A DNA stretch of 64,000 nucleotides, from the NCBI GenBank assembly GCA_947450025.1, contig CANFTW010000013.1, forward strand, positions 33,665 through 97,664, in the 5' to 3' direction. The stretch comes from Bacteroidota bacterium. Its GTDB lineage: Bacteria > Bacteroidota > Bacteroidia > B-17B0 > Aurantibacillaceae. Below the pieces are notes generated by a model, which saw only the letters and a program-made list of their open reading frames with translations, was not told the DNA's origin and did no database searches. Below are positions 1-64,000 of the stretch, piece by piece (position 1 is the stretch's first letter; each line of letters opens with the position of its first letter). The translations under genes and the position numbers were made by a program.

Positions 1-61
1 TATAATAATTTTATAATATAAACATTAAAATTCTTAATAATATTTAAATTATTTTTAACAC

Positions 62-1015
62 ATGAGAGTCAGAGAATTAATAGTGTTGTGTTTTTTAATC
101 AATGTTTTTTCATACAATCTTTTTTCTCAAAATTTTTCTAGTGGAGCGAATTGGAAAAAATACAGGAAAGAAGTTAGTTTTCAAATAGGCGCCAGCGGAT
201 TTTTAGGTGATTTAGGGGGCTTAAACACATCAGGAACCGATTATAGTCCAATCGATATGGAATATTCATTAGCCCGTCCAGCATTAAGTGTTGCTTACCG
301 TTACAAACTTTCTAAACACATCAATTGGCAAAGTAGCTTAAATTATTTGTTAGTGGCAGGTGATGATAAATTAACCAAGGATATATATCGAAGTAATCGT
401 AATTTAAATTTTAAATCAAATATTTTTGAGCTATCAACGCGATTTGAAGTTGCCATATTTACACAAAAAGTTGGTCATAGGTATAGTCTAAGAAATACAA
501 AAGCAAAACGTAGTAGTAATAAATTTACTGAAGTAACAGCTTTTATAGGGCTTGGTGCATTTTATTTTAATCCAAAAGGACGAAATCCAATCACTGGTAA
601 ATTTGAAAATTTATATAATTTACATACCGAAGGGCAAGGATTACCTGGTGGTCCAAAACAATATAAAAGGGTGTCTATTAGTATTCCTATGGGTATTGCT
701 TGGCGTTCTGCCATTAGTAAATATTGGACAATTGGAATGGAATTTTGTTTTAGAAAAACATTTTCAGACTATATAGATGATGTAAGTACCACCTACTATG
801 ATAAAGCCGCATTATTAGATGCATATGGCCCTAAATCTGTTACTATGGCTGATCCTACTTTAGATATAATCCCTGGAGGAACTGGACCAAATGGAGATGG
901 CACAGGTGCTCAAAGAGGAGATAAAGAAAAAGATTCCTTTATGGCTCTTCAGGTTACAGTAGGTCGTACTTTTCCACCTAAGCGTCGCAGAACTAAATTA
1001 AGATCTAAATTTTAA
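62..1015 (+). CDS. Exported outer-membrane beta-barrel-like protein (DUF6089-like)
   Basis: ORF with N-terminal signal peptide (..FSYNLFSQ), barrel-like alternating pattern, 'FQIGASGFLGDLGG' start typical of Bacteroidota DUF6089-type proteins. Confidence 0.6.
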   Translation: MRVRELIVLCFLINVFSYNLFSQNFSSGANWKKYRKEVSFQIGASGFLGDLGGLNTSGTDYSPIDMEYSLARPALSVAYRYKLSKHINWQSSLNYLLVAGDDKLTKDIYRSNRNLNFKSNIFELSTRFEVAIFTQKVGHRYSLRNTKAKRSSNKFTEVTAFIGLGAFYFNPKGRNPITGKFENLYNLHTEGQGLPGGPKQYKRVSISIPMGIAWRSAISKYWTIGMEFCFRKTFSDYIDDVSTTYYDKAALLDAYGPKSVTMADPTLDIIPGGTGPNGDGTGAQRGDKEKDSFMALQVTVGRTFPPKRRRTKLRSKF

Positions 1016-1815
1016 GAATTTTTAAAATTATCGTAAACAAGTGATTCAAACCTATTTTGAAGATGATAGTTTGTAGCTATAATTTCTTTACCAAATAACC
1101 AATTATCCGATTTGCTAAAATCACAAACTGTTCCTCCAGCTTCTTTTACAATTAAAGCCCCAGCAGCAACATCCCAAGGGTTTAAGTTATATTCAAAAAA
1201 AGCGTCTACTCTGCCACATGCTAAATAACATAAATCTGCTGCTGCTGCGCCAATTCGTCTAACACCATGTGTATGTTTCATGAGGTAGGTCAACGTGTTC
1301 ATATAATTTTCCAATCTCGAAAAATTATAAATTGGAAATCCTGTTGCGATTAAGCTATCTGATAAATTTTTTCTTTCAGAAACCTTTATTTTGGCACCAT
1401 TTAAAAAAGCTCCTCCATTTTTTATTGCATAAAAACATTCATTTTGAGCAACTTCATAAACAACACCTAAAATAATTTTTCCATTTAACTCCAAGGCAAT
1501 ACTAATAGCGTAACAAGGTATACCATGAATAAAGTTTGTTGTGCCATCCAATGGATCAACAATCCAATTGTAATTTTTGATTTCACTTTTAGTATCTTCT
1601 TCTACAATGAAGCCTGCATCAGGTAAAATAATAGCTAATTTTTCAACTATTAATTTTTCTGAAGTTTTATCGACATAACTCACTAAATCATTTAATCCTT
1701 TTATTTCTACACGATTATATGAAAAAGTTTCTCTTTCATGTCTAATAAAATCACCTACTTCTTTTGCTAAAAAAATTACTTTTTCTAGGATATTGTTTAA
1801 ATCCACACTTTCCAT
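1012..1815 (-). CDS. Inositol monophosphatase family protein
   Basis: Motifs 'WIVDPLDGTTNFIHGIP' and 'NPWDVAAGALIVKEAGG'; ORF extends to 1839 but the Met at about 1815 (MESVDLNN) looks a better start. Confidence 0.9.
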   Translation of the reverse strand: MESVDLNNILEKVIFLAKEVGDFIRHERETFSYNRVEIKGLNDLVSYVDKTSEKLIVEKLAIILPDAGFIVEEDTKSEIKNYNWIVDPLDGTTNFIHGIPCYAISIALELNGKIILGVVYEVAQNECFYAIKNGGAFLNGAKIKVSERKNLSDSLIATGFPIYNFSRLENYMNTLTYLMKHTHGVRRIGAAAADLCYLACGRVDAFFEYNLNPWDVAAGALIVKEAGGTVCDFSKSDNWLFGKEIIATNYHLQNRFESLVYDNFKNS

Positions 1816-1952
1816 TTTTGCAGTGAAGTTAATAAACAAAAACTTTACCCATTACTTATAAATTTATAAGCTTCAGAAAAAAAATGAACAAGTGTTGCAA
1901 ACATTATTTTGTAGAAAGAAGGATTATATATATTTTTCAAAAAAATTAAACC

Positions 1953-3236
1953 ATGAACACAACATCACTTACGCAAAAATCAAAAGTATCTAAACTTGCT
2001 GAAAATATTATTGGATCTGAAATTATCAAATTAGCCGGAGAGGTTAATGAAAAAATTAAACACGGAGAAAAAATTTATAATATGACAATTGGTGATTTCA
2101 ACCCTAAAGAATTCCCAATCCCAGCAGAATTAAAACAGTATATTGTTGATGCCTATTTTGATGATCAAACAAATTACCCAGCAGCTGATGGAATGTTAGA
2201 ATTACGAAATGCTGTTTCTGATTTATTAAAAGAACGAGGTAATTTGGAGTATAAAAATGATGAAATTTTAATCGCCGGTGGAGCCCGCCCTATTATTTAT
2301 AGTATTTTTAAAGCTTTAGTTGATGCAAATGATACCGTCATTTTTGCGGTTCCATCATGGAATAATAACCATTATTCCTATTTAAATTTTGCCAAGTCGG
2401 TTGTGATAGAAGCTACACCTGAGCAAAATTTTATGCCTTCTGCCAATGACATTAAACCATTTATTAAAGATGCGACCTTAGTGGCATTGTGTTCTCCTCA
2501 AAATCCTACAGGAACAATTTTTAGTAAAGAGGGACTAGAAGAAATTTGTGATTTGATTATAGAGGAAAATATTCGCCGTGGTCCTGATGCAAAACCCGTT
2601 TATTTAATGTATGACCAAATTTATTGGGCATTAACTTTTGGTGAAAGTAAACACTATAATCCTGTAGTGTTAAGACCTGAAATGAGAGCTTATGCAGTAT
2701 TTGTTGATGGCATTTCTAAATCTTTAGCGGCAACTGGCGTAAGAGTAGGATGGAGTATGGGACCAAAATTAATTATTGACAAAATGAAAGCTATTTTAAC
2801 ACATGTTGGTGCATGGGCTCCAAAAGCTGAACAAATGGCCTCTGCAAAATATTTAAGCAATCTTTCATTATATGATGCTTTCATTGAAGAACAAAAAAAT
2901 AAAATAAGTACAAGATTAGATGGGTTTTATAAAGGTTTTCAAGACTTAAAAAAAGAAGGATTTAAAGTGGATGCCATCACTCCACAAGCTGCCATTTATT
3001 TAACAATTAAGTTTGATTTGCATGGAATGAAAACTGCTAATGGATTAGAATTATCAAGTACAAAGGATATTACTAAATTCATTTTAGACGAGGCAAAATT
3101 AGCTGTTGTACCATTCTATGCTTTTGGAGCATCCGATAATTCACCATGGTACAGGATGTCTGTTGGCACATGCAAAGTTTCTGATATAACAGATGTGATA
3201 GCTAATTTAAGAAATGCTTTATTGAAGCTTTCATAA
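1953..3236 (+). CDS. Pyridoxal phosphate-dependent aminotransferase (class I/II, aspartate aminotransferase-like)
   Basis: 'SPQNPTGTIFS', 'DGISKSLAATGVRVGW' PLP-Lys region, fold type I pattern. Confidence 0.9.
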   Translation: MNTTSLTQKSKVSKLAENIIGSEIIKLAGEVNEKIKHGEKIYNMTIGDFNPKEFPIPAELKQYIVDAYFDDQTNYPAADGMLELRNAVSDLLKERGNLEYKNDEILIAGGARPIIYSIFKALVDANDTVIFAVPSWNNNHYSYLNFAKSVVIEATPEQNFMPSANDIKPFIKDATLVALCSPQNPTGTIFSKEGLEEICDLIIEENIRRGPDAKPVYLMYDQIYWALTFGESKHYNPVVLRPEMRAYAVFVDGISKSLAATGVRVGWSMGPKLIIDKMKAILTHVGAWAPKAEQMASAKYLSNLSLYDAFIEEQKNKISTRLDGFYKGFQDLKKEGFKVDAITPQAAIYLTIKFDLHGMKTANGLELSSTKDITKFILDEAKLAVVPFYAFGASDNSPWYRMSVGTCKVSDITDVIANLRNALLKLS

Positions 3237-3401
3237 TCAATAAATTTATAGCAATACAATAATAGCTCGTATATTTAATTAGAACTATTTGTTTTTTATA
3301 TACATTTACTAAACCATTTTAGAGATGCAATGCTTGCACATTTTAAATATTTAAAAGTAGAAGTTTAATCTCATAAAATTAACAACCATAAATAATAACA
3401 T

Positions 3402-5351
3402 ATGAAAAAAGTCCTATTTTCTTTTTTAGCCATCATTAGTATTTTGTCTGATATTTCAGCAAATGTAGGAGATACCACATGGGTAACGATTTTTAACAAT
3501 AGAAAAATTACTCAATGGGGTAATTACGACACAACATCCGTTTTGCCCACGGGAAAAACATTTAGAAAAATAAAATTACATTATATATTAGGAAGATACG
3601 CTTGTCCTGCAGGCACACAATATTGCGGATCGTGGGATTATACGACACAAGTTTATGCGAAACCTACAAATGCCGATACCGTAGAAATTGCAAGAATTAT
3701 CACTCCCTATGCAACTGATTGGTTAAGCTCTAACAGAACAAATGATTTTGTGGTTGATGTAACAGATTATGCTTCTATTTTAAATGGTAATTTAGATTTT
3801 AGATATAAATATGATGGTTATTCATGGGGTTTTACTCTTACTTTAAAACTAGAAATGATTGAAGGAACCCCAGCAATGAATGCACTTTCGGTGAAAAATA
3901 TTTATGATGGATATTATTCTTATGGAAACACCTCTGATCCTATAGAAAATCATTTGATTGAAAAATCATATTCATATAATAACCCTGCAACAAAAGCCTT
4001 TGTAAAAAACATTATTAGTGGGCATGGCTCTGATGATAATGGATGTGGGGAGTTTTGCAGTAAATATTATGATTTAAAAATTAACGGAACTCAAGTTTCT
4101 CAAAAACAATTATGGAAAAACGATTGTGGCTTAAACGATATTTCACCTCAAACAGGTACTTGGCTATATGAACGAGCTAATTGGTGCCCAGGACAAATTG
4201 TTTATCCTATTATGCATGATATTTCAACAGTAACTTCTCCAGCTTCTTCATTCTCTGTAAATATTGATATGGAGCCATATACTTCTCCTACACAGTCAAA
4301 TACAGGTGGTTATAATGTTGTATCTCAATTAATTTCTTATTCTGCACCAAACTTTAGTACTGATGTTTCTATTGAAGATATTATTGCCCCAAATAGCGAC
4401 CCTAATTATGCTCGCGCAAATAATATTTGTGTTAATCCAAAAATTAAAATTAAAAACACTGGAACAAATCAAGTCACGCAAGTTGTTTTTAATTATAATA
4501 TTTCAGGCGGTTCAGTTGCAACATACACTTGGAATGGTAGTCTAAATTTCTTAGATGAAACTATTGTTGAATTAGGAACAGCATTATCATTATACAATGG
4601 TAACTTAACCAATGGATTTAATGTTTCTATTAAACAAGTGAATGGTAGTGTAGGGGATCAAAATTTGTTTAATAATACACATAATTGTATTTACAATAGT
4701 GTTAAAGTCTATCCCAATCAATTTATTGTTAATTTTTTAACGAATGCCGCTACAAGCTCTATAAATCCAGGATTTAATGAAGCAAATTGGACCATAAAAG
4801 ATGATAATGGTAATGTTGTAGTAAGTCGAATGAATAACATCAATAATAAAACTTTTAAAGACACAGTTAACTTACCTGATGGCTGTTATACATTTACAAT
4901 GAATGATGATGGATGTGATGGCTTATCTTGGTGGGCTTATCAATACTATACTCCAAATCCAGGATCAGGAACAATAAAATTTGTAAAACTTGGGATTCCA
5001 GTAACCCTTAAAAACTTTAATGGAGATTTTGGATGTCAAATTTCAGAACGTTTCATGACAAGTAGCACGATTGCTTCTGTTCAACAAACAGAATTTAAAA
5101 CTAACATTCAATTATTTCCTAATCCAACCTCTCAAATTATTAATTTAGCTATCGATGTTAAAGAAAATCAAAATATAGAGTATATCATAACTGATATTAC
5201 AGGAAAAATAATTTATGAAGGTGAGTATAATTCTGTTGGATCTGAAATTCACCCAATTAACATTGAAAATTTGTCTAATGGGATGTATTTTATTACATGT
5301 AAATTTGAAAAATCAGAACCTATTACTCAAAAATTTGTAATTAGAAAATAA
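3402..5351 (+). CDS. Secreted PNGase F-like protein with T9SS C-terminal sorting domain
   Basis: Signal peptide; 'CPAGTQYCGSWDYTTQVY', 'GHGSDDNGCGEFCSKYYDLKINGTQ', 'GTWLYERANWCPG' resemble peptide-N-glycosidase F; C-term 'LFPNPTSQIINL..ISNGMYFITCKFE..QKFVIRK' is T9SS type A. Confidence 0.8.
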   Translation: MKKVLFSFLAIISILSDISANVGDTTWVTIFNNRKITQWGNYDTTSVLPTGKTFRKIKLHYILGRYACPAGTQYCGSWDYTTQVYAKPTNADTVEIARIITPYATDWLSSNRTNDFVVDVTDYASILNGNLDFRYKYDGYSWGFTLTLKLEMIEGTPAMNALSVKNIYDGYYSYGNTSDPIENHLIEKSYSYNNPATKAFVKNIISGHGSDDNGCGEFCSKYYDLKINGTQVSQKQLWKNDCGLNDISPQTGTWLYERANWCPGQIVYPIMHDISTVTSPASSFSVNIDMEPYTSPTQSNTGGYNVVSQLISYSAPNFSTDVSIEDIIAPNSDPNYARANNICVNPKIKIKNTGTNQVTQVVFNYNISGGSVATYTWNGSLNFLDETIVELGTALSLYNGNLTNGFNVSIKQVNGSVGDQNLFNNTHNCIYNSVKVYPNQFIVNFLTNAATSSINPGFNEANWTIKDDNGNVVVSRMNNINNKTFKDTVNLPDGCYTFTMNDDGCDGLSWWAYQYYTPNPGSGTIKFVKLGIPVTLKNFNGDFGCQISERFMTSSTIASVQQTEFKTNIQLFPNPTSQIINLAIDVKENQNIEYIITDITGKIIYEGEYNSVGSEIHPINIENLSNGMYFITCKFEKSEPITQKFVIRK

Positions 5352-5401
5352 AAAATATTCATTTTAATTAAAAAAAGAGGATTAATTGTGAATAACTATT
5401 G

Positions 5402-5428
5402 TTTGTATCACAAAAAGTCTTATATTTG
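5402..5428 (+). promoter_or_regulatory. Putative Bacteroidota promoter upstream of rpsO
   Basis: TTTG (5402-5405) and TATATTTG (5421-5428), matching TTTG/TAnnTTTG; spacing (15 nt) slightly short. Confidence 0.4.
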
Positions 5429-5465
5429 TAGCCCTATTTAAAGATAACAATAAAAGAAGAATAAC

Positions 5466-5735
5466 ATGTATTTAACATCAGAAGTAAAGAAAGACATTTT
5501 TAAAAAACACGGTGGTAGCGATAAAAACACTGGTTCAGCAGAATCTCAAGTGGCATTATTTACTCACCGTATAGACCATTTAACAGGTCACTTAAAAAAC
5601 AATAAAAAAGATTTTGGAACACAACGTGCACTATTAAATTTAGTAGGTAAACGTCGTGCGTTATTAGATTATTTAAAAAACACGGACATTATGCGTTACC
5701 GTGCGGTTATTAAAGTATTAGATATCCGTAAGTAA
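5466..5735 (+). CDS. rpsO: 30S ribosomal protein S15
   Basis: 'GSAESQVALFTHRIDHLTGHLKNNKKDFGTQRALLNLVGKRRALLDYLK'. Confidence 0.97.
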   Translation: MYLTSEVKKDIFKKHGGSDKNTGSAESQVALFTHRIDHLTGHLKNNKKDFGTQRALLNLVGKRRALLDYLKNTDIMRYRAVIKVLDIRK

Positions 5736-5762
5736 TTATATGAGTTCTTGTTAAGATTAAGA

Positions 5763-5793
5763 GGCATTTCGAGTAATCGAAATGCCTTTCTTA
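5763..5793 (+). terminator. Rho-independent terminator-like hairpin after rpsO
   Basis: GGCATTTCGAGTAATCGAAATGCC followed by T-rich run. Confidence 0.75.
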
Positions 5794-5894
5794 TTACATA
5801 CCTTTCTTATTTTTGACTGGTTAAGACGAAGAAAACAGAAAACAAATATATAAATCGTACCAAAAACGTTGGTACACAAAACAAAAAAAACAAG

Positions 5895-8033
5895 ATGTCA
5901 CAAATCGGAATTCAACATTCATTCGACCTAGGAGATGGTAGAATTGTAACCCTAGAAACAGGGAAATTAGCTAAACAAGCTGATGGAGCAGTAGTCGTAA
6001 AATTAGGTAACACTATGATTTTAGCTACGGTAGTAAGTAACAAAGAAGCAAAAGAAGGCGTAGATTTTTTACCTTTAACAGTAGATTATCAAGAAAAATA
6101 TGCAGCAACAGGACGCTTTCCTGGCGGGTTTTTCCGAAGAGAAGCAAAATTATCTGACTATGAAGTATTAATTTCTCGTATCGTAGATAGAGCAATGCGT
6201 CCTTTATTTCCAGATGATTATCATGCTGATACTCAAATCATGTTATCATTAATTTCTTCAGATAAAAAAACAATGCCTGATGCATTAGTTGGTTTAGCTG
6301 CATCTGCGGCAGTGGCTGTTTCTGATATTCCTTTTAACGGACCAATTTCTGAAGTTCGTGTTGGTAAAATTGATGGTAAATTAGTAATCAATCCTGATAT
6401 TGATCAATTAGCATTATCAACAATTGATATGATTGTTGCAGCATCAGCTCATGATATTGCGATGGTTGAAGGTGAAATGAGCGAGATTAGCGAAACAGAA
6501 ATGTTAGAGGCTATCAAATTTGCTCACGAAGCTATTAAAGTTCAAATTACAGCTATTAATGAATTTGCTGTCAAAGCAGGATTAAAACCAAAACGTGTTT
6601 ACAACCATGAGAAACATGATTTAGATTTAAAAGCAGCAGTAGCAAAAGCAACTTATGATAAAGTATATGCTGTGGCAAAAGCTGGTAATCCAAATAAGAA
6701 TGAGCGTAAAGTAGCATTTAAAGCAGTTTTAGATGAATACAAAACAACCTTCTCTCCAGAAGAATTAAAAGAGAAAGAAGGATTAATTAATACTTACTAT
6801 CACGGTGTTGAGTATGATGCAGTGCGTCAAGCAACATTAGATACTCAAATTCGTTTAGATGGTCGTAAAACAAATCAAATCCGTCCAATTTGGAGCGAAG
6901 TAGGGTATTTACCTGCAGCTCATGGTTCTGCTATCTTCCAACGTGGAGAAACTCAATCGTTAACTACAGTGACTTTAGGAACAGGAAAAGATGCTCAATT
7001 AATTGATGGTGCATTTTACCGTGGTGAAACTAAATTTATTTTACATTATAACTTCCCAGGTTTCTCAACTGGAGAAGCTAAACCAAATCGTGGTGTAGGT
7101 CGTCGTGAAGTTGGACATGGAAACTTAGCGTTACGTGCATTATCAAAAGTAGTTCCAACTGATACGCCTTACACAGTTCGTGTAGTTTCTGATATTTTAG
7201 AATCAAATGGTTCTTCATCAATGGCTACCGTTTGCGCTGGTACATTAGCACTAATGGATGCAGGTGTGAAGATTGCAAAACCAGTTACTGGTATTGCGAT
7301 GGGATTAATTACATCAGCAGATAACAGCTCTTATGCAATTTTATCAGATATCTTAGGTGATGAAGATCATTTAGGCGATATGGATTTTAAAGTTTGTGGT
7401 ACTAAAGACGGTATTACTGCTGTGCAAATGGATTTAAAAGTAAATGGCTTACCATATGAAGTTATGGAAAAAGCTTTATTGCAAGCTAAAGAAGGCCGTT
7501 TACACATTATGGGAGAAATCTTAAAAACAATTGATACTCCTCGTGCAGATTATAACGAAAACGTTCCTCGCTTTGAAGTAATTATTATTCCTCAAGAATT
7601 TATTGGTGCGATTATCGGACCTGGAGGAAAAGTAATTCAAGATATTCAAAAGAAAACAGGGGCTACCATTTCAATTACAGAAGTTGATAATAGCGGTAGA
7701 GTTGAGATTTTTGCAGAAAAATTAGAAGACTTAAAAGCAGCTGTTGCTCGTATTAAAGCTATTGTTGCGATTCCTGAAGTTGGTGAAATTTACGAAGCAA
7801 AAGTAAAATCAATTATGCCATATGGTGCATTTGTTGAATTTATGCCAGGTAAAGAGGGATTGTTACACATTAGTGAATACGATTGGAAACGAATTGATTC
7901 TTTAGAAGGATTAGTAAAAGACGGTGATATTGTTAAAGTGAAATACATCGGCACTGATCCGAAAAACGGAAAAGCTAAATTATCTCGTAAAGCAACTTTA
8001 CCTAAACCTGAGGCTGAAGAAAATAAAGCGTAA
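5895..8033 (+). CDS. pnp: Polyribonucleotide nucleotidyltransferase
   Basis: Two RNase PH domains, KH ('[22 protein letters not shown]') and S1 domain; follows rpsO. Confidence 0.97.
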
Positions 8034-8050
8034 TAATTTTAATTCAATTA

Positions 8051-8088
8051 AAAGCCATTCTCTTAGATGAGGGTGGCTTTTTTGTTTT
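8051..8088 (+). terminator. Terminator-like hairpin after pnp
   Basis: AAAGCCATTCTC-TTAGAT-GAGGGTGGCTTTTTT with G-T pairs. Confidence 0.6.
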
Positions 8089-8091
8089 ATG

Positions 8092-8099
8092 TATATTTG
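8092..8099 (+). promoter_or_regulatory. Putative -7 promoter box TATATTTG
   Basis: Exact TAnnTTTG match 3 nt upstream of the ATG at 8103; no clear TTTG at the -33 position. Confidence 0.35.
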
Positions 8100-8102
8100 T
8101 AA

Positions 8103-8654
8103 ATGCTAGATTTAAACTTTGATCCATTTCCAATTATCGAAACAGATAGGCTTATTTTAAGAAGAACGGAATCGGAAGATGCAAGAGATTATTTTGCTTT
8201 AAGAAGTAGTCCTGAAGCAATGAAACATATTTGTAAACCATTACATAAATCAATTGATGATACTATTAAAATGATTGATAACATTAATGAAATGATCAGT
8301 ACTAATGAGGGTATATCTTGGGCTGTATGTTTTAAAAGTGATCATAAAATGATAGGCTCAGTTTCTTTTCACAGAATTGAAAAAGAACATTATCGGGCGG
8401 AAATTGGTTATATGCTTCATCCTAAATTTTGGCAACAAGGTATAGTGAGTGAAGCAGTAAAAGCTATTATTGATTATGGTTTTAAAATCTTGAATTTACA
8501 TTCTATTGAGGCTCATATCGACCCAACTAATGTTGGTTCGGAAAAAGTTCTTCAAAAATTCAAATTTGAAAAAGAAGCTTATTTTAAAGAAAACTATTTT
8601 TATGATGGACAGTTTTTAGATACAGCTGTTTATTCGTTGCTTCATAATTCATAA
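8103..8654 (+). CDS. GNAT family N-acetyltransferase (RimJ/RimL-like)
   Basis: 'ETDRLILRRTESEDA', 'AEIGYMLHPKFWQQGIVSEAVKAIIDYGF', 'EAHIDPTNVGSEKVLQKFKF'. Confidence 0.92.
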   Translation: MLDLNFDPFPIIETDRLILRRTESEDARDYFALRSSPEAMKHICKPLHKSIDDTIKMIDNINEMISTNEGISWAVCFKSDHKMIGSVSFHRIEKEHYRAEIGYMLHPKFWQQGIVSEAVKAIIDYGFKILNLHSIEAHIDPTNVGSEKVLQKFKFEKEAYFKENYFYDGQFLDTAVYSLLHNS

Positions 8655-8670
8655 GTTTAATACTATATAA

Positions 8671-9642
8671 TTGAAAAAAATATTAAATAATTCTTCTGCC
8701 AAAAAAAATGGATTACATCCTCGTAACAAACATCTTTATGGTTACGACTTTGAGCAGTTAATTCATATTTGTCCTGAACTAAAATCATTTGTTTTAATTA
8801 ATCATTTCAATATCGAAACCATTGATTTTGGTAATCCTGTAGCTGTAAAATTATTAAATCAAGCTCTATTAAAACAGTTTTATAAAATTACTATTTGGGA
8901 TATTCCTCAAAATTATTTATGTCCTCCTGTTCCTGGAAGGGCTGATTATATTCATAATCTAGCTGATTTACTAGCTTCAAGCAATGGAAATCATATCCCA
9001 AAAGGGAATACAGTCAACGCTTTGGATATTGGAGTAGGGGCTAATTGTATCTATCCTTTGATAGGCCATCAAGAATATGGTTGGAGTTTTGTTGGCTCAG
9101 ATATTGATTTGTTATCCATTAAAGTTGCCAATCAAATCATTAGTTCAAATTCATTGTCAAAATTTATTGAACTCAGACAGCAAACTAATTCCACTTTTAT
9201 TTTTAATGGAATAATAAAGCCAAACGAAATGATTGATATCACTTTATGCAATCCACCGTTTCATTCATCGGCTAACGAAACTCAACAAGGCACTGAGCGT
9301 AAATGGAGAAACCTTGGGTATCAAAAAAAATCAAAACCAACATTAAATTTTGGTGGACAATCAAATGAATTATGGTGCAAGGGAGGGGAGAAAGCCTTTA
9401 TAAGTAAGATGATTGATGAAAGTTCTCAATTCTCAAAAAATTGTTTATGGTTTACAACTTTAGTTTCAAAAAGCGATAATTTACCTAGTATTTATGATAC
9501 TTTAAAAAAGGTAAACGCCGTTAATGTGAAAACCATTAATATGTCACAAGGAAATAAAATTAGTCGCCTTGTAGCATGGACATTTTTAAATGAAACTCAA
9601 CATATAGAATGGAGTCTAAAGAGATTTAAATCATCACATTAA
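8671..9642 (+). CDS. rlmF: 23S rRNA (adenine(1618)-N6)-methyltransferase
   Basis: TTG start; 'LHPRNKH..GYDF', 'NALDIGVGANCIYPLIG', 'DITLCNPPFHSS'. Confidence 0.93.
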   Translation: MKKILNNSSAKKNGLHPRNKHLYGYDFEQLIHICPELKSFVLINHFNIETIDFGNPVAVKLLNQALLKQFYKITIWDIPQNYLCPPVPGRADYIHNLADLLASSNGNHIPKGNTVNALDIGVGANCIYPLIGHQEYGWSFVGSDIDLLSIKVANQIISSNSLSKFIELRQQTNSTFIFNGIIKPNEMIDITLCNPPFHSSANETQQGTERKWRNLGYQKKSKPTLNFGGQSNELWCKGGEKAFISKMIDESSQFSKNCLWFTTLVSKSDNLPSIYDTLKKVNAVNVKTINMSQGNKISRLVAWTFLNETQHIEWSLKRFKSSH

Positions 9643-9749
9643 TATTGAATTTATTTGGTAATTAACATCTGTTTTTTGAATACTATCTATTTATAAATAA
9701 TATTCTAAAGCATTATTAATTAAGATTGTAATTAAAAATTACAATAAAA

Positions 9750-10928
9750 TTGAACTCATTAAAATATATAATTCCACTCATCGTTTTTTCTTCTTTCGTT
9801 GTCGACTGCAATCAAACAGAGGGAGCTGATAAAACCACATTATTTAAAGCTCCAGAAAAACCAATTATTCAATCCAAAATAGATTCTGTAAAGTATAAAG
9901 CTGAAATATATCGACTAGATACCTTGTTTAATAAATTATACAAAGCAAATGCCTTTAATGGTAATGTGTTAATTGCGAGAGGAAAAAATATTATTTACCA
10001 AAAATCATTTGGATATGGCAATAAACAATCTAATAAATTATTAAATGATTCTTCTATTTTTCAATTAGCATCAGTTTCAAAAGTTATCACAGGAGTTGCA
10101 ACTTTATTATTGTATGAGCAAGGTAAATTAAATTTAGATACAAAGGTGAGTGATATCCTTACTGATTTTCCTTATACCAATATTACAGTTAAACACTTAT
10201 TGTCTCATCGGTCAGGCTTGCCTAACTACACTTATTTTTGTGGTGAATATTTAAGTGATACAGTTCAAAGATTAAGCAATCAACATATGCTTAATATTAT
10301 GGTGAAACATAAACCTAAAGCATATATTAATCCTGGTTTACGTTTTAATTACTGCAATACAAATTATGCTTTGTTGGCATTAATTATTGAAAAAATATCT
10401 CAAAAAAGTTATTCTTCATTTTTGAGAGAAGACTTATTCATTCCATTAGGAATGAATCATAGTTATACTGCCTTAAATATTGACAGTACTAAAGAACATT
10501 TAACCTGTGGTTATACCATGAAATACGCATGTGTAGCAAATGATTGTTATGATGGTGTTTTGGGCGATAAAGGAATATATACAACAACCTATGATTTATT
10601 TTTATTAAGCACAGCGTTATATCAACATCGGTTATTAGCTAATACTACTCAGCAATATGCTTACACGCCTCATAGTCCTGAAAAGAAATTAAGTAATTAT
10701 GGATACGGATGGAGAATGAAAAACATGAATGATTCATTAAAAGAAGTTTTTCATAATGGATGGTGGCATGGATATAGAACATCCTTTCATCGACGATTAA
10801 AAGATAGTTTAACAGTGATAGTTTTAAGTAATCGATTGAATAGCAGTGTATATGCTACATGGCGAATTTATGCAGCCATTGATGGTCCAAAAGCGTCTGG
10901 TATTAAACAAGAATTGGATGAGGAATAA
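9750..10928 (+). CDS. Serine hydrolase / class C beta-lactamase-like protein
   Basis: TTG start, 'QLASVSKVITGVATLLL' SxxK, 'YCNTNYALL' YxN motif, lipoprotein-like N-terminus. Confidence 0.88.
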   Translation: MNSLKYIIPLIVFSSFVVDCNQTEGADKTTLFKAPEKPIIQSKIDSVKYKAEIYRLDTLFNKLYKANAFNGNVLIARGKNIIYQKSFGYGNKQSNKLLNDSSIFQLASVSKVITGVATLLLYEQGKLNLDTKVSDILTDFPYTNITVKHLLSHRSGLPNYTYFCGEYLSDTVQRLSNQHMLNIMVKHKPKAYINPGLRFNYCNTNYALLALIIEKISQKSYSSFLREDLFIPLGMNHSYTALNIDSTKEHLTCGYTMKYACVANDCYDGVLGDKGIYTTTYDLFLLSTALYQHRLLANTTQQYAYTPHSPEKKLSNYGYGWRMKNMNDSLKEVFHNGWWHGYRTSFHRRLKDSLTVIVLSNRLNSSVYATWRIYAAIDGPKASGIKQELDEE

Positions 10929-10995
10929 TTTTGTTTCAATAAACCAAGAAGAAATGCAAATAACAATTTCAAAAAAAGATTAGTACCTTTAAGCC

Positions 10996-11982
10996 ATCGT
11001 AAAAATTGCCAACATAGAATTAGGAGAATTTCCTTTATTACTTGCACCAATGGAAGATGTGAGTGATCCTCCATTTAGATTTGTATGTAAAAAATATGGT
11101 GCTGATTTAATGTATACCGAATTCATTAGTAGTGAAGGTTTAATTAGAGATGCCATTAAAAGCCGTAAGAAATTAGATATTTTTGATTACGAGAAACCAA
11201 TAGGTATTCAAATTTTTGGTGGCGACGAAGAAGCCATGGCTATGTCAGCAAAAATTGTAGATGCAACTCAACCAGATTTATTAGATATTAACTTTGGTTG
11301 CCCTGTAAAGAAAGTAGTTTGCAAGGGAGCGGGGGCTGGCGTTTTAAAAGATGTGGATTTAATGGTGCGTTTAACCAAAGCTGTAGTAAAATCAACTAAT
11401 TTACCTGTAACGGTTAAAACTAGATTAGGCTGGGATGAAAGCATGATTAACATTATGGAAGTGGCAGAGCGTTTGCAAGATGTTGGTATTAAAGCTTTAA
11501 CTGTTCATGGCCGAACGCGTGCCCAAATGTATAAAGGTCATTCAAACTGGGAACCTATTGCTGCTGTAAAAAATAATCCTCGTATCCATATTCCAATCTT
11601 TGGCAATGGAGATATTGATTCGCCGGAAAAAGCGGTAGAATATAAAAATAAATACGGGCTAGATGGCATAATGATTGGACGCGCAAGCATTGGTTATCCT
11701 TGGATTTTTAATGAAATTAAATATTTTATGAAAACAGGAGAACATTTAGCAAAACCAACGATTGAAAATAGAGTAGAAGTAGCGCTTGCTCATTTTGAAA
11801 AATCTATTGAGTGGAAAGGTCCTAAATTAGGTGTGTTAGAAATGCGTCCACACTATTCAAATTACTTTAAAGGTATTAATCATTTTAAAGATACTCGCAT
11901 GAAGCTTGTAACCACTGATCATATTGATGAAATAAAAGCGATATTATTATCTATCCCTGAAAAGCATAAAAGCATTGATTAA
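10996..11982 (+). CDS. dusB: tRNA-dihydrouridine synthase, probably starting at non-canonical ATC (10996) or ATT (11005)
   Basis: 'LLLAPMEDVSDPPFRFVC', 'DINFGCPVKKVVCKGAGAGVL', 'VHGRTRAQMYKG', 'DGIMIGRASIGYPWIF'. The first ATG (11050) lies inside the conserved N-terminal LAPMEDV strand; the frame stays open back to the TAA at 10990-10992. Confidence 0.9.
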   Translation: MVKIANIELGEFPLLLAPMEDVSDPPFRFVCKKYGADLMYTEFISSEGLIRDAIKSRKKLDIFDYEKPIGIQIFGGDEEAMAMSAKIVDATQPDLLDINFGCPVKKVVCKGAGAGVLKDVDLMVRLTKAVVKSTNLPVTVKTRLGWDESMINIMEVAERLQDVGIKALTVHGRTRAQMYKGHSNWEPIAAVKNNPRIHIPIFGNGDIDSPEKAVEYKNKYGLDGIMIGRASIGYPWIFNEIKYFMKTGEHLAKPTIENRVEVALAHFEKSIEWKGPKLGVLEMRPHYSNYFKGINHFKDTRMKLVTTDHIDEIKAILLSIPEKHKSID

Positions 11983-12017
11983 AAAAAGCCTGACCAAAAT
12001 TGGTCAGGCTTTTTTTA
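11981..12017. terminator. Bidirectional terminator between convergent dus and valS
   Basis: AAAAAAAGCCTGACCAAAATTGGTCAGGCTTTTTTT near-perfect palindrome. Confidence 0.85.
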
Positions 12018-12028
12018 TGAAATATTAA

Positions 12029-14671
12029 TTAATTTAATACAGCCAACTGCTCTTCTAAGGTTTTAATTTTAGATAAAGTATCACTTTCTTTTTTACGTTC
12101 AACTTCAATAATTTCAGGTTTAGCATTAGCAACAAATTTTTCATTAGCCAATTTCTTTTGAACCGATTGCAAAAAACCTATATTGTATTCCAACTCTTTC
12201 GTTAAACGCTCAATTTCATCTTCCTTATTAAGGTTCATAGCTAAAGGAATATAAAACTCAGTTGTTTTAATTTGAAAAGAAAATGCGCCTTCTACTTTAT
12301 CCTTTGTATAAGAAAAAGACGATAAGTTAGCTAACTTAATAATTGTACTATCAAAATATGAACGAGTAGCTTCTGATTTTTCAATCACTTCTAATTTTTC
12401 TTTAGGCGATAATTGTTTTTGAGCGCGAACATTTCGAACCATGGCTACTAACTCTTTACTTACCTCAAACTCTGCTAATTGTTTTTTATCTATTTCACCC
12501 TTAACAGATGGCCATTCCGCAACAATCACACAATCTTTAGCGTCACGTTCATTAACTAAATGCCAAATTTCTTCTGTAATAAATGGCATCCAAGGATGCA
12601 TAATTTTTAATAATGATTCTAAATAACCTATCGTTGCATCATAAGTAACTTTGTCAATTGGTAAAGATTTACCATTAATAAATTCAGGTTTAATCGCCTC
12701 TAAATACCAAGCACAGAAATCATCCCAAACTAGTTTATATGTAGTCATTAAGGCATCGCTCATTCTGTATTTAGAATAGTGATCATTGATGATTTCTAAT
12801 TGCTCAGATAATTTATTATCAAACCAGGTAATAGCAGCATTTGATGATTCAGGTTGTTCTACATTTCCAACTTCAAAACCTTTTATTAAACGGAAAGCAT
12901 TCCATACTTTATTTGCAAAATTACGTCCTTGCTCACAGTAACTTTCATCAAACATTAAATCGTTACCAGCTGGTGAACATAATAACATCCCTACACGCAC
13001 ACCATCTGCTCCGTACTTTTCAATTAAGTCCAATGGGTCGGGCGAGTTGCCTAAACTTTTACTCATCTTGCGACCTAACTTGTCTCTTACAATACCTGTT
13101 AAGTATACATTGCTAAATGGTTTTTCTTGCATCCATTCATAACCAGCAATAGCCATACGCGCTACCCAGAAGAATAAAATTTCTGGTGCTGTTACTAAAT
13201 CATTAGTAGGGTAGTAGTAATTTAAATCGGCATTAGCATTGGCTTTACCGTTTCTAATAACTGCTGGATCAAATACCGTTATTGGCCATAACCACGATGA
13301 GAACCAAGTATCTAACACATCTTCATCTTGTGTAATGTTTTCAATTCTTAAATCTGAATTCTTAATTTTTAATTTCTCAACAGCTTCTTCTTTTGTTTTG
13401 CAAATAACCGTATTTCCTTGTCCATCATACCAAGCTGGTATTCTTTGTCCCCACCATAACTGACGGCTAATACACCAATCGTGTACATTTTCCATCCAGT
13501 GTTTGTAGGTATTAATGAATTTTTCAGGAATTAATTTAATCTCACCATTTACTACATTTTCTAAAGCTGGTTTACTAACATTCTCCATCTTTAAAAACCA
13601 TTGCATACTTAAGCGTGGCTCTATCACAGCATTTGTTCTTTCGCTATAACCAACTTTGTTTTTAATATCTTCAATTTTTACAACTAAACCTAGCTCTTCT
13701 AAATCTTTGATGATTTGTTTACGACACGCAAAACGATCTAAACCAACATAAGCACCAGCCGCTTCTGAAATTGTTCCATTAGAATTTAAAACATCAATGG
13801 TTTGTAATTTATGTTTTTGCCCTAAGTTAAAGTCGTTGATATCGTGAGCTGGTGTTACTTTTAAAGTACCTGTACCAAATTCTTTATCAACATATTCATC
13901 AAAAATAATAGGTACCACACGATTCACAATAGGTACAATGACTTGTTTGCCTTTTAAATGTGCGTACCGTTCGTCTGTTGGGTTCACACACACTGCAGTA
14001 TCGCCCATAATAGTTTCAGGACGAGTTGTCGCAACAGTCATGAATTCATTAGAATCTTGTATTTGATATTTAACGTATATCAATTTACTTTGAGCTTCTT
14101 TGTGAATAACCTCTTCATCACTAACTGCTGTTAACCCTTGAGGATCCCAGTTTACCATACGAACACCACGATAAATATGTCCTTTATTATATAAATCTAT
14201 AAACACATCTATTACCGCTTCGCTCATCGGTTCATCCATTGTAAAGCGAGTTCTATCCCAATCACAGCTTGCGCCAAGCTTTTTCAATTGTTCTAAAATA
14301 ATTCCACCATATTTTTCTTTCCAACCCCAAGCATGTTTCAAGAAATCCTCTCTACTTAAATCTGCTTTGTTAATGCCTTGTTCCTTTAATAAGGCTACTA
14401 CTTTTGCTTCGGTTGCTATACTAGCATGATCGGTTCCTGGAACCCAACAGGCATTAAAACCTAGCATACGTGCACGACGAATCAATACATCTTGGATGGT
14501 GTTATTTAACATATGCCCCATGTGTAAAACCCCTGTAACGTTTGGAGGAGGGATAACAATGGTATATGGAGTCCGATGATCGGGGGTTGATTTAAAGAAT
14601 TTATTATCTAACCAGTACTTGTACCAAGTTTGTTCTGCTTGAGCAGAATTATATGTTTTTGCGATTTCCAT
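12029..14671 (-). CDS. valS: Valine--tRNA ligase
   Basis: 'PPPNVTGVLHMGHMLNNTIQDVLIR', 'GRKMSKSLGNSPDPLDLI', C-terminal coiled coil. Confidence 0.97.
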   Translation of the reverse strand: MEIAKTYNSAQAEQTWYKYWLDNKFFKSTPDHRTPYTIVIPPPNVTGVLHMGHMLNNTIQDVLIRRARMLGFNACWVPGTDHASIATEAKVVALLKEQGINKADLSREDFLKHAWGWKEKYGGIILEQLKKLGASCDWDRTRFTMDEPMSEAVIDVFIDLYNKGHIYRGVRMVNWDPQGLTAVSDEEVIHKEAQSKLIYVKYQIQDSNEFMTVATTRPETIMGDTAVCVNPTDERYAHLKGKQVIVPIVNRVVPIIFDEYVDKEFGTGTLKVTPAHDINDFNLGQKHKLQTIDVLNSNGTISEAAGAYVGLDRFACRKQIIKDLEELGLVVKIEDIKNKVGYSERTNAVIEPRLSMQWFLKMENVSKPALENVVNGEIKLIPEKFINTYKHWMENVHDWCISRQLWWGQRIPAWYDGQGNTVICKTKEEAVEKLKIKNSDLRIENITQDEDVLDTWFSSWLWPITVFDPAVIRNGKANANADLNYYYPTNDLVTAPEILFFWVARMAIAGYEWMQEKPFSNVYLTGIVRDKLGRKMSKSLGNSPDPLDLIEKYGADGVRVGMLLCSPAGNDLMFDESYCEQGRNFANKVWNAFRLIKGFEVGNVEQPESSNAAITWFDNKLSEQLEIINDHYSKYRMSDALMTTYKLVWDDFCAWYLEAIKPEFINGKSLPIDKVTYDATIGYLESLLKIMHPWMPFITEEIWHLVNERDAKDCVIVAEWPSVKGEIDKKQLAEFEVSKELVAMVRNVRAQKQLSPKEKLEVIEKSEATRSYFDSTIIKLANLSSFSYTKDKVEGAFSFQIKTTEFYIPLAMNLNKEDEIERLTKELEYNIGFLQSVQKKLANEKFVANAKPEIIEVERKKESDTLSKIKTLEEQLAVLN

Positions 14672-14795
14672 CTATTGTATTAAAAATTTTGTTAAATTTC
14701 GCAAAAATAATCATAGTAAACCATATGCGTGCTATCTTTATGGCACGATATTAGAATTATTTTCGAAACGTAAAAACATTAACAAAATATAAAAT

Positions 14796-15299
14796 ATGAA
14801 AAAATTAATTTATACCCTAGGGTTCGTTGCTTTCTTAAGCACTTTATCAATTGCACAAGATACTCATAGTGCTAACGATGGCCATAATCATGGTGCCGCA
14901 ACAACAGCAACAACTGCTCCAGTAAGTACTGCTGAAATTAAATTTGAAAAAATGGTTCATGATTACGGCGAAATTAAACAAGGCGACAATGGTGAATGTG
15001 TATTTAAATTTAAAAATGTAGGGAAAGAGCCATTGATTATAACTATGTGCCAAGGTTCTTGTGGTTGTACAGTGCCTCAATGTCCAAAAGATCCAATTTT
15101 ACCTGGTAAATCTGGTGAAATTAAAGTAAAGTATGATTCAAATCGTGTAGGACCTATCAGTAAATCTGTATCTGTTCAATCTAACTCTAAAACTGGTACA
15201 CAAACTTTACAAATCAAAGGTAATATATCAGCAAAACCTGTAGAGGAGGCTTTTCCAACAAACTCTCCATCACAAGGAGCTCCATTAGAGAAAAAATAA
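14796..15299 (+). CDS. DUF1573 domain exported protein (copy 1)
   Basis: Signal peptide, His-containing linker, 'HDYGEIKQGDNGECVFKFKNVGKEPLIIT..CGCTVPQ'. Confidence 0.88.
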   Translation: MKKLIYTLGFVAFLSTLSIAQDTHSANDGHNHGAATTATTAPVSTAEIKFEKMVHDYGEIKQGDNGECVFKFKNVGKEPLIITMCQGSCGCTVPQCPKDPILPGKSGEIKVKYDSNRVGPISKSVSVQSNSKTGTQTLQIKGNISAKPVEEAFPTNSPSQGAPLEKK

Positions 15300-15322
15300 T
15301 TAATTATTAAACCATACCCAAT

Positions 15323-15778
15323 ATGAAAAAAGTATTAGCAGCAGTAGCATTATTCTTAGGATTAGGATTTGCATCAAACGCTCAAGAAGGAGGATCTGTA
15401 GTTCCTAGTATCGATCCAAACGCAGCAGAAATGAAATTTGAAACTGAAGTTTTAGATTACGGAACTGTAAAATTTGATGCAAATGGTGTTCGTGAATTTA
15501 AAATTAAAAATGTTGGAAAATCTCCTTTAACCATTTCAAACGTTCAAGGACAATGTGGATGTACATCGACTACTATTGATGGAAAACCAGGTTGGCCACA
15601 AGAACCAATTTTACCAGGAAAATCAGCAACTATCCGAGTAAAATATGACACTAAACGTCCTGGACCTTTCGAAAAAAATGTAACCATTACTTCAAATTCA
15701 AAAGAACCAAGTAAAGTGGTTAAAATTAAAGGAGTGGTTGAAGCAGCTCCTGCAGCTCCAACAACAGATGCAAAATAA
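15323..15778 (+). CDS. DUF1573 domain exported protein (copy 2)
   Basis: 'LDYGTVKFDANGVREFKIKNVGKSPLTISNVQGQCGCTS'. Confidence 0.88.
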   Translation: MKKVLAAVALFLGLGFASNAQEGGSVVPSIDPNAAEMKFETEVLDYGTVKFDANGVREFKIKNVGKSPLTISNVQGQCGCTSTTIDGKPGWPQEPILPGKSATIRVKYDTKRPGPFEKNVTITSNSKEPSKVVKIKGVVEAAPAAPTTDAK

Positions 15779-15779
15779 G

Positions 15780-16178
15780 ATGATTTTTTTATTAAAAAAC
15801 CCTTCTAATTTTAGAGGGGTTTTTTATTTTATATTATCTATAATCTTATTGACGCTTAATAGTCAAGCGCAATTAAAATTTAAAGACACTAAGAAAAATT
15901 TCGGTTTTGTTAAAAAAGGTGAGGTAGTGAAAATCATATTTGAATATAAAAATATTGGAAACAAACCAATCATTATTAATGATGCTAAAGCAGAGTGCTC
16001 CTGTACAACTATTGAATACACCAAACAACCTATCTCACCAAATCAAACAGGGATTGTAACCGTTTTATTTGATACCAAATCTGTTTATGACCGTCAAGAA
16101 AGAGCTATTGAATTGTTTTCAAATTCTATCAATAGTACACAAAAATTAAAATTTAAAGGGGTGGTTTTAAATAAGTAG
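15780..16178 (+). CDS. DUF1573 domain exported protein (copy 3)
   Basis: 'FGFVKKGEVVKIIFEYKNIGNKPIIINDAKAECSCTTIEY'; listed ORF starts at 15738 inside copy 2, but the ATG at 15780 is in frame and better placed for the signal peptide. Confidence 0.8.
   Translation: MIFLLKNPSNFRGVFYFILSIILLTLNSQAQLKFKDTKKNFGFVKKGEVVKIIFEYKNIGNKPIIINDAKAECSCTTIEYTKQPISPNQTGIVTVLFDTKSVYDRQERAIELFSNSINSTQKLKFKGVVLNK
15794..15825 (+). terminator. Terminator-like hairpin overlapping the 5' coding part of DUF1573 copy 3
   Basis: AAAAAACCCTTCT-AATTTT-AGAGGGGTTTTTT, one mismatch in the stem, T-rich 3' side. Confidence 0.6.
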
Positions 16179-16246
16179 TTTTAGCTAGTTTATATTCACA
16201 AAATTAAAATAGCACTTATTCAAGCTATTTTAGATATTTGTAATTC

Positions 16247-16672
16247 ATGAATCACTCAATTAAAATTGATATATCAACTATAGATGCACATCAAAATGCA
16301 GCTAAACAATTAATTGAATTTGCTAAAGGTCAGCGAGTATTCTTATTTGATGCGCCAATGGGATCTGGAAAAACAACATTTATAAAATCACTATGTAGTT
16401 TTTTAGGTGTAAGTGATACAATGAGTAGTCCCACATATTCTATTGTAAATGAATATGATACAAATAATACGTATAAGATTTTTCATTTTGATTTATATCG
16501 AATCAAATCATCTGAAGAATTATTTGAATTAGGTTTTGAAGACTATTTAAATTCTAACCATTTTTTGTTCATTGAATGGCCGGATTTAGCCATTCCTTAT
16601 TTAGATTCATACCTGAGAATAATCATACAATCAGAAAACAATAATCGTTATCTTTGCGCCGAATTTATTTAA
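16247..16672 (+). CDS. tsaE: tRNA threonylcarbamoyladenosine biosynthesis ATPase TsaE
   Basis: 'DAPMGSGKTTFIKSLCSFLG', 'SSPTYSIVNEYD', 'HFDLYRIKSSEELFELGFEDYL', 'FIEWPD'. Confidence 0.95.
   Translation: MNHSIKIDISTIDAHQNAAKQLIEFAKGQRVFLFDAPMGSGKTTFIKSLCSFLGVSDTMSSPTYSIVNEYDTNNTYKIFHFDLYRIKSSEELFELGFEDYLNSNHFLFIEWPDLAIPYLDSYLRIIIQSENNNRYLCAEFI
16649..16656 (+). promoter_or_regulatory. Putative -7 promoter box TATCTTTG inside the 3' end of tsaE
   Basis: Exact TAnnTTTG match 24 nt upstream of the ATG at 16680. Confidence 0.35.
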
Positions 16673-16679
16673 ACGCATC

Positions 16680-17528
16680 ATGAAAATTTGCTATTTACTT
16701 TTATTATCTGTTATATCTTTTGTTTCTGTTTGTCAAACTGAATCCGCTCCATCACAAACTATTCAACCAATCACCAAAAAATTCATGAAAGGTAACTTAT
16801 ATTTTTCATGGGGCTATACACGTTGTTGGTATAGTAAAAGCGATATACATTTTGTTGATCATTCAAATAAGTATCATCCTGCAACTGGAAGGTATAATGA
16901 TTACGATTTTACGATATATAATGCTAAAGCCGTTGATAGGCCAGACTTTGATGCGATTAAAGATGTTGTAAATATTACTATTCCTCAATTTGTAGTACAT
17001 GCAGGCTACTATTTTAATAATAAAAAGGATTTAGGGATTGAAATAAGCTATGACCATGCTAAATATGTGGTTAATAATTATCAAAAAGTACATATTAAAG
17101 GAAATTTCAACGGTAATTATGTTGATCAAGACACTATTTTAGACCCAAATAATCTTGTGCATTTTGAACATACGGATGGAGCAAACTTCTGGATGATTAA
17201 TTTACTAAAACGTTGGAAATTATATGAACCTTCAAAAAATTTCAATGCAGGATTTGTTGTTAAACCTGGCGCAGGTATTGTCTATCCTAGAACAGACGTG
17301 ACCATGTTTGGAGAACGCTTAAATAACAATTGGCATTTAGCAGGTTGGATTGTAGGCATTGAAGCAGGATTTCGCGCAGAGTTTTTAAAACACGGTGTAT
17401 TTGAATTTACTGGAAAAGGAGTTTATGCCGACTATAGAAAATGTTTAGTATTAGGCAAAGGAAACGGTTCTGCAAATCATCATTTTTTTGCTACACAATT
17501 AACAATGACTTTAGGGGTGATGTTTTAA
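16680..17528 (+). CDS. Exported outer-membrane beta-barrel-like hypothetical protein
   Basis: Signal peptide, repeated aromatic beta strands, terminal 'TMTLGVMF'. Confidence 0.65.
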
Positions 17529-18040
17529 AATCCAATTTTACCTTTATTTTCCTCAAAACTTTTCTTCATTCCAAGCATTTTAATAGCTGTTACTGCCGCT
17601 TCGTCTCCTTTATTTCCGTGCTTTCCACCAGTTCTATCATCAGCTTGCTCTTGGGTATTAACAGTTAATACTCCAAAAATAAAAGGCATATTGTATTTTA
17701 AATTTAAGTTTGTGATACCTTTTGCCACAGCGTCACAAATAAAATCAAAATGTTTAGTATCACCTTGAATGACGCAACCAATACAAATAACAGCGTCTAC
17801 TTGACTTAATTCTGCCATATATTGAGCTCCTAGAGTCAATTCAAAAGCCCCTGGAACTGTTTTTGTAAGAATATTCTCTGCTTTTGCACCATGTTTTACT
17901 AATGTATCATAAGCCCCTTGCATTAAAGCATGAGTAGTTTTATGATTCCATTCTGCCCAAACAATTCCAAATTTCATATCGGCAGCATTTGGGATATCAG
18001 AACCCTCAAACGTGGATAAGTTTTTTAATTCACTTGCCAT
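17525..18040 (-). CDS. ribH: 6,7-dimethyl-8-ribityllumazine synthase
   Basis: '[15 protein letters not shown]', '[27 protein letters not shown]', '[27 protein letters not shown]'. Confidence 0.96.
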
Positions 18041-18060
18041 ATTATATTTTTTAAAACAAA

Positions 18061-18086
18061 AAAAGGTGACTCAGCATCACCTTTTT
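18061..18086 (-). terminator. Terminator-like hairpin between the TPR gene and ribH
   Basis: AAAAGGTGACTCAGCATCACCTTTTT. Confidence 0.65.
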
Positions 18087-18105
18087 GTTATTAAATTCAT
18101 GTTAA

Positions 18106-18864
18106 TTATTGAATGTTTCCTAAAGTTTTTACTCTTGCAATATATTTATCAATTTCACGTGCTTCGGTACTTTTAGGGTATTCATTTTTTAAACGTTCAT
18201 ACGTTGCTAAAGCCTCAGTATAGTTAGCTTTTTGCTCATAGGCAAATGCAGCTTTCTTTAAAAAATAAGGTGTTGTAAATGAATTAGTAGATTGCTCAGC
18301 TGCTTTTAAATAAAATTTAACAGCTTCGTCCATTTTATTTAATTCCATATTTGCGTCACCAATTAATCCCGTTGCAGTAGGCGCAAGCATTTCATCTTTA
18401 ACATCATATTTTTCTAAATATTCAATCGCTTCAGCAAATTTACCTGTACGTAATAAACATACACCAGCATAATAATTAGCAACTCTACCAGTTTTTGTAG
18501 AACCATAATTTTCAGCTATATCTTTAAAGCCCATCATGGTTTTTTGACCCTCTGATGATTGAACATTAATGCCTCCGTTCAAAGCCACTAAAAAGCTATC
18601 TTTTTCAAAATAAGTTTGAGCATAAAATGATTCATTACTTGCTTCTTGCTCTTGACCTGGTAACCAATAAAATTTGTAAAAACTGAAAATAGCAACAATG
18701 GCTAAAATAGCACCACCACCATATGTAATTGCTTTTTTATTTTTCTCGTAAAAGAACTCCAAGCCCGCTAAATCCATCTCTTTTGAAGATGATTTTTTAG
18801 CTGATTTTGTTTCAATATTAGCTTTACTTTCTACGTTTTCTATTTGATCAATTTCTTCAGACAT
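18106..18864 (-). CDS. Tetratricopeptide repeat membrane protein
   Basis: One N-terminal TM helix followed by TPR-like repeats ('YYAGVCLLRTGKFAEAIEYLEKY', 'AFAYEQKANYTEALATYERLKNEYP'). Confidence 0.85.
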   Translation of the reverse strand: MSEEIDQIENVESKANIETKSAKKSSSKEMDLAGLEFFYEKNKKAITYGGGAILAIVAIFSFYKFYWLPGQEQEASNESFYAQTYFEKDSFLVALNGGINVQSSEGQKTMMGFKDIAENYGSTKTGRVANYYAGVCLLRTGKFAEAIEYLEKYDVKDEMLAPTATGLIGDANMELNKMDEAVKFYLKAAEQSTNSFTTPYFLKKAAFAYEQKANYTEALATYERLKNEYPKSTEAREIDKYIARVKTLGNIQ

Positions 18865-18956
18865 ATTAATATTAAAATTTTGAGTGGCGAAGATAAATAA
18901 AATTATCTACTATTAAAAAGAAAAAAGGGGTGTTTTTAACCTTTAAAAGTTAATTA

Positions 18957-19331
18957 CTATTCAGTGATGGCAATATCTTTCACTAAATTTTCTTTATTTC
19001 TTAAAGAAACAGACAATCCACCTTTAACAAGATACGGAGATGGAATATCTAAATCTCTTCCAACAGCGTATACATAATAGGTGCCTTTATAGAAAGAAAT
19101 ACTATAATTTCCACTTGCATCTGCTTGAACATAAGTATCATACAGTTTATAATCATCGCCTGGAAATTCAGTAGCATTAAATTTTACATAAACATAAGCA
19201 TCTGCAATTGGCTTATCATGATGCTTGACAACTCCTTTTAAAGTGGCTTTTCCTCCAGTTTGATTTTTTTTACACGATCCTAAAGAACCTAATAATATAG
19301 TAAGAATAAATAGTTTAGCGATGGTTTTCAT
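18957..19331 (-). CDS. Small lipoprotein with carboxypeptidase-regulatory-like fold
   Basis: Lipobox 'LGSLGSCKK'; 'LKGVVKHHDKPIADAYVYVKF..DASGNYSISFYKGTYYVYAVG'. Confidence 0.7.
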   Translation of the reverse strand: MKTIAKLFILTILLGSLGSCKKNQTGGKATLKGVVKHHDKPIADAYVYVKFNATEFPGDDYKLYDTYVQADASGNYSISFYKGTYYVYAVGRDLDIPSPYLVKGGLSVSLRNKENLVKDIAITE

Positions 19332-19340
19332 AATTTATAT

Positions 19341-20372
19341 TTAATGGATTTCGGAATATCGATAATCAGTTAAAAATTTAGTATCCGTTAATGTTTTTAA
19401 AAAGACAATAATGTCATTTTTTTCTTGAATAGTCATCGTAATACCAGAGGATAACTGTGGATCGAGAGTTGGACTTGACACAATCCCTGAAATATAATGT
19501 GTTAAACATTGATCTAAAGTATAAAAACGGCCATCATGCATATAAGGTGCTGTTTTTTCAATATTTCGTAATGAAGGTGTTTTAAATTTATACTTATCTA
19601 AGGGATTACCTGTAATTCTTGCTCTTCCACTATCGTGTAAAGCAATATTGACACTTAGTCCAATATTTCTAAAATTATAATCGCTGAATAAAGGTTCTTT
19701 ATGGCAAGATGCACATTTTTGGACAAATAAGTTATACCCTGATTGTTCTTGTGTTGTAAAATTATCTTTGCCAGATTTTACATTATCATATTTACTATTA
19801 TAAGAATACATCGTCCCCATAAACTGAGCAATGGCTTTAAAAATACGCTGAGAATTAATCGTATCATTACCATACGCTTTTGTAAATAATTGTCGATACT
19901 TGTTACTAGTGGATAATTTTTGAATAACATTAGACAAAGACTCATTCATTTCCACTGGATTTGTGATGGGACCTAAAGGCATTACTTCTATATTTAAAAT
20001 GCCTCCATCGTGCATGAAATAGGGATTCCAATTTAAATTTTGAATGGCCGGAGCATTACGATTACCTAATAAGCCATTAATTCCATGGCTAAAATCATGA
20101 CCCGAATTTGAAAATGCGGCAAATTGCTGATGACATGAACCACATGAAATAGCGTTATTTGAAGATAGAATAGGGTCATAAAATAAATTTCGACCTAAAG
20201 TAAAGCCATCTAAGGTTAAAGGGTTATTATTGAAATTATAATGAGGAGTAGGCCAACCTGGCGGAATAATTTCTTTGACGCTCTCTGCGGTAACTGCTGG
20301 CTTAATTTCAGGATCAACCGAACATGATACAATAACTACTGCTAAAAAACTTATAAATAATATTTTTTTCAT
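19341..20372 (-). CDS. Di-heme cytochrome c peroxidase / MbnH-like (MauG family)
   Basis: CXXCH 'CGSCHQQF' and 'CASCHKEP', 'LGRNLFYDPILSSNNAISC', 'TPSLRNIEKTAPYMHDGRF'. Confidence 0.9.
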   Translation of the reverse strand: MKKILFISFLAVVIVSCSVDPEIKPAVTAESVKEIIPPGWPTPHYNFNNNPLTLDGFTLGRNLFYDPILSSNNAISCGSCHQQFAAFSNSGHDFSHGINGLLGNRNAPAIQNLNWNPYFMHDGGILNIEVMPLGPITNPVEMNESLSNVIQKLSTSNKYRQLFTKAYGNDTINSQRIFKAIAQFMGTMYSYNSKYDNVKSGKDNFTTQEQSGYNLFVQKCASCHKEPLFSDYNFRNIGLSVNIALHDSGRARITGNPLDKYKFKTPSLRNIEKTAPYMHDGRFYTLDQCLTHYISGIVSSPTLDPQLSSGITMTIQEKNDIIVFLKTLTDTKFLTDYRYSEIH

Positions 20373-20373
20373 G

Positions 20374-21156
20374 CTAATTAGTAACTGAAATTACAGAAAA
20401 CATTGTTGCGTAATTATCTGCCATGGCGCTTGATTCATTCCCAATACCTGTAATAACACTAGCAGTATTGAAATCAGAAAAATTGGGGCTTATAAACCAT
20501 TTATATAAATCGGCTTGTAAACTTAATATTGGTGTATGATTTTTTGTAACGATAGCATTGTTTGGAAATGATAAAGACACTTGTCTAATTCCTTTAAATT
20601 TTCCGCCATAACCTCCAATGTGGTATACTAGCTTTTTAGTTAGTTGAGTTGATTGAGGAGAATGTCCTTCCATTTTTGCCATAATATAACCAGTGTTCCA
20701 ATCCCAAAACATATCATTTATAGGATCTAATGCTCCCGATTGCGCCCCAGAAAAATTTCTTACTGAATCTACACCAATTAAAAAATTAATAGAAGCATAT
20801 TGCTCTGAAGGTATTTTTTTTACCATTAAGTGAAGTGTATTAGGATCCGCTTGATTAACAAAATAATAGCTTTCTGCTTCAGTATAAGTATGTCCAGAAA
20901 CTGAAACTAATTTAACATTGCTAATATAGTATTTAAAAATATCGACTGAAAAAGTATCATTACTCGCACTAACATAAGTTGCAGTGCTTAAACTTAAAGG
21001 TGCGCCATTAACAACATTACCAATATGAATTTCTAAAAACCCAGTTGTATCGTTTACTATTGATGTTGGAAATGGTTCAGGTGGAGTAATGGTTTCTTTT
21101 TTACAAGATACTAAAAGACCCGAGAGAATAATAAGTAAAATAGAGATTTTTTTCAT
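20374..21156 (-). CDS. MbnP-like lipoprotein
   Basis: Lipobox 'LLVSCKKE'; 'FLIGVDSVRNFSGAQSGALDPINDMFWDWNTGYIMAKMEGHSP', 'YHIGGY'; ORF extends to 21201, internal Met better. Confidence 0.85.
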   Translation of the reverse strand: MKKISILLIILSGLLVSCKKETITPPEPFPTSIVNDTTGFLEIHIGNVVNGAPLSLSTATYVSASNDTFSVDIFKYYISNVKLVSVSGHTYTEAESYYFVNQADPNTLHLMVKKIPSEQYASINFLIGVDSVRNFSGAQSGALDPINDMFWDWNTGYIMAKMEGHSPQSTQLTKKLVYHIGGYGGKFKGIRQVSLSFPNNAIVTKNHTPILSLQADLYKWFISPNFSDFNTASVITGIGNESSAMADNYATMFSVISVTN

Positions 21157-21202
21157 GAACAAAACTTTCTCAAATTTACTGTTTTTTGAAATAAATAGCA
21201 AG

Positions 21203-22708
21203 TTACTCTACAAACCAACCAATTAAACGACGACGTAATTTGCTGGTGTAGGTTTGTGTTTGATAATCGGTATAATTATTAGTAGCATTAATACATTTAG
21301 CAAACTGTTTTACACGGTATTTGACTTCTTCATTTAATAAATCAAATAATTCAAAAGCTTCATCAAAATCTGCTGCGTTATCTTTTATACGTCCAAAGTG
21401 GTCATCTAGTGACTGATCCAATACTGTTTGAGGTTTTAATCCTTTTCGTAAACATTGTAAATAACGCTCACGAACAATAAAAGCCTCGGCAGATGAATTT
21501 AAGAAACGAGCTTTAATGTCATCAGGTAACTCGTAATCGTTTTCTAACTCATAATCCCACTCGTCTTTATAACGTTGTTCTAAATATAAATGTGGGGCTA
21601 CAAATACATGTTTCCAATCAATAGGAAATTGCCATAAATTAAAACGCCTGGAGTTATTACCTAAATCAACAATACTAAATTTCTTTTTATGAGGCAGAAC
21701 ACGAGAACCACGACCAATCATTTGATGATACAATGTCAATGATTTGGTAGCACGATTTAAAATAATTGTTTCAACTTCAGGTTCATCAAAACCAGTGGTT
21801 AAAATACTTACTGAACTTAAAATACCATCTTTAGTGTTTCTAAACCAATCTAAAGTTTCTGCTCTATCTCGATCACTAAATGTGCTATCCAAATATCGAA
21901 TAGGGTAGCCTTTTGCTTTAAATGAATTATATACTGCTATACTTGTTAAAATACCTGCATTAAATATTAGCGTTTTGGTTCCTTTTCCAATTTCTTCATA
22001 AGCATCTAATAACTTGCCTTGCATCATCGCTTGAGTATATAACATCTCATGTGAACCCGTGGTAAACTCACCATTATTACCAACGCGCAAAGTACTTAAA
22101 TTGACGTCGTTAGAGTAGGTAACTCCTTCGGCTAAAAAGCCTTGATCAATTAATGAAGCGATACTTTCTCCTACAATGATTTCTTTATAGGTTTGATAAA
22201 GAGGTAGCTTTTTATTACTACTTAAGGGTGTAGCTGTGACGCCAAGTATATTAACACTTTCAAAATAATGAAAAATTTTACGGAACGAATTATAGTGAGC
22301 CTCATCTACAATTACTAATCCAATATCTTCTAAAAATTGTTCGTCCTCTTGTAAACGATTATTTAAGGTTTCTACTAAAGCAGTGAAACTTTGAAAATCA
22401 CTTTGTTGTGTTAACGTTTTAACTTCAGAATTGATGACCTTATTTTTAATACCAATACCCCCTAAAACATCAGAAGTTTGTTTACTTAACTCAATACGAT
22501 GTGTTAAAATTAAAACTTTACGATTAAAATGATTGATGTAACGTTTGGCTATTTCTGAAAAAATAATCGTTTTACCGCCACCAGTTGGCAACTGAAATAA
22601 AATATTTTCATTAGGCTTTGCATCTTTAAGCTTATTGAAAATAGTATTAACAGCCTCTTCTTGATAGGGGTATAATTGACGAGTTGATGTAGTTTCTTCT
22701 GTTTCCAA
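21203..22708 (-). CDS. DEAD/DEAH box helicase (SF2, XPB/SSL2-like)
   Basis: 'LPTGGGKTIIFSEIAKRY', 'IVDEAHYNSF', 'TATPLSS', 'ILTTGFDEPEVETIILNR..MIGRGSR'. Confidence 0.92.
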   Translation of the reverse strand: METEETTSTRQLYPYQEEAVNTIFNKLKDAKPNENILFQLPTGGGKTIIFSEIAKRYINHFNRKVLILTHRIELSKQTSDVLGGIGIKNKVINSEVKTLTQQSDFQSFTALVETLNNRLQEDEQFLEDIGLVIVDEAHYNSFRKIFHYFESVNILGVTATPLSSNKKLPLYQTYKEIIVGESIASLIDQGFLAEGVTYSNDVNLSTLRVGNNGEFTTGSHEMLYTQAMMQGKLLDAYEEIGKGTKTLIFNAGILTSIAVYNSFKAKGYPIRYLDSTFSDRDRAETLDWFRNTKDGILSSVSILTTGFDEPEVETIILNRATKSLTLYHQMIGRGSRVLPHKKKFSIVDLGNNSRRFNLWQFPIDWKHVFVAPHLYLEQRYKDEWDYELENDYELPDDIKARFLNSSAEAFIVRERYLQCLRKGLKPQTVLDQSLDDHFGRIKDNAADFDEAFELFDLLNEEVKYRVKQFAKCINATNNYTDYQTQTYTSKLRRRLIGWFVE

Positions 22709-22805
22709 CGTTCAAAAAAATTAGCCTATAAACTTAGGATTTTTTTTGATTGAACAATATAAAACCTAGAAATAAAAAGTAAAGAGTTATTGACAATTTA
22801 ATAAA

Positions 22806-23858
22806 TTATCTCATTATTGTAACATTACCTTTATACTGTTTTTCTTTTCCATCATTAAAAATATAGAAGTAAGTTCCCGTTGGTAACTCATTTCCTAGAT
22901 AAGTTCCATTCCAAGTGTTACTGTAGTTTGTCGCATTAAACACCATCTTACCATAACGGTTATATATTTTTAAATTATTATCAGGATATTTTTCAACATT
23001 ACCAATATAAAACACATCATTATCACCGTCGTTGTTAGGTGTAAAGGCACTATAAAAAAATAATAGCTCACCTCCTCGCACTGTAACCGTTATATCATCA
23101 CTAGCATAACATCCATGTTGATCAACTGAATATAAGGTATATGTAGTATTAGTGGTTGGCCATGCATCTGGCTGCGCAGTTGAAATATATTTAATATTAT
23201 ATTCCGGTTGCCACCAATATGTTGTACCACCTGTTCCAATGAGAGTAATAGTATTTCCTTCATCAATTGTTGTATCTGCACCAGCACTAACATAAGGTGG
23301 TCTAAATGCAGTGACAGTTACCATTGAAACATTATTTGGACACAATCCATCTGATACAGTTAATGTATAAACAGTAGTTACCGATGGAGAAGCAAATGGC
23401 CTGACTGATGAGGAATTATCTAAACCCGAAGAGGGAGACCAACTATACGTATGAAAGGCATTATTATTATTGGAAGCACCTATAAACACACCTGTCATTT
23501 GACCATAGCAATATCCAGTATCAATACCTGCACCAAACGTATATATTTTATCAATATTAATACTTTTTGTACTTGATACAATTGTTGTATCATAATCAGT
23601 AACCGTAAGTGTATAGGTAATATCTGAAGTAACTCCAATAGCTATAGGATTAGGAACAATGGATGAATTTAAATAAGTAGTAGGTAACCATTGAAATTTA
23701 TATGGAGGGGTGCCGCCCGTTGCACTTGGAGCTGCACCTAAAGTTACACTGTTATTAATACAAATTGTAATATTTGCACCTGCATGCGCAGTTAATTGTG
23801 CTAAAGCCTCATTAAAAAAACAAAGACAAGAAATAATATACAAAAGTGCTTTTTTCAT
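22806..23858 (-). CDS. Secreted protein with PKD/Ig-like repeats and T9SS type B (gliding motility-associated) C-terminal domain
   Basis: 'FYSAFTPNNDGDNDVFYIGNVEKYPDNNLKIYNRYGKMVFNATNYSNTWNGTYLGNELPTGTYFYIF'. Confidence 0.9.
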   Translation of the reverse strand: MKKALLYIISCLCFFNEALAQLTAHAGANITICINNSVTLGAAPSATGGTPPYKFQWLPTTYLNSSIVPNPIAIGVTSDITYTLTVTDYDTTIVSSTKSINIDKIYTFGAGIDTGYCYGQMTGVFIGASNNNNAFHTYSWSPSSGLDNSSSVRPFASPSVTTVYTLTVSDGLCPNNVSMVTVTAFRPPYVSAGADTTIDEGNTITLIGTGGTTYWWQPEYNIKYISTAQPDAWPTTNTTYTLYSVDQHGCYASDDITVTVRGGELLFFYSAFTPNNDGDNDVFYIGNVEKYPDNNLKIYNRYGKMVFNATNYSNTWNGTYLGNELPTGTYFYIFNDGKEKQYKGNVTIMR

Positions 23859-23926
23859 TTACACAAATGTAAAAAAAGAAATGAAATGAACATGATTATT
23901 GAGGTTAAATGGCTAGTATAGTATAC

Positions 23927-24655
23927 CTACCAAATTTCAAAGTTATTATAAATCATAATCTTACCCCACTTCTCTTTGCCAAAATCTTTTTCAAGTTGTG
24001 TTTTTAACTCTTTGGTTTTATAAATTTTTTGCTTAGACTTTTTTAGAGTCAGTATGTTCATTTCAGGTTTTACCATCTCAATGCTTTTTGCAAAATAAAT
24101 GATTCCTCCATCCTCGGTTGCTAAACCCAAAATAGCACCAGGTAAGCCTACAAAACTTTCTGGACCTGTTGATACTGAAATTTCAGAACAAAACCAAGCA
24201 TATATTCTTGTAGAATCATTTGCTTGCCAAATAGCTTTACGACATGTATATCCACAAATAGTTCGTTTACTATCAGTCATTTTCCATTTAAATGATCTAA
24301 CTGTATCAGAAATTAAAAATTGCTCCCCCCATATTTTTTTAACAGTAAAACGAGTATGGGTATTTAAATTTTGATAAACTTCATTTTTTGTGGTTGACCA
24401 ACTCATACGGTCAACTAAATCACTCTCTTGCGGTTTAAAGGAGGTGAGCGAATCGTTAAAGTACAATTCAAATACATCTAATTTGTTTTTATCTTCCTCT
24501 CTTAACCATTCTTTAACATCACTATTATTTTTAAATTTTTTATATAAATTAGTTTTACGTTCATAGGTAATTTTACCATAGGTGATTTGAGACATCACCG
24601 AAGATGACATCAACCAATAAACGAAAATGACGCAGATTGCTGTTTTAATATTCAT
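23927..24655 (-). CDS. GLPGLI family protein
   Basis: 'AWFCSEISVSTGPESFVGLPGAILGLATEDGGIIYFA'; N-term 'ITYGKITYERKTNLYKK'. Confidence 0.9.
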   Translation of the reverse strand: MNIKTAICVIFVYWLMSSSVMSQITYGKITYERKTNLYKKFKNNSDVKEWLREEDKNKLDVFELYFNDSLTSFKPQESDLVDRMSWSTTKNEVYQNLNTHTRFTVKKIWGEQFLISDTVRSFKWKMTDSKRTICGYTCRKAIWQANDSTRIYAWFCSEISVSTGPESFVGLPGAILGLATEDGGIIYFAKSIEMVKPEMNILTLKKSKQKIYKTKELKTQLEKDFGKEKWGKIMIYNNFEIW

Positions 24656-27383
24656 CTTCTTCTTTAACTTTATTACTATTAAACTTAAAAGTAGCTTTTA
24701 ATAAAAAATAACGAGAAATAATATTTGTTTTAATATCGGTAATGACATTACTGCTGATATCTCGATCAACACTGATATTTTGATTAAGCATATCATAAGC
24801 ATAAAATCCTAAGATAAAACTCTCATTCTTTAAAAACGTTTTTGATAGAGAAGCATTCCATACTAAGTAATTAATATTATAACCATTACTTCGCTTATTA
24901 TTTATTGTATAATTAGCATCGCTTTCTAAGATAAATTTCTTTGGTAATTTTGCCAGAATATTTCCACTTAACCCTTGAGAAGAGTAGGGTTTATTACTAT
25001 TATTATTTAAGGTTGAAACAGATAGGTTGTATGAATAAAACCCATTAACACCAGCTGAAAATTTATCAAAATTAACATTTACCGCTAGGCTCACGCTGCT
25101 TCTAATATCTTTTGTCGTATTCTCTAAACCATTAATAAATATTTTATTACTTGCATAAGAGGCATTCCCATTTGGCTCTATAATTAATTTTTTCTTAAAA
25201 AATGGAATACTTGTTCCTATATAACCATTCACATTATAGTTACCATTCACATTAATTGATTGAGAAACAGTTCGTCCAATCGTATCATAAGATGTTGCAT
25301 TTGTAATATCATGATTGGTATAAATGTAATTAATACCTAACCATGTATATTTTCCGCTAATCGATTTCCAGGAATTAAAATTTAATCCGACTTCATGGCT
25401 AAATGTTGGCAACAAATTTGGATTACCAATATTAATAAAATTAGGATTGGAATTATCTCTTACAGGTTGTAATTGATTAATAGTAGGATTAAACGAACTT
25501 GTTTTATAATTAATATCAATGACTTTGCTATCCGAAAACTTATAACGAAGGGTTGAGAATGGCAGGATATTATTAAAATTTTGAGTAATATGTTGTGATT
25601 TAAATAAGTTGTTATTATTTACAAATACATTTCGCGCTTTAGTTCCAATGGTAAATCGCATTTTTTTAACCTCGTAAATAAATTTTAATCCAGCACGATT
25701 AATTTGTTTCACATTCACAAAATTATTTGTTAAGGTCGAATCAAGTTGATTGTACTCACCACCAATATTGTTAAGTGCCGTTTTGTTTTGTTTACTATTA
25801 TAATACATGAAATCATAGGAGAGTTCAAGTTTTATTTTTTTAGTCAAAGGTTCAGTAAAAATAGCACCAGCTATATGGCTTTGATTTATATTGATACTTT
25901 TCTTTTTTTGATTAACTGGATTAAAGGATAAACTTGTGTCTGTATAAAAATAGTTATCTGTTTTTAAAATACCATCTGAATTATTTTCTGATAAAGTGTT
26001 TCCATAGCTTAATAAAAGTAACCGATCTTTTTTCTTAAAACGTTTACTGAGTTTTAAATTATTTGAGATATCGTAACCATCTCCTTTACTTGTTGTATTA
26101 ATAGAAGTGTTTCTAGTTTTAACATTATCATTTCTTATAAAATCTGTTTCATCAATACTAGCTGAACGATTAGATAATACTTTTATTTTAGAATTAAATG
26201 TAAAATCGGTTAACGAATCTATTTTTTGTTCGATACCAACATTAATAGCATGAGCTTCATTTTTCTGAATGGATTCCGTCAAATTAGCCGATGTATAGCT
26301 GGTGTCGGTTAAAAAATACTGAGCTGTTTTTGTTGCTTTAGAATTGATTTGACTGCTATTATAGGAGTAGTTAATGTTTAATTTAGTGTTTTTAAAAATC
26401 TTATCTGTATAATAAAAACCAGATTTAATAGTTTGAGGAATTCCTAAGGTTTGATTATTAGAATAGCTCATATACATATCACCATTGTCATTTTGGCCTT
26501 GATTAAATTCGTTATTTAAACCATATTTAAATACATCATCCCATCCAAAACTTGAATTTGGTGTGTTACTTGCTAAACCAAAAACCGAAACTTTTAATTT
26601 CTTTTTAAAATAATTGGATAAAGCTTCGCCTTCATAAAATTTTTGAAAATCACTTGCGCCACTGAGTTTACCGAAGTATCCTTTTTTAGCTTCATCTTTT
26701 AATTTTAAATTTAAAATCTTTTGAGTTTCTTCTCCAGTACTTGAATTAGCAACATCATCACTCTTCTTTTCATAAACTTGAACAGATTCTATTGCACTTG
26801 CATTTAAATTTCGAGTGGCCACTGTCGGGTCAGTTCCAAAAAACTCATCTCCATCAACCAATACTTTATCTACAGCTTTTCCTTGCGTTGTAATTTTACC
26901 ATCCTTATCAACTTTTAATCCAGGTAATTTTTTTAATAAATCTTCAACAGTGGCATTCGCTTTTGTTTTAAAAGAATCTGCTGTGTAAATTAAAGTGTCT
27001 CCTTTATAATATATAGGATCTTTAAAGGCAAAAATCGTAACTTCATCTAACGACACATTTTTAGGCTGCAAAATAATTTTACCAAAATCATATTCTAAAT
27101 TTTTTTTATCTCCAAAGATAAAATAACCCATATCGGCAAACTTTGGATGAGAAATGACAACTTGATAGGTATCAATTGGTAATGATTGCAATTTGAAGTT
27201 TCCATTTTCATCTGTCCTTGTAAAATTAACAAGGGTTGAATCCATTAACTTAATAGCCATCACAACTGCATTTACTAATGGACCTTTGGCAACAGTATCT
27301 TGAACCTGACCTGCCACACTTAACTTCTGTGAAAAAGAAGAGATAGCACTTAATAATAAAACATAGAGTAAAAATCTCTTCAT
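24645..27383 (-). CDS. Outer-membrane beta-barrel / TonB-dependent receptor family protein with carboxypeptidase-regulatory domain
   Basis: N-terminal CarboxypepD_reg-like, plug 'VEDLLKKLPGLKVDKDGKITTQGKAVDKVLVDGDEFFGTDPTVATRNLNASAIESVQVYEKKSD', long barrel. Confidence 0.9.
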   Translation of the reverse strand: MKRFLLYVLLLSAISSFSQKLSVAGQVQDTVAKGPLVNAVVMAIKLMDSTLVNFTRTDENGNFKLQSLPIDTYQVVISHPKFADMGYFIFGDKKNLEYDFGKIILQPKNVSLDEVTIFAFKDPIYYKGDTLIYTADSFKTKANATVEDLLKKLPGLKVDKDGKITTQGKAVDKVLVDGDEFFGTDPTVATRNLNASAIESVQVYEKKSDDVANSSTGEETQKILNLKLKDEAKKGYFGKLSGASDFQKFYEGEALSNYFKKKLKVSVFGLASNTPNSSFGWDDVFKYGLNNEFNQGQNDNGDMYMSYSNNQTLGIPQTIKSGFYYTDKIFKNTKLNINYSYNSSQINSKATKTAQYFLTDTSYTSANLTESIQKNEAHAINVGIEQKIDSLTDFTFNSKIKVLSNRSASIDETDFIRNDNVKTRNTSINTTSKGDGYDISNNLKLSKRFKKKDRLLLLSYGNTLSENNSDGILKTDNYFYTDTSLSFNPVNQKKKSININQSHIAGAIFTEPLTKKIKLELSYDFMYYNSKQNKTALNNIGGEYNQLDSTLTNNFVNVKQINRAGLKFIYEVKKMRFTIGTKARNVFVNNNNLFKSQHITQNFNNILPFSTLRYKFSDSKVIDINYKTSSFNPTINQLQPVRDNSNPNFINIGNPNLLPTFSHEVGLNFNSWKSISGKYTWLGINYIYTNHDITNATSYDTIGRTVSQSINVNGNYNVNGYIGTSIPFFKKKLIIEPNGNASYASNKIFINGLENTTKDIRSSVSLAVNVNFDKFSAGVNGFYSYNLSVSTLNNNSNKPYSSQGLSGNILAKLPKKFILESDANYTINNKRSNGYNINYLVWNASLSKTFLKNESFILGFYAYDMLNQNISVDRDISSNVITDIKTNIISRYFLLKATFKFNSNKVKEEDEY

Positions 27384-27522
27384 AAATTTTGCTTGATGCT
27401 AAAAATAATGAAGTTTATAATGCAGGAGTCATCATAAGGTGACAAAAAAAGTTAAATAAATATCTTTTAACGAACATTTTTATTCATTCATGACTAAAAT
27501 AATACGATTCGTATGTATAATA

Positions 27523-28521
27523 TTAAAGTGATTGCATCTTAATCACTAAATCAACTAAGCGGCTACTGTATCCGTATTCATTATCATACCATCCAATAAT
27601 CTTAACTAAATTACCAACAACACTTGTAAAATCTGAATCAAATACAACAGAGTGAGCATTTCCAATAACATCTGTTGAAACTAATGGATCTTCAGTATAT
27701 TCTAAAATACCTTTTAAGTCTGTTTCAGAAGCTTGCTTAAATGCTAGGTTGATTTGTTCAACACTTGGGTATTGAGTTAATACGCAGGTAATATCTGTTA
27801 ATGATCCGTCTGGCACTGGCACTCGCATTCCACATCCTCCTAATTTATTTTCTAAATCAGGAAAAATCTTACCTAATGCTTTAGCTGCACCAGTGCTTGT
27901 AGGTATAATACTCATAGCAGCCGCACGAGCTCTTCTTAAATCTTTATGCGGAGCATCATGTATACGCTGATCTCCAGTATAAGAGTGAACTGTCGTCACA
28001 TAAGCTTCTTCGATACCCCATTGTTTTAAAACCTTTAACATGGGAGAAGCACAGTTCGTTGTGCAAGATGCATTAGAAACAATCGTGTCTGAGGCTAATA
28101 ATAATTCATCATTAACTCCCATTACAATCGTTCTAATATCGTCATCCTTAGCAGGTGCTGATAAAATAATTTTTTTGGCGCCAGCATTTAAATGTTTTTG
28201 AGCAGAAGGCTTATCTAAAAATTTCCCTGTAGCTTCAATAACCACATCAATATCTAATGCTTTCCAAGGCAATCCTTCAGGATCTTTAGAAGCGAATATT
28301 TTTATTTCTTTTCCATTAACATATAAATGATTTTCATCATGAGTTACTTCAGCATTTAACCGACGATGAACAGAATCATATTTTAATAAATGAGCTAAAG
28401 TAGCCGAATCTGTAATATCATTAATAGCAACAATATTAATATTAGGATTAGTAAATGCGCATCTAAAAAACACTCTTCCAATTCTTCCAAAACCATTGAT
28501 GGCAATATTGATTTTTTTCAT
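27523..28521 (-). CDS. gap: Type I glyceraldehyde-3-phosphate dehydrogenase
   Basis: 'INGFGRIGRVFFR', 'SNASCTTNCASPMLKVL', 'GWYDNEYGYSSRLVDLV'. Confidence 0.97.
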   Translation of the reverse strand: MKKINIAINGFGRIGRVFFRCAFTNPNINIVAINDITDSATLAHLLKYDSVHRRLNAEVTHDENHLYVNGKEIKIFASKDPEGLPWKALDIDVVIEATGKFLDKPSAQKHLNAGAKKIILSAPAKDDDIRTIVMGVNDELLLASDTIVSNASCTTNCASPMLKVLKQWGIEEAYVTTVHSYTGDQRIHDAPHKDLRRARAAAMSIIPTSTGAAKALGKIFPDLENKLGGCGMRVPVPDGSLTDITCVLTQYPSVEQINLAFKQASETDLKGILEYTEDPLVSTDVIGNAHSVVFDSDFTSVVGNLVKIIGWYDNEYGYSSRLVDLVIKMQSL

Positions 28522-28663
28522 AACACGTCAGTTTATTATTTTAGGACACGTAAATTTAAACAAATAAAAATGTTTTACCTCTAAAAAAGCTAGGTTAATC
28601 TCTTTATATTTTAGTTCACAAATAATTGATTTAGATTTAACTTATCATTTTAACTAAAAAATT

Positions 28664-30433
28664 ATGAAATTATTCAAAGCATTCTCAATGGCGTTAATAA
28701 TCGGTTTAACATTCTCGTCATCATACAGTAAAGCTCAATCCTACAATACCATGTGGATTCCAGATACCTTATCTGGAACAAATTTTAACCTTGCTGTAAA
28801 AGACACTTTTAAACAAATTGTGAATACCGGGAATCAAACCATTACAGGAGGAATAAATGGCAATATTTGGGGACCAACCATCTTTTTTCAAAAAGGTGAT
28901 TCGGTACATTTTAATGTCCATAATTATTTAAATGATTCAACAACTATACATTGGCATGGTATGCATTTACCTGCAGTGATGGATGGTGGACCACATCAAG
29001 TAATACCTCCAGGAACTATTTGGAAACCCTATTGGAAAGTTACCAACGATGCAGCAACATATTGGTATCATCCACACTTACATGAAATGACCATGGAGCA
29101 AATCACAAAAGGTCTAGGAGGTTTAATCATCGTGAGAGATCCTGTTGAAAGAGCTTTGGCACTTCCTAGAACTTATGGCGTGGATGATATCCCTTTGGTT
29201 TTAACAGATAGAGACATCACTACTTCTAATCAGTTTAGTGTAGTACCTTATGGAGATAGTATGATGGTGAATGGCACGTTAAGAGCCAAATACAATGTTC
29301 CTGCTCAAATTGTTAGATTCAGAATTTTAAACGGTGCCATCGAAAGAGCCTATAATATTGGGTTTAGCGACAATAGAAGTTTTTCAGTGATTGCAAGTGA
29401 TGGTGGATTATTAAATGCTCCAGTTGCGGTAACGCGATATGAATTGCATCCGGGAGAACGAATTGAAATATTAGTAAGTTTTAATGGTCAATCAGGACAA
29501 TCATATGATTTAAAAGCTTATAATTCCACCTTAGCAAATTTTGTAGCAGGGAGCGAAAATTTTCCGAATGGACCATTTGCAAATTATCTAGGCAAAAAAG
29601 ATTTTGTGATGGTACATTTTAATGTGGTTGCTCAAACGGTTTCTCCTTCTCCCATCACAAGTATACCATCTGCTTTAAGAACTAATACTTTGTTAAGTTC
29701 TGCAAATGCTGCGATTACAAGATCATTAACCATTAGTGACAGTGCTGGTGTAACAAGTACGACCATTTTAGGACCTAATGCGTTTATCATTAATCATAAA
29801 TTATTTAACATTAATCAAATTGATTATAAAGTGCCACTAAATAATACAGAAATATGGCAAATAACCAATTCTGGTGTTTTTACTCATCCATTTCATATTC
29901 ATGATGTAGAATTTAATATCATTTCAGTTAATGGTGTAGCACCAACAGCTGCTCAAGCAGGATGGAAAGATGTAGTTGTTGTTCCTGGTGCCACGGGAGC
30001 AGGGCCTGGAGGAGGAGGTACACCAAGTGTCGTTAAATTTATTGCAAAATTTGAAGATTATGCGGATAGTATTCATCCATTTATGTTTCATTGTCATATA
30101 TCTTTGCATGAAGACGAAGGAATGATGGGACAGTTTGTAGTGAAAGACCAAAGCACAACGACAGCTTTAGCTCAAGCGCAAAAAGAAAGCAAAGATTTTA
30201 CACTTTATCCAAACCCTGCAAACGATCGATTGTTTGTAAACTTTAATCATCCATCTATGCAGGCATATTATATAAAATTAAATAATGCTGTTGGTAAAAC
30301 ATTATATATGTTACCTCGCCCAGAGTTAAATAATGGAATAGATATTAGTCATTTAGCACCTGGTATTTATTTTATAGAATTAACAGATGAACTAACCAAA
30401 ACAACTACTACTAAAAAGTTTATTAAGCAATAA
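28664..30433 (+). CDS. Multicopper oxidase with T9SS C-terminal sorting domain
   Basis: Copper motifs 'HWHGMH', 'YWYHPHLHE', 'HPFHIHD', 'MFHCHISLHEDEGMM'; C-term 'LYPNPANDRLFVNF..GIYFIELTD..KKFIKQ'. Confidence 0.93.
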   Translation: MKLFKAFSMALIIGLTFSSSYSKAQSYNTMWIPDTLSGTNFNLAVKDTFKQIVNTGNQTITGGINGNIWGPTIFFQKGDSVHFNVHNYLNDSTTIHWHGMHLPAVMDGGPHQVIPPGTIWKPYWKVTNDAATYWYHPHLHEMTMEQITKGLGGLIIVRDPVERALALPRTYGVDDIPLVLTDRDITTSNQFSVVPYGDSMMVNGTLRAKYNVPAQIVRFRILNGAIERAYNIGFSDNRSFSVIASDGGLLNAPVAVTRYELHPGERIEILVSFNGQSGQSYDLKAYNSTLANFVAGSENFPNGPFANYLGKKDFVMVHFNVVAQTVSPSPITSIPSALRTNTLLSSANAAITRSLTISDSAGVTSTTILGPNAFIINHKLFNINQIDYKVPLNNTEIWQITNSGVFTHPFHIHDVEFNIISVNGVAPTAAQAGWKDVVVVPGATGAGPGGGGTPSVVKFIAKFEDYADSIHPFMFHCHISLHEDEGMMGQFVVKDQSTTTALAQAQKESKDFTLYPNPANDRLFVNFNHPSMQAYYIKLNNAVGKTLYMLPRPELNNGIDISHLAPGIYFIELTDELTKTTTTKKFIKQ

Positions 30434-30470
30434 ATTATAAACCATTAGATTATCATTTAACAGAAATCTT

Positions 30471-31088
30471 ATGAAACACCAACTTCGTCAATTCATTTGT
30501 TCGGTATTTGCAATTGGCATTGTCATTAGCATATTGAGTTTTATAACTGTAAATCACGATAAAACCATTGAAGATTTTAGTTTACAAAATGTGGATGGTA
30601 AGATGGTGTCTTTAAAAAATTATCCAGATGCCAAAGGTTTCATTATTGTTTTTACTTGTAATCATTGCCCCTTTGCTAAATTATATCCGCCAAGGTTTAA
30701 TGCCATGAATACAAAATATAAATCTATGGGAGTTCCATTAATTGCCATTAGCTCAACTGATACTATTAGTTATGAAGATGATACCTATAGTAAAATGAGA
30801 GAGAAGGCTTCTGACGAGAATTTTAATTTCCCATACTTATTTGACGGAAACCAAACTGTTGCTAGAGATTTTAAAGCTCAGAAAACGCCACATGCCTATG
30901 TCATTTGGAAAATTGATAACAAGTGGGTAGTAAAATATAATGGGGCTATAGACGATAATGGAATGGATCCTCAAAAGGTAAAAACATCTTATGTAATGAA
31001 AGCCGTTGATGAGTTATTAAATGGTAAAGAGGTGAGTGAAAAAGAAACGAAATCTATTGGTTGTCAAATTTATTTAAGGAAACATTAA
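30471..31088 (+). CDS. Thioredoxin-fold redoxin (AhpC/TSA/ResA-like), exported
   Basis: 'FSLQNVDGKMVSLKNYPDAKGFIIVFTCNHCPFAKLYPPRFNAMN'; 'QKTPHAYVI' cis-Pro. Confidence 0.88.
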   Translation: MKHQLRQFICSVFAIGIVISILSFITVNHDKTIEDFSLQNVDGKMVSLKNYPDAKGFIIVFTCNHCPFAKLYPPRFNAMNTKYKSMGVPLIAISSTDTISYEDDTYSKMREKASDENFNFPYLFDGNQTVARDFKAQKTPHAYVIWKIDNKWVVKYNGAIDDNGMDPQKVKTSYVMKAVDELLNGKEVSEKETKSIGCQIYLRKH

Positions 31089-31194
31089 ATATTAACCTTC
31101 ATATCAAAAGCGTTTACCGATTTTTTTTTTATTACTCGTTAACTTTAAATAATTTTATATTAAACATTTAAATTCTAACCTATAAACATAAACT

Positions 31195-32529
31195 ATGAAA
31201 CAATTTATAACTACATCTGCTTTACTATTGGTAAGTTTGGTTGGATTAGCTCAGCTAAGTCCACAAATAACATCTTGGATAATAAATACGAATAGTGCTG
31301 TGGGAAGTTGCACTGCTTGTGCTAGTCAAACAATAACATCTGTGCCGGCTAATATTCAAACGGTTCAATATTCAGCGACCCAAGTATATGTAAGCGCAAC
31401 TGGTGTTCCTTCATACAACATAGGTTTATGGACAGCAAATCCCAATCAACCGGCAAATCAAAATTTAGTATGTAAATTTACAAGGGCTGCCGTTCAAAAT
31501 ACATCAACAGCTATTTATTGTCCTAATGGAAGTATTGGCTTATGGAGCAATGGTGTTGCTATTTTTAATCCTAAAGATGGTCAATATTGGAATAACTCTA
31601 CAGGCGCCTTTGCAAATGGAGTTACAACAACAGGGTACAATAGAAATGCTTTAGTTTATGAAGGAGTTAGTTTTGATAATTGCCTTGGTCATCCTCAACA
31701 ACAGGGAACTTATCACAACCATGTAAACCCAACTTGTCTTTACAATTCTGCAAACACAGCAGTACATTCACCTATTATAGGTTATGCATTTGATGGCTTT
31801 CCAATTTACGGGGCTTATGCATATACGAATACAAATGGCACTGGAGCTATAAAAAGAATGACTCCAAGTTTTGTTTTAGCACCAAGCACAGGCACTGTAT
31901 TATTAGGCGCAAATTCTGCATCGGCAGCAGCCACTCCAACCACACCAACAACACGTAATGCAGGGCCACCAGTAAACACATCTTATCCATTGGGTAATAT
32001 GTTAGAAGATTATGTTTACGTTGCAGGTTCTGGCGATTTAGATTTTCACAATGGTCGTTTTTGTATTACGCCTGAATATCCTTCAGGCACATATGCCTAT
32101 TTTGTTACAATTGATGCAACTGGCTACCCTGTTTATCCTTTTGTATTAGGGCCAACTTATTATGGAACTGTTCAAGCTGGAAATACAGGCCCTGGTGGTG
32201 GACATAATACTATTACAGAACCAACAACAGTTTATACTCCAACAAGCACAGCAACAGGCATTTCAGAAATCACAAATAAAGCTATTATGTGCATTATTTG
32301 GCCAAATCCTGTTGAAGATGTGACATCTATTTATATGGATGTTAATAGTAAAAATAATGTTAAAGGAAGTTTGTATAATACCAAAGGTCAGTTAATACAA
32401 ACCTTTGATAATTTGCAGCCTAGTATATCATACCCTTTAGATATGAGTAATTATTCTTCTGGTATATATATGTTAGTTTTAGAGTCAGGGAATGAAGTTA
32501 TAAAACAAAAAATATTGAAGGTTAAATAG
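31195..32529 (+). CDS. YHYH domain protein with T9SS C-terminal sorting domain
   Basis: 'HPQQQGTYHNHVNPTCLY..SPIIGYAFDGFPIYGAYAY' and 'DYVYVAGSGDLDFHNGRFCITPEYPSGTYAYFVTID'; C-term 'IWPNPVEDVTSIYMD..SSGIYMLVLESGN'. Confidence 0.88.
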   Translation: MKQFITTSALLLVSLVGLAQLSPQITSWIINTNSAVGSCTACASQTITSVPANIQTVQYSATQVYVSATGVPSYNIGLWTANPNQPANQNLVCKFTRAAVQNTSTAIYCPNGSIGLWSNGVAIFNPKDGQYWNNSTGAFANGVTTTGYNRNALVYEGVSFDNCLGHPQQQGTYHNHVNPTCLYNSANTAVHSPIIGYAFDGFPIYGAYAYTNTNGTGAIKRMTPSFVLAPSTGTVLLGANSASAAATPTTPTTRNAGPPVNTSYPLGNMLEDYVYVAGSGDLDFHNGRFCITPEYPSGTYAYFVTIDATGYPVYPFVLGPTYYGTVQAGNTGPGGGHNTITEPTTVYTPTSTATGISEITNKAIMCIIWPNPVEDVTSIYMDVNSKNNVKGSLYNTKGQLIQTFDNLQPSISYPLDMSNYSSGIYMLVLESGNEVIKQKILKVK

Positions 32530-32552
32530 TATAGAGTTTTTAAAAATTTCAT

Positions 32553-32597
32553 AAACAAACACATTTACTAATTTAAGTAAATGTGTTTGTTTTTTTA
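32553..32597 (+). terminator. Rho-independent terminator after the YHYH gene
   Basis: AAACAAACACATTTACT-AATTT-AAGTAAATGTGTTTGTTTTTTT. Confidence 0.85.
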
Positions 32598-32623
32598 TTC
32601 TTATATTGAATGATAATATTTAA

Positions 32624-33388
32624 ATGAAAAAAACACATAACATATTCGTTTTTTGCACAATTTTGCTACTAATTATTCCACAATTTAGTTTTACACCTAT
32701 AGTAAAGTCTGTTAAAGGACAACTTCAGATAAATTTTAAACATGTTGTTGAAAATGAGTTATTAAAATTAGATTCTGCTTATTATAAAAATGAACTTGGA
32801 CAAAGCTTTAAAATATCTAAATTCAAATACTATCTGGGAGAAATTCATTTAAAAAGCGTTCAAGGAAAAGATTATTATTCGAAAAGTTATTTTTTAGTAA
32901 ATGAAGATGAAGAGTCATCAAAACAAATTACATTAAATCAAATTCCAAACGGAAACTATATAAGTATTAGTTTTATCTTGGGTGTTGATAGCATAGATAA
33001 TTGCAGTGGTGCAAAATCTGGTGCTCTTGATCCTTTAAATGCTATGTTTTGGGCATGGAATACAGGTTATATATTCTTAAAATTAGAAGGTAATTCACCC
33101 GTATCAAAATCACCTGGAGGAATGTTCGAATACCATATTGGTGGCTACAAACAACCTAGTAATTGTATTCGAAAAATAGAATTAGATCTTACAAAAAATC
33201 CAATCATTATTAATAATAAAGTTAGTTTTTTAGAATTAAAAACAAATCTCAGTGAAATTTTAAAGAGTCCAAATACTATTGATTTTTCTATTTTATCATC
33301 TGTAACAGATTCAAAAAATGCAGATTTAATTGCTAATAATTATAAAGATATGTTTAGTGTTTTAAGTGTAAAAAATGAAAATCAATAA
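32624..33388 (+). CDS. MbnP-like protein (second copy)
   Basis: 'FILGVDSIDNCSGAKSGALDPLNAMFWAWNTGYIFLKLEGNSP', 'FEYHIGGYKQP'. Confidence 0.85.
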   Translation: MKKTHNIFVFCTILLLIIPQFSFTPIVKSVKGQLQINFKHVVENELLKLDSAYYKNELGQSFKISKFKYYLGEIHLKSVQGKDYYSKSYFLVNEDEESSKQITLNQIPNGNYISISFILGVDSIDNCSGAKSGALDPLNAMFWAWNTGYIFLKLEGNSPVSKSPGGMFEYHIGGYKQPSNCIRKIELDLTKNPIIINNKVSFLELKTNLSEILKSPNTIDFSILSSVTDSKNADLIANNYKDMFSVLSVKNENQ

Positions 33389-34427
33389 ACTATATATTAG
33401 TCTTACTTTAATCGGTATCAATATAACTTTTTTAAGTTTTAAAGAAGATCCTAATAAAAAAATTACTTTAAAAGACATCACCTTTACTAATCCAAAAGGA
33501 TTCCCAAAACCCAATTACAATTTTGATAATAATAAACTAAGCGTAGAGAAATTTATATTAGGTAAAACCTTATTCTATGATAATATTTTATCAAAAGATA
33601 ATTCAGTGAATTGCGGCACTTGCCACCAACAATTTGCTGCTTTTGCTCATATTGACCATAAATTGAGTCATGGTATTTACGCTAAAATCGGAACCCGTAA
33701 TGTTCCAGCACTGCAAAATTTAATATGGAAAGATAGCTATATGTGGGACGGAGGTGTAAATAATCTAGAGGTTCAACCTATTAATCCCATTATAAATCCT
33801 ATTGAAATGGACGAAACAATTGAAAATGTTTTAATTAAATTAAAAAAAGATTCAACTTATGTTTCATTATTTAAAAAAGCTTATAAAGACACAATCATAA
33901 ATTCTCAAAGACTTTTGAAATCTTTGGCACAATTTACAGGTTTATTAATTTCAGTCAATTCTCGTTATGATAAATACATGAATAAAAAAGACACTTTTTC
34001 TATTTCCGAAAAAAACGGTTTAAAATTATTTAAAACGAAATGTGCTAATTGTCATACCGAACCTTTATTTACAGACAATAGTTATAGAAATAATGGGATA
34101 AAGATAGATACTTTGTTAAATGATTCAGGAAGAGGAAAGATAACAGGTATTGAAAAAGATAATCAAACTTTTAAAGTTCCAAGTTTAAGAAATATTGAAA
34201 TAACTTATCCATATATGCATGATGGAAGATATAAAACATTATTACAAGTCCTAAACCATTATTCAGATACAACTAATTTTGAAAAAAATGAAGATACGAG
34301 TTTACATAAAATTGGACATTTAACACTCGTTGAAAAGACAGATATTATAGCGTTTTTAAAAACCTTGACAGATAGAGCATTTTTATATGATAAGCGTTTT
34401 TCAGATCCTTTCGTAAGATATAACTAA
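33375..34427 (+). CDS. Di-heme cytochrome c peroxidase / MbnH-like (second copy)
   Basis: 'CGTCHQQF', 'CANCHTEP', 'VPSLRNIEITYPYMHDGRY'; overlaps the preceding MbnP-like ORF by 14 nt. Confidence 0.9.
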   Translation: MKINKLYISLTLIGINITFLSFKEDPNKKITLKDITFTNPKGFPKPNYNFDNNKLSVEKFILGKTLFYDNILSKDNSVNCGTCHQQFAAFAHIDHKLSHGIYAKIGTRNVPALQNLIWKDSYMWDGGVNNLEVQPINPIINPIEMDETIENVLIKLKKDSTYVSLFKKAYKDTIINSQRLLKSLAQFTGLLISVNSRYDKYMNKKDTFSISEKNGLKLFKTKCANCHTEPLFTDNSYRNNGIKIDTLLNDSGRGKITGIEKDNQTFKVPSLRNIEITYPYMHDGRYKTLLQVLNHYSDTTNFEKNEDTSLHKIGHLTLVEKTDIIAFLKTLTDRAFLYDKRFSDPFVRYN

Positions 34428-34485
34428 ATGCCACATATTATATGATTTCCGATTAAAATAATACCTCTCAATGAGAAATCAAATA

Positions 34486-35097
34486 TTACTTTACTTCAAA
34501 GTCTAAAAACAAATCTCCATTCAAGTATCCTTGTAATTGATCGCCAATCGCAACTGGACCAACCCCTTCTGGAGTTCCAGTATAAATTAAATCACCAACT
34601 TTTAAAGTCACAAATTGTGAAACATAGGCAATCATCTGATCAAACGTAAATAGTAAATCCTTCGTGTTGCCAACTTGTCGAGAGACGCCATTAATTTTTA
34701 ATTCAAAATTAATGTCATTTAAATTTCCTAACTGGGATTTGGATACAAATTTTCCTAAGGGTGCCGAAGCATCAAATGCTTTTGCTTTTTCCCAAGGTAA
34801 ACCTTTTGCTTTACATTGCGCCTGTAAATCTCTGGCTGTGAAGTCAATACCTAAACCTATCTCATCATAATATTTATGAGCAAATTGAGCATCTATATGT
34901 TTACCAACTTTGTTAATTTTAATCACCACTTCAATTTCATGATGCAAATCTTTGGTAAACTCTGGATAATAAAAAGGTTCTCCATCTTTTAATAAAGCCG
35001 TATCAGGTTTCATAAAAAATACGGGTTCTGTAGGAACTTCACTTTTCATTTCCTTTGCGTGTTCGGCGTAATTACGACCTATGCATATTATTTTCAT
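34486..35097 (-). CDS. Fumarylacetoacetate hydrolase family protein
   Basis: 'IICIGRNYAEHAKEM', 'EPVFFMKPDTALL', 'HHEIEVVIKI', 'GDLIYTGTPEGVGPVAIGD'. Confidence 0.95.
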   Translation of the reverse strand: MKIICIGRNYAEHAKEMKSEVPTEPVFFMKPDTALLKDGEPFYYPEFTKDLHHEIEVVIKINKVGKHIDAQFAHKYYDEIGLGIDFTARDLQAQCKAKGLPWEKAKAFDASAPLGKFVSKSQLGNLNDINFELKINGVSRQVGNTKDLLFTFDQMIAYVSQFVTLKVGDLIYTGTPEGVGPVAIGDQLQGYLNGDLFLDFEVK

Positions 35098-35218
35098 ATA
35101 AACTTAGTTTAGAAAGATTAAAAGTATAGAAAGTTACTGTTTTACATCTTGTAACTTTATAACTTTCACAACTTTCAGTTATAAAATTAGTATTTTTGAC
35201 AAATTTAGAATTTTTAAA

Positions 35219-36436
35219 ATGAGCACAACACATTACGATATAATTATTGTTGGAGGAGGTATTGTTGGTTTAGCAACCGCTTACAAACTGCAATCTCATC
35301 ATCCTACAAAAACCATCTTGGTTTTAGAAAAGGAAAAAGAAGTCGCTGCGCATCAAACAGGACATAACTCAGGGGTTATTCATTCTGGCATCTACTACAA
35401 ACCAGGTTCATACAAGGCCATAAAATGTGTTGAAGGAAGACGAGAGTTAATGAGTTTTGTTAAAGAACACAATATTCCTTATGACCTCTGTGGTAAAATT
35501 ATTGTAGCCACTGAAGAAAGTGAATTAGCTCACATGAACAAAGTATTTAATAATGGTGTGGCTAATGGAGTAGAAGGAATTGAAATGATTGATGCCAATC
35601 GTATTAGCGAAATAGAACCACACTGTAAAGGAATTGCAGGTATTTGGGTACCATGCACAGGAATTATTGATTATAGTGACGTAGCGCGAAAGTATGTTGA
35701 ATTAATACATGCTAAAAATAATGGCTGTAAAGTATTAACTGAACATAAAGTTACTGGTTTCAATAAAAAAGGTAATACAACCGATGTGGTTACCGAGAAG
35801 GGAACGTTTAATGCCACTTATATTATTTCATGCGCTGGCTTACAAGCCGATAGAATTACTAAAAAAGATCATGTAAAAACAGATTCAGCTATTGTTGGAT
35901 TTAGAGGCGATTATTATGATTTAACCGAGAAGGGTAGAAGCAAGGTAAAAAATTTAATTTACCCAGTGCCAAATCCTAAATTTCCATTTTTAGGGGTACA
36001 CTTTACCAGAATGATTAAAGGTGGTGTAGAATGTGGGCCAAATGCAGTTTTTGTATTTGACCGCGAGGGCTATAGCAAAACAGCCTTTAGTTTTAAAGAT
36101 ACCTTAGAAGCTTTTGGCTTTAAAGGGACATGGAAATTCTTTTGGAAACACTGGCGTTTTGGATTAGATGAATACCGAGGAGCTTTTAGCAAAGCCTATT
36201 TTTTAAATCGTTTACGGAAACTAATTCCTGATTTACAAATGGATGATATTGAACCCGCTCGTTGTGGCATTAGAGCCATGGCTTTAGGTCCAGAAGGAGA
36301 AATGTTAGACGATTTTAAAATTGAGTTTTCAGGTAACTCCATGCATGTAATTAATTCTCCTTCTCCAGCAGCTACAGCATCATTGGCTTATGGTAATGAG
36401 ATTGCAGAACAAGCTAAAGCTTATTTCAAACTTTAA
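35219..36436 (+). CDS. lhgO: L-2-hydroxyglutarate oxidase
   Basis: FAD motif 'DIIIVGGGIVGLATAYKL', 'HQTGHNSGVIHSGIYYKPGSYKA', 'HVINSPSPAATASLAYG'. Confidence 0.94.
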   Translation: MSTTHYDIIIVGGGIVGLATAYKLQSHHPTKTILVLEKEKEVAAHQTGHNSGVIHSGIYYKPGSYKAIKCVEGRRELMSFVKEHNIPYDLCGKIIVATEESELAHMNKVFNNGVANGVEGIEMIDANRISEIEPHCKGIAGIWVPCTGIIDYSDVARKYVELIHAKNNGCKVLTEHKVTGFNKKGNTTDVVTEKGTFNATYIISCAGLQADRITKKDHVKTDSAIVGFRGDYYDLTEKGRSKVKNLIYPVPNPKFPFLGVHFTRMIKGGVECGPNAVFVFDREGYSKTAFSFKDTLEAFGFKGTWKFFWKHWRFGLDEYRGAFSKAYFLNRLRKLIPDLQMDDIEPARCGIRAMALGPEGEMLDDFKIEFSGNSMHVINSPSPAATASLAYGNEIAEQAKAYFKL

Positions 36437-36450
36437 AATTTAATTAGCAT

Positions 36451-36484
36451 AAAAAAAGCCTCTGTTTTACAGAGGCTTTTTTTT
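36451..36484. terminator. Bidirectional terminator
   Basis: AAAAAAAGCCTCTGTTTTACAGAGGCTTTTTTTT between convergent genes. Confidence 0.85.
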
Positions 36485-36497
36485 GTTTAATAAAATA

Positions 36498-36776
36498 TTA
36501 TTCAACAGTAATACAACCATCTTTAATCACGATTTTTGCACTGTTTTTTACTTTCACCCATCCACAAGATGTTTTAATTTCAACTTCATTAGCACTTGTT
36601 TGAATAGAGGTATCGCCAGTTGTAGAAGAATTAAATTCTACAGATTGTGTAGAGCCTTGTGATCTTACTTCCATTTTATAACTTTTGGAATCTTTGTTAT
36701 AATAATGAATGGTAAATGCACTTGCCAATGAAGTGATCATTAAAAAAGCTGCTGAAAATAATGTTTTAAGATTCAT
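36498..36776 (-). CDS. Small exported hypothetical protein
   Basis: Signal peptide ('LFSAAFLMITSLASA'), flanked by the terminator at 36451. Confidence 0.65.
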   Translation of the reverse strand: MNLKTLFSAAFLMITSLASAFTIHYYNKDSKSYKMEVRSQGSTQSVEFNSSTTGDTSIQTSANEVEIKTSCGWVKVKNSAKIVIKDGCITVE

Positions 36777-36987
36777 AGTTATTTTTTTTAGTTTGTTAGT
36801 ATACCAAATCTACACTTTTTTTTGAAAAAATAATAAATCAATCAGATAATTAAATAATCCAAATTCAATAAAACATCTTTATCTTTTATTTGAAAATACC
36901 TTGTAACTATGTATCTTTATTATAGAACATGAGAAAATATTACATCAAATCTAAATTTATATTACAAATGGCATCTTCGAATAAATT

Positions 36988-37527
36988 ATGAAACATCTCA
37001 TTCTATTCTGCGTTCTATCCTATAAGCTATTTGCTCAAACATTAAATTATGAGCAAATAAAAAAATATGTTTCAAAAATAGATTCTCTCAAACAACATCA
37101 TCAACTTAAATCATATACCAATTCAGTCATGTCTTTTTGCGGAGGTGGAGTTAAGGGATATTATGACCATCATCAATTAGTTTATATCAATTCTACCTAT
37201 TCTGCAGAACTAGGTTATTCAAGTCGTATTGTATACTTAAAAGACTCTGTTCCTTACAAAATTATTTACAGAGAACATTTTGCTGAATGGGATAAACACC
37301 TTAAAAAATATCCAAATTCAAATGATCAAGATATCGAAAAAAGAATGACTTACACTGATACGGTATATACCATTATTTTAAGCAAAAACACTGTCGTTAC
37401 TAAATTATCAAACCATAAAGTCATTAGTCATATCATAAATCAAGAACTCCTCAAGCACTTATTAGAGTGTGTTCAGGTGATGAGATTAGAAATTGAAAAA
37501 GAAAAAAATGGTCAAAAAGACCAATAA
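36988..37527 (+). CDS. Exported hypothetical protein
   Basis: Signal-like N-terminus 'LILFCVLSYKLFAQ'. Confidence 0.65.
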   Translation: MKHLILFCVLSYKLFAQTLNYEQIKKYVSKIDSLKQHHQLKSYTNSVMSFCGGGVKGYYDHHQLVYINSTYSAELGYSSRIVYLKDSVPYKIIYREHFAEWDKHLKKYPNSNDQDIEKRMTYTDTVYTIILSKNTVVTKLSNHKVISHIINQELLKHLLECVQVMRLEIEKEKNGQKDQ

Positions 37528-37562
37528 TCCTTGTTTTTTAAAAAGAAATATAAAAACCAATC

Positions 37563-37841
37563 ATGACTGCTATTTATATCCTATTCGTTATTTTAATCCT
37601 TTTATTAACGATTTATTTTTTCATCAAACGTGTTGAGTTTAGAAAATTTTTAACGGGTGCTTTTTTTGTGAGTGGAGGCATTCAATTGTATCTTGCTTTT
37701 GTCAAAGTATCTATCCCTATTGTAGGCACCAACATGGTTCAAAATTCAGAAATAGGTTATACCAGAGGAACACTACACCTTATGCTTTGTATCGTTTGTT
37801 TCTATTTTGGGTTTATTAAAAAAACAACTCCTAAAAATTAA
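37563..37841 (+). CDS. Small membrane protein (about 3 TM)
   Basis: Hydrophobic segments along a 92-aa ORF. Confidence 0.6.
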   Translation: MTAIYILFVILILLLTIYFFIKRVEFRKFLTGAFFVSGGIQLYLAFVKVSIPIVGTNMVQNSEIGYTRGTLHLMLCIVCFYFGFIKKTTPKN

Positions 37842-37854
37842 AAACACCTATTCT

Positions 37855-38529
37855 ATGATTAGTAAATACCAATTAAACATACTTTTACTATTAGGTAATT
37901 TAATAGGATTTACTCAAACATTTAAGGAGATAAAAAAATTTCCTTTAAAACAATTACCTATCGTAATAGACTATAGTCTTGATGAACAAAAGTATTATGG
38001 AGCGATTTATCATACCGATACACTTAAGATTCAAGGTGAAGATTCAACTGAACGTATTATTGAAGAAGTATATGAGACTAGTGTATACAAAAAAGATTCT
38101 ACCTTACTTTTGAGTGAAGATTTTGTTAAAACGTATTTGCTCTTTTCTAACGAATCCTTATATCATCAAGAAGATTGGGATCAAGGTGATTCAATAATAA
38201 ATCAATTTTATGCTGTTGGTTCTATCAAATTTTCCAAATCATACACTGGTATAATTTACGAACGTTTTTACATCTTACGATCTTTTCCTAATTCCGAAAA
38301 GTATCTTTGCATCTTAGATGCTCAACACCACTTAGTTTCAAAATTAAAAATAGCCTCATTTATTTTTGGAGGTTGGGGCATAGGCTATTCGGGAGGTAAA
38401 GTTCCTTGGTTCCCTTTTGAACTAGGAACCATTCAAAAAGATTTACATATCCTCATTCATCATAGTCAAGGTGATCCCGATACTTTATTTAAGTTGGATG
38501 TAAAGGGAAACATTATCCCATTGAATTAA
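37855..38529 (+). CDS. Exported hypothetical protein
   Basis: ORF begins at 37807, but the in-frame ATG at 37855 (MISKYQLNILLLLGNLIGFTQ) gives a signal peptide. Confidence 0.6.
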   Translation: MISKYQLNILLLLGNLIGFTQTFKEIKKFPLKQLPIVIDYSLDEQKYYGAIYHTDTLKIQGEDSTERIIEEVYETSVYKKDSTLLLSEDFVKTYLLFSNESLYHQEDWDQGDSIINQFYAVGSIKFSKSYTGIIYERFYILRSFPNSEKYLCILDAQHHLVSKLKIASFIFGGWGIGYSGGKVPWFPFELGTIQKDLHILIHHSQGDPDTLFKLDVKGNIIPLN

Positions 38530-38592
38530 AACTCATTCATAAACAACAAAATCATTTGTAAAGTTTATCAAATTTTGTATCTTTAATTAACC

Positions 38593-39447
38593 ATGAGAAA
38601 AACCATAACGAGTCTTTTAGCCATCATCACACTTAGTGTATGCGCGCAAAAAAATCTAACCGAGGAAGCCCAACCTATTGTTGCCGAAGGAAAATTATTG
38701 TATAAATCAGAAATGGCTTCATGGTATGGAACAGACTTATTTTTAGAAAACTATAAAAACAGAGATAATATTGGAGGCTATTTCTCTTATACTGATAAAG
38801 ATATCTCTAAATGTATTTTCTTTTCAAAAGCAAATACCCCTAGGGTTATTGGCACTATATCATTTGACAGCACGTATAGTATGCAAAGTGCAAAAGTAGA
38901 CATAGCCGAAAGAGAATTTTCTAATTATGAGAACGACATTTATATCATTAGAAAAAAAGCGTTAGAAGAAGTCAATTCAGATACCTTGTTTAAATCTTAT
39001 AATAATACCAATCTTAATTTTATTCCATTAATCAATGGAAAAGAAAAAAAGGTCTATATTTTAACAGGTCCTCAACAAGGCGGCGTTGTTATTTTTGGAA
39101 ACGATTACTTATTAACCTTTGATAAAAACAATACATTAACACTTAAAAAACAACTACATAAAAACATTATACCTATCTACTACGGACAAAAAGAAGAGGA
39201 AGGAAAACAAGTTGAAGGTGCCGTGCATAATCATTTACCTGAAACAGGAGATTTTATAACAGCAACCGACATTTGCACTTTAATGCTGTATGAAAAATTT
39301 GCAAAATGGAAAACACATAATGTAGTATCAGAAAAATATTTAAATATTTGGAATTGTGAAACCAATCAATTAACTGTTATTACAATGAAAGTGGTTGATA
39401 AAATAAATAAAGACCAAGAAAAACGTCATCCTAAAAAAGTTGAATAA
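38593..39447 (+). CDS. Exported hypothetical protein
   Basis: Signal peptide 'MRKTITSLLAIITLSVCAQ'. Confidence 0.65.
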   Translation: MRKTITSLLAIITLSVCAQKNLTEEAQPIVAEGKLLYKSEMASWYGTDLFLENYKNRDNIGGYFSYTDKDISKCIFFSKANTPRVIGTISFDSTYSMQSAKVDIAEREFSNYENDIYIIRKKALEEVNSDTLFKSYNNTNLNFIPLINGKEKKVYILTGPQQGGVVIFGNDYLLTFDKNNTLTLKKQLHKNIIPIYYGQKEEEGKQVEGAVHNHLPETGDFITATDICTLMLYEKFAKWKTHNVVSEKYLNIWNCETNQLTVITMKVVDKINKDQEKRHPKKVE

Positions 39448-39449
39448 CT

Positions 39450-39854
39450 ATGAAGACATCATTAATTAATTTTATTGTATGTCTATTGCTTTGCTTTATC
39501 GAAACAGGTTGCAAAAAAACAGCTATTCCTGATCAACAAGTTAAAATGATTTTTGGGAAATGGAAAGTGGTAAATACTAGTGGAGGATTTGGCGGTGGCC
39601 CAATCTGGCCAAGTGATAAAGACATTTATTTAGAGTTCAAAGAAACTGGACGTTATAAAAAACATGAAAAAGGGAAATTAGTTAAAACCGAAAAATTCAA
39701 ATTCTCCCCTGATAAAAACAATGCCAGTAAATATATCATTGATTATGATGCTTCTAGTATGCCTGATCAAGGTTTTAGCGCATCCCATGATACTTTAATT
39801 CTTTTTGATCGTTATATTTCTGATGGTGGATATTATGTATGTATAAAAAAATAA
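39450..39854 (+). CDS. Small lipoprotein (lipocalin-like hypothetical)
   Basis: Lipobox 'LCFIETGCKK'; 'IFGKWKVVNTSGGFGGGP..YLEFKETGRYKKHEKGKL'. Confidence 0.65.
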   Translation: MKTSLINFIVCLLLCFIETGCKKTAIPDQQVKMIFGKWKVVNTSGGFGGGPIWPSDKDIYLEFKETGRYKKHEKGKLVKTEKFKFSPDKNNASKYIIDYDASSMPDQGFSASHDTLILFDRYISDGGYYVCIKK

Positions 39855-40438
39855 TTACTCATTTGAAAAAATGCTTATCGGTTGGGATTTGTACCGTTTA
39901 CTTATTCTCCTTAATTCAATGTAATTCATCTAAAAAAGAATCAACCCAAGAAAAAGCTCCATTAACGATTGGTGGTTTATATCATTTTGCCCAAACAGAA
40001 GATACTTCATTTTGTAATTCTGAATTAATTATTGGTTCGGATTGCGCAGGTGGTGATTTATATTTTTCAAAACAACACACCGTCATTTTTCAATTTTATT
40101 GCCAAGTACAAGATAGTATATCTTATGATTTAGGAACCTATAGTTTAAGCGATAGTACCATTCAATGTGAATTTACACTCAGTTTCACATATGCATACAA
40201 CGAAATGGATTCACTTCAATTAGAAATTCATCAAGGCGTATTTCAAACAATAAAAACAAAAAGTAAAGTTTTAGTAAAACCTATTGTATGTTCTGAATTT
40301 CCTTTCTATTTCAACTTAACTTGGGAGAGTGATGGAACTTATTGTTATGTTTTAAAGACTGCGGATACTATAAGCTCTCAATTGTTTTTATCAAATATGG
40401 AAAAAATTAAGGCCTTTCAAACGTATCTCAAAAAATAA
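39839..40438 (+). CDS. Hypothetical lipoprotein
   Basis: Lipobox-like 'LFSLIQCNSS'; overlaps the previous ORF by 16 nt. Confidence 0.6.
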   Translation: MYKKIITHLKKCLSVGICTVYLFSLIQCNSSKKESTQEKAPLTIGGLYHFAQTEDTSFCNSELIIGSDCAGGDLYFSKQHTVIFQFYCQVQDSISYDLGTYSLSDSTIQCEFTLSFTYAYNEMDSLQLEIHQGVFQTIKTKSKVLVKPIVCSEFPFYFNLTWESDGTYCYVLKTADTISSQLFLSNMEKIKAFQTYLKK

Positions 40439-40485
40439 TATAATTTAGATACACCTAATCAAAAAACATTTTTAAAAACATCACC

Positions 40486-40950
40486 ATGAAACACATTTTA
40501 GTATTATCGCTTTTAATCTTTAGTTTTGGAGCTGCTAAATCTCAAACCAAGGTATACAAAGGAAATTCTACCAGCTACTCGGATTGTTTATATACCATTA
40601 GTAGTGATAAAATTTACCGAAATAATTCGACGAGCTATTCGGATTGTAAATACACCATCAATTCTAACAAAGTATATCAAGGCAATTCTACTAGTTATTC
40701 CGATTGCTTATATACCATTAGTGGTGATAAAATATATAAAGGTAATTCAACGAGTTATTCGGATTGCTTATATACCATTAGTGGTGATAAAATATATAAA
40801 GGTAATTCAACGAGTTATTCAGATTGTGTATTAACCATTGATGGCAAAAAAGTGTATCAAGGTAATTCAACGAGTTACTCCGATTGTTTAGCGACGGTAG
40901 ATGGGATTGTAAAATATACTGAAGTCGCTATTTTAATTGGACCTTATTAA
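40486..40950 (+). CDS. Exported tandem-repeat protein (6 x 20 aa)
   Basis: Signal peptide 'MKHILVLSLLIFSFGAAKSQ' followed by repeats of Y-x-G-N-S-T-S-Y-S-D-C-x-x-T-I-x-x-x-K-[IV]. Confidence 0.8.
   Translation: MKHILVLSLLIFSFGAAKSQTKVYKGNSTSYSDCLYTISSDKIYRNNSTSYSDCKYTINSNKVYQGNSTSYSDCLYTISGDKIYKGNSTSYSDCLYTISGDKIYKGNSTSYSDCVLTIDGKKVYQGNSTSYSDCLATVDGIVKYTEVAILIGPY
40561..40920 (+). repeat. Six 60-bp tandem repeats
   Basis: Units at 40561, 40621, 40681, 40741, 40801 and 40861; for example 40704-40740 and 40764-40800 are identical over the 3' part of the unit. Confidence 0.93.
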
Positions 40951-40963
40951 CTTTTCCGAGCTC

Positions 40964-41155
40964 TTGAAAAAAAGAACGATATACCTTTTAGTTGGCTGTT
41001 TACTTGTAATCATCAGTATCATCACACTACCTTTAACATTTATATACATAACCTTAATCAATACTAATTTTTGGCCATTTCTGATTTTATGTTTAGGATG
41101 TTTGATATGGGGAATACAACTTATAGTCAAAGGCATTCTATTAAAAAATGAATAA
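40964..41155 (+). CDS. Small membrane protein (2 TM)
   Basis: TTG start at 40964 (LKKRTIYLLVGCLLVII..) in frame with the longer ORF from 40937. Confidence 0.5.
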   Translation: MKKRTIYLLVGCLLVIISIITLPLTFIYITLINTNFWPFLILCLGCLIWGIQLIVKGILLKNE

Positions 41156-41210
41156 GGGTATAATTAAAACATTAGCAATCCTTATATTTATATAAGGAAA
41201 AAGTCAATCC

Positions 41211-41597
41211 ATGAAAGGTAAAATTTTAAATATACTATTACTCATCACTTCTTTTATAGGTTATTTAGAATGGAGTGGGGGAAATCATTTATTTTTATGG
41301 CAAGCAGAAAAAGATATTATCATTAAATTTTTCAATAGCCCCTCATCAGTATTACATCCTTTTATCTTAATTCCCTTTATTGGCCAACTATTACTGATTT
41401 TTACACTTTTTCAAAAAAAACCTACTACCATCATAACCTATTTTGGGATAGTAACTTTAGGCATATTATTGTTATTCATGTTTATCATTGGCATCATTAG
41501 TTTAAATCTTAAAATCATCAGCTCATGTATTCCATTTTTAGGATTAGCCATCATTACTATCCAATATCATAGATCATTAAAACTTATAATCACATGA
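41211..41597 (+). CDS. Multi-pass membrane protein of unknown function
   Basis: About 4 hydrophobic segments; stop overlaps the start of the next gene (ATGA). Confidence 0.6.
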   Translation: MKGKILNILLLITSFIGYLEWSGGNHLFLWQAEKDIIIKFFNSPSSVLHPFILIPFIGQLLLIFTLFQKKPTTIITYFGIVTLGILLLFMFIIGIISLNLKIISSCIPFLGLAIITIQYHRSLKLIIT

Positions 41598-42523
41598 GAC
41601 ATTTTAAAATCCTTGGAGTATTCATCATTTTAGTGAGCGTCTCCTCCTTTCAATTTTCTTCAGAAATAGAGACCAACATCAAAACTCCAACATCAGATTC
41701 AAGTACCCATTGGCTAACATTATATGGCAAATATATTTACCAACATGAATCATGTGCGAATTGTCATTCATTAGTTGATACAGAACAATCTGTATACATT
41801 AGCTTAGATGGTCTAAGTGGCAAATATCCAAACTCTTGGCATTACAATCACTTACTAGAACCACAAATGATGGTTCCAGATTCTAAAATGCCTGTTTATG
41901 CTTATCTTATTGATAAACCATTAAATCAACAAACGTTTAATGCAATAATAGATCAATCAATTGTTCAACCTTCGGCGATTAACCCAAACACCTTATGGCA
42001 AATCTTACATGAAGAAGCTCAATATGTCGCAAATGATTTAAAGAAATATGGGATAGAAAACACCCAATCAACTGAAATTCTTGCAATCATCGCCTATTTA
42101 CAAAAAATTCCAGCCAGTCCAATCCGACGTCAAAAAGACTCTATTATAACCGCAGAGTATAAAAGGAAACAACAGATTTGGGATCAAGTATTAATAGATA
42201 GTAATCATGTTGTTATGAAAAATGCTTTAGATAAAACAAATATCCCAGCTGGAAAAATTATTTTTAAAAATAATTGTTCGGCTTGCCATGGGATTGATGG
42301 AGAAGGATTAATTGGTCCAAATTTAACAGATGAATATTGGATAAACGGAGCTAAGCTATCTCATGTGATCAATACCATAGTGAATGGTATTCCTGAAAAA
42401 GGTATGATGGCATGGAGAAATCAATTAACTCCACTTGAGGTTGGTCAAGTTACATCGTATATTTTTTCCATTAAAGGATTTAAACCCAAACATGCGAAGC
42501 AAAAACAAGGGATGAAAGAATAA
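41594..42523 (+). CDS. Di-heme cytochrome c, CcoO-like segment plus CcoP-like C-terminal heme domain
   Basis: 'CANCHS' + 'LSGKYPNSWHYNHLLEPQMMVPDSKMPVYAYLIDKPLN' + 'TEILAIIAYLQKIP' (CcoO-like), then 'CSACHGIDGEGLIGPNLTDEYWINGAKLSHVINTIVNGIPEKGMMAWRNQLTPLEVGQVTSYIFS' (CcoP-like). Confidence 0.85.
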   Translation: MRHFKILGVFIILVSVSSFQFSSEIETNIKTPTSDSSTHWLTLYGKYIYQHESCANCHSLVDTEQSVYISLDGLSGKYPNSWHYNHLLEPQMMVPDSKMPVYAYLIDKPLNQQTFNAIIDQSIVQPSAINPNTLWQILHEEAQYVANDLKKYGIENTQSTEILAIIAYLQKIPASPIRRQKDSIITAEYKRKQQIWDQVLIDSNHVVMKNALDKTNIPAGKIIFKNNCSACHGIDGEGLIGPNLTDEYWINGAKLSHVINTIVNGIPEKGMMAWRNQLTPLEVGQVTSYIFSIKGFKPKHAKQKQGMKE

Positions 42524-42604
42524 GGTTAAAAATTCTTAATTCAAATAACAAAAACAAACCAGCAATAATAATAACCATACATTGCTTAATATAAAAAAAA
42601 TCAA

Positions 42605-43177
42605 ATGAAAACCATTTTTATTTTTACCATACTAATTAGTATCAGTGCACTTCATCAATCTTGTCGTTCATCAGATCAGTCCGATTTTGAAACACCACTA
42701 AAATTAACAACGAAAGATTCAGTAAAAAAATATTATACGATAGAAGCTTATAATAATACCAAAGGCATTTTAAGTACAGGGGAAGTCATTACTCATTTTT
42801 ATTGTCCTGATGCGATAAATGAATTCCCTCCTATAGATATCAAATCATGGAATAAAGTACCAGCTGTTAATAACCGTTTTCCCACTTATGAAGAAACCTT
42901 AAATGGAACAGCGATTCATCATTATGGCGAGAAGCCAAGCAAATTAGTTAAAGCCTACAGTTTAAGTTTGCCAAAATTAGCACGATATATTGGTCCTGTA
43001 TCAACTACTATTGCCTCACCAAAAAAAGACGAGCTAGTTGTGGTGATTCAAATTGTTCAAACCCCTGCTGATACTATTGTAGGATATAGATTTTTAAGCG
43101 GAGGAGTGGGGGGTTCAAAGATACGCGACTATCATTTTCTAACAGAGCATGAAATAGACTTAGTAACCAACCCTTAA
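42605..43177 (+). CDS. Hypothetical lipoprotein
   Basis: Lipobox 'ALHQSCRSS'. Confidence 0.6.
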   Translation: MKTIFIFTILISISALHQSCRSSDQSDFETPLKLTTKDSVKKYYTIEAYNNTKGILSTGEVITHFYCPDAINEFPPIDIKSWNKVPAVNNRFPTYEETLNGTAIHHYGEKPSKLVKAYSLSLPKLARYIGPVSTTIASPKKDELVVVIQIVQTPADTIVGYRFLSGGVGGSKIRDYHFLTEHEIDLVTNP

Positions 43178-43225
43178 TACTCAATTAAAATTATTACCAA
43201 AATTATTTTTTGAATATTTTCTATT

Positions 43226-44188
43226 ATGAAATTTATTTTAAGTATCATTTTAATAATCACTCAACTTTGGCTTATAGGTCAAGATAAATCGGTAGATAAT
43301 TCTAAAATTACTAAAACCTATAAGACCTTCATTAACCATAAATTGTGTGGATATGAAGAACACGATAAAAAAGGAAATATTATTTTCTCAAAAAACAATG
43401 GTATGAATGGGCCCATTACCATGTTATATGTTGCAGAATATGATTCATTAAGTAGAAGAACGAGATCTTATTTTGTTCATTCTAATCTTGGTTTTTCCGC
43501 TAGTGACATTGTATTTGAACCTTTAAAAATTAAATACTTTCATTTCTCTCTCGAATCTTCAGATGAAAACTCGTATAATAGAACATTTTTAAATACTGTA
43601 AATTCAAAAAAAGAATTTATGGAATTAAAAGAAACTAAAGACCTAATGAAAGGAAAAAAAGAACTTTCAAATATTGAACTATTAGATTCAACAAACCATG
43701 TCATGATCGAATATTATCTTTCAGAAAAAGGAGATACTAGTTCTATAAATACTTATCAATACAATAAAGACCATAAAGAAGTTTGGTTTCATTATGGAAC
43801 GATTGGATCAGAAGATTGGACATGGGATATTTATTCTATATATAATGACCATTTAGATAAAATAAAATCTTACAGAGTTTCAGCTACAAATGATATAAGA
43901 GATACTACTGAGGTTTATCAATATATCTATAATTCAAACCACCAACTTATATCTGAAAACTATTATCATAAGAAAAAATTCAGTCACAAAACCGATTATG
44001 TATATAATGAAAAGGGACAGCTTATTAAGGAACAATTTTATGAGGGAGATGAAGCGGTGATTGATGTGATAACCACTTATCAATATGATAAGAATACAAA
44101 GTTAGTTTCCAAAAAAGTATCTAAAGACTATAGAAATTCTAAAAAGCCAGAAACTGAAGTATGGGAGTTTAAAGCGACTTATTGGTAA
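43226..44188 (+). CDS. Exported hypothetical protein with YD/RHS-like beta repeats
   Basis: Signal peptide; 'YQYIYNSNHQLISENYYHKKKFSHKTDYVYNEKGQLIKEQFY..TTYQYDKNTKLVSKKVS'. Confidence 0.6.
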   Translation: MKFILSIILIITQLWLIGQDKSVDNSKITKTYKTFINHKLCGYEEHDKKGNIIFSKNNGMNGPITMLYVAEYDSLSRRTRSYFVHSNLGFSASDIVFEPLKIKYFHFSLESSDENSYNRTFLNTVNSKKEFMELKETKDLMKGKKELSNIELLDSTNHVMIEYYLSEKGDTSSINTYQYNKDHKEVWFHYGTIGSEDWTWDIYSIYNDHLDKIKSYRVSATNDIRDTTEVYQYIYNSNHQLISENYYHKKKFSHKTDYVYNEKGQLIKEQFYEGDEAVIDVITTYQYDKNTKLVSKKVSKDYRNSKKPETEVWEFKATYW

Positions 44189-44264
44189 AATTTATAAATA
44201 AAAAAATTACTCAAATGTTGATTATTTAGATTTTAGTATCTTCAGATTCATAAAAAGAAACCGT

Positions 44265-45425
44265 TTGAAATACATCACCAAAACTATATGGATTTTATCA
44301 TTGGTAAGTTTATTTACCGACATTTCAAGTGAGATGTTATATCCTGTTATGCCAATTTATTTAAAATCGATTGGATTTTCAATTGTATTAATTGGTGTTC
44401 TAGAAGGCTTAGCGGAGGCCACTGCTGGATTAAGTAAAGGCTATTTTGGAAAACTATCTGATACCTATAACAAACGCGTACCTTTTGTGCAAATAGGATA
44501 TATGCTTAGCACCATTTCAAAACCCATGATGGCCATTTTCACTTATCCTCTTTGGATATTTTTTTCAAGAACATTAGATCGTTTTGGTAAAGGGATTAGA
44601 ACAGGAGCCAGAGATGCTATTCTTTCTGATGAAGCAACTCCTGAAACCAAAGGAAAAGTATTTGGCTTTCATCGTTCATTAGATACCTTAGGAGCAGCCA
44701 TTGGGCCTAGTTTGGCACTGTTATATTTGTATTTCTATCCAGAAAATTATATAACGTTATTTTACATTGCCTTTATTCCTGGTGCATTTGCTATTCTTAC
44801 AGCATTCTTATTGAAAGAAAAGAAATCATTACTTATTGCAAAAAAAGAAAAACCTTCTTTTTTTGCAATTATGAGTTATTGGAAAACTAGTTCAACTGAA
44901 TACAAAAAATTAGCTATAGGACTATTAGCATTCACTTTATTTAATAGCTCAGATGTATTTTTGTTACTTCAAGTAAAACAAAATGGCTTAAGTGACTCCA
45001 TGGTCATTGGTGTTTATATATTTTATAATTTAATATATGCCTTATTTGCATTTCCTATTGGAGTGATTGCCGATCGGGTAGGGCTTAAAACTATCTACAT
45101 TATTGGGTTATTTATTTTTGCTATTGTTTATTTTAGTATGTCTACGAATAGTAATATGTATGTGTTTTATGCTTTATTTTTTTTATATGGTATTTATTCA
45201 GCTGCAACAGAAGGAATTTCCAAAGCATGGATTTCAAATATTACACCTAAACAAGATACTGCTTCTGCCATAGGAGCATATGCAGGCTTACAAAGTATTT
45301 GCACCATGCTAGCAAGCTCAATAACAGGTATTATCTGGTTTAAATTTGGGTCGGCAACTGCCTTCATATTGACAGGCAGTATGACTGTGTTGGTAATGAT
45401 ATATTTCATGACCATTAAAAAATAG
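44265..45425 (+). CDS. MFS transporter
   Basis: TTG start; 'LFTDISSEMLYPVMPIYLKSIGFS', 'DRFGKGIRTGARDAILSDEA', about 12 TM. Confidence 0.92.
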   Translation: MKYITKTIWILSLVSLFTDISSEMLYPVMPIYLKSIGFSIVLIGVLEGLAEATAGLSKGYFGKLSDTYNKRVPFVQIGYMLSTISKPMMAIFTYPLWIFFSRTLDRFGKGIRTGARDAILSDEATPETKGKVFGFHRSLDTLGAAIGPSLALLYLYFYPENYITLFYIAFIPGAFAILTAFLLKEKKSLLIAKKEKPSFFAIMSYWKTSSTEYKKLAIGLLAFTLFNSSDVFLLLQVKQNGLSDSMVIGVYIFYNLIYALFAFPIGVIADRVGLKTIYIIGLFIFAIVYFSMSTNSNMYVFYALFFLYGIYSAATEGISKAWISNITPKQDTASAIGAYAGLQSICTMLASSITGIIWFKFGSATAFILTGSMTVLVMIYFMTIKK

Positions 45426-45473
45426 CTCCATATTAAAATTAGAGTTCTAGTTTATTAAACTACTGCAGTAAAT

Positions 45474-45504
45474 AATAAGAGCCATGATTAACATGGCTCT
45501 TATT
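45474..45504. terminator. Terminator-like palindrome between the convergent MFS gene and dnaB
   Basis: AATAAGAGCCATG-ATTAA-CATGGCTCTTATT. Confidence 0.7.
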
Positions 45505-45519
45505 ATAAAACATTTCTGA

Positions 45520-47091
45520 TTAAAACACTTCATCAATATCATTCCTTCTAATGATATCTGAGCTTGGAGTATCATCGTCGTCCCACTTGGTAGACTGAAC
45601 AGTTTTTGTTGTAGGTTGAGATAAAAAATCAGTATTTTGAGCAAGACCAGAACTTGTAACATTACTTGCATAAATATCAGATCCTTCATTATAATCTAAA
45701 TCCGTAAACTTTGCAAACTGTCCGATGAATTTTAATGGAACATCAACAATTGATCCATGACGATTTTTGGCAATAATAATTTCAGCTCTATTTTTTGTTG
45801 GTTGATTATTTTCATCCACTTCAATACCATAATACTCTGGACGATAAATAAACATTACCATATCCGCATCTTGCTCAATTGCACCAGACTCACGTAAATC
45901 ACTTAATTGAGGACGCTTGCTTCCACCAGGTCTATTTTCAACCTGACGACTTAATTGAGATAAAGCAATAATCGGTATTTCTAATTCTTTTGCTAAAGAT
46001 TTTAAACCACGTGAAATTTGAGAAATTTCTTGTTCACGATTTCCTTTACTATCAGGTCCACCACTCATTAACTGTAAGTAGTCAATAATAATTAAAGATA
46101 CATTTTGTTGTTCTTTTAAACGACGAGCTTTAGCTCTTAATTCAAAAATAGATAGAGCAGGGGTATCATCAATGTATAAAGGAGCTACTGATAATTTTTT
46201 AATACGCTCATTTAATTGAACAAATTCGTGATTATCTAAATTTCCTTTTAATATTTTATCTTGATTAATTTCGGTTTCAGATGAAATTAATCGTTTGACT
46301 AATTGTAAAGAAGACATCTCTAAAGAGAAAATAGCAACTGGTTTGTTAAATTCAACAGCTGCATTTTTAGCCATAGTAACTACAAATGCTGTTTTACCCA
46401 TACCAGGACGAGCTGCTAAAATTAGTAAATCAGATTTTTGCCAACCTCCTGTAATTCTATCTAAAGCAGTAAATCCAGAAGGTACACCTAATAAACCATC
46501 CGTTTGAGCTGCAGCTGTTTCGATTTCAGTAATAGCTTGAGCAATTAAAGAAGTCATTCCTACATGTTGTTTACGAACATTTGAATCTAAAATCTCGAAA
46601 ATATGTTGAGTCGTTGCATCTAATAATTCAAACACATCCGTACTATCTTCATAAGCAGATTTAATAGTTTCTGTACTAATACGAATTAATTCACGTTGCA
46701 AATATTTTTGTGCAACAATACGAGCATGATATTCGATATTAGCTGAAGAAGCAATTCGATTAGTTAACGATGATACATAAAATGAACCGCCCACTATTTC
46801 TAATTCACCGCTACGTTTTAATTCTTGAGTAACTGTTAATATATCAACGGGTTCAGAACGATTAAATAAATTATAAATTGCTTTAAATATAATTCCGTTT
46901 TGTTCCTTATAAAAACTTTCTGGTGAAAGTACATCAATCACAGTACTTAAGGCATCTTTTTCAAGAAGCATGGCACCAAGAACAGCCTCTTCTAATTCGA
47001 TAGCTTGTGGTTGTAATTTACCAACTTCATTAGTCGATAATGGAGTATATAATTTTTTACGAGTCTTATTTTGATTATCTAAATTTTGCAT
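45520..47091 (-). CDS. dnaB: Replicative DNA helicase
   Basis: 'LEEAVLGAMLLEKDAL', 'LLILAARPGMGKTAFVVTMAKNAA', 'IIIDYLQLMSG', 'SQLSRQVENRPGGSKRPQLSDLRESGAIEQDADMVMFIYRPEYY'. Confidence 0.97.
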   Translation of the reverse strand: MQNLDNQNKTRKKLYTPLSTNEVGKLQPQAIELEEAVLGAMLLEKDALSTVIDVLSPESFYKEQNGIIFKAIYNLFNRSEPVDILTVTQELKRSGELEIVGGSFYVSSLTNRIASSANIEYHARIVAQKYLQRELIRISTETIKSAYEDSTDVFELLDATTQHIFEILDSNVRKQHVGMTSLIAQAITEIETAAAQTDGLLGVPSGFTALDRITGGWQKSDLLILAARPGMGKTAFVVTMAKNAAVEFNKPVAIFSLEMSSLQLVKRLISSETEINQDKILKGNLDNHEFVQLNERIKKLSVAPLYIDDTPALSIFELRAKARRLKEQQNVSLIIIDYLQLMSGGPDSKGNREQEISQISRGLKSLAKELEIPIIALSQLSRQVENRPGGSKRPQLSDLRESGAIEQDADMVMFIYRPEYYGIEVDENNQPTKNRAEIIIAKNRHGSIVDVPLKFIGQFAKFTDLDYNEGSDIYASNVTSSGLAQNTDFLSQPTTKTVQSTKWDDDDTPSSDIIRRNDIDEVF

Positions 47092-47354
47092 AGTTTTTAG
47101 TACGGAGGGTAAAAATGCTCATTACTTTCTAATTATTGAATTTACGAAAATTCAGCATAATTCGCAAACTTAACAATGGATTAACATGTATTTTTAATTA
47201 ACTGATAATCAGTACTGAATTTGTTAGTAAACTAAAAAATGAAAGTAAACATGTTAAGAAAATGACTAGTAAACTTTTAAACAATTAGCAATTAGCAAAA
47301 AACGAATCAATGATTTTTCCATTTTATGTACTATATTTAACATAAGTAATAAAA

Positions 47355-49328
47355 GTGAAGAAATTTTTATATACAAACAAAATCTTTATTTGGGTAATCT
47401 TGTTTTCAGCAAATACCTTACTCTCCTATGCGGGCGATCAAAAACAATTTATGACCTTTTTTAAGTCACAAACGTTTAAAGGTAAAGTTCATGCATTTGA
47501 CACCTTAAATCTGCAAGATAAAGCAATCTTTTTTCCTTTAATAAAAAATGAATTATCTATTATCAAGCAAAAAGCAATTGCAGACCATCAATTTGAAATT
47601 CTTGATAGGCTCGAAAAAATTGAAGGTGAAATCTATTACATTAATAAGAATTACACAAAAGCCATTCCTATCTTCACTAAGCTATTATCAAAAAATAAGA
47701 TTAAATCGTCTAATGATAGCATTCAAATATTGTATATTTTAAAAAACGCTTACTTAAATATTAGAAATTTAAATAAAACAATTGAAGCTCATCGCTTATT
47801 AGTAAATATTCAAAAACGAACTCCTCAAATCAGCGCATGGATATTAATGCCTCGATTAAGCACCATTTATTATGAAATGAAATTATACAAAGAATGTCTT
47901 AGAGAGCAATTGCATGAGTATCCTGAAGTTAAAAATAACACGTCCCTTCTAATCAATTTTTTCAATAACCGTGGATTATATTGGGAAAAATCTGGCAATC
48001 AAGATAGTGCCTTGTATTGGTTTAAAAAGGCTAGAGTGCAGTTTCACATGGCTTATTCTGACAATAATTTAAATTTAGATAATGAATTTACATTAGGCTT
48101 AATTGAAGGTAATATTGGACAATCATTTATGGCTTTAAAACAATATGATAAAGCCATTCCTTTATTAAAAAAAGATGTGAAGGCTAGTAAAAAAATAAAG
48201 AATCTTCATAATGCAGGTATTAGTCAATTGGAAATTTCGAAATGTTATATAGAACTAAACCAACTTGATTTAAGTCGTAAATATTTAGATAGTGCCAATA
48301 TACTTTTAACTGATATTGATGATTATAAAACAACCTTAAACATTATTAAGCAATATGCCATTCTTTTCGATAAATCAGCAACTTATACTCAAGCCATTGA
48401 ATACTATAAAAAATATATCCTTTTTAAAGATAGCTTTGATGCTCAAAACAATTTAAAAGAGTTGCTGCTTGCACAAGTAGCAAGTCAAGTTGACGAAAAA
48501 GAAAAATTAATTACCGATAATGAGAAAAATATAAAAGAACAAAATATTGAAGTTAGTAAACAAAAAACTATCCGAAACGCCTTATTATTTTGTGGGATTA
48601 TTCTTATTGTGGTGGTCATATTTATCTCAGTTCAATTAAAAAAAACAAATACTCAAAAACAATTACTGGAAATTAAAAACAAGCAAATTGAAACTCGAAA
48701 TGAAATTATCAATCAATCATTACACGAAAAAGATTTATTAATCAAAGAGGTTCATCATCGGGTAAAAAACAATTTACAAATCATTTCAAGTTTATTAAAA
48801 CTACAATCAGGAAAAAGCGCAAATGATGAAGTTAGAAACTCATTAAGAGAAGCACAAGACCGAATTAATTCTATGGCATTATTACATCAATTATTGTATC
48901 GCAATAATCAGATGACCTCCTTAATGTTTAATGAATACCTTAGTAATTTATTAACTCAGATTTCTGCAAGTTTTTCCACTTCCAATAAAAACATACACAT
49001 TAACGCTCAACTCATTGATTTAAAATTAGATTTAGACACGGCAATTCCTCTTGGCTTAATTACTAATGAACTTGTGTCAAATGCTTATAAACATGCATTC
49101 ATAAATAATGAGGGAGAAATTACGATAGAGTTAACGAAACTTCTTAAAAACACCTATCAATTAAAAATTTCAGATAATGGACAGGGGTTACCCGCTAACT
49201 TCGATTTAACAAGTAATGACTCTCTAGGATTAGATATCGTCAGTATTTTATCTGAACAAATTAACGCCCAATTAAAAATATATAATAACCCAGGCACTAA
49301 TTTTGAAATAGTGTTTCAAGTTGTTTAA
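47355..49328 (+). CDS. TPR-containing sensor histidine kinase (HisKA_2 type)
   Basis: TPR region, one TM, 'EKDLLIKEVHHRVKNNLQIISSLLKLQSG', HATPase 'GLITNELVSNAYKHAF', 'ISDNGQGLP', 'SLGLDIVSILSEQ'; likely GTG start near 47355. Confidence 0.92.
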   Translation: MKKFLYTNKIFIWVILFSANTLLSYAGDQKQFMTFFKSQTFKGKVHAFDTLNLQDKAIFFPLIKNELSIIKQKAIADHQFEILDRLEKIEGEIYYINKNYTKAIPIFTKLLSKNKIKSSNDSIQILYILKNAYLNIRNLNKTIEAHRLLVNIQKRTPQISAWILMPRLSTIYYEMKLYKECLREQLHEYPEVKNNTSLLINFFNNRGLYWEKSGNQDSALYWFKKARVQFHMAYSDNNLNLDNEFTLGLIEGNIGQSFMALKQYDKAIPLLKKDVKASKKIKNLHNAGISQLEISKCYIELNQLDLSRKYLDSANILLTDIDDYKTTLNIIKQYAILFDKSATYTQAIEYYKKYILFKDSFDAQNNLKELLLAQVASQVDEKEKLITDNEKNIKEQNIEVSKQKTIRNALLFCGIILIVVVIFISVQLKKTNTQKQLLEIKNKQIETRNEIINQSLHEKDLLIKEVHHRVKNNLQIISSLLKLQSGKSANDEVRNSLREAQDRINSMALLHQLLYRNNQMTSLMFNEYLSNLLTQISASFSTSNKNIHINAQLIDLKLDLDTAIPLGLITNELVSNAYKHAFINNEGEITIELTKLLKNTYQLKISDNGQGLPANFDLTSNDSLGLDIVSILSEQINAQLKIYNNPGTNFEIVFQVV

Positions 49329-50368
49329 TCCTTTATTCGGTCGTTTATTCCTTTTATAAAATCACTTACCAAATAGGCAATTAACTTACCTGTTTTATTA
49401 TCAGCTTTAATGTGTGATAAAATAGGCGCTCCTTCGGCAATATGTAAATATAATGCTTGAAGCTGTTTTGCACATTGATAAACATATTGTCTAGCTTGAA
49501 CGGGAGATATACCACTGCTTGTTTTAGCACTTGATGGGACATTTGTAATCGCATCTAAATCTATTTCTACACCACAGGGTATTTTATTTACAAATTGGAT
49601 ATTTTGATTTAAAGTATCAGTAAACGTTTTTTGTTCTCTAACGAAAACATCCTCGTAAGAACTGTAATATAATTGATCATTATTTTCTATAAATCTTTTT
49701 AGAACACTTGCCGTGTTATACTGCTCATGCATGCAAAAAACAGAATACTTCCGCATCCATTTTTCATGATACGCATAACTGAAACCATTACCACTGTGTC
49801 TTCCTTCTAATGGTCTAAAATCAGTATGTGGATCACAATTAATGACATTAATGGCTTGATTTAATGCTAATGAACATCCTTTTATAATAGGGTAGGAATT
49901 ATTATGACCACCGCCAATAATGATAGGGATTTTATGGCACTCTACAATTTGATGAACTATAGTAGTCACGCGATCATCAATAAGGGATACTAAATTTCTT
50001 AGTTCAACCATTTCATGTTTATTTTTTGTATTTAAAGCATTTGATTTTTCCATCAAATCATCTACATATACATGACCTAAAACACAAATATTTTTTCCAT
50101 TCAAAAATGAATTACTTTGTTGGCTTAAAAAACTATCTAATGATGGTTTCCATGCGGTATGAGCACCACCACGTCCATAATTTGCCTTTACGCCAATATC
50201 TTCTGGTATACCTATTAAAACAAATTGACATGGAGCTTGTCGTAATTGATCTACCCAATTTTTTTCCGATGTTAACCAAATGACCTCTTCACCTATTTTG
50301 GTTTCATTGGTTCGCTTACGGGTTAATTGCTCAATATCTTTTTTAGTATATAACTCTAAATCCTTCAT
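49325..50368 (-). CDS. Formimidoylglutamase / arginase family protein
   Basis: 'IIIGGGHNNSYP', 'INVINCDPHTDFRPLEGRHSGNGFSYA', 'GVEIDLDAI'. Confidence 0.9.
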   Translation of the reverse strand: MKDLELYTKKDIEQLTRKRTNETKIGEEVIWLTSEKNWVDQLRQAPCQFVLIGIPEDIGVKANYGRGGAHTAWKPSLDSFLSQQSNSFLNGKNICVLGHVYVDDLMEKSNALNTKNKHEMVELRNLVSLIDDRVTTIVHQIVECHKIPIIIGGGHNNSYPIIKGCSLALNQAINVINCDPHTDFRPLEGRHSGNGFSYAYHEKWMRKYSVFCMHEQYNTASVLKRFIENNDQLYYSSYEDVFVREQKTFTDTLNQNIQFVNKIPCGVEIDLDAITNVPSSAKTSSGISPVQARQYVYQCAKQLQALYLHIAEGAPILSHIKADNKTGKLIAYLVSDFIKGINDRIKD

Positions 50369-50396
50369 TCTAATTTTATATTTTTATTCAAAAAAA

Positions 50397-50414
50397 AGTC
50401 CCGATAACGGGACT
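50397..50414 (-). terminator. Terminator-like hairpin
   Basis: AGTCCCGATAACGGGACT; on the minus strand followed by TTTTTTT. Confidence 0.7.
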
Positions 50415-50435
50415 ATCTTATCATTAATCATATTT

Positions 50436-51047
50436 TTACCATTCATCTGAATCTAACGATTTATTACTCGGAATTTTCATAGCTTCTTTAATATCATTTG
50501 CAATTACTGCACTTTGCTTTAACGCCTCACTTTTAATACGTTTCCACATTTCAGGGGGCATTTTCATACTACCGCATTTAGGAATTTCGTTGTACACATC
50601 ACCTCCTGTATACTCAGAATTTGCAGCTGCATGAGTAATTTTCGAAATTGTGTAACGATATTTCCCATCTTTAGCATCAATGCTAACATGCATTGATATA
50701 GTTCCTTGAGCATCCACCACAGGATTTAATTCTTTTAATTTAAAAACAAAGCTAACATTACATTCGGCTTTTGTACCAGAAGTAATACCATTAGATTTAG
50801 TGTATTTCTTATTTTCCACTTTTACAAAATGAACAGCACGCTTTAAAATTTCTGAAGCCTCGATAACTTTTGGATGCATAGTATCAGCAACAGAAACACT
50901 ATCACTTTTTTTTGTTGACAAATCAGTTTCAATTGGCAAAAAAACAACTTCCTGAATCTTATGTTCGTCTTTTATGATTTCTTGAGCAGATAAAATATGA
51001 TTAAAAAATAAGATAGCCAGAAAATAGATTACAGTTTTAAATTTCAT
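50436..51047 (-). CDS. Exported hypothetical protein (DUF4468-like)
   Basis: Signal peptide and 'ISMHVSIDAKDGKYRYTISKITH..GGDVYNEIPKCGSMKMPPEMWKRIKSEA'. Confidence 0.65.
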   Translation of the reverse strand: MKFKTVIYFLAILFFNHILSAQEIIKDEHKIQEVVFLPIETDLSTKKSDSVSVADTMHPKVIEASEILKRAVHFVKVENKKYTKSNGITSGTKAECNVSFVFKLKELNPVVDAQGTISMHVSIDAKDGKYRYTISKITHAAANSEYTGGDVYNEIPKCGSMKMPPEMWKRIKSEALKQSAVIANDIKEAMKIPSNKSLDSDEW

Positions 51048-51070
51048 AAATTTTATTTTAAAAATAAATG

Positions 51071-53488
51071 CTAATAAATTTTATGATATTTCGCTGGATT
51101 TACTTCTTGCATTAAGTTGTAAATTACATCAAACACATCATCTGCACTAGGTTTAGAAAAATAATCCCCATCAGAACCATAAGCAGGTCGGTGTTCTTTA
51201 GATGCAATTGTAATAGGTTTTGAATCTAAATATTGATATGCACCTTGTTCTTCAAGGACTTTTTGCATCATATAAGCACTTGCACCTCCGGGAACATCTT
51301 CATCAAAAAACACAATGCGATTTGTTTTTTTAACAGATTCTAAAATTTTATGATGAATATCAAATGGTAATAATGTTTGTACATCTATTAATTCAACAGA
51401 TATACCGTGCTCTTTTAACTGTTTAATAGCATCTTGTGCAATTCTTATTGAAGATCCATAAGTTACTAAAGTTACATCAGAACCTTCTACTAATGTTTCA
51501 GGAATACCTAATTCAATTTTATATTCACCAATATTAGAAGGTAAATTTTCTTTTAAACGATAACCATTTAAAGGTTCAATGACTAATGATGGCTCATCTG
51601 CTTCTAATAATAAATTATAGAATCCAGCTGCTTGAGTCATATTTCTAGGCACACATACATTAATTCCTCTACATGCATGAATAATCATCCCCATTGGAGA
51701 GCCACTATGCCAAACACCTTCTAGGCGATGTCCGCGTGTACGAATAATCACTGGGGCTTTTTGCATACCCTTTGTTCTCCATTGAACAGTGGCTAAATCA
51801 TCACTCATGATTTGTAATGCATATAGGAGATAATCTAAATATTGAATTTCTGCAATAGGTCTTAAACCTCGCATTGATAATCCAATAGCTTGACCCATAA
51901 TCGTTGCTTCACGTATACCAGTGTCAAACACACGATGTTCACCATACTTAGCTTGAAGCCCTTCCAATCCTTGATTCACTCCTCCAATTTTACCAGAATC
52001 TTCTCCGAAAATTAACGTCTCAGGATATTTTGATAAAATATAATCAAAGTTTTCTCTTAGTAATTCTCTTCCATCCACTAATTTTTCTTCATTGTATTGA
52101 GGTGCAACTGGAGTAACATTTGAAACTTGAAAATTAGATTGAGACATTAAATGAGAACTATATCTATCTGTATTTTCAATATTGGCTAAACGCAACCAAT
52201 CCGATAATTTTGTACGAGATGAAGAGTCGATAGATTTAGTTAAGCGCAAAACTTTTTTCACGGCATTGTGAACTTCTCGACGAATAGGTTCTTTAATTGA
52301 ATTTAATTCTGTTTTGATAACACTAACTAAATCGCCATTTACATCGTTTGTTAACTCATCAAATAAAGCTGAAACTTCATCAACTTCTCCTTTAATTGGA
52401 GTTAAATAATCAGTCCATGCAGCTTTTTGAGCTATTCTAACAGCACTTTTAGCATCTTCTTCTATGGCATTTATCGTTGCCTCATCAGCTAAAGCATTAT
52501 TTAAAATAAATTCACGCATTTTTTTCACACAATCAAAATCTAATTCCCATTGTAAACGTTCTTTAGATTTATAACGCTCATGAGAACCCGATGTGCTGTG
52601 ACCTTGAGGTTGCGTTACTTCTTCAACATGAACTAATACAGGCACATGTTGTTCGCGACAAACTTTGGCAGCTTTCTCATAAGTCTCGCATAAGTGAGCA
52701 TAATCCCAACCTTTAGTTTTAAAAATTTCATACCCATTACCACCATTTTCTCTTTGAAATCCTTTTAAAATTTCAGAGATACTTTCTTTGGTAGTTTGAT
52801 ATTTTTTAGGTACTGAAATACCATGGCCATCATCCCACACACTCATTAACATTGGAACTTGCAATACACCTGCAGCATTAATTGATTCCCAAAATAATCC
52901 TTCAGATGTTGAAGCATCTCCTATTGTTCCAAAAGCAATTTCATTTCCCTTATTACTATAGTTTAAAAATTTACCCTGATGTAAGTCACTGTTAACTTTA
53001 TAAAAATGAGAGGCATACGCTAAACCTAATAAACGAGGCATTTGTCCTGCAGTAGGAGAAATATCTGCTGAAGAGTTTTTTTGATTCACTAATGCTTTAA
53101 ATGACCCATCTGCATTTAAACTATGTGTTCCAAAATGACCTCCCATTTGACGACCACCACTCATTGGTTCTTTCTCTAAATCCGTGTGACCGTATAAGCC
53201 AGCAAAATACTGTTGCAAGGATAACTGTCCAATAGACATCATAAATGTTTGATCACGATAATATCCACTTCTAAAATCACCATCTTGAAACACTTTTGCA
53301 AATGCAACTTGAGCTAATTCCTTTCCATCACCAAAAATTCCAAACTTAGCTTTTCCAGTTAAAACTTCTTTACGGCCTAATAAACTCGTCTGACGACTTT
53401 CGTTAATAATACGATAGTCATTAAGAACAATTTTTTTAAAATCTTCGAAACTTAATCCTTGAGTGGATGATAAAACTCCTTTTTGCAT
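51071..53488 (-). CDS. Alpha-keto acid (2-oxoisovalerate-type) dehydrogenase E1, fused alpha+beta subunits
   Basis: E1 alpha 'IAFGTIGDASTSEGLFWESINAAGVLQVPMLMSVWDDGHGIS' followed by E1 beta 'IFGEDSGKIGGVNQGLEGLQAKYGEHRVFDTGIREATIMGQAIGLSMRGLRPIAEIQ'. Confidence 0.93.
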   Translation of the reverse strand: MQKGVLSSTQGLSFEDFKKIVLNDYRIINESRQTSLLGRKEVLTGKAKFGIFGDGKELAQVAFAKVFQDGDFRSGYYRDQTFMMSIGQLSLQQYFAGLYGHTDLEKEPMSGGRQMGGHFGTHSLNADGSFKALVNQKNSSADISPTAGQMPRLLGLAYASHFYKVNSDLHQGKFLNYSNKGNEIAFGTIGDASTSEGLFWESINAAGVLQVPMLMSVWDDGHGISVPKKYQTTKESISEILKGFQRENGGNGYEIFKTKGWDYAHLCETYEKAAKVCREQHVPVLVHVEEVTQPQGHSTSGSHERYKSKERLQWELDFDCVKKMREFILNNALADEATINAIEEDAKSAVRIAQKAAWTDYLTPIKGEVDEVSALFDELTNDVNGDLVSVIKTELNSIKEPIRREVHNAVKKVLRLTKSIDSSSRTKLSDWLRLANIENTDRYSSHLMSQSNFQVSNVTPVAPQYNEEKLVDGRELLRENFDYILSKYPETLIFGEDSGKIGGVNQGLEGLQAKYGEHRVFDTGIREATIMGQAIGLSMRGLRPIAEIQYLDYLLYALQIMSDDLATVQWRTKGMQKAPVIIRTRGHRLEGVWHSGSPMGMIIHACRGINVCVPRNMTQAAGFYNLLLEADEPSLVIEPLNGYRLKENLPSNIGEYKIELGIPETLVEGSDVTLVTYGSSIRIAQDAIKQLKEHGISVELIDVQTLLPFDIHHKILESVKKTNRIVFFDEDVPGGASAYMMQKVLEEQGAYQYLDSKPITIASKEHRPAYGSDGDYFSKPSADDVFDVIYNLMQEVNPAKYHKIY

Positions 53489-53660
53489 AATGATTTAAAG
53501 TAGCGGTATAAATAATATTAATGAAACATAAATAAATCTCATTATAAAAAATAATAAGTTCTTACTTACCTTACAAATATATGTTTTTAGAAGGAATTAC
53601 AAAACAATTTGAGCCTTATTTTTCAATGATATTCCTATACATTTTACTTGATAAAAGGCA

Positions 53661-53698
53661 AAAAAAAGCAGTCGTAAAAATTATACGACTGCTTTTTA
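53661..53698 (-). terminator. Rho-independent terminator
   Basis: AAAAAAAGCAGTCGTAAAAATTATACGACTGCTTTTTA downstream of the minus-strand gene at 53713. Confidence 0.8.
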
Positions 53699-53712
53699 TA
53701 TCTTAGAAAAAA

Positions 53713-54177
53713 TTATTTCTTTTTCTTTGCTTTCTCTTTTCCAGAGAATTCAAATTTCTTTTTCAATTTATCTTTTTTGGTAATTTTAATTTCGCCGCTA
53801 ATGTCAAAATTATCTACTACACATTTCATAATCATCGTTTGATCCTTATCATCTGTTGTTGAAATTTCAGCCTCAATCCATTGATTTTCATTTTGTTCCT
53901 CATCTGTATACGTTGAATCTTTAGTAATTTGGTACTTTACCCACTTATATTCCAATTTATCAAATAAAAACTGACTAAACATACCTTTTCCAGCTTTAAA
54001 CTCCATTTCATCTTCAACGCCTTTTTTAGCAGGAGCCCCTTCTTTCAACTCGGTCATGGTCACAGTAAAGATCTTCTTATCTAAGTTGTCTTTTGGCTCA
54101 CCTTTTTTTATGGCATTTATACTTAATATTCCAACTGTTAAAACAGTGGCTGAAATGATAATGTGTTTTAAGTTCAT
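53713..54177 (-). CDS. Exported hypothetical protein
   Basis: Signal-like N-terminus; Lys-rich C-terminus; followed by the terminator at 53661. Confidence 0.65.
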   Translation of the reverse strand: MNLKHIIISATVLTVGILSINAIKKGEPKDNLDKKIFTVTMTELKEGAPAKKGVEDEMEFKAGKGMFSQFLFDKLEYKWVKYQITKDSTYTDEEQNENQWIEAEISTTDDKDQTMIMKCVVDNFDISGEIKITKKDKLKKKFEFSGKEKAKKKK

Positions 54178-54252
54178 TGTTATTAATTTTTTTATTGTGG
54201 TAAATGTAATAAAATTACTTTTATATCGGATTCAATTTTATACCTTTTTTTT

Positions 54253-55527
54253 ATGCAACCATTAGCTGAAAGAGTTAGACCTCACCATTTAGACAATTAT
54301 ATTGGTCAGGAACATGTTATTGGTATAAATTCTGCATTAAGAAAAGCCATTGAACAAAACTTATTACCATCCATAATTTTATGGGGACCTCCTGGGGTTG
54401 GAAAAACGACTCTTGCGCAAATTATTTCTCAAACATTAAAACGTCCTTTTTATTCCTTAAGCGCTATTAATTCTGGGGTTAAAGATGTGAGAGATGTTAT
54501 TGAAAAAGCTTCTCAAGATGGTGGTTTTTTTAAACAAGAAAAGCCAGTATTGTTTATTGATGAAATTCATCGTTTTAGTAAATCGCAACAAGATTCGTTA
54601 TTAAATGCTGTTGAAAAAGGCATTGTTACTTTAATAGGAGCTACCACCGAAAATCCTTCTTTTGAGGTAATTCCCGCTCTCCTTTCAAGATGCCAAGTAG
54701 TTGTTTTAAAGCATCTTAGTAAAGATAACTTAATTCAATTATTAAATAACGCCATTATTCATGATACAGTGTTAAAAAGGAAACAAATTGTGTTAAAGGA
54801 AACAGAAGCCTTATTGAGAATTTCAGGAGGAGACGGTAGGAAATTATTAAATGCTTTAGAAATAGTTGTAAATTGTATTAACGAAATAGAAATTGTTATT
54901 ACAGATGAATTAGTGAAGCAATATATACAGCAAAATCTTGCTTTATATGATAAATCAGGGGAGCAACACTATGATATTATTTCTGCATTTATTAAATCAA
55001 TTAGAGGCTCTGATCCAAATGGAGCTGTTTATTGGCTTGCTAGAATGATTGATGGGGGGGAGGATCCCAGTTTTATTGCCCGTAGATTATTAATTTTAGC
55101 ATCTGAAGATATCGGAAATGCAAATCCTACAGCACTAGTTATTGCTAATAATTGTTTTCAAGCAGTTAATGTGATTGGATTTCCAGAAAGCCGAATTATT
55201 TTGGCTCAAACCACCACCTATTTAGCATGCTCAGCAAAAAGTAATAGCAGTTATATGGCTATTAACCTAGCTCAACAAGAGGTAAAAAAATCAGGCGACC
55301 TTCCTGTTCCTTTACATTTAAGAAATGCTCCCACTAAACTCATGAAAGAATTAGGATATGGAGATGAATATCAATATGCCCATGATTTTTCAAATCATTT
55401 TGTTAAGCAGGAATTCTTACCTAGTGAAATTAGCGGTACTGCCTTTTATAATCCCTCAGAATATTCAAGAGAAAGGGATTTAAAAGAATTTTTAAAAGAA
55501 AGATGGGGCGACAAATATGGCTACTAA
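54253..55527 (+). CDS. rarA: Replication-associated recombination protein A (AAA ATPase)
   Basis: '[19 protein letters not shown]', '[16 protein letters not shown]', '[40 protein letters not shown]'. Confidence 0.96.
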
Positions 55528-55988
55528 TCGCTTTGAAGAAATTCTGACGATGGCTCAAAAATAAAAATTTTACCAAAGCCAATAACTAAACCTCCAATAA
55601 CTTGTTCAGAAATTTGCCAAGCGCAATCGGCAATGATATAGGTTAAATTAATATTTTTTGAAAAAGAAATCCCTAAAACAGTCACTATGGAAAATAATAT
55701 AAATCCAATTAGAAAACCACTAACAACACCTCTTAATATGGGTTGTGATATATATTTATTGAAAATTTTAGATTCATATAGTCTGTACAATAGAAATGAA
55801 ATCACTAAATAGACTAAAGCCGCTAATCCTAAAAATAAACCTTTTGAAAACGTAATTCTATTTAAATCATTTAAAAAAACACCATGCCAAAAATAAAATG
55901 CTACATACATTAACACGGCAGAGATAATCCAACTTATGAAGAATCGATAGGAATACAACATCACTACAAAATTACATTTCTTTTTCAT
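55524..55988 (-). CDS. Multi-pass membrane hypothetical protein
   Basis: About 4 TM segments. Confidence 0.6.
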   Translation of the reverse strand: MKKKCNFVVMLYSYRFFISWIISAVLMYVAFYFWHGVFLNDLNRITFSKGLFLGLAALVYLVISFLLYRLYESKIFNKYISQPILRGVVSGFLIGFILFSIVTVLGISFSKNINLTYIIADCAWQISEQVIGGLVIGFGKIFIFEPSSEFLQSD

Positions 55989-56051
55989 TATTTATAAAAA
56001 AATAGGTGAAATTTTAATTGATTTATTCTGAAAAAAAAGTAAGTTTGTAAT

Positions 56052-57647
56052 ATGCGCTTATTATATAAATTCTTGATTTTAGTGGTTTTTACAGAGGGGA
56101 TTGTCTCTTGTAAGAAAGAAACGAGTTGGGATACCGATTTAGCTATTCCTATTGCTACCAGTCATCTAAATATTAGTAACTTTTTTGGCGACTCTATTTT
56201 TCAAACAGATCCATCTGGGCTACTTCATTTAGCTTTCACAAAGGATTTACTAAATTATACAATGGATAGTTTAGTGAAATTACCCGATACAACTATTAAC
56301 GCAGGTTATACAGTTCCATTTTCTACATTCTTAAATCCAGGAGTACAAATTTTTTCAAATGCTGCTTCAACTGATAAAGAAATAACATTTGATGTGAGCA
56401 ATGGCGTAGAGCTTAATAAAGCCATCATTCGTAAAGGATTTTTAAAAATAGAATATAAGAATACTTATGCTCAACCGCTTAAGTTTAACTATATCGTTAA
56501 TTCAGCTTCATTATACGGCTCACAATTGAGTGTTACTCAGGTTGTTCCTGGAGCTTCTAATTTAGTTAAAATGTATCCTTTGGATGGTTATAACATTAAT
56601 TTAACAGGCTTATCAGGTAACAAAATAAACACCTTAGTTCAAACTTATACAATTAGTACTGATGTAAGTGGGCAACCAGACCAACTATTGGCCGGACAAG
56701 GGTTAATTATTAAATTATCATTTATTGATTTAATTCCTGAATATATACAAGGTTACTTTGGACAACAAGATTTAACTTTTGGCCCAGATTCATCCTCCTT
56801 AAATTTTCTTCAAAATTTAAGTACCAATAATTTCTTACTTACACAATCGGCCATTAATTTTAAAATTGTTAATGAATTTGGTATTGAAATGAGTAGTTCT
56901 ATAAACAGTATGCGTTCAATCAAAACAAACCCATTAAACGTGGTCAATTTGAGTTCAGGCAACTTATTACAATCAATCAATGTTGGAAGAGCTAATAAAA
57001 CGAACAATGCATCAAATCCTGTTTTCCCTTGGGTTAAACAAATTAACATAAACTCTTCTAATTCAAATCTTAATTCATTTTTACAAAATTTACCTAACTA
57101 TTTAGGCTATTCTGTGAAAGCAAAATTAAATCCTTTAGGAAATGTTTCTGCTGGAAACGATTTTGCTTTTTATGGCAGAGGATTAAAAGTATCTGCTGAT
57201 ATTGATATTCCTTTATCTCTCTCCGCAGATTATTTTACTTTAATTAGTTATTCAAATGTTGATTTAACAAAATTAAAGGAAGTTCATGATGTTAATTCAT
57301 GTCAAATTATTCTTAATATTAGAAATAATTATCCTTTTAATGCCAAATTACAAGGATACATGATTGATGAACAAAACCAAATTATTGATTCATTATTTAT
57401 ACCTAGCCAAAATTCGATAGAGGCAGCTAATACAGATATCAATAATGTAGTTCTAAATTATATTGATTCAAGATTAGAGTCAGATTTAGACAAAACAAAA
57501 ATGGAACATTTAGCTTTGTGTAAAAAAATTAAATTTGTTAGTAAGCTATATCTTTCAAATCAACCAACGCCAATCAAAATTACTGAAGATGGTTACTTAG
57601 ACATTAAGGTGAATGCATTTTTGAATTATAAAATAAAAACTAAATAA
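56052..57647 (+). CDS. Hypothetical lipoprotein
   Basis: Lipobox 'FTEGIVSCKKE'; immediately followed by an OMP gene (1-bp gap). Confidence 0.7.
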   Translation: MRLLYKFLILVVFTEGIVSCKKETSWDTDLAIPIATSHLNISNFFGDSIFQTDPSGLLHLAFTKDLLNYTMDSLVKLPDTTINAGYTVPFSTFLNPGVQIFSNAASTDKEITFDVSNGVELNKAIIRKGFLKIEYKNTYAQPLKFNYIVNSASLYGSQLSVTQVVPGASNLVKMYPLDGYNINLTGLSGNKINTLVQTYTISTDVSGQPDQLLAGQGLIIKLSFIDLIPEYIQGYFGQQDLTFGPDSSSLNFLQNLSTNNFLLTQSAINFKIVNEFGIEMSSSINSMRSIKTNPLNVVNLSSGNLLQSINVGRANKTNNASNPVFPWVKQININSSNSNLNSFLQNLPNYLGYSVKAKLNPLGNVSAGNDFAFYGRGLKVSADIDIPLSLSADYFTLISYSNVDLTKLKEVHDVNSCQIILNIRNNYPFNAKLQGYMIDEQNQIIDSLFIPSQNSIEAANTDINNVVLNYIDSRLESDLDKTKMEHLALCKKIKFVSKLYLSNQPTPIKITEDGYLDIKVNAFLNYKIKTK

Positions 57648-57648
57648 A

Positions 57649-58896
57649 ATGAAAACTAGGTTTATTTTATATTTCTGTTTGTATTCACTATCTGTTTTTC
57701 CTCAATATAATTCTGAGTTTTTAAATTTTGAAAAAACAGGTAGAAGTGTCTCTATTAATGGCGAATATGAATTAGGTTCAAATGGCATTTATAATTCATT
57801 ATTGAATAAATTTATTTTTGGAGGATATATTGATCAAAAAACAAAAGATGCGTCTAATAACCATATGAAAGGGATGAATGTTTTAGGCGCTAATATTAAT
57901 TACGATGTATCTGTTTTTTTTGGAAGGAACACAAGATATTCATATTTACTAGGATATAAAGACCAGCAGATCATCAATTCATCTTTTACCAAAGATTTTT
58001 ATCAATTAATGTTTTATGGAAATAAACCTTATCTAAATGAAACTAAAAATCTTTCAGGAACAAATATAAATTCATTACGGTTTCAGGAATTAAAATTAGG
58101 TTTTATTTGGCATAAAATTGATACGACAGCAAAGGTAGGAGTATCAATTTCTATACTTAAAGGACAACAATTATTTTATATAAAAGCGAAAGAAGGGTCA
58201 TCATTATATACTAACTCAGATGGAACTCAGTTAATATTCAATTCCGATTTCAATATGGCATTAAGTGACACTAGCCACAAAAAAAATCCATTTATATATA
58301 ACGGAGTAGGAGCAAGTGCTGATATCTTTTTTGAAACACCTTATAAAAGTTCAATAGGTAAGGGGAGTGTGTTAACCGTAAATGCAAACAATATCGGTTT
58401 TTTACATTGGTTTGATAATAGTGTGCAATACAGTAGCGATTCAACTTTTAAATTTGAAGGCTACCACATTAATAATTTGTTAGATTTAAAAGATTCAACA
58501 CTTTCTTCCATAAACAGAGATACAATAATCAAAAATACTACCAATGCTCATCATGAATCCTTTAATGTGAATATTCCTACAAACCTTTTAATAATCAATA
58601 AAATAAGATTCACCAATAAATTTGTTCTAGGAACAGGTTTTAGATACTTATTCAATTCCAATTTTAAACCTTATTTTTTTACAGATGCAGAATATCAAAT
58701 CACACCTAAAATAACAGGTGTTTTACATATTGCCTATGGCGGCTATTCAAGATTAAATGTAGGATTAGCATTTTCATATAATTCACCTTCTTGGTTTTTC
58801 AAATTGGGTAGTAATAGTTTACAAGGGTATATTTCTCCATCTAATACATATGGACAAGGAGCATTTATTAGTATTGCAAAAAAATTTAAACGATAA
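57649..58896 (+). CDS. Outer-membrane beta-barrel-like protein (DUF5723-like)
   Basis: Signal peptide, alternating strands, 'ANNIGFLHWFDNSVQYSSD'. Confidence 0.7.
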   Translation: MKTRFILYFCLYSLSVFPQYNSEFLNFEKTGRSVSINGEYELGSNGIYNSLLNKFIFGGYIDQKTKDASNNHMKGMNVLGANINYDVSVFFGRNTRYSYLLGYKDQQIINSSFTKDFYQLMFYGNKPYLNETKNLSGTNINSLRFQELKLGFIWHKIDTTAKVGVSISILKGQQLFYIKAKEGSSLYTNSDGTQLIFNSDFNMALSDTSHKKNPFIYNGVGASADIFFETPYKSSIGKGSVLTVNANNIGFLHWFDNSVQYSSDSTFKFEGYHINNLLDLKDSTLSSINRDTIIKNTTNAHHESFNVNIPTNLLIINKIRFTNKFVLGTGFRYLFNSNFKPYFFTDAEYQITPKITGVLHIAYGGYSRLNVGLAFSYNSPSWFFKLGSNSLQGYISPSNTYGQGAFISIAKKFKR

Positions 58897-58901
58897 TATG
58901 T

Positions 58902-60359
58902 ATGATTAAACAAATTGTTTTTATAGTTTTCATTCTTCACTTTACAATCTTAGTGGCACAGCCACCGAAAAAGTTTTTTTGTAGATATGGGGGCAATGGA
59001 TATGATGTTGGCTATGATCTTAAACAAACTTCTGATAAAGGATATGTTATTTGCGGGTCTACCAATAGTTTTGGACAAGGCAATACCGATTTTTATTTAT
59101 TAAAGTTGGATAGTTTAGGCCAGAAAATATTTGAAAAAGCATTTGGTGGTTATAATAATGAAATTGCTAAAAGTATCGTTCAATTGCCTGACTCTAGCTA
59201 TATTTTATCTGGATATACAAGTTCTTTTGGTTTTGGAGGTTATGATATATTTATTGTAAAAGTTGATAAAACCGGCAATTTACAATGGCAAAAAACAATA
59301 GGAGGGGAGGATTGGGATTTTTCAAATAGTATTGTAAACACTTCAGATGGAGGATATATTATATGCGGAACAACCTACAGCTTTGGATACGGCAATTCTG
59401 ATGGCTATGTGATCAAAATAGATGCTTTAGGAAATACAATATGGAGCAAAGCCTTTGGGGGTAGTAAAGACGATGAATTTAAATCGGTTATTCAAACCAA
59501 TGATGGAAAATATGTTTTAACAGGATACACCAAAAGTTACAACGATTCGCTTGGAGATATTTGGGTTTTTAAATTAGATGTCAATGGAGATTCCATTTGG
59601 AGTAAATATTATGGTGGAAATAAAGAAGATTTTGGAAATCAAATTGTAGAAAATAATGCCAGTGATTTATTTATTGCAGGAGCAACAGAATCGTTTGGAG
59701 TAGGATTATTAGATGCTTATGCTTTAAAATTAAATAGTGTAGGCCTTTTAACAAATACATTTATTAATGGAACAGCAGCAAATAATGAGATTTATACATC
59801 TGCTTCAATTTGCTATAGAGTTTCTAATAATGTTATTTCGTTTATAGAATATGAAACAGCCCCCGGTTTTGAGTTACAAACTAAAATTATTGAGTTTGAT
59901 TTTTGGTTTGGTTATCAACAAGCTACTGATTTTGGATCAACCATAATTGATGAAACTTTTAAAGTTATTACAACAAAAGATAAAGGCTATGCTGTAACAG
60001 GCTTTACAGAAGGGTATAATGCTATTTTAACGGATGTCTATTTTATTAAATTAGATTCTAATTTGGCAGGAGATAACAATAGTATTGTTTCTATAGATGA
60101 AATAGAAAAAAATGATTTATTTTTTAAAATATACCCTAATCCAACGATGAATAAAATTCAAATTTCTTCGAATATTAATATATCGATAGATGATTTAAGA
60201 TTATTTGATGCTATAGGAAATGAAATCTTAATATCAAATAACCAAATATATTATGAAAATAAATCCTCGATATCGATTTCTTTAGAAACTTTAAAAACTG
60301 GTATGTATTATCTAAAAATTAGAAATCAAACACGAAAAATATCAGTTATTCATCCATAA
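58902..60359 (+). CDS. Secreted beta-propeller-like repeat protein with T9SS C-terminal sorting domain
   Basis: Repeats 'GGYVICGSTNSFG..DFYLLKLDSLG', 'GGYIICGTTYSFGYGNSDGYVIKIDALGNTIWSKAFGG'; C-term 'IYPNPTMNKIQISS..KTGMYYLKIRNQ'. Confidence 0.85.
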   Translation: MIKQIVFIVFILHFTILVAQPPKKFFCRYGGNGYDVGYDLKQTSDKGYVICGSTNSFGQGNTDFYLLKLDSLGQKIFEKAFGGYNNEIAKSIVQLPDSSYILSGYTSSFGFGGYDIFIVKVDKTGNLQWQKTIGGEDWDFSNSIVNTSDGGYIICGTTYSFGYGNSDGYVIKIDALGNTIWSKAFGGSKDDEFKSVIQTNDGKYVLTGYTKSYNDSLGDIWVFKLDVNGDSIWSKYYGGNKEDFGNQIVENNASDLFIAGATESFGVGLLDAYALKLNSVGLLTNTFINGTAANNEIYTSASICYRVSNNVISFIEYETAPGFELQTKIIEFDFWFGYQQATDFGSTIIDETFKVITTKDKGYAVTGFTEGYNAILTDVYFIKLDSNLAGDNNSIVSIDEIEKNDLFFKIYPNPTMNKIQISSNINISIDDLRLFDAIGNEILISNNQIYYENKSSISISLETLKTGMYYLKIRNQTRKISVIHP

Positions 60360-60390
60360 AAAAAGCCATCCAAAAGGATGGCTTTTTTTA
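60358..60390. terminator. Bidirectional terminator
   Basis: AAAAAAAGCCATCCAAAAGGATGGCTTTTTTT between convergent genes. Confidence 0.85.
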
Positions 60391-60405
60391 TGGATGAATA
60401 TTGTT

Positions 60406-61455
60406 TTATAAAATCAACATGGCATCGCCATATGAATAAAAACGATATTTTTCTTTAATGGCTTCTTTATAAGCTTTCATAATTAAATCATAACCACCAA
60501 ATGCTGCAACTTGCATTAACAAGGTCGATTCAGGCATATGGAAATTTGTAATCATACAATTAGCTACAGAAAAATCATATGGAGGAAAGATAAATTTATT
60601 TGTCCAGCCTTGATATGGATTAACATGTCCTGTAGTTGATACAGAGGACTCTAAAGAACGCATAACGGTTGTTCCTACAGCGCATACTTTTTTCTTTTTA
60701 TCCTTACCAGTATTAATGATTTTACAAGCTTCTTCAGTAATAATAGCTTCTTCACTATCCATTTTATGCTTAGTTAAATCTTCAACTTCAACCATTCTAA
60801 ACGTACCTAAACCTATATGCAACGTAATATTAGCAAAATCAACACCTTTTATTTCTAAACGTTTTAATAATTCTCTACTAAAATGTAATCCAGCAGTTGG
60901 AGCAGCAACGGCACCTTCATTTTTCGCGAAAACGGTTTGGTATCGTTCAATATCACTTTCTTCTACCGCACGTTTAATGTATTTAGGCAAAGGTGTTTCA
61001 CCTAAATCGTATAACGCCTTTCTGAATTCTTCATATGGACCATCAAATAAGAAACGTAAAGTTCTTCCTCTAGAAGTCGTATTGTCAATCACTTCAGCAA
61101 CCACATTGTCATTTTCACCAAAATATAATTTATTACCAATTCTAATTTTACGAGCAGGATCAACTAGCACATCCCACAAACGACTTTCTGCATTTAATTC
61201 ACGTAATAAAAAAACTTCGATTTTAGCGCCAGTTTTTTCTTTGTTTCCATACATACGTGCAGGGAAAACTTTTGTGTCATTTAAAATCATGACATCTCCA
61301 TCATCAAAATAATTAATAATGTCTTTGAATTTTTTGTGGGTAATTTTCCCAGTAGCTCGGTCAACAACCATTAACTTACTTTCATCACGATTTTTTGCTG
61401 GGTGTTCTGCCAATAACTCTTTTGGCAAATTGAACTTGAACATGGATAGTTTCAT
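60406..61455 (-). CDS. queA: S-adenosylmethionine:tRNA ribosyltransferase-isomerase
   Basis: '[26 protein letters not shown]', '[15 protein letters not shown]', '[15 protein letters not shown]', '[21 protein letters not shown]'. Confidence 0.97.
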
Positions 61456-61687
61456 ATCTGTTATAGTTTTAATATAAGACAGAGTGAAATAGGCTAATAA
61501 GCCATTTCATAATCTTACGGGATTAATAATTAGGATGCGAAATTAACTCCATAAATACGCTTTCCGACAAACATCTCATTAAATTAATAGACTATTAATC
61601 AACAACTTATTGAAATATATTTATCTATAATTAATATTATGTTAAATAGTAAATTTTATAGATCATACTACATTAATATATTAAACT

Positions 61688-62818
61688 TTATTGATCTAGA
61701 TTATTAATGGCTAATTTACCAACTAATGAACCAATAGCAACACCCATACCTCCCATTCTTACCGCACAAACAACATTAGGTGAAACTCTATTGATAATAG
61801 GCATTTTTTCATTACCAACACCCATAATTCCAGACCACCGATGCTCAATTTCAAAAGGAACTTGAGGTAAAATAACCTTTTTAAGTAGATACTCTAAATG
61901 AGATTGAATTTTAGAATTTAATTCAAACTTAATAGTAGTTTCTTTCTTAAAATCAAGATTTCTTCCACCACCAAATAAAACTCTCTCGCCGATATTCCTA
62001 AAATAATAAAATCCTTCATCGTAATGAAAAGTTCCCTTAATATTTAAATTCTCTATTGGTTTTGTTATTAAAACTTGAGCTCTTGCAGGTTTTACATCTG
62101 TCAATTTTAACAATTCATTCGCAAAACCATTTGTCGCAACAATGACCTGTTGTGATTCTATTATTCCTATGGAAGTTGAAAGACTTACTCCGTTTCCATA
62201 ATCATTAATTAACTTTACATTTACCGAATTTAAAATGATAATACCTTGCTTTAAAGCTAGCTGAATGAGTGATTGCATCATTTTTCCAGTATCAATTTGT
62301 CCTTCTCTTTTATTGTAAATAAGTCCTTTAATTGACTTAAAATGAAAAGTCCTAATTTTTTCATTTTCAATACTATACGTATCATTAGTCTTTGTATAGG
62401 GTTTAAGAATTTTGTTAAAATTACCTATAGATTGAGCACATTCTTCAAAATGACGTTTGTTAACAAATAACTCATATCCTCCCCATTCTTTGTATTCAAT
62501 TTGTTTATCACCTAATCGATTTCTCAATAATTCTAAACCTTTTATTCTCATCTCAACCGTTTCCCAAACCTTAGACTCATCAATATGTTTTAAATCTGAT
62601 AAAATTTCGCTAACACTTCCAAAACAAGCGAAACCTGCATTTTTGGTGCTTGCACCACAAGGTAAAACACCCTTTTCTAAAACAATAACCTTTGCTTTCT
62701 TATGTTTTTCTTTATATGAAATAGCGGCACTTAGGCCTACGATTCCACTTCCAATAACAATTAAATCTATATTATTTAAATAAGTTTGTTTTTCCCAAAA
62801 ACTAAGGTTTGAAATCAT
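61688..62818 (-). CDS. FAD-dependent oxidoreductase (DAO/DadA family)
   Basis: 'IDLIVIGSGIVGLSAAISYKEKHKKAKVIVLEKG', 'GASTKNAGFACFGS', 'WSGIMGVGNEKMPII'. Confidence 0.9.
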   Translation of the reverse strand: MISNLSFWEKQTYLNNIDLIVIGSGIVGLSAAISYKEKHKKAKVIVLEKGVLPCGASTKNAGFACFGSVSEILSDLKHIDESKVWETVEMRIKGLELLRNRLGDKQIEYKEWGGYELFVNKRHFEECAQSIGNFNKILKPYTKTNDTYSIENEKIRTFHFKSIKGLIYNKREGQIDTGKMMQSLIQLALKQGIIILNSVNVKLINDYGNGVSLSTSIGIIESQQVIVATNGFANELLKLTDVKPARAQVLITKPIENLNIKGTFHYDEGFYYFRNIGERVLFGGGRNLDFKKETTIKFELNSKIQSHLEYLLKKVILPQVPFEIEHRWSGIMGVGNEKMPIINRVSPNVVCAVRMGGMGVAIGSLVGKLAINNLDQ

Positions 62819-62905
62819 GTTACTTTTGTGTATAATTTTTTTTGAACTTTTTATGTAATTATAATTAAATTTACTTCTTTACACAAAATTACGTCTTTGT
62901 TCTAT

Positions 62906-64000
62906 ATGAAATATACTTTATATATTTTTATAATACTTTTAAGTTTTTATGCTTCTCTTTCCTATGCTCAGGAATGGTCACTCCCCTTTTCCAGTAAAAT
63001 TGAAAAAAATGGTAAAAAACTACAGGGGGCTACTGTTACTTTAATGCAAGGTTCAAAACAGGTTATGCAAACCATTACAGGCGAAGATGGAGCTTTTAAA
63101 TTTCAAATTCCGCCAAATGGAGATTATACAATAATCGTCACAAAACAAGGGCACTGCAGTAAAAAATTTCAAGTATCAACGAGGGGTGTTCCTGCAGATA
63201 AGCAAGAAGAAAAATTTAAAGGAATTGACATTAAAGCCATCAGTTTATTTGAACCATTACCAAACATTGACTACTCTGTATTAAATCAACCTCTTGTAAA
63301 AATCACTTATAATGCTGCTATTGACGATTTTGATTATGACGAATCTTATAGTAATCAAATACTTGATGCTTTAGATAAATTAAGGCAATTGGAGTTAGAT
63401 GCAATTAATAAACAAAAAGAACAAGAAGCAAATTATCAAACAGCTATAAAAACTGCGGACAAAGCCTTTCAAAAAAAAGAGTGGGTTACGGCAAAGTCAA
63501 ATTATGCTCAAGCTTCATCTCTTAAACCATCTGAAAATTACCCAAAAGATCAACTCGCTCAAATTGATATTATTATTAAAGATCAAGAAGCTTTAAATAA
63601 AAAAGCACTGGCTGATGCCAAAGCAAAAGTCGATAATGATGCTTTAGCCAAGAAAAAAGCTGAGGATGAGGCGGCTCGTTTAGCGAAAGAAAAAGCAGAT
63701 AAGTTGGCGGCTGAAAAAGCGCTTGCAGATGCCAAAGCAAAAGCTGATGCAGATGCTCTTGCTAAGAAAAAAGCAGATGAAGAAGCTGCTCGTTTAGCGA
63801 AAGAAAAAGCAGATAAATTAGCTGCTGAAAAAGCGCTAGCAGATGCCAAAGCTAAAGCCGATGCTGATGTTCTTGCTAAGAAAAAAGCAGATGAAGAAGC
63901 TGCTCGTTTAGCGAAAGAAAAAGCAGATAAGTTGGCCGCTGAAAAAGCATTAGCAGATGCCAAAGCTAAAGCCGATGCAGATGCTCTTGCGAAGAAAAAA
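62906..64000 (+). CDS. Exported protein with carboxypeptidase-regulatory-like domain and Ala/Lys/Glu-rich coiled-coil repeats; truncated by window edge
   Basis: My translation from the ATG at 62906: MKYTLYIFIILLSFYASLSYAQEWSLPFSSKIEKNGKKLQGATVTLMQ...; frame open to the window end, so absent from the ORF track. Confidence 0.85.
   Translation, partial: MKYTLYIFIILLSFYASLSYAQEWSLPFSSKIEKNGKKLQGATVTLMQGSKQVMQTITGEDGAFKFQIPPNGDYTIIVTKQGHCSKKFQVSTRGVPADKQEEKFKGIDIKAISLFEPLPNIDYSVLNQPLVKITYNAAIDDFDYDESYSNQILDALDKLRQLELDAINKQKEQEANYQTAIKTADKAFQKKEWVTAKSNYAQASSLKPSENYPKDQLAQIDIIIKDQEALNKKALADAKAKVDNDALAKKKAEDEAARLAKEKADKLAAEKALADAKAKADADALAKKKADEEAARLAKEKADKLAAEKALADAKAKADADVLAKKKADEEAARLAKEKADKLAAEKALADAKAKADADALAKKK
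63590..64000 (+). repeat. 114-bp (38-aa) tandem repeats, continuing past the window edge
   Basis: 'gctcgtttagcgaaagaaaaagcagataa' recurs at 63674, 63788 and 63902 (114-bp spacing). Confidence 0.9.

Follow-up and report, generated by a model that had tools for sequence, protein, structure and literature searches.

In the 64,000-nucleotide stretch of Bacteroidota DNA analysed here (the window, from a genome of the family Aurantibacillaceae), one gene encodes a cytochrome in which a trimmed CcoO-like heme domain is joined to a CcoP-like heme domain. This protein is probably a free-standing periplasmic di-heme cytochrome c carrier, exapted from those portions of a cbb3 oxidase that bear heme. An earlier note on this DNA had suggested a repurposed carrier or an exapted cbb3 fragment, and an exapted fragment that now serves to carry electrons has the best support, given that both halves are derived from cbb3 oxidase, that the architecture occurs in four genomes of two families and that a cbb3 oxidase is encoded elsewhere in each of these genomes.

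Table 1. Coordinates of the cytochrome gene, its parts and the overlapping upstream gene in the window.
Feature	Coordinates	Strand	Remarks
Overlapping upstream gene, reported as 4-TM	41211..41597	+	ATGA overlap
Predicted exported di-heme cytochrome c	41594..42523	+	309 aa; trimmed CcoO heme domain, linker and CcoP heme domain
N-terminal hydrophobic segment	41594..41662	+	Putative signal peptide or single anchor (Kyte-Doolittle)
CcoO/FixO-like heme domain	41711..42118	+	Residues 40-175
Heme c motif 1, CANCH	41753..41767	+	Residues 54-58
Met99, predicted axial ligand of heme 1	41888..41890	+	P.S.MP motif; role predicted from the CcoO family
CcoP-like heme domain	42230..42490	+	Residues 213-299
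Heme c motif 2, CSACH	42275..42289	+	Residues 228-232
Met271, predicted axial ligand of heme 2	42404..42406	+	KGM motif; ligand role predicted

The gene had been described as a single exported ORF with two CXXCH motifs, and the frame and both motifs were re-found at the positions listed in Table 1. In a Kyte-Doolittle scan of this protein and its three full-length relatives (the four fusions), the N terminus was the sole strongly hydrophobic segment in every case. Features of a di-heme carrier are present and invariant in the four related proteins: two CXXCH motifs, for which His and Met are the predicted ligands, and an N terminus that resembles a signal sequence. We infer a periplasmic location, heme attachment and a role as an electron carrier. 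Searches of solved structures, with the single sequence and also with a profile, returned CcoP and CcoO chains as the top matches. Structure prediction from a three-row alignment (the query and the CcoO and CcoP parts of Larkinella) gave a mean pLDDT of 47.2 and a pTM of 0.34. Scans for promoters and terminators yielded matches at chance level only.

The assignment of the two halves to CcoO and CcoP held when they were searched separately against profiles, since each matched CcoO or CcoP better than generic cytochrome c. The first half matched FixO (PF02433) at 2.4e-20 and, searched separately as residues 1-200, at 6.4e-21, compared with 0.0023 for generic Cytochrom_C, and residues 201-309 matched Cytochrome_CBB3 at 4.1e-12 and ccoP (TIGR00782) at 1.2e-15, compared with 7.4e-9 for Cytochrom_C. 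The PF02433 score was 73.4 bits (cut-off, 29.6), with the best stretch at model positions 110-215 of 219; the scores against TIGR00781 and TIGR00782 were 50.4 bits (cut-off, 200.65) and 57.2 bits (cut-off, 179.95), respectively. The O half (residues 69-173) was 38% identical to the CcoNO of the same genome, and the P half (residues 202-306) was 50% identical to its CcoP. The CcoP frames of the source genome and its relatives carry one CXXCH each, and thus the counterpart of the C-terminal half is the single heme domain that such a Bacteroidota CcoP has.

What has been lost from CcoO is similar in all four fusions. In the window protein, the region between the first CXXCH and GKYP is indeed shortened, as originally noticed, to 17 residues versus 44 in the genome's own CcoO. 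Mostly missing from each fusion is the stretch RPFRSETxRYGEYSKAGExxYDxPFxWGSKRTGPDL, which has a mean column conservation of 96% in canonical CcoO, compared with 80% before it and 74% after it. Given how conserved it is and what is generally known of cbb3 oxidases, the missing stretch is assumed to serve assembly with CcoN. The CcoO transmembrane helix is also absent from all four proteins, and the Kyte-Doolittle scan found no membrane segment immediately before the CcoP-like heme domain. The first heme motif (cysteines and histidine invariant), WH and MP are retained in all four; Met99 is invariant, also in CcoO, and three of the fusions retain the serine of the P.S.MP motif. Outside the missing stretch, half of the positions with at least 95% conservation in canonical CcoO (18 of 36) are kept in at least three fusions. 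The cysteines and histidine of the second heme motif and the KGM motif are likewise invariant in all four.

Several known systems resemble the fusion in part. A close one is CcoO/FixO (PF02433 and TIGR00781; the C-terminal part of Bacteroidota CcoNO, NF011053/PRK14485), which has in common with it the heme motif, the GGKYPxxWHYxH and P.S.MP segments and a C-terminal EI.A.IAYLQ helix; the fusion differs in that it lacks the transmembrane helix, is 27 residues shorter between the heme motif and GKYP than the CcoO of the same genome and is not encoded with CcoN. With CcoP/FixP (TIGR00782, PF13442) it shares a heme domain bearing GPNLTDEYW and PEKGM motifs, but not the N-terminal membrane part. 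The same order, an O part followed by a C-terminal cytochrome c domain, is found in PRK14486/NF011054, a putative bifunctional CcoO/cytochrome c. This model was the top NCBIfam match of the query by E-value (2.1e-25) and was matched by all four fusions, yet the query scored 89.9 bits against a cut-off of 447, and its best stretch began at position 111 of 294, leaving the N-terminal part of the model unmatched there. The protein is therefore made of known modules in a new domain arrangement, one met by no curated model searched, rather than a system of a new kind. Among the titles and abstracts listed by searches of open-licence papers with the terms used, none described a fusion of CcoO and CcoP that lacks CcoN.

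The source assembly (G000; 3.2 Mb, 28 contigs) is 99.96% complete, and its COX1 matches are confined to contigs C8 and C9, while the window lies on C13, in agreement with the original statement that no CcoN is encoded in the 64 kb. The search for a full cbb3 operon elsewhere in the genome found an intact ccoS-ccoNO-ccoP-ccoG. The term orphan, which the earlier note had used, thus fits the locus but not the genome, which has both ccoNO and ccoP. Two COX1 proteins are present, one of the aa3 type and one a CcoNO fusion. The fusion cytochrome matches the c-type part of this oxidase in the number and order of its c hemes, here carried by a single chain without CcoN, and its domain order is that of the ccoNO-ccoP operon. 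Each of the four carrier genomes has frames for CcoNO and CcoP as well as a COX1 of the aa3 type, so the fusion does not have to make up for absent c hemes; in G000, with an intact cbb3 operon and an aa3 oxidase elsewhere, it is an extra, free-standing protein. As a separate observation, one carrier genome (G023, at L056) has a third COX1 match of 449 aa that follows a 142-aa CXXCH frame, resembling the cNorB/NorC pair of nitric oxide reductase; G000 and G201 have two COX1 matches only.

These observations also bear on whether the fusion is an alternative subunit of the cell's own cbb3 oxidase, which either joins CcoNO in place of CcoP or provides an extra point of electron entry. Both halves are derived from cbb3 oxidase, CcoNO occurs in every carrier genome and an anchored fusion could still dock on CcoN via other surfaces. 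In Pseudomonas aeruginosa, moreover, orphan CcoN assembles with the products of other operons (PMC5697931). However, the fusion has lost the transmembrane helix of CcoO, the membrane part of CcoP and most of the CcoO stretch that is conserved best, and a CcoP frame stands beside CcoNO in each of the four genomes. With O already part of the CcoNO chain, a further O-like half would be redundant in the oxidase. We consider such a subunit role unlikely.

Full-length relatives of the protein, 34-38% identical to it, were found in three genomes: G023, from another genus of the same family, and G201 and G439, from two genera of a second family. Carriers of the fusion therefore number 2 among the 87 genomes of the family (also the whole set compared for its order), with two more in a class-wide sample of 395. 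At the cut-offs used, there was no further fusion in the 20-member genus, nor in the 87-genome family besides G023, and a phylum sample of 395 gave canonical CcoP only, besides the query itself. In the class and phylum samples the best five candidates per genome were scored, and absences there are less certain for that reason. Viral contigs and phage records held no relative. Plasmid records held canonical operons, the best of which (Bernardetia) covers the query only across two separate genes, and a scan of genome contigs returned only a canonical ccoNO-ccoP operon of Larkinella.

In trees of each half, the four fusions were split off by a single branch, with supports of 100/99 among canonical CcoO (28 rows) and 97/95 among canonical CcoP (35 rows; bootstrap not fully settled). 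Because the four form one clade in both halves, the sequence comparison favours a single origin for them. The branches of the O half are very long, so the exact placement among CcoO is unsure, as is, given the P-half bootstrap too, the root of the family within CcoO and CcoP.

We propose that a trimmed CcoO heme domain was joined via a linker to a CcoP heme domain, and that CcoN, all but one hydrophobic segment and most of the conserved CcoO stretch were lost. The CcoP-to-CcoO electron relay between the two c hemes would most likely have been kept. The product would be a soluble or singly anchored carrier, for which alternative complex III or another c-type donor is the candidate electron source and a periplasmic acceptor or a terminal oxidase the candidate target.

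The surroundings of the gene raise a second alternative. In three sister genomes (G006, G008 and G016), dnaB (45520-47091 in the window) adjoins, or lies at most about 1.2 kb from, a helicase gene matching 21203-22708. In G000, about 22.7 kb (22806-45507), including the cytochrome gene, separates dnaB from the helicase gene, which points to a variable site that has undergone insertion or rearrangement. The dnaB flank of the other sisters examined had no match to the window. A search for tRNA genes in the window gave none, and none of the genes scanned was recognised as an integrase. Between 28664 and 34427, this segment encodes a multicopper oxidase and a YHYH protein (each with a Por secretion tail), an AhpC/TSA redoxin, an MbnP-family protein and a MauG/CCP-type di-heme protein. 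The last may be an MbnH-like partner of the MbnP-family protein, and the cluster suggests periplasmic or secreted copper handling.

MauG/CCP-type enzymes draw on external c-type electron carriers. The cytochrome could thus be the dedicated carrier of a nearby enzyme, for instance of the multicopper oxidase or the di-heme protein of MauG/MbnH type that are encoded 7-13 kb upstream, and it does share the species-specific segment (22.8-45.5 kb) with these two and MbnP. However, the intervening DNA spans at least 7 kb with several unrelated genes, and these neighbours are present at none of the three other fusion loci. We regard a dedicated role of this kind as improbable. Around the cytochrome (36988-44188) is a run of small, mostly exported proteins, and those scanned had no Pfam match. 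Within these coordinates, 40486-40950 encodes an exported 154-aa protein of short tandem repeats of the type KVYxGNSTSYSDCxYTI.

The earlier note had also pointed to the overlapping 4-TM gene as a possible partner. The ATG of the cytochrome gene does overlap the stop of this gene as ATGA, the two are probably co-transcribed in G000 and the overlap suggests translational coupling there, as would suit a complex in which the 4-TM protein serves as anchor or electron feed. However, when eight other genomes of the family with a 4-TM homologue were checked, no fusion match was found in the 1.5 kb flanks of any homologue. Conversely, G023 has the fusion and no 4-TM homologue at the cut-off. The proposed partnership is not supported by this comparison, and a complex of the two proteins is very unlikely. 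No CcoN was seen among the neighbours read at the G023, G201 and G439 loci, and no neighbouring gene was common to the four fusion loci, apart from one distant pair common to two loci (15859-16368 of L044 and 55524-55988 of the window), whose distance from the cytochrome exceeds 10 kb at either locus. The loci thus point to no particular partner, and the fusion gene behaves as a stand-alone unit.

Least credible of all is a functionless, decaying remnant of a duplicated ccoNO-ccoP operon, which would suit the rare and patchy distribution, but has largely been refuted by the existence of conserved relatives. In two families, four frames are intact over their full length at 34-38% identity and have kept the heme motifs, the Met residues predicted as ligands and many further invariant positions, which implies selection.

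For the exapted carrier, a change of role relative to the cbb3 subunits is probable. In Neisseria, an extra C-terminal heme domain of CcoP, likewise a CcoP-type heme, diverts electrons from the oxidase to nitrite reduction, but, unlike the fusion, stays within the oxidase (PMC8552683). For Flavobacterium johnsoniae, it has been proposed that alternative complex III has additional acceptors (PMC8552683). By analogy with this proposal and the Neisseria precedent, a diverting role for the fusion is plausible. More tentatively, the four proteins could form a distinct, unnamed family of free-standing cytochromes: a c-heme relay taken from cbb3 oxidase, separated from the catalytic subunit and now diverting electrons of the respiratory chain to a different acceptor, while a complete cbb3 oxidase is still present.

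As with orphan CcoN of Pseudomonas, a cbb3 subunit is here encoded apart from its operon (PMC5697931). Orphan CcoN proteins are catalytic, sit in the membrane and form complexes with CcoO and CcoP, whereas the fusion is the reverse, electron-transfer domains without CcoN. As this mirror image, it suggests that the electron-transfer subunits of heme-copper oxidases can be detached, fused and kept separately. Annotation pipelines could easily mislabel such a protein as an oxidase subunit. Not all of the routes by which electrons leave alternative complex III in the Bacteroidota are known (PMC8552683), and a carrier derived from cbb3 oxidase would be a concrete candidate for one of them.
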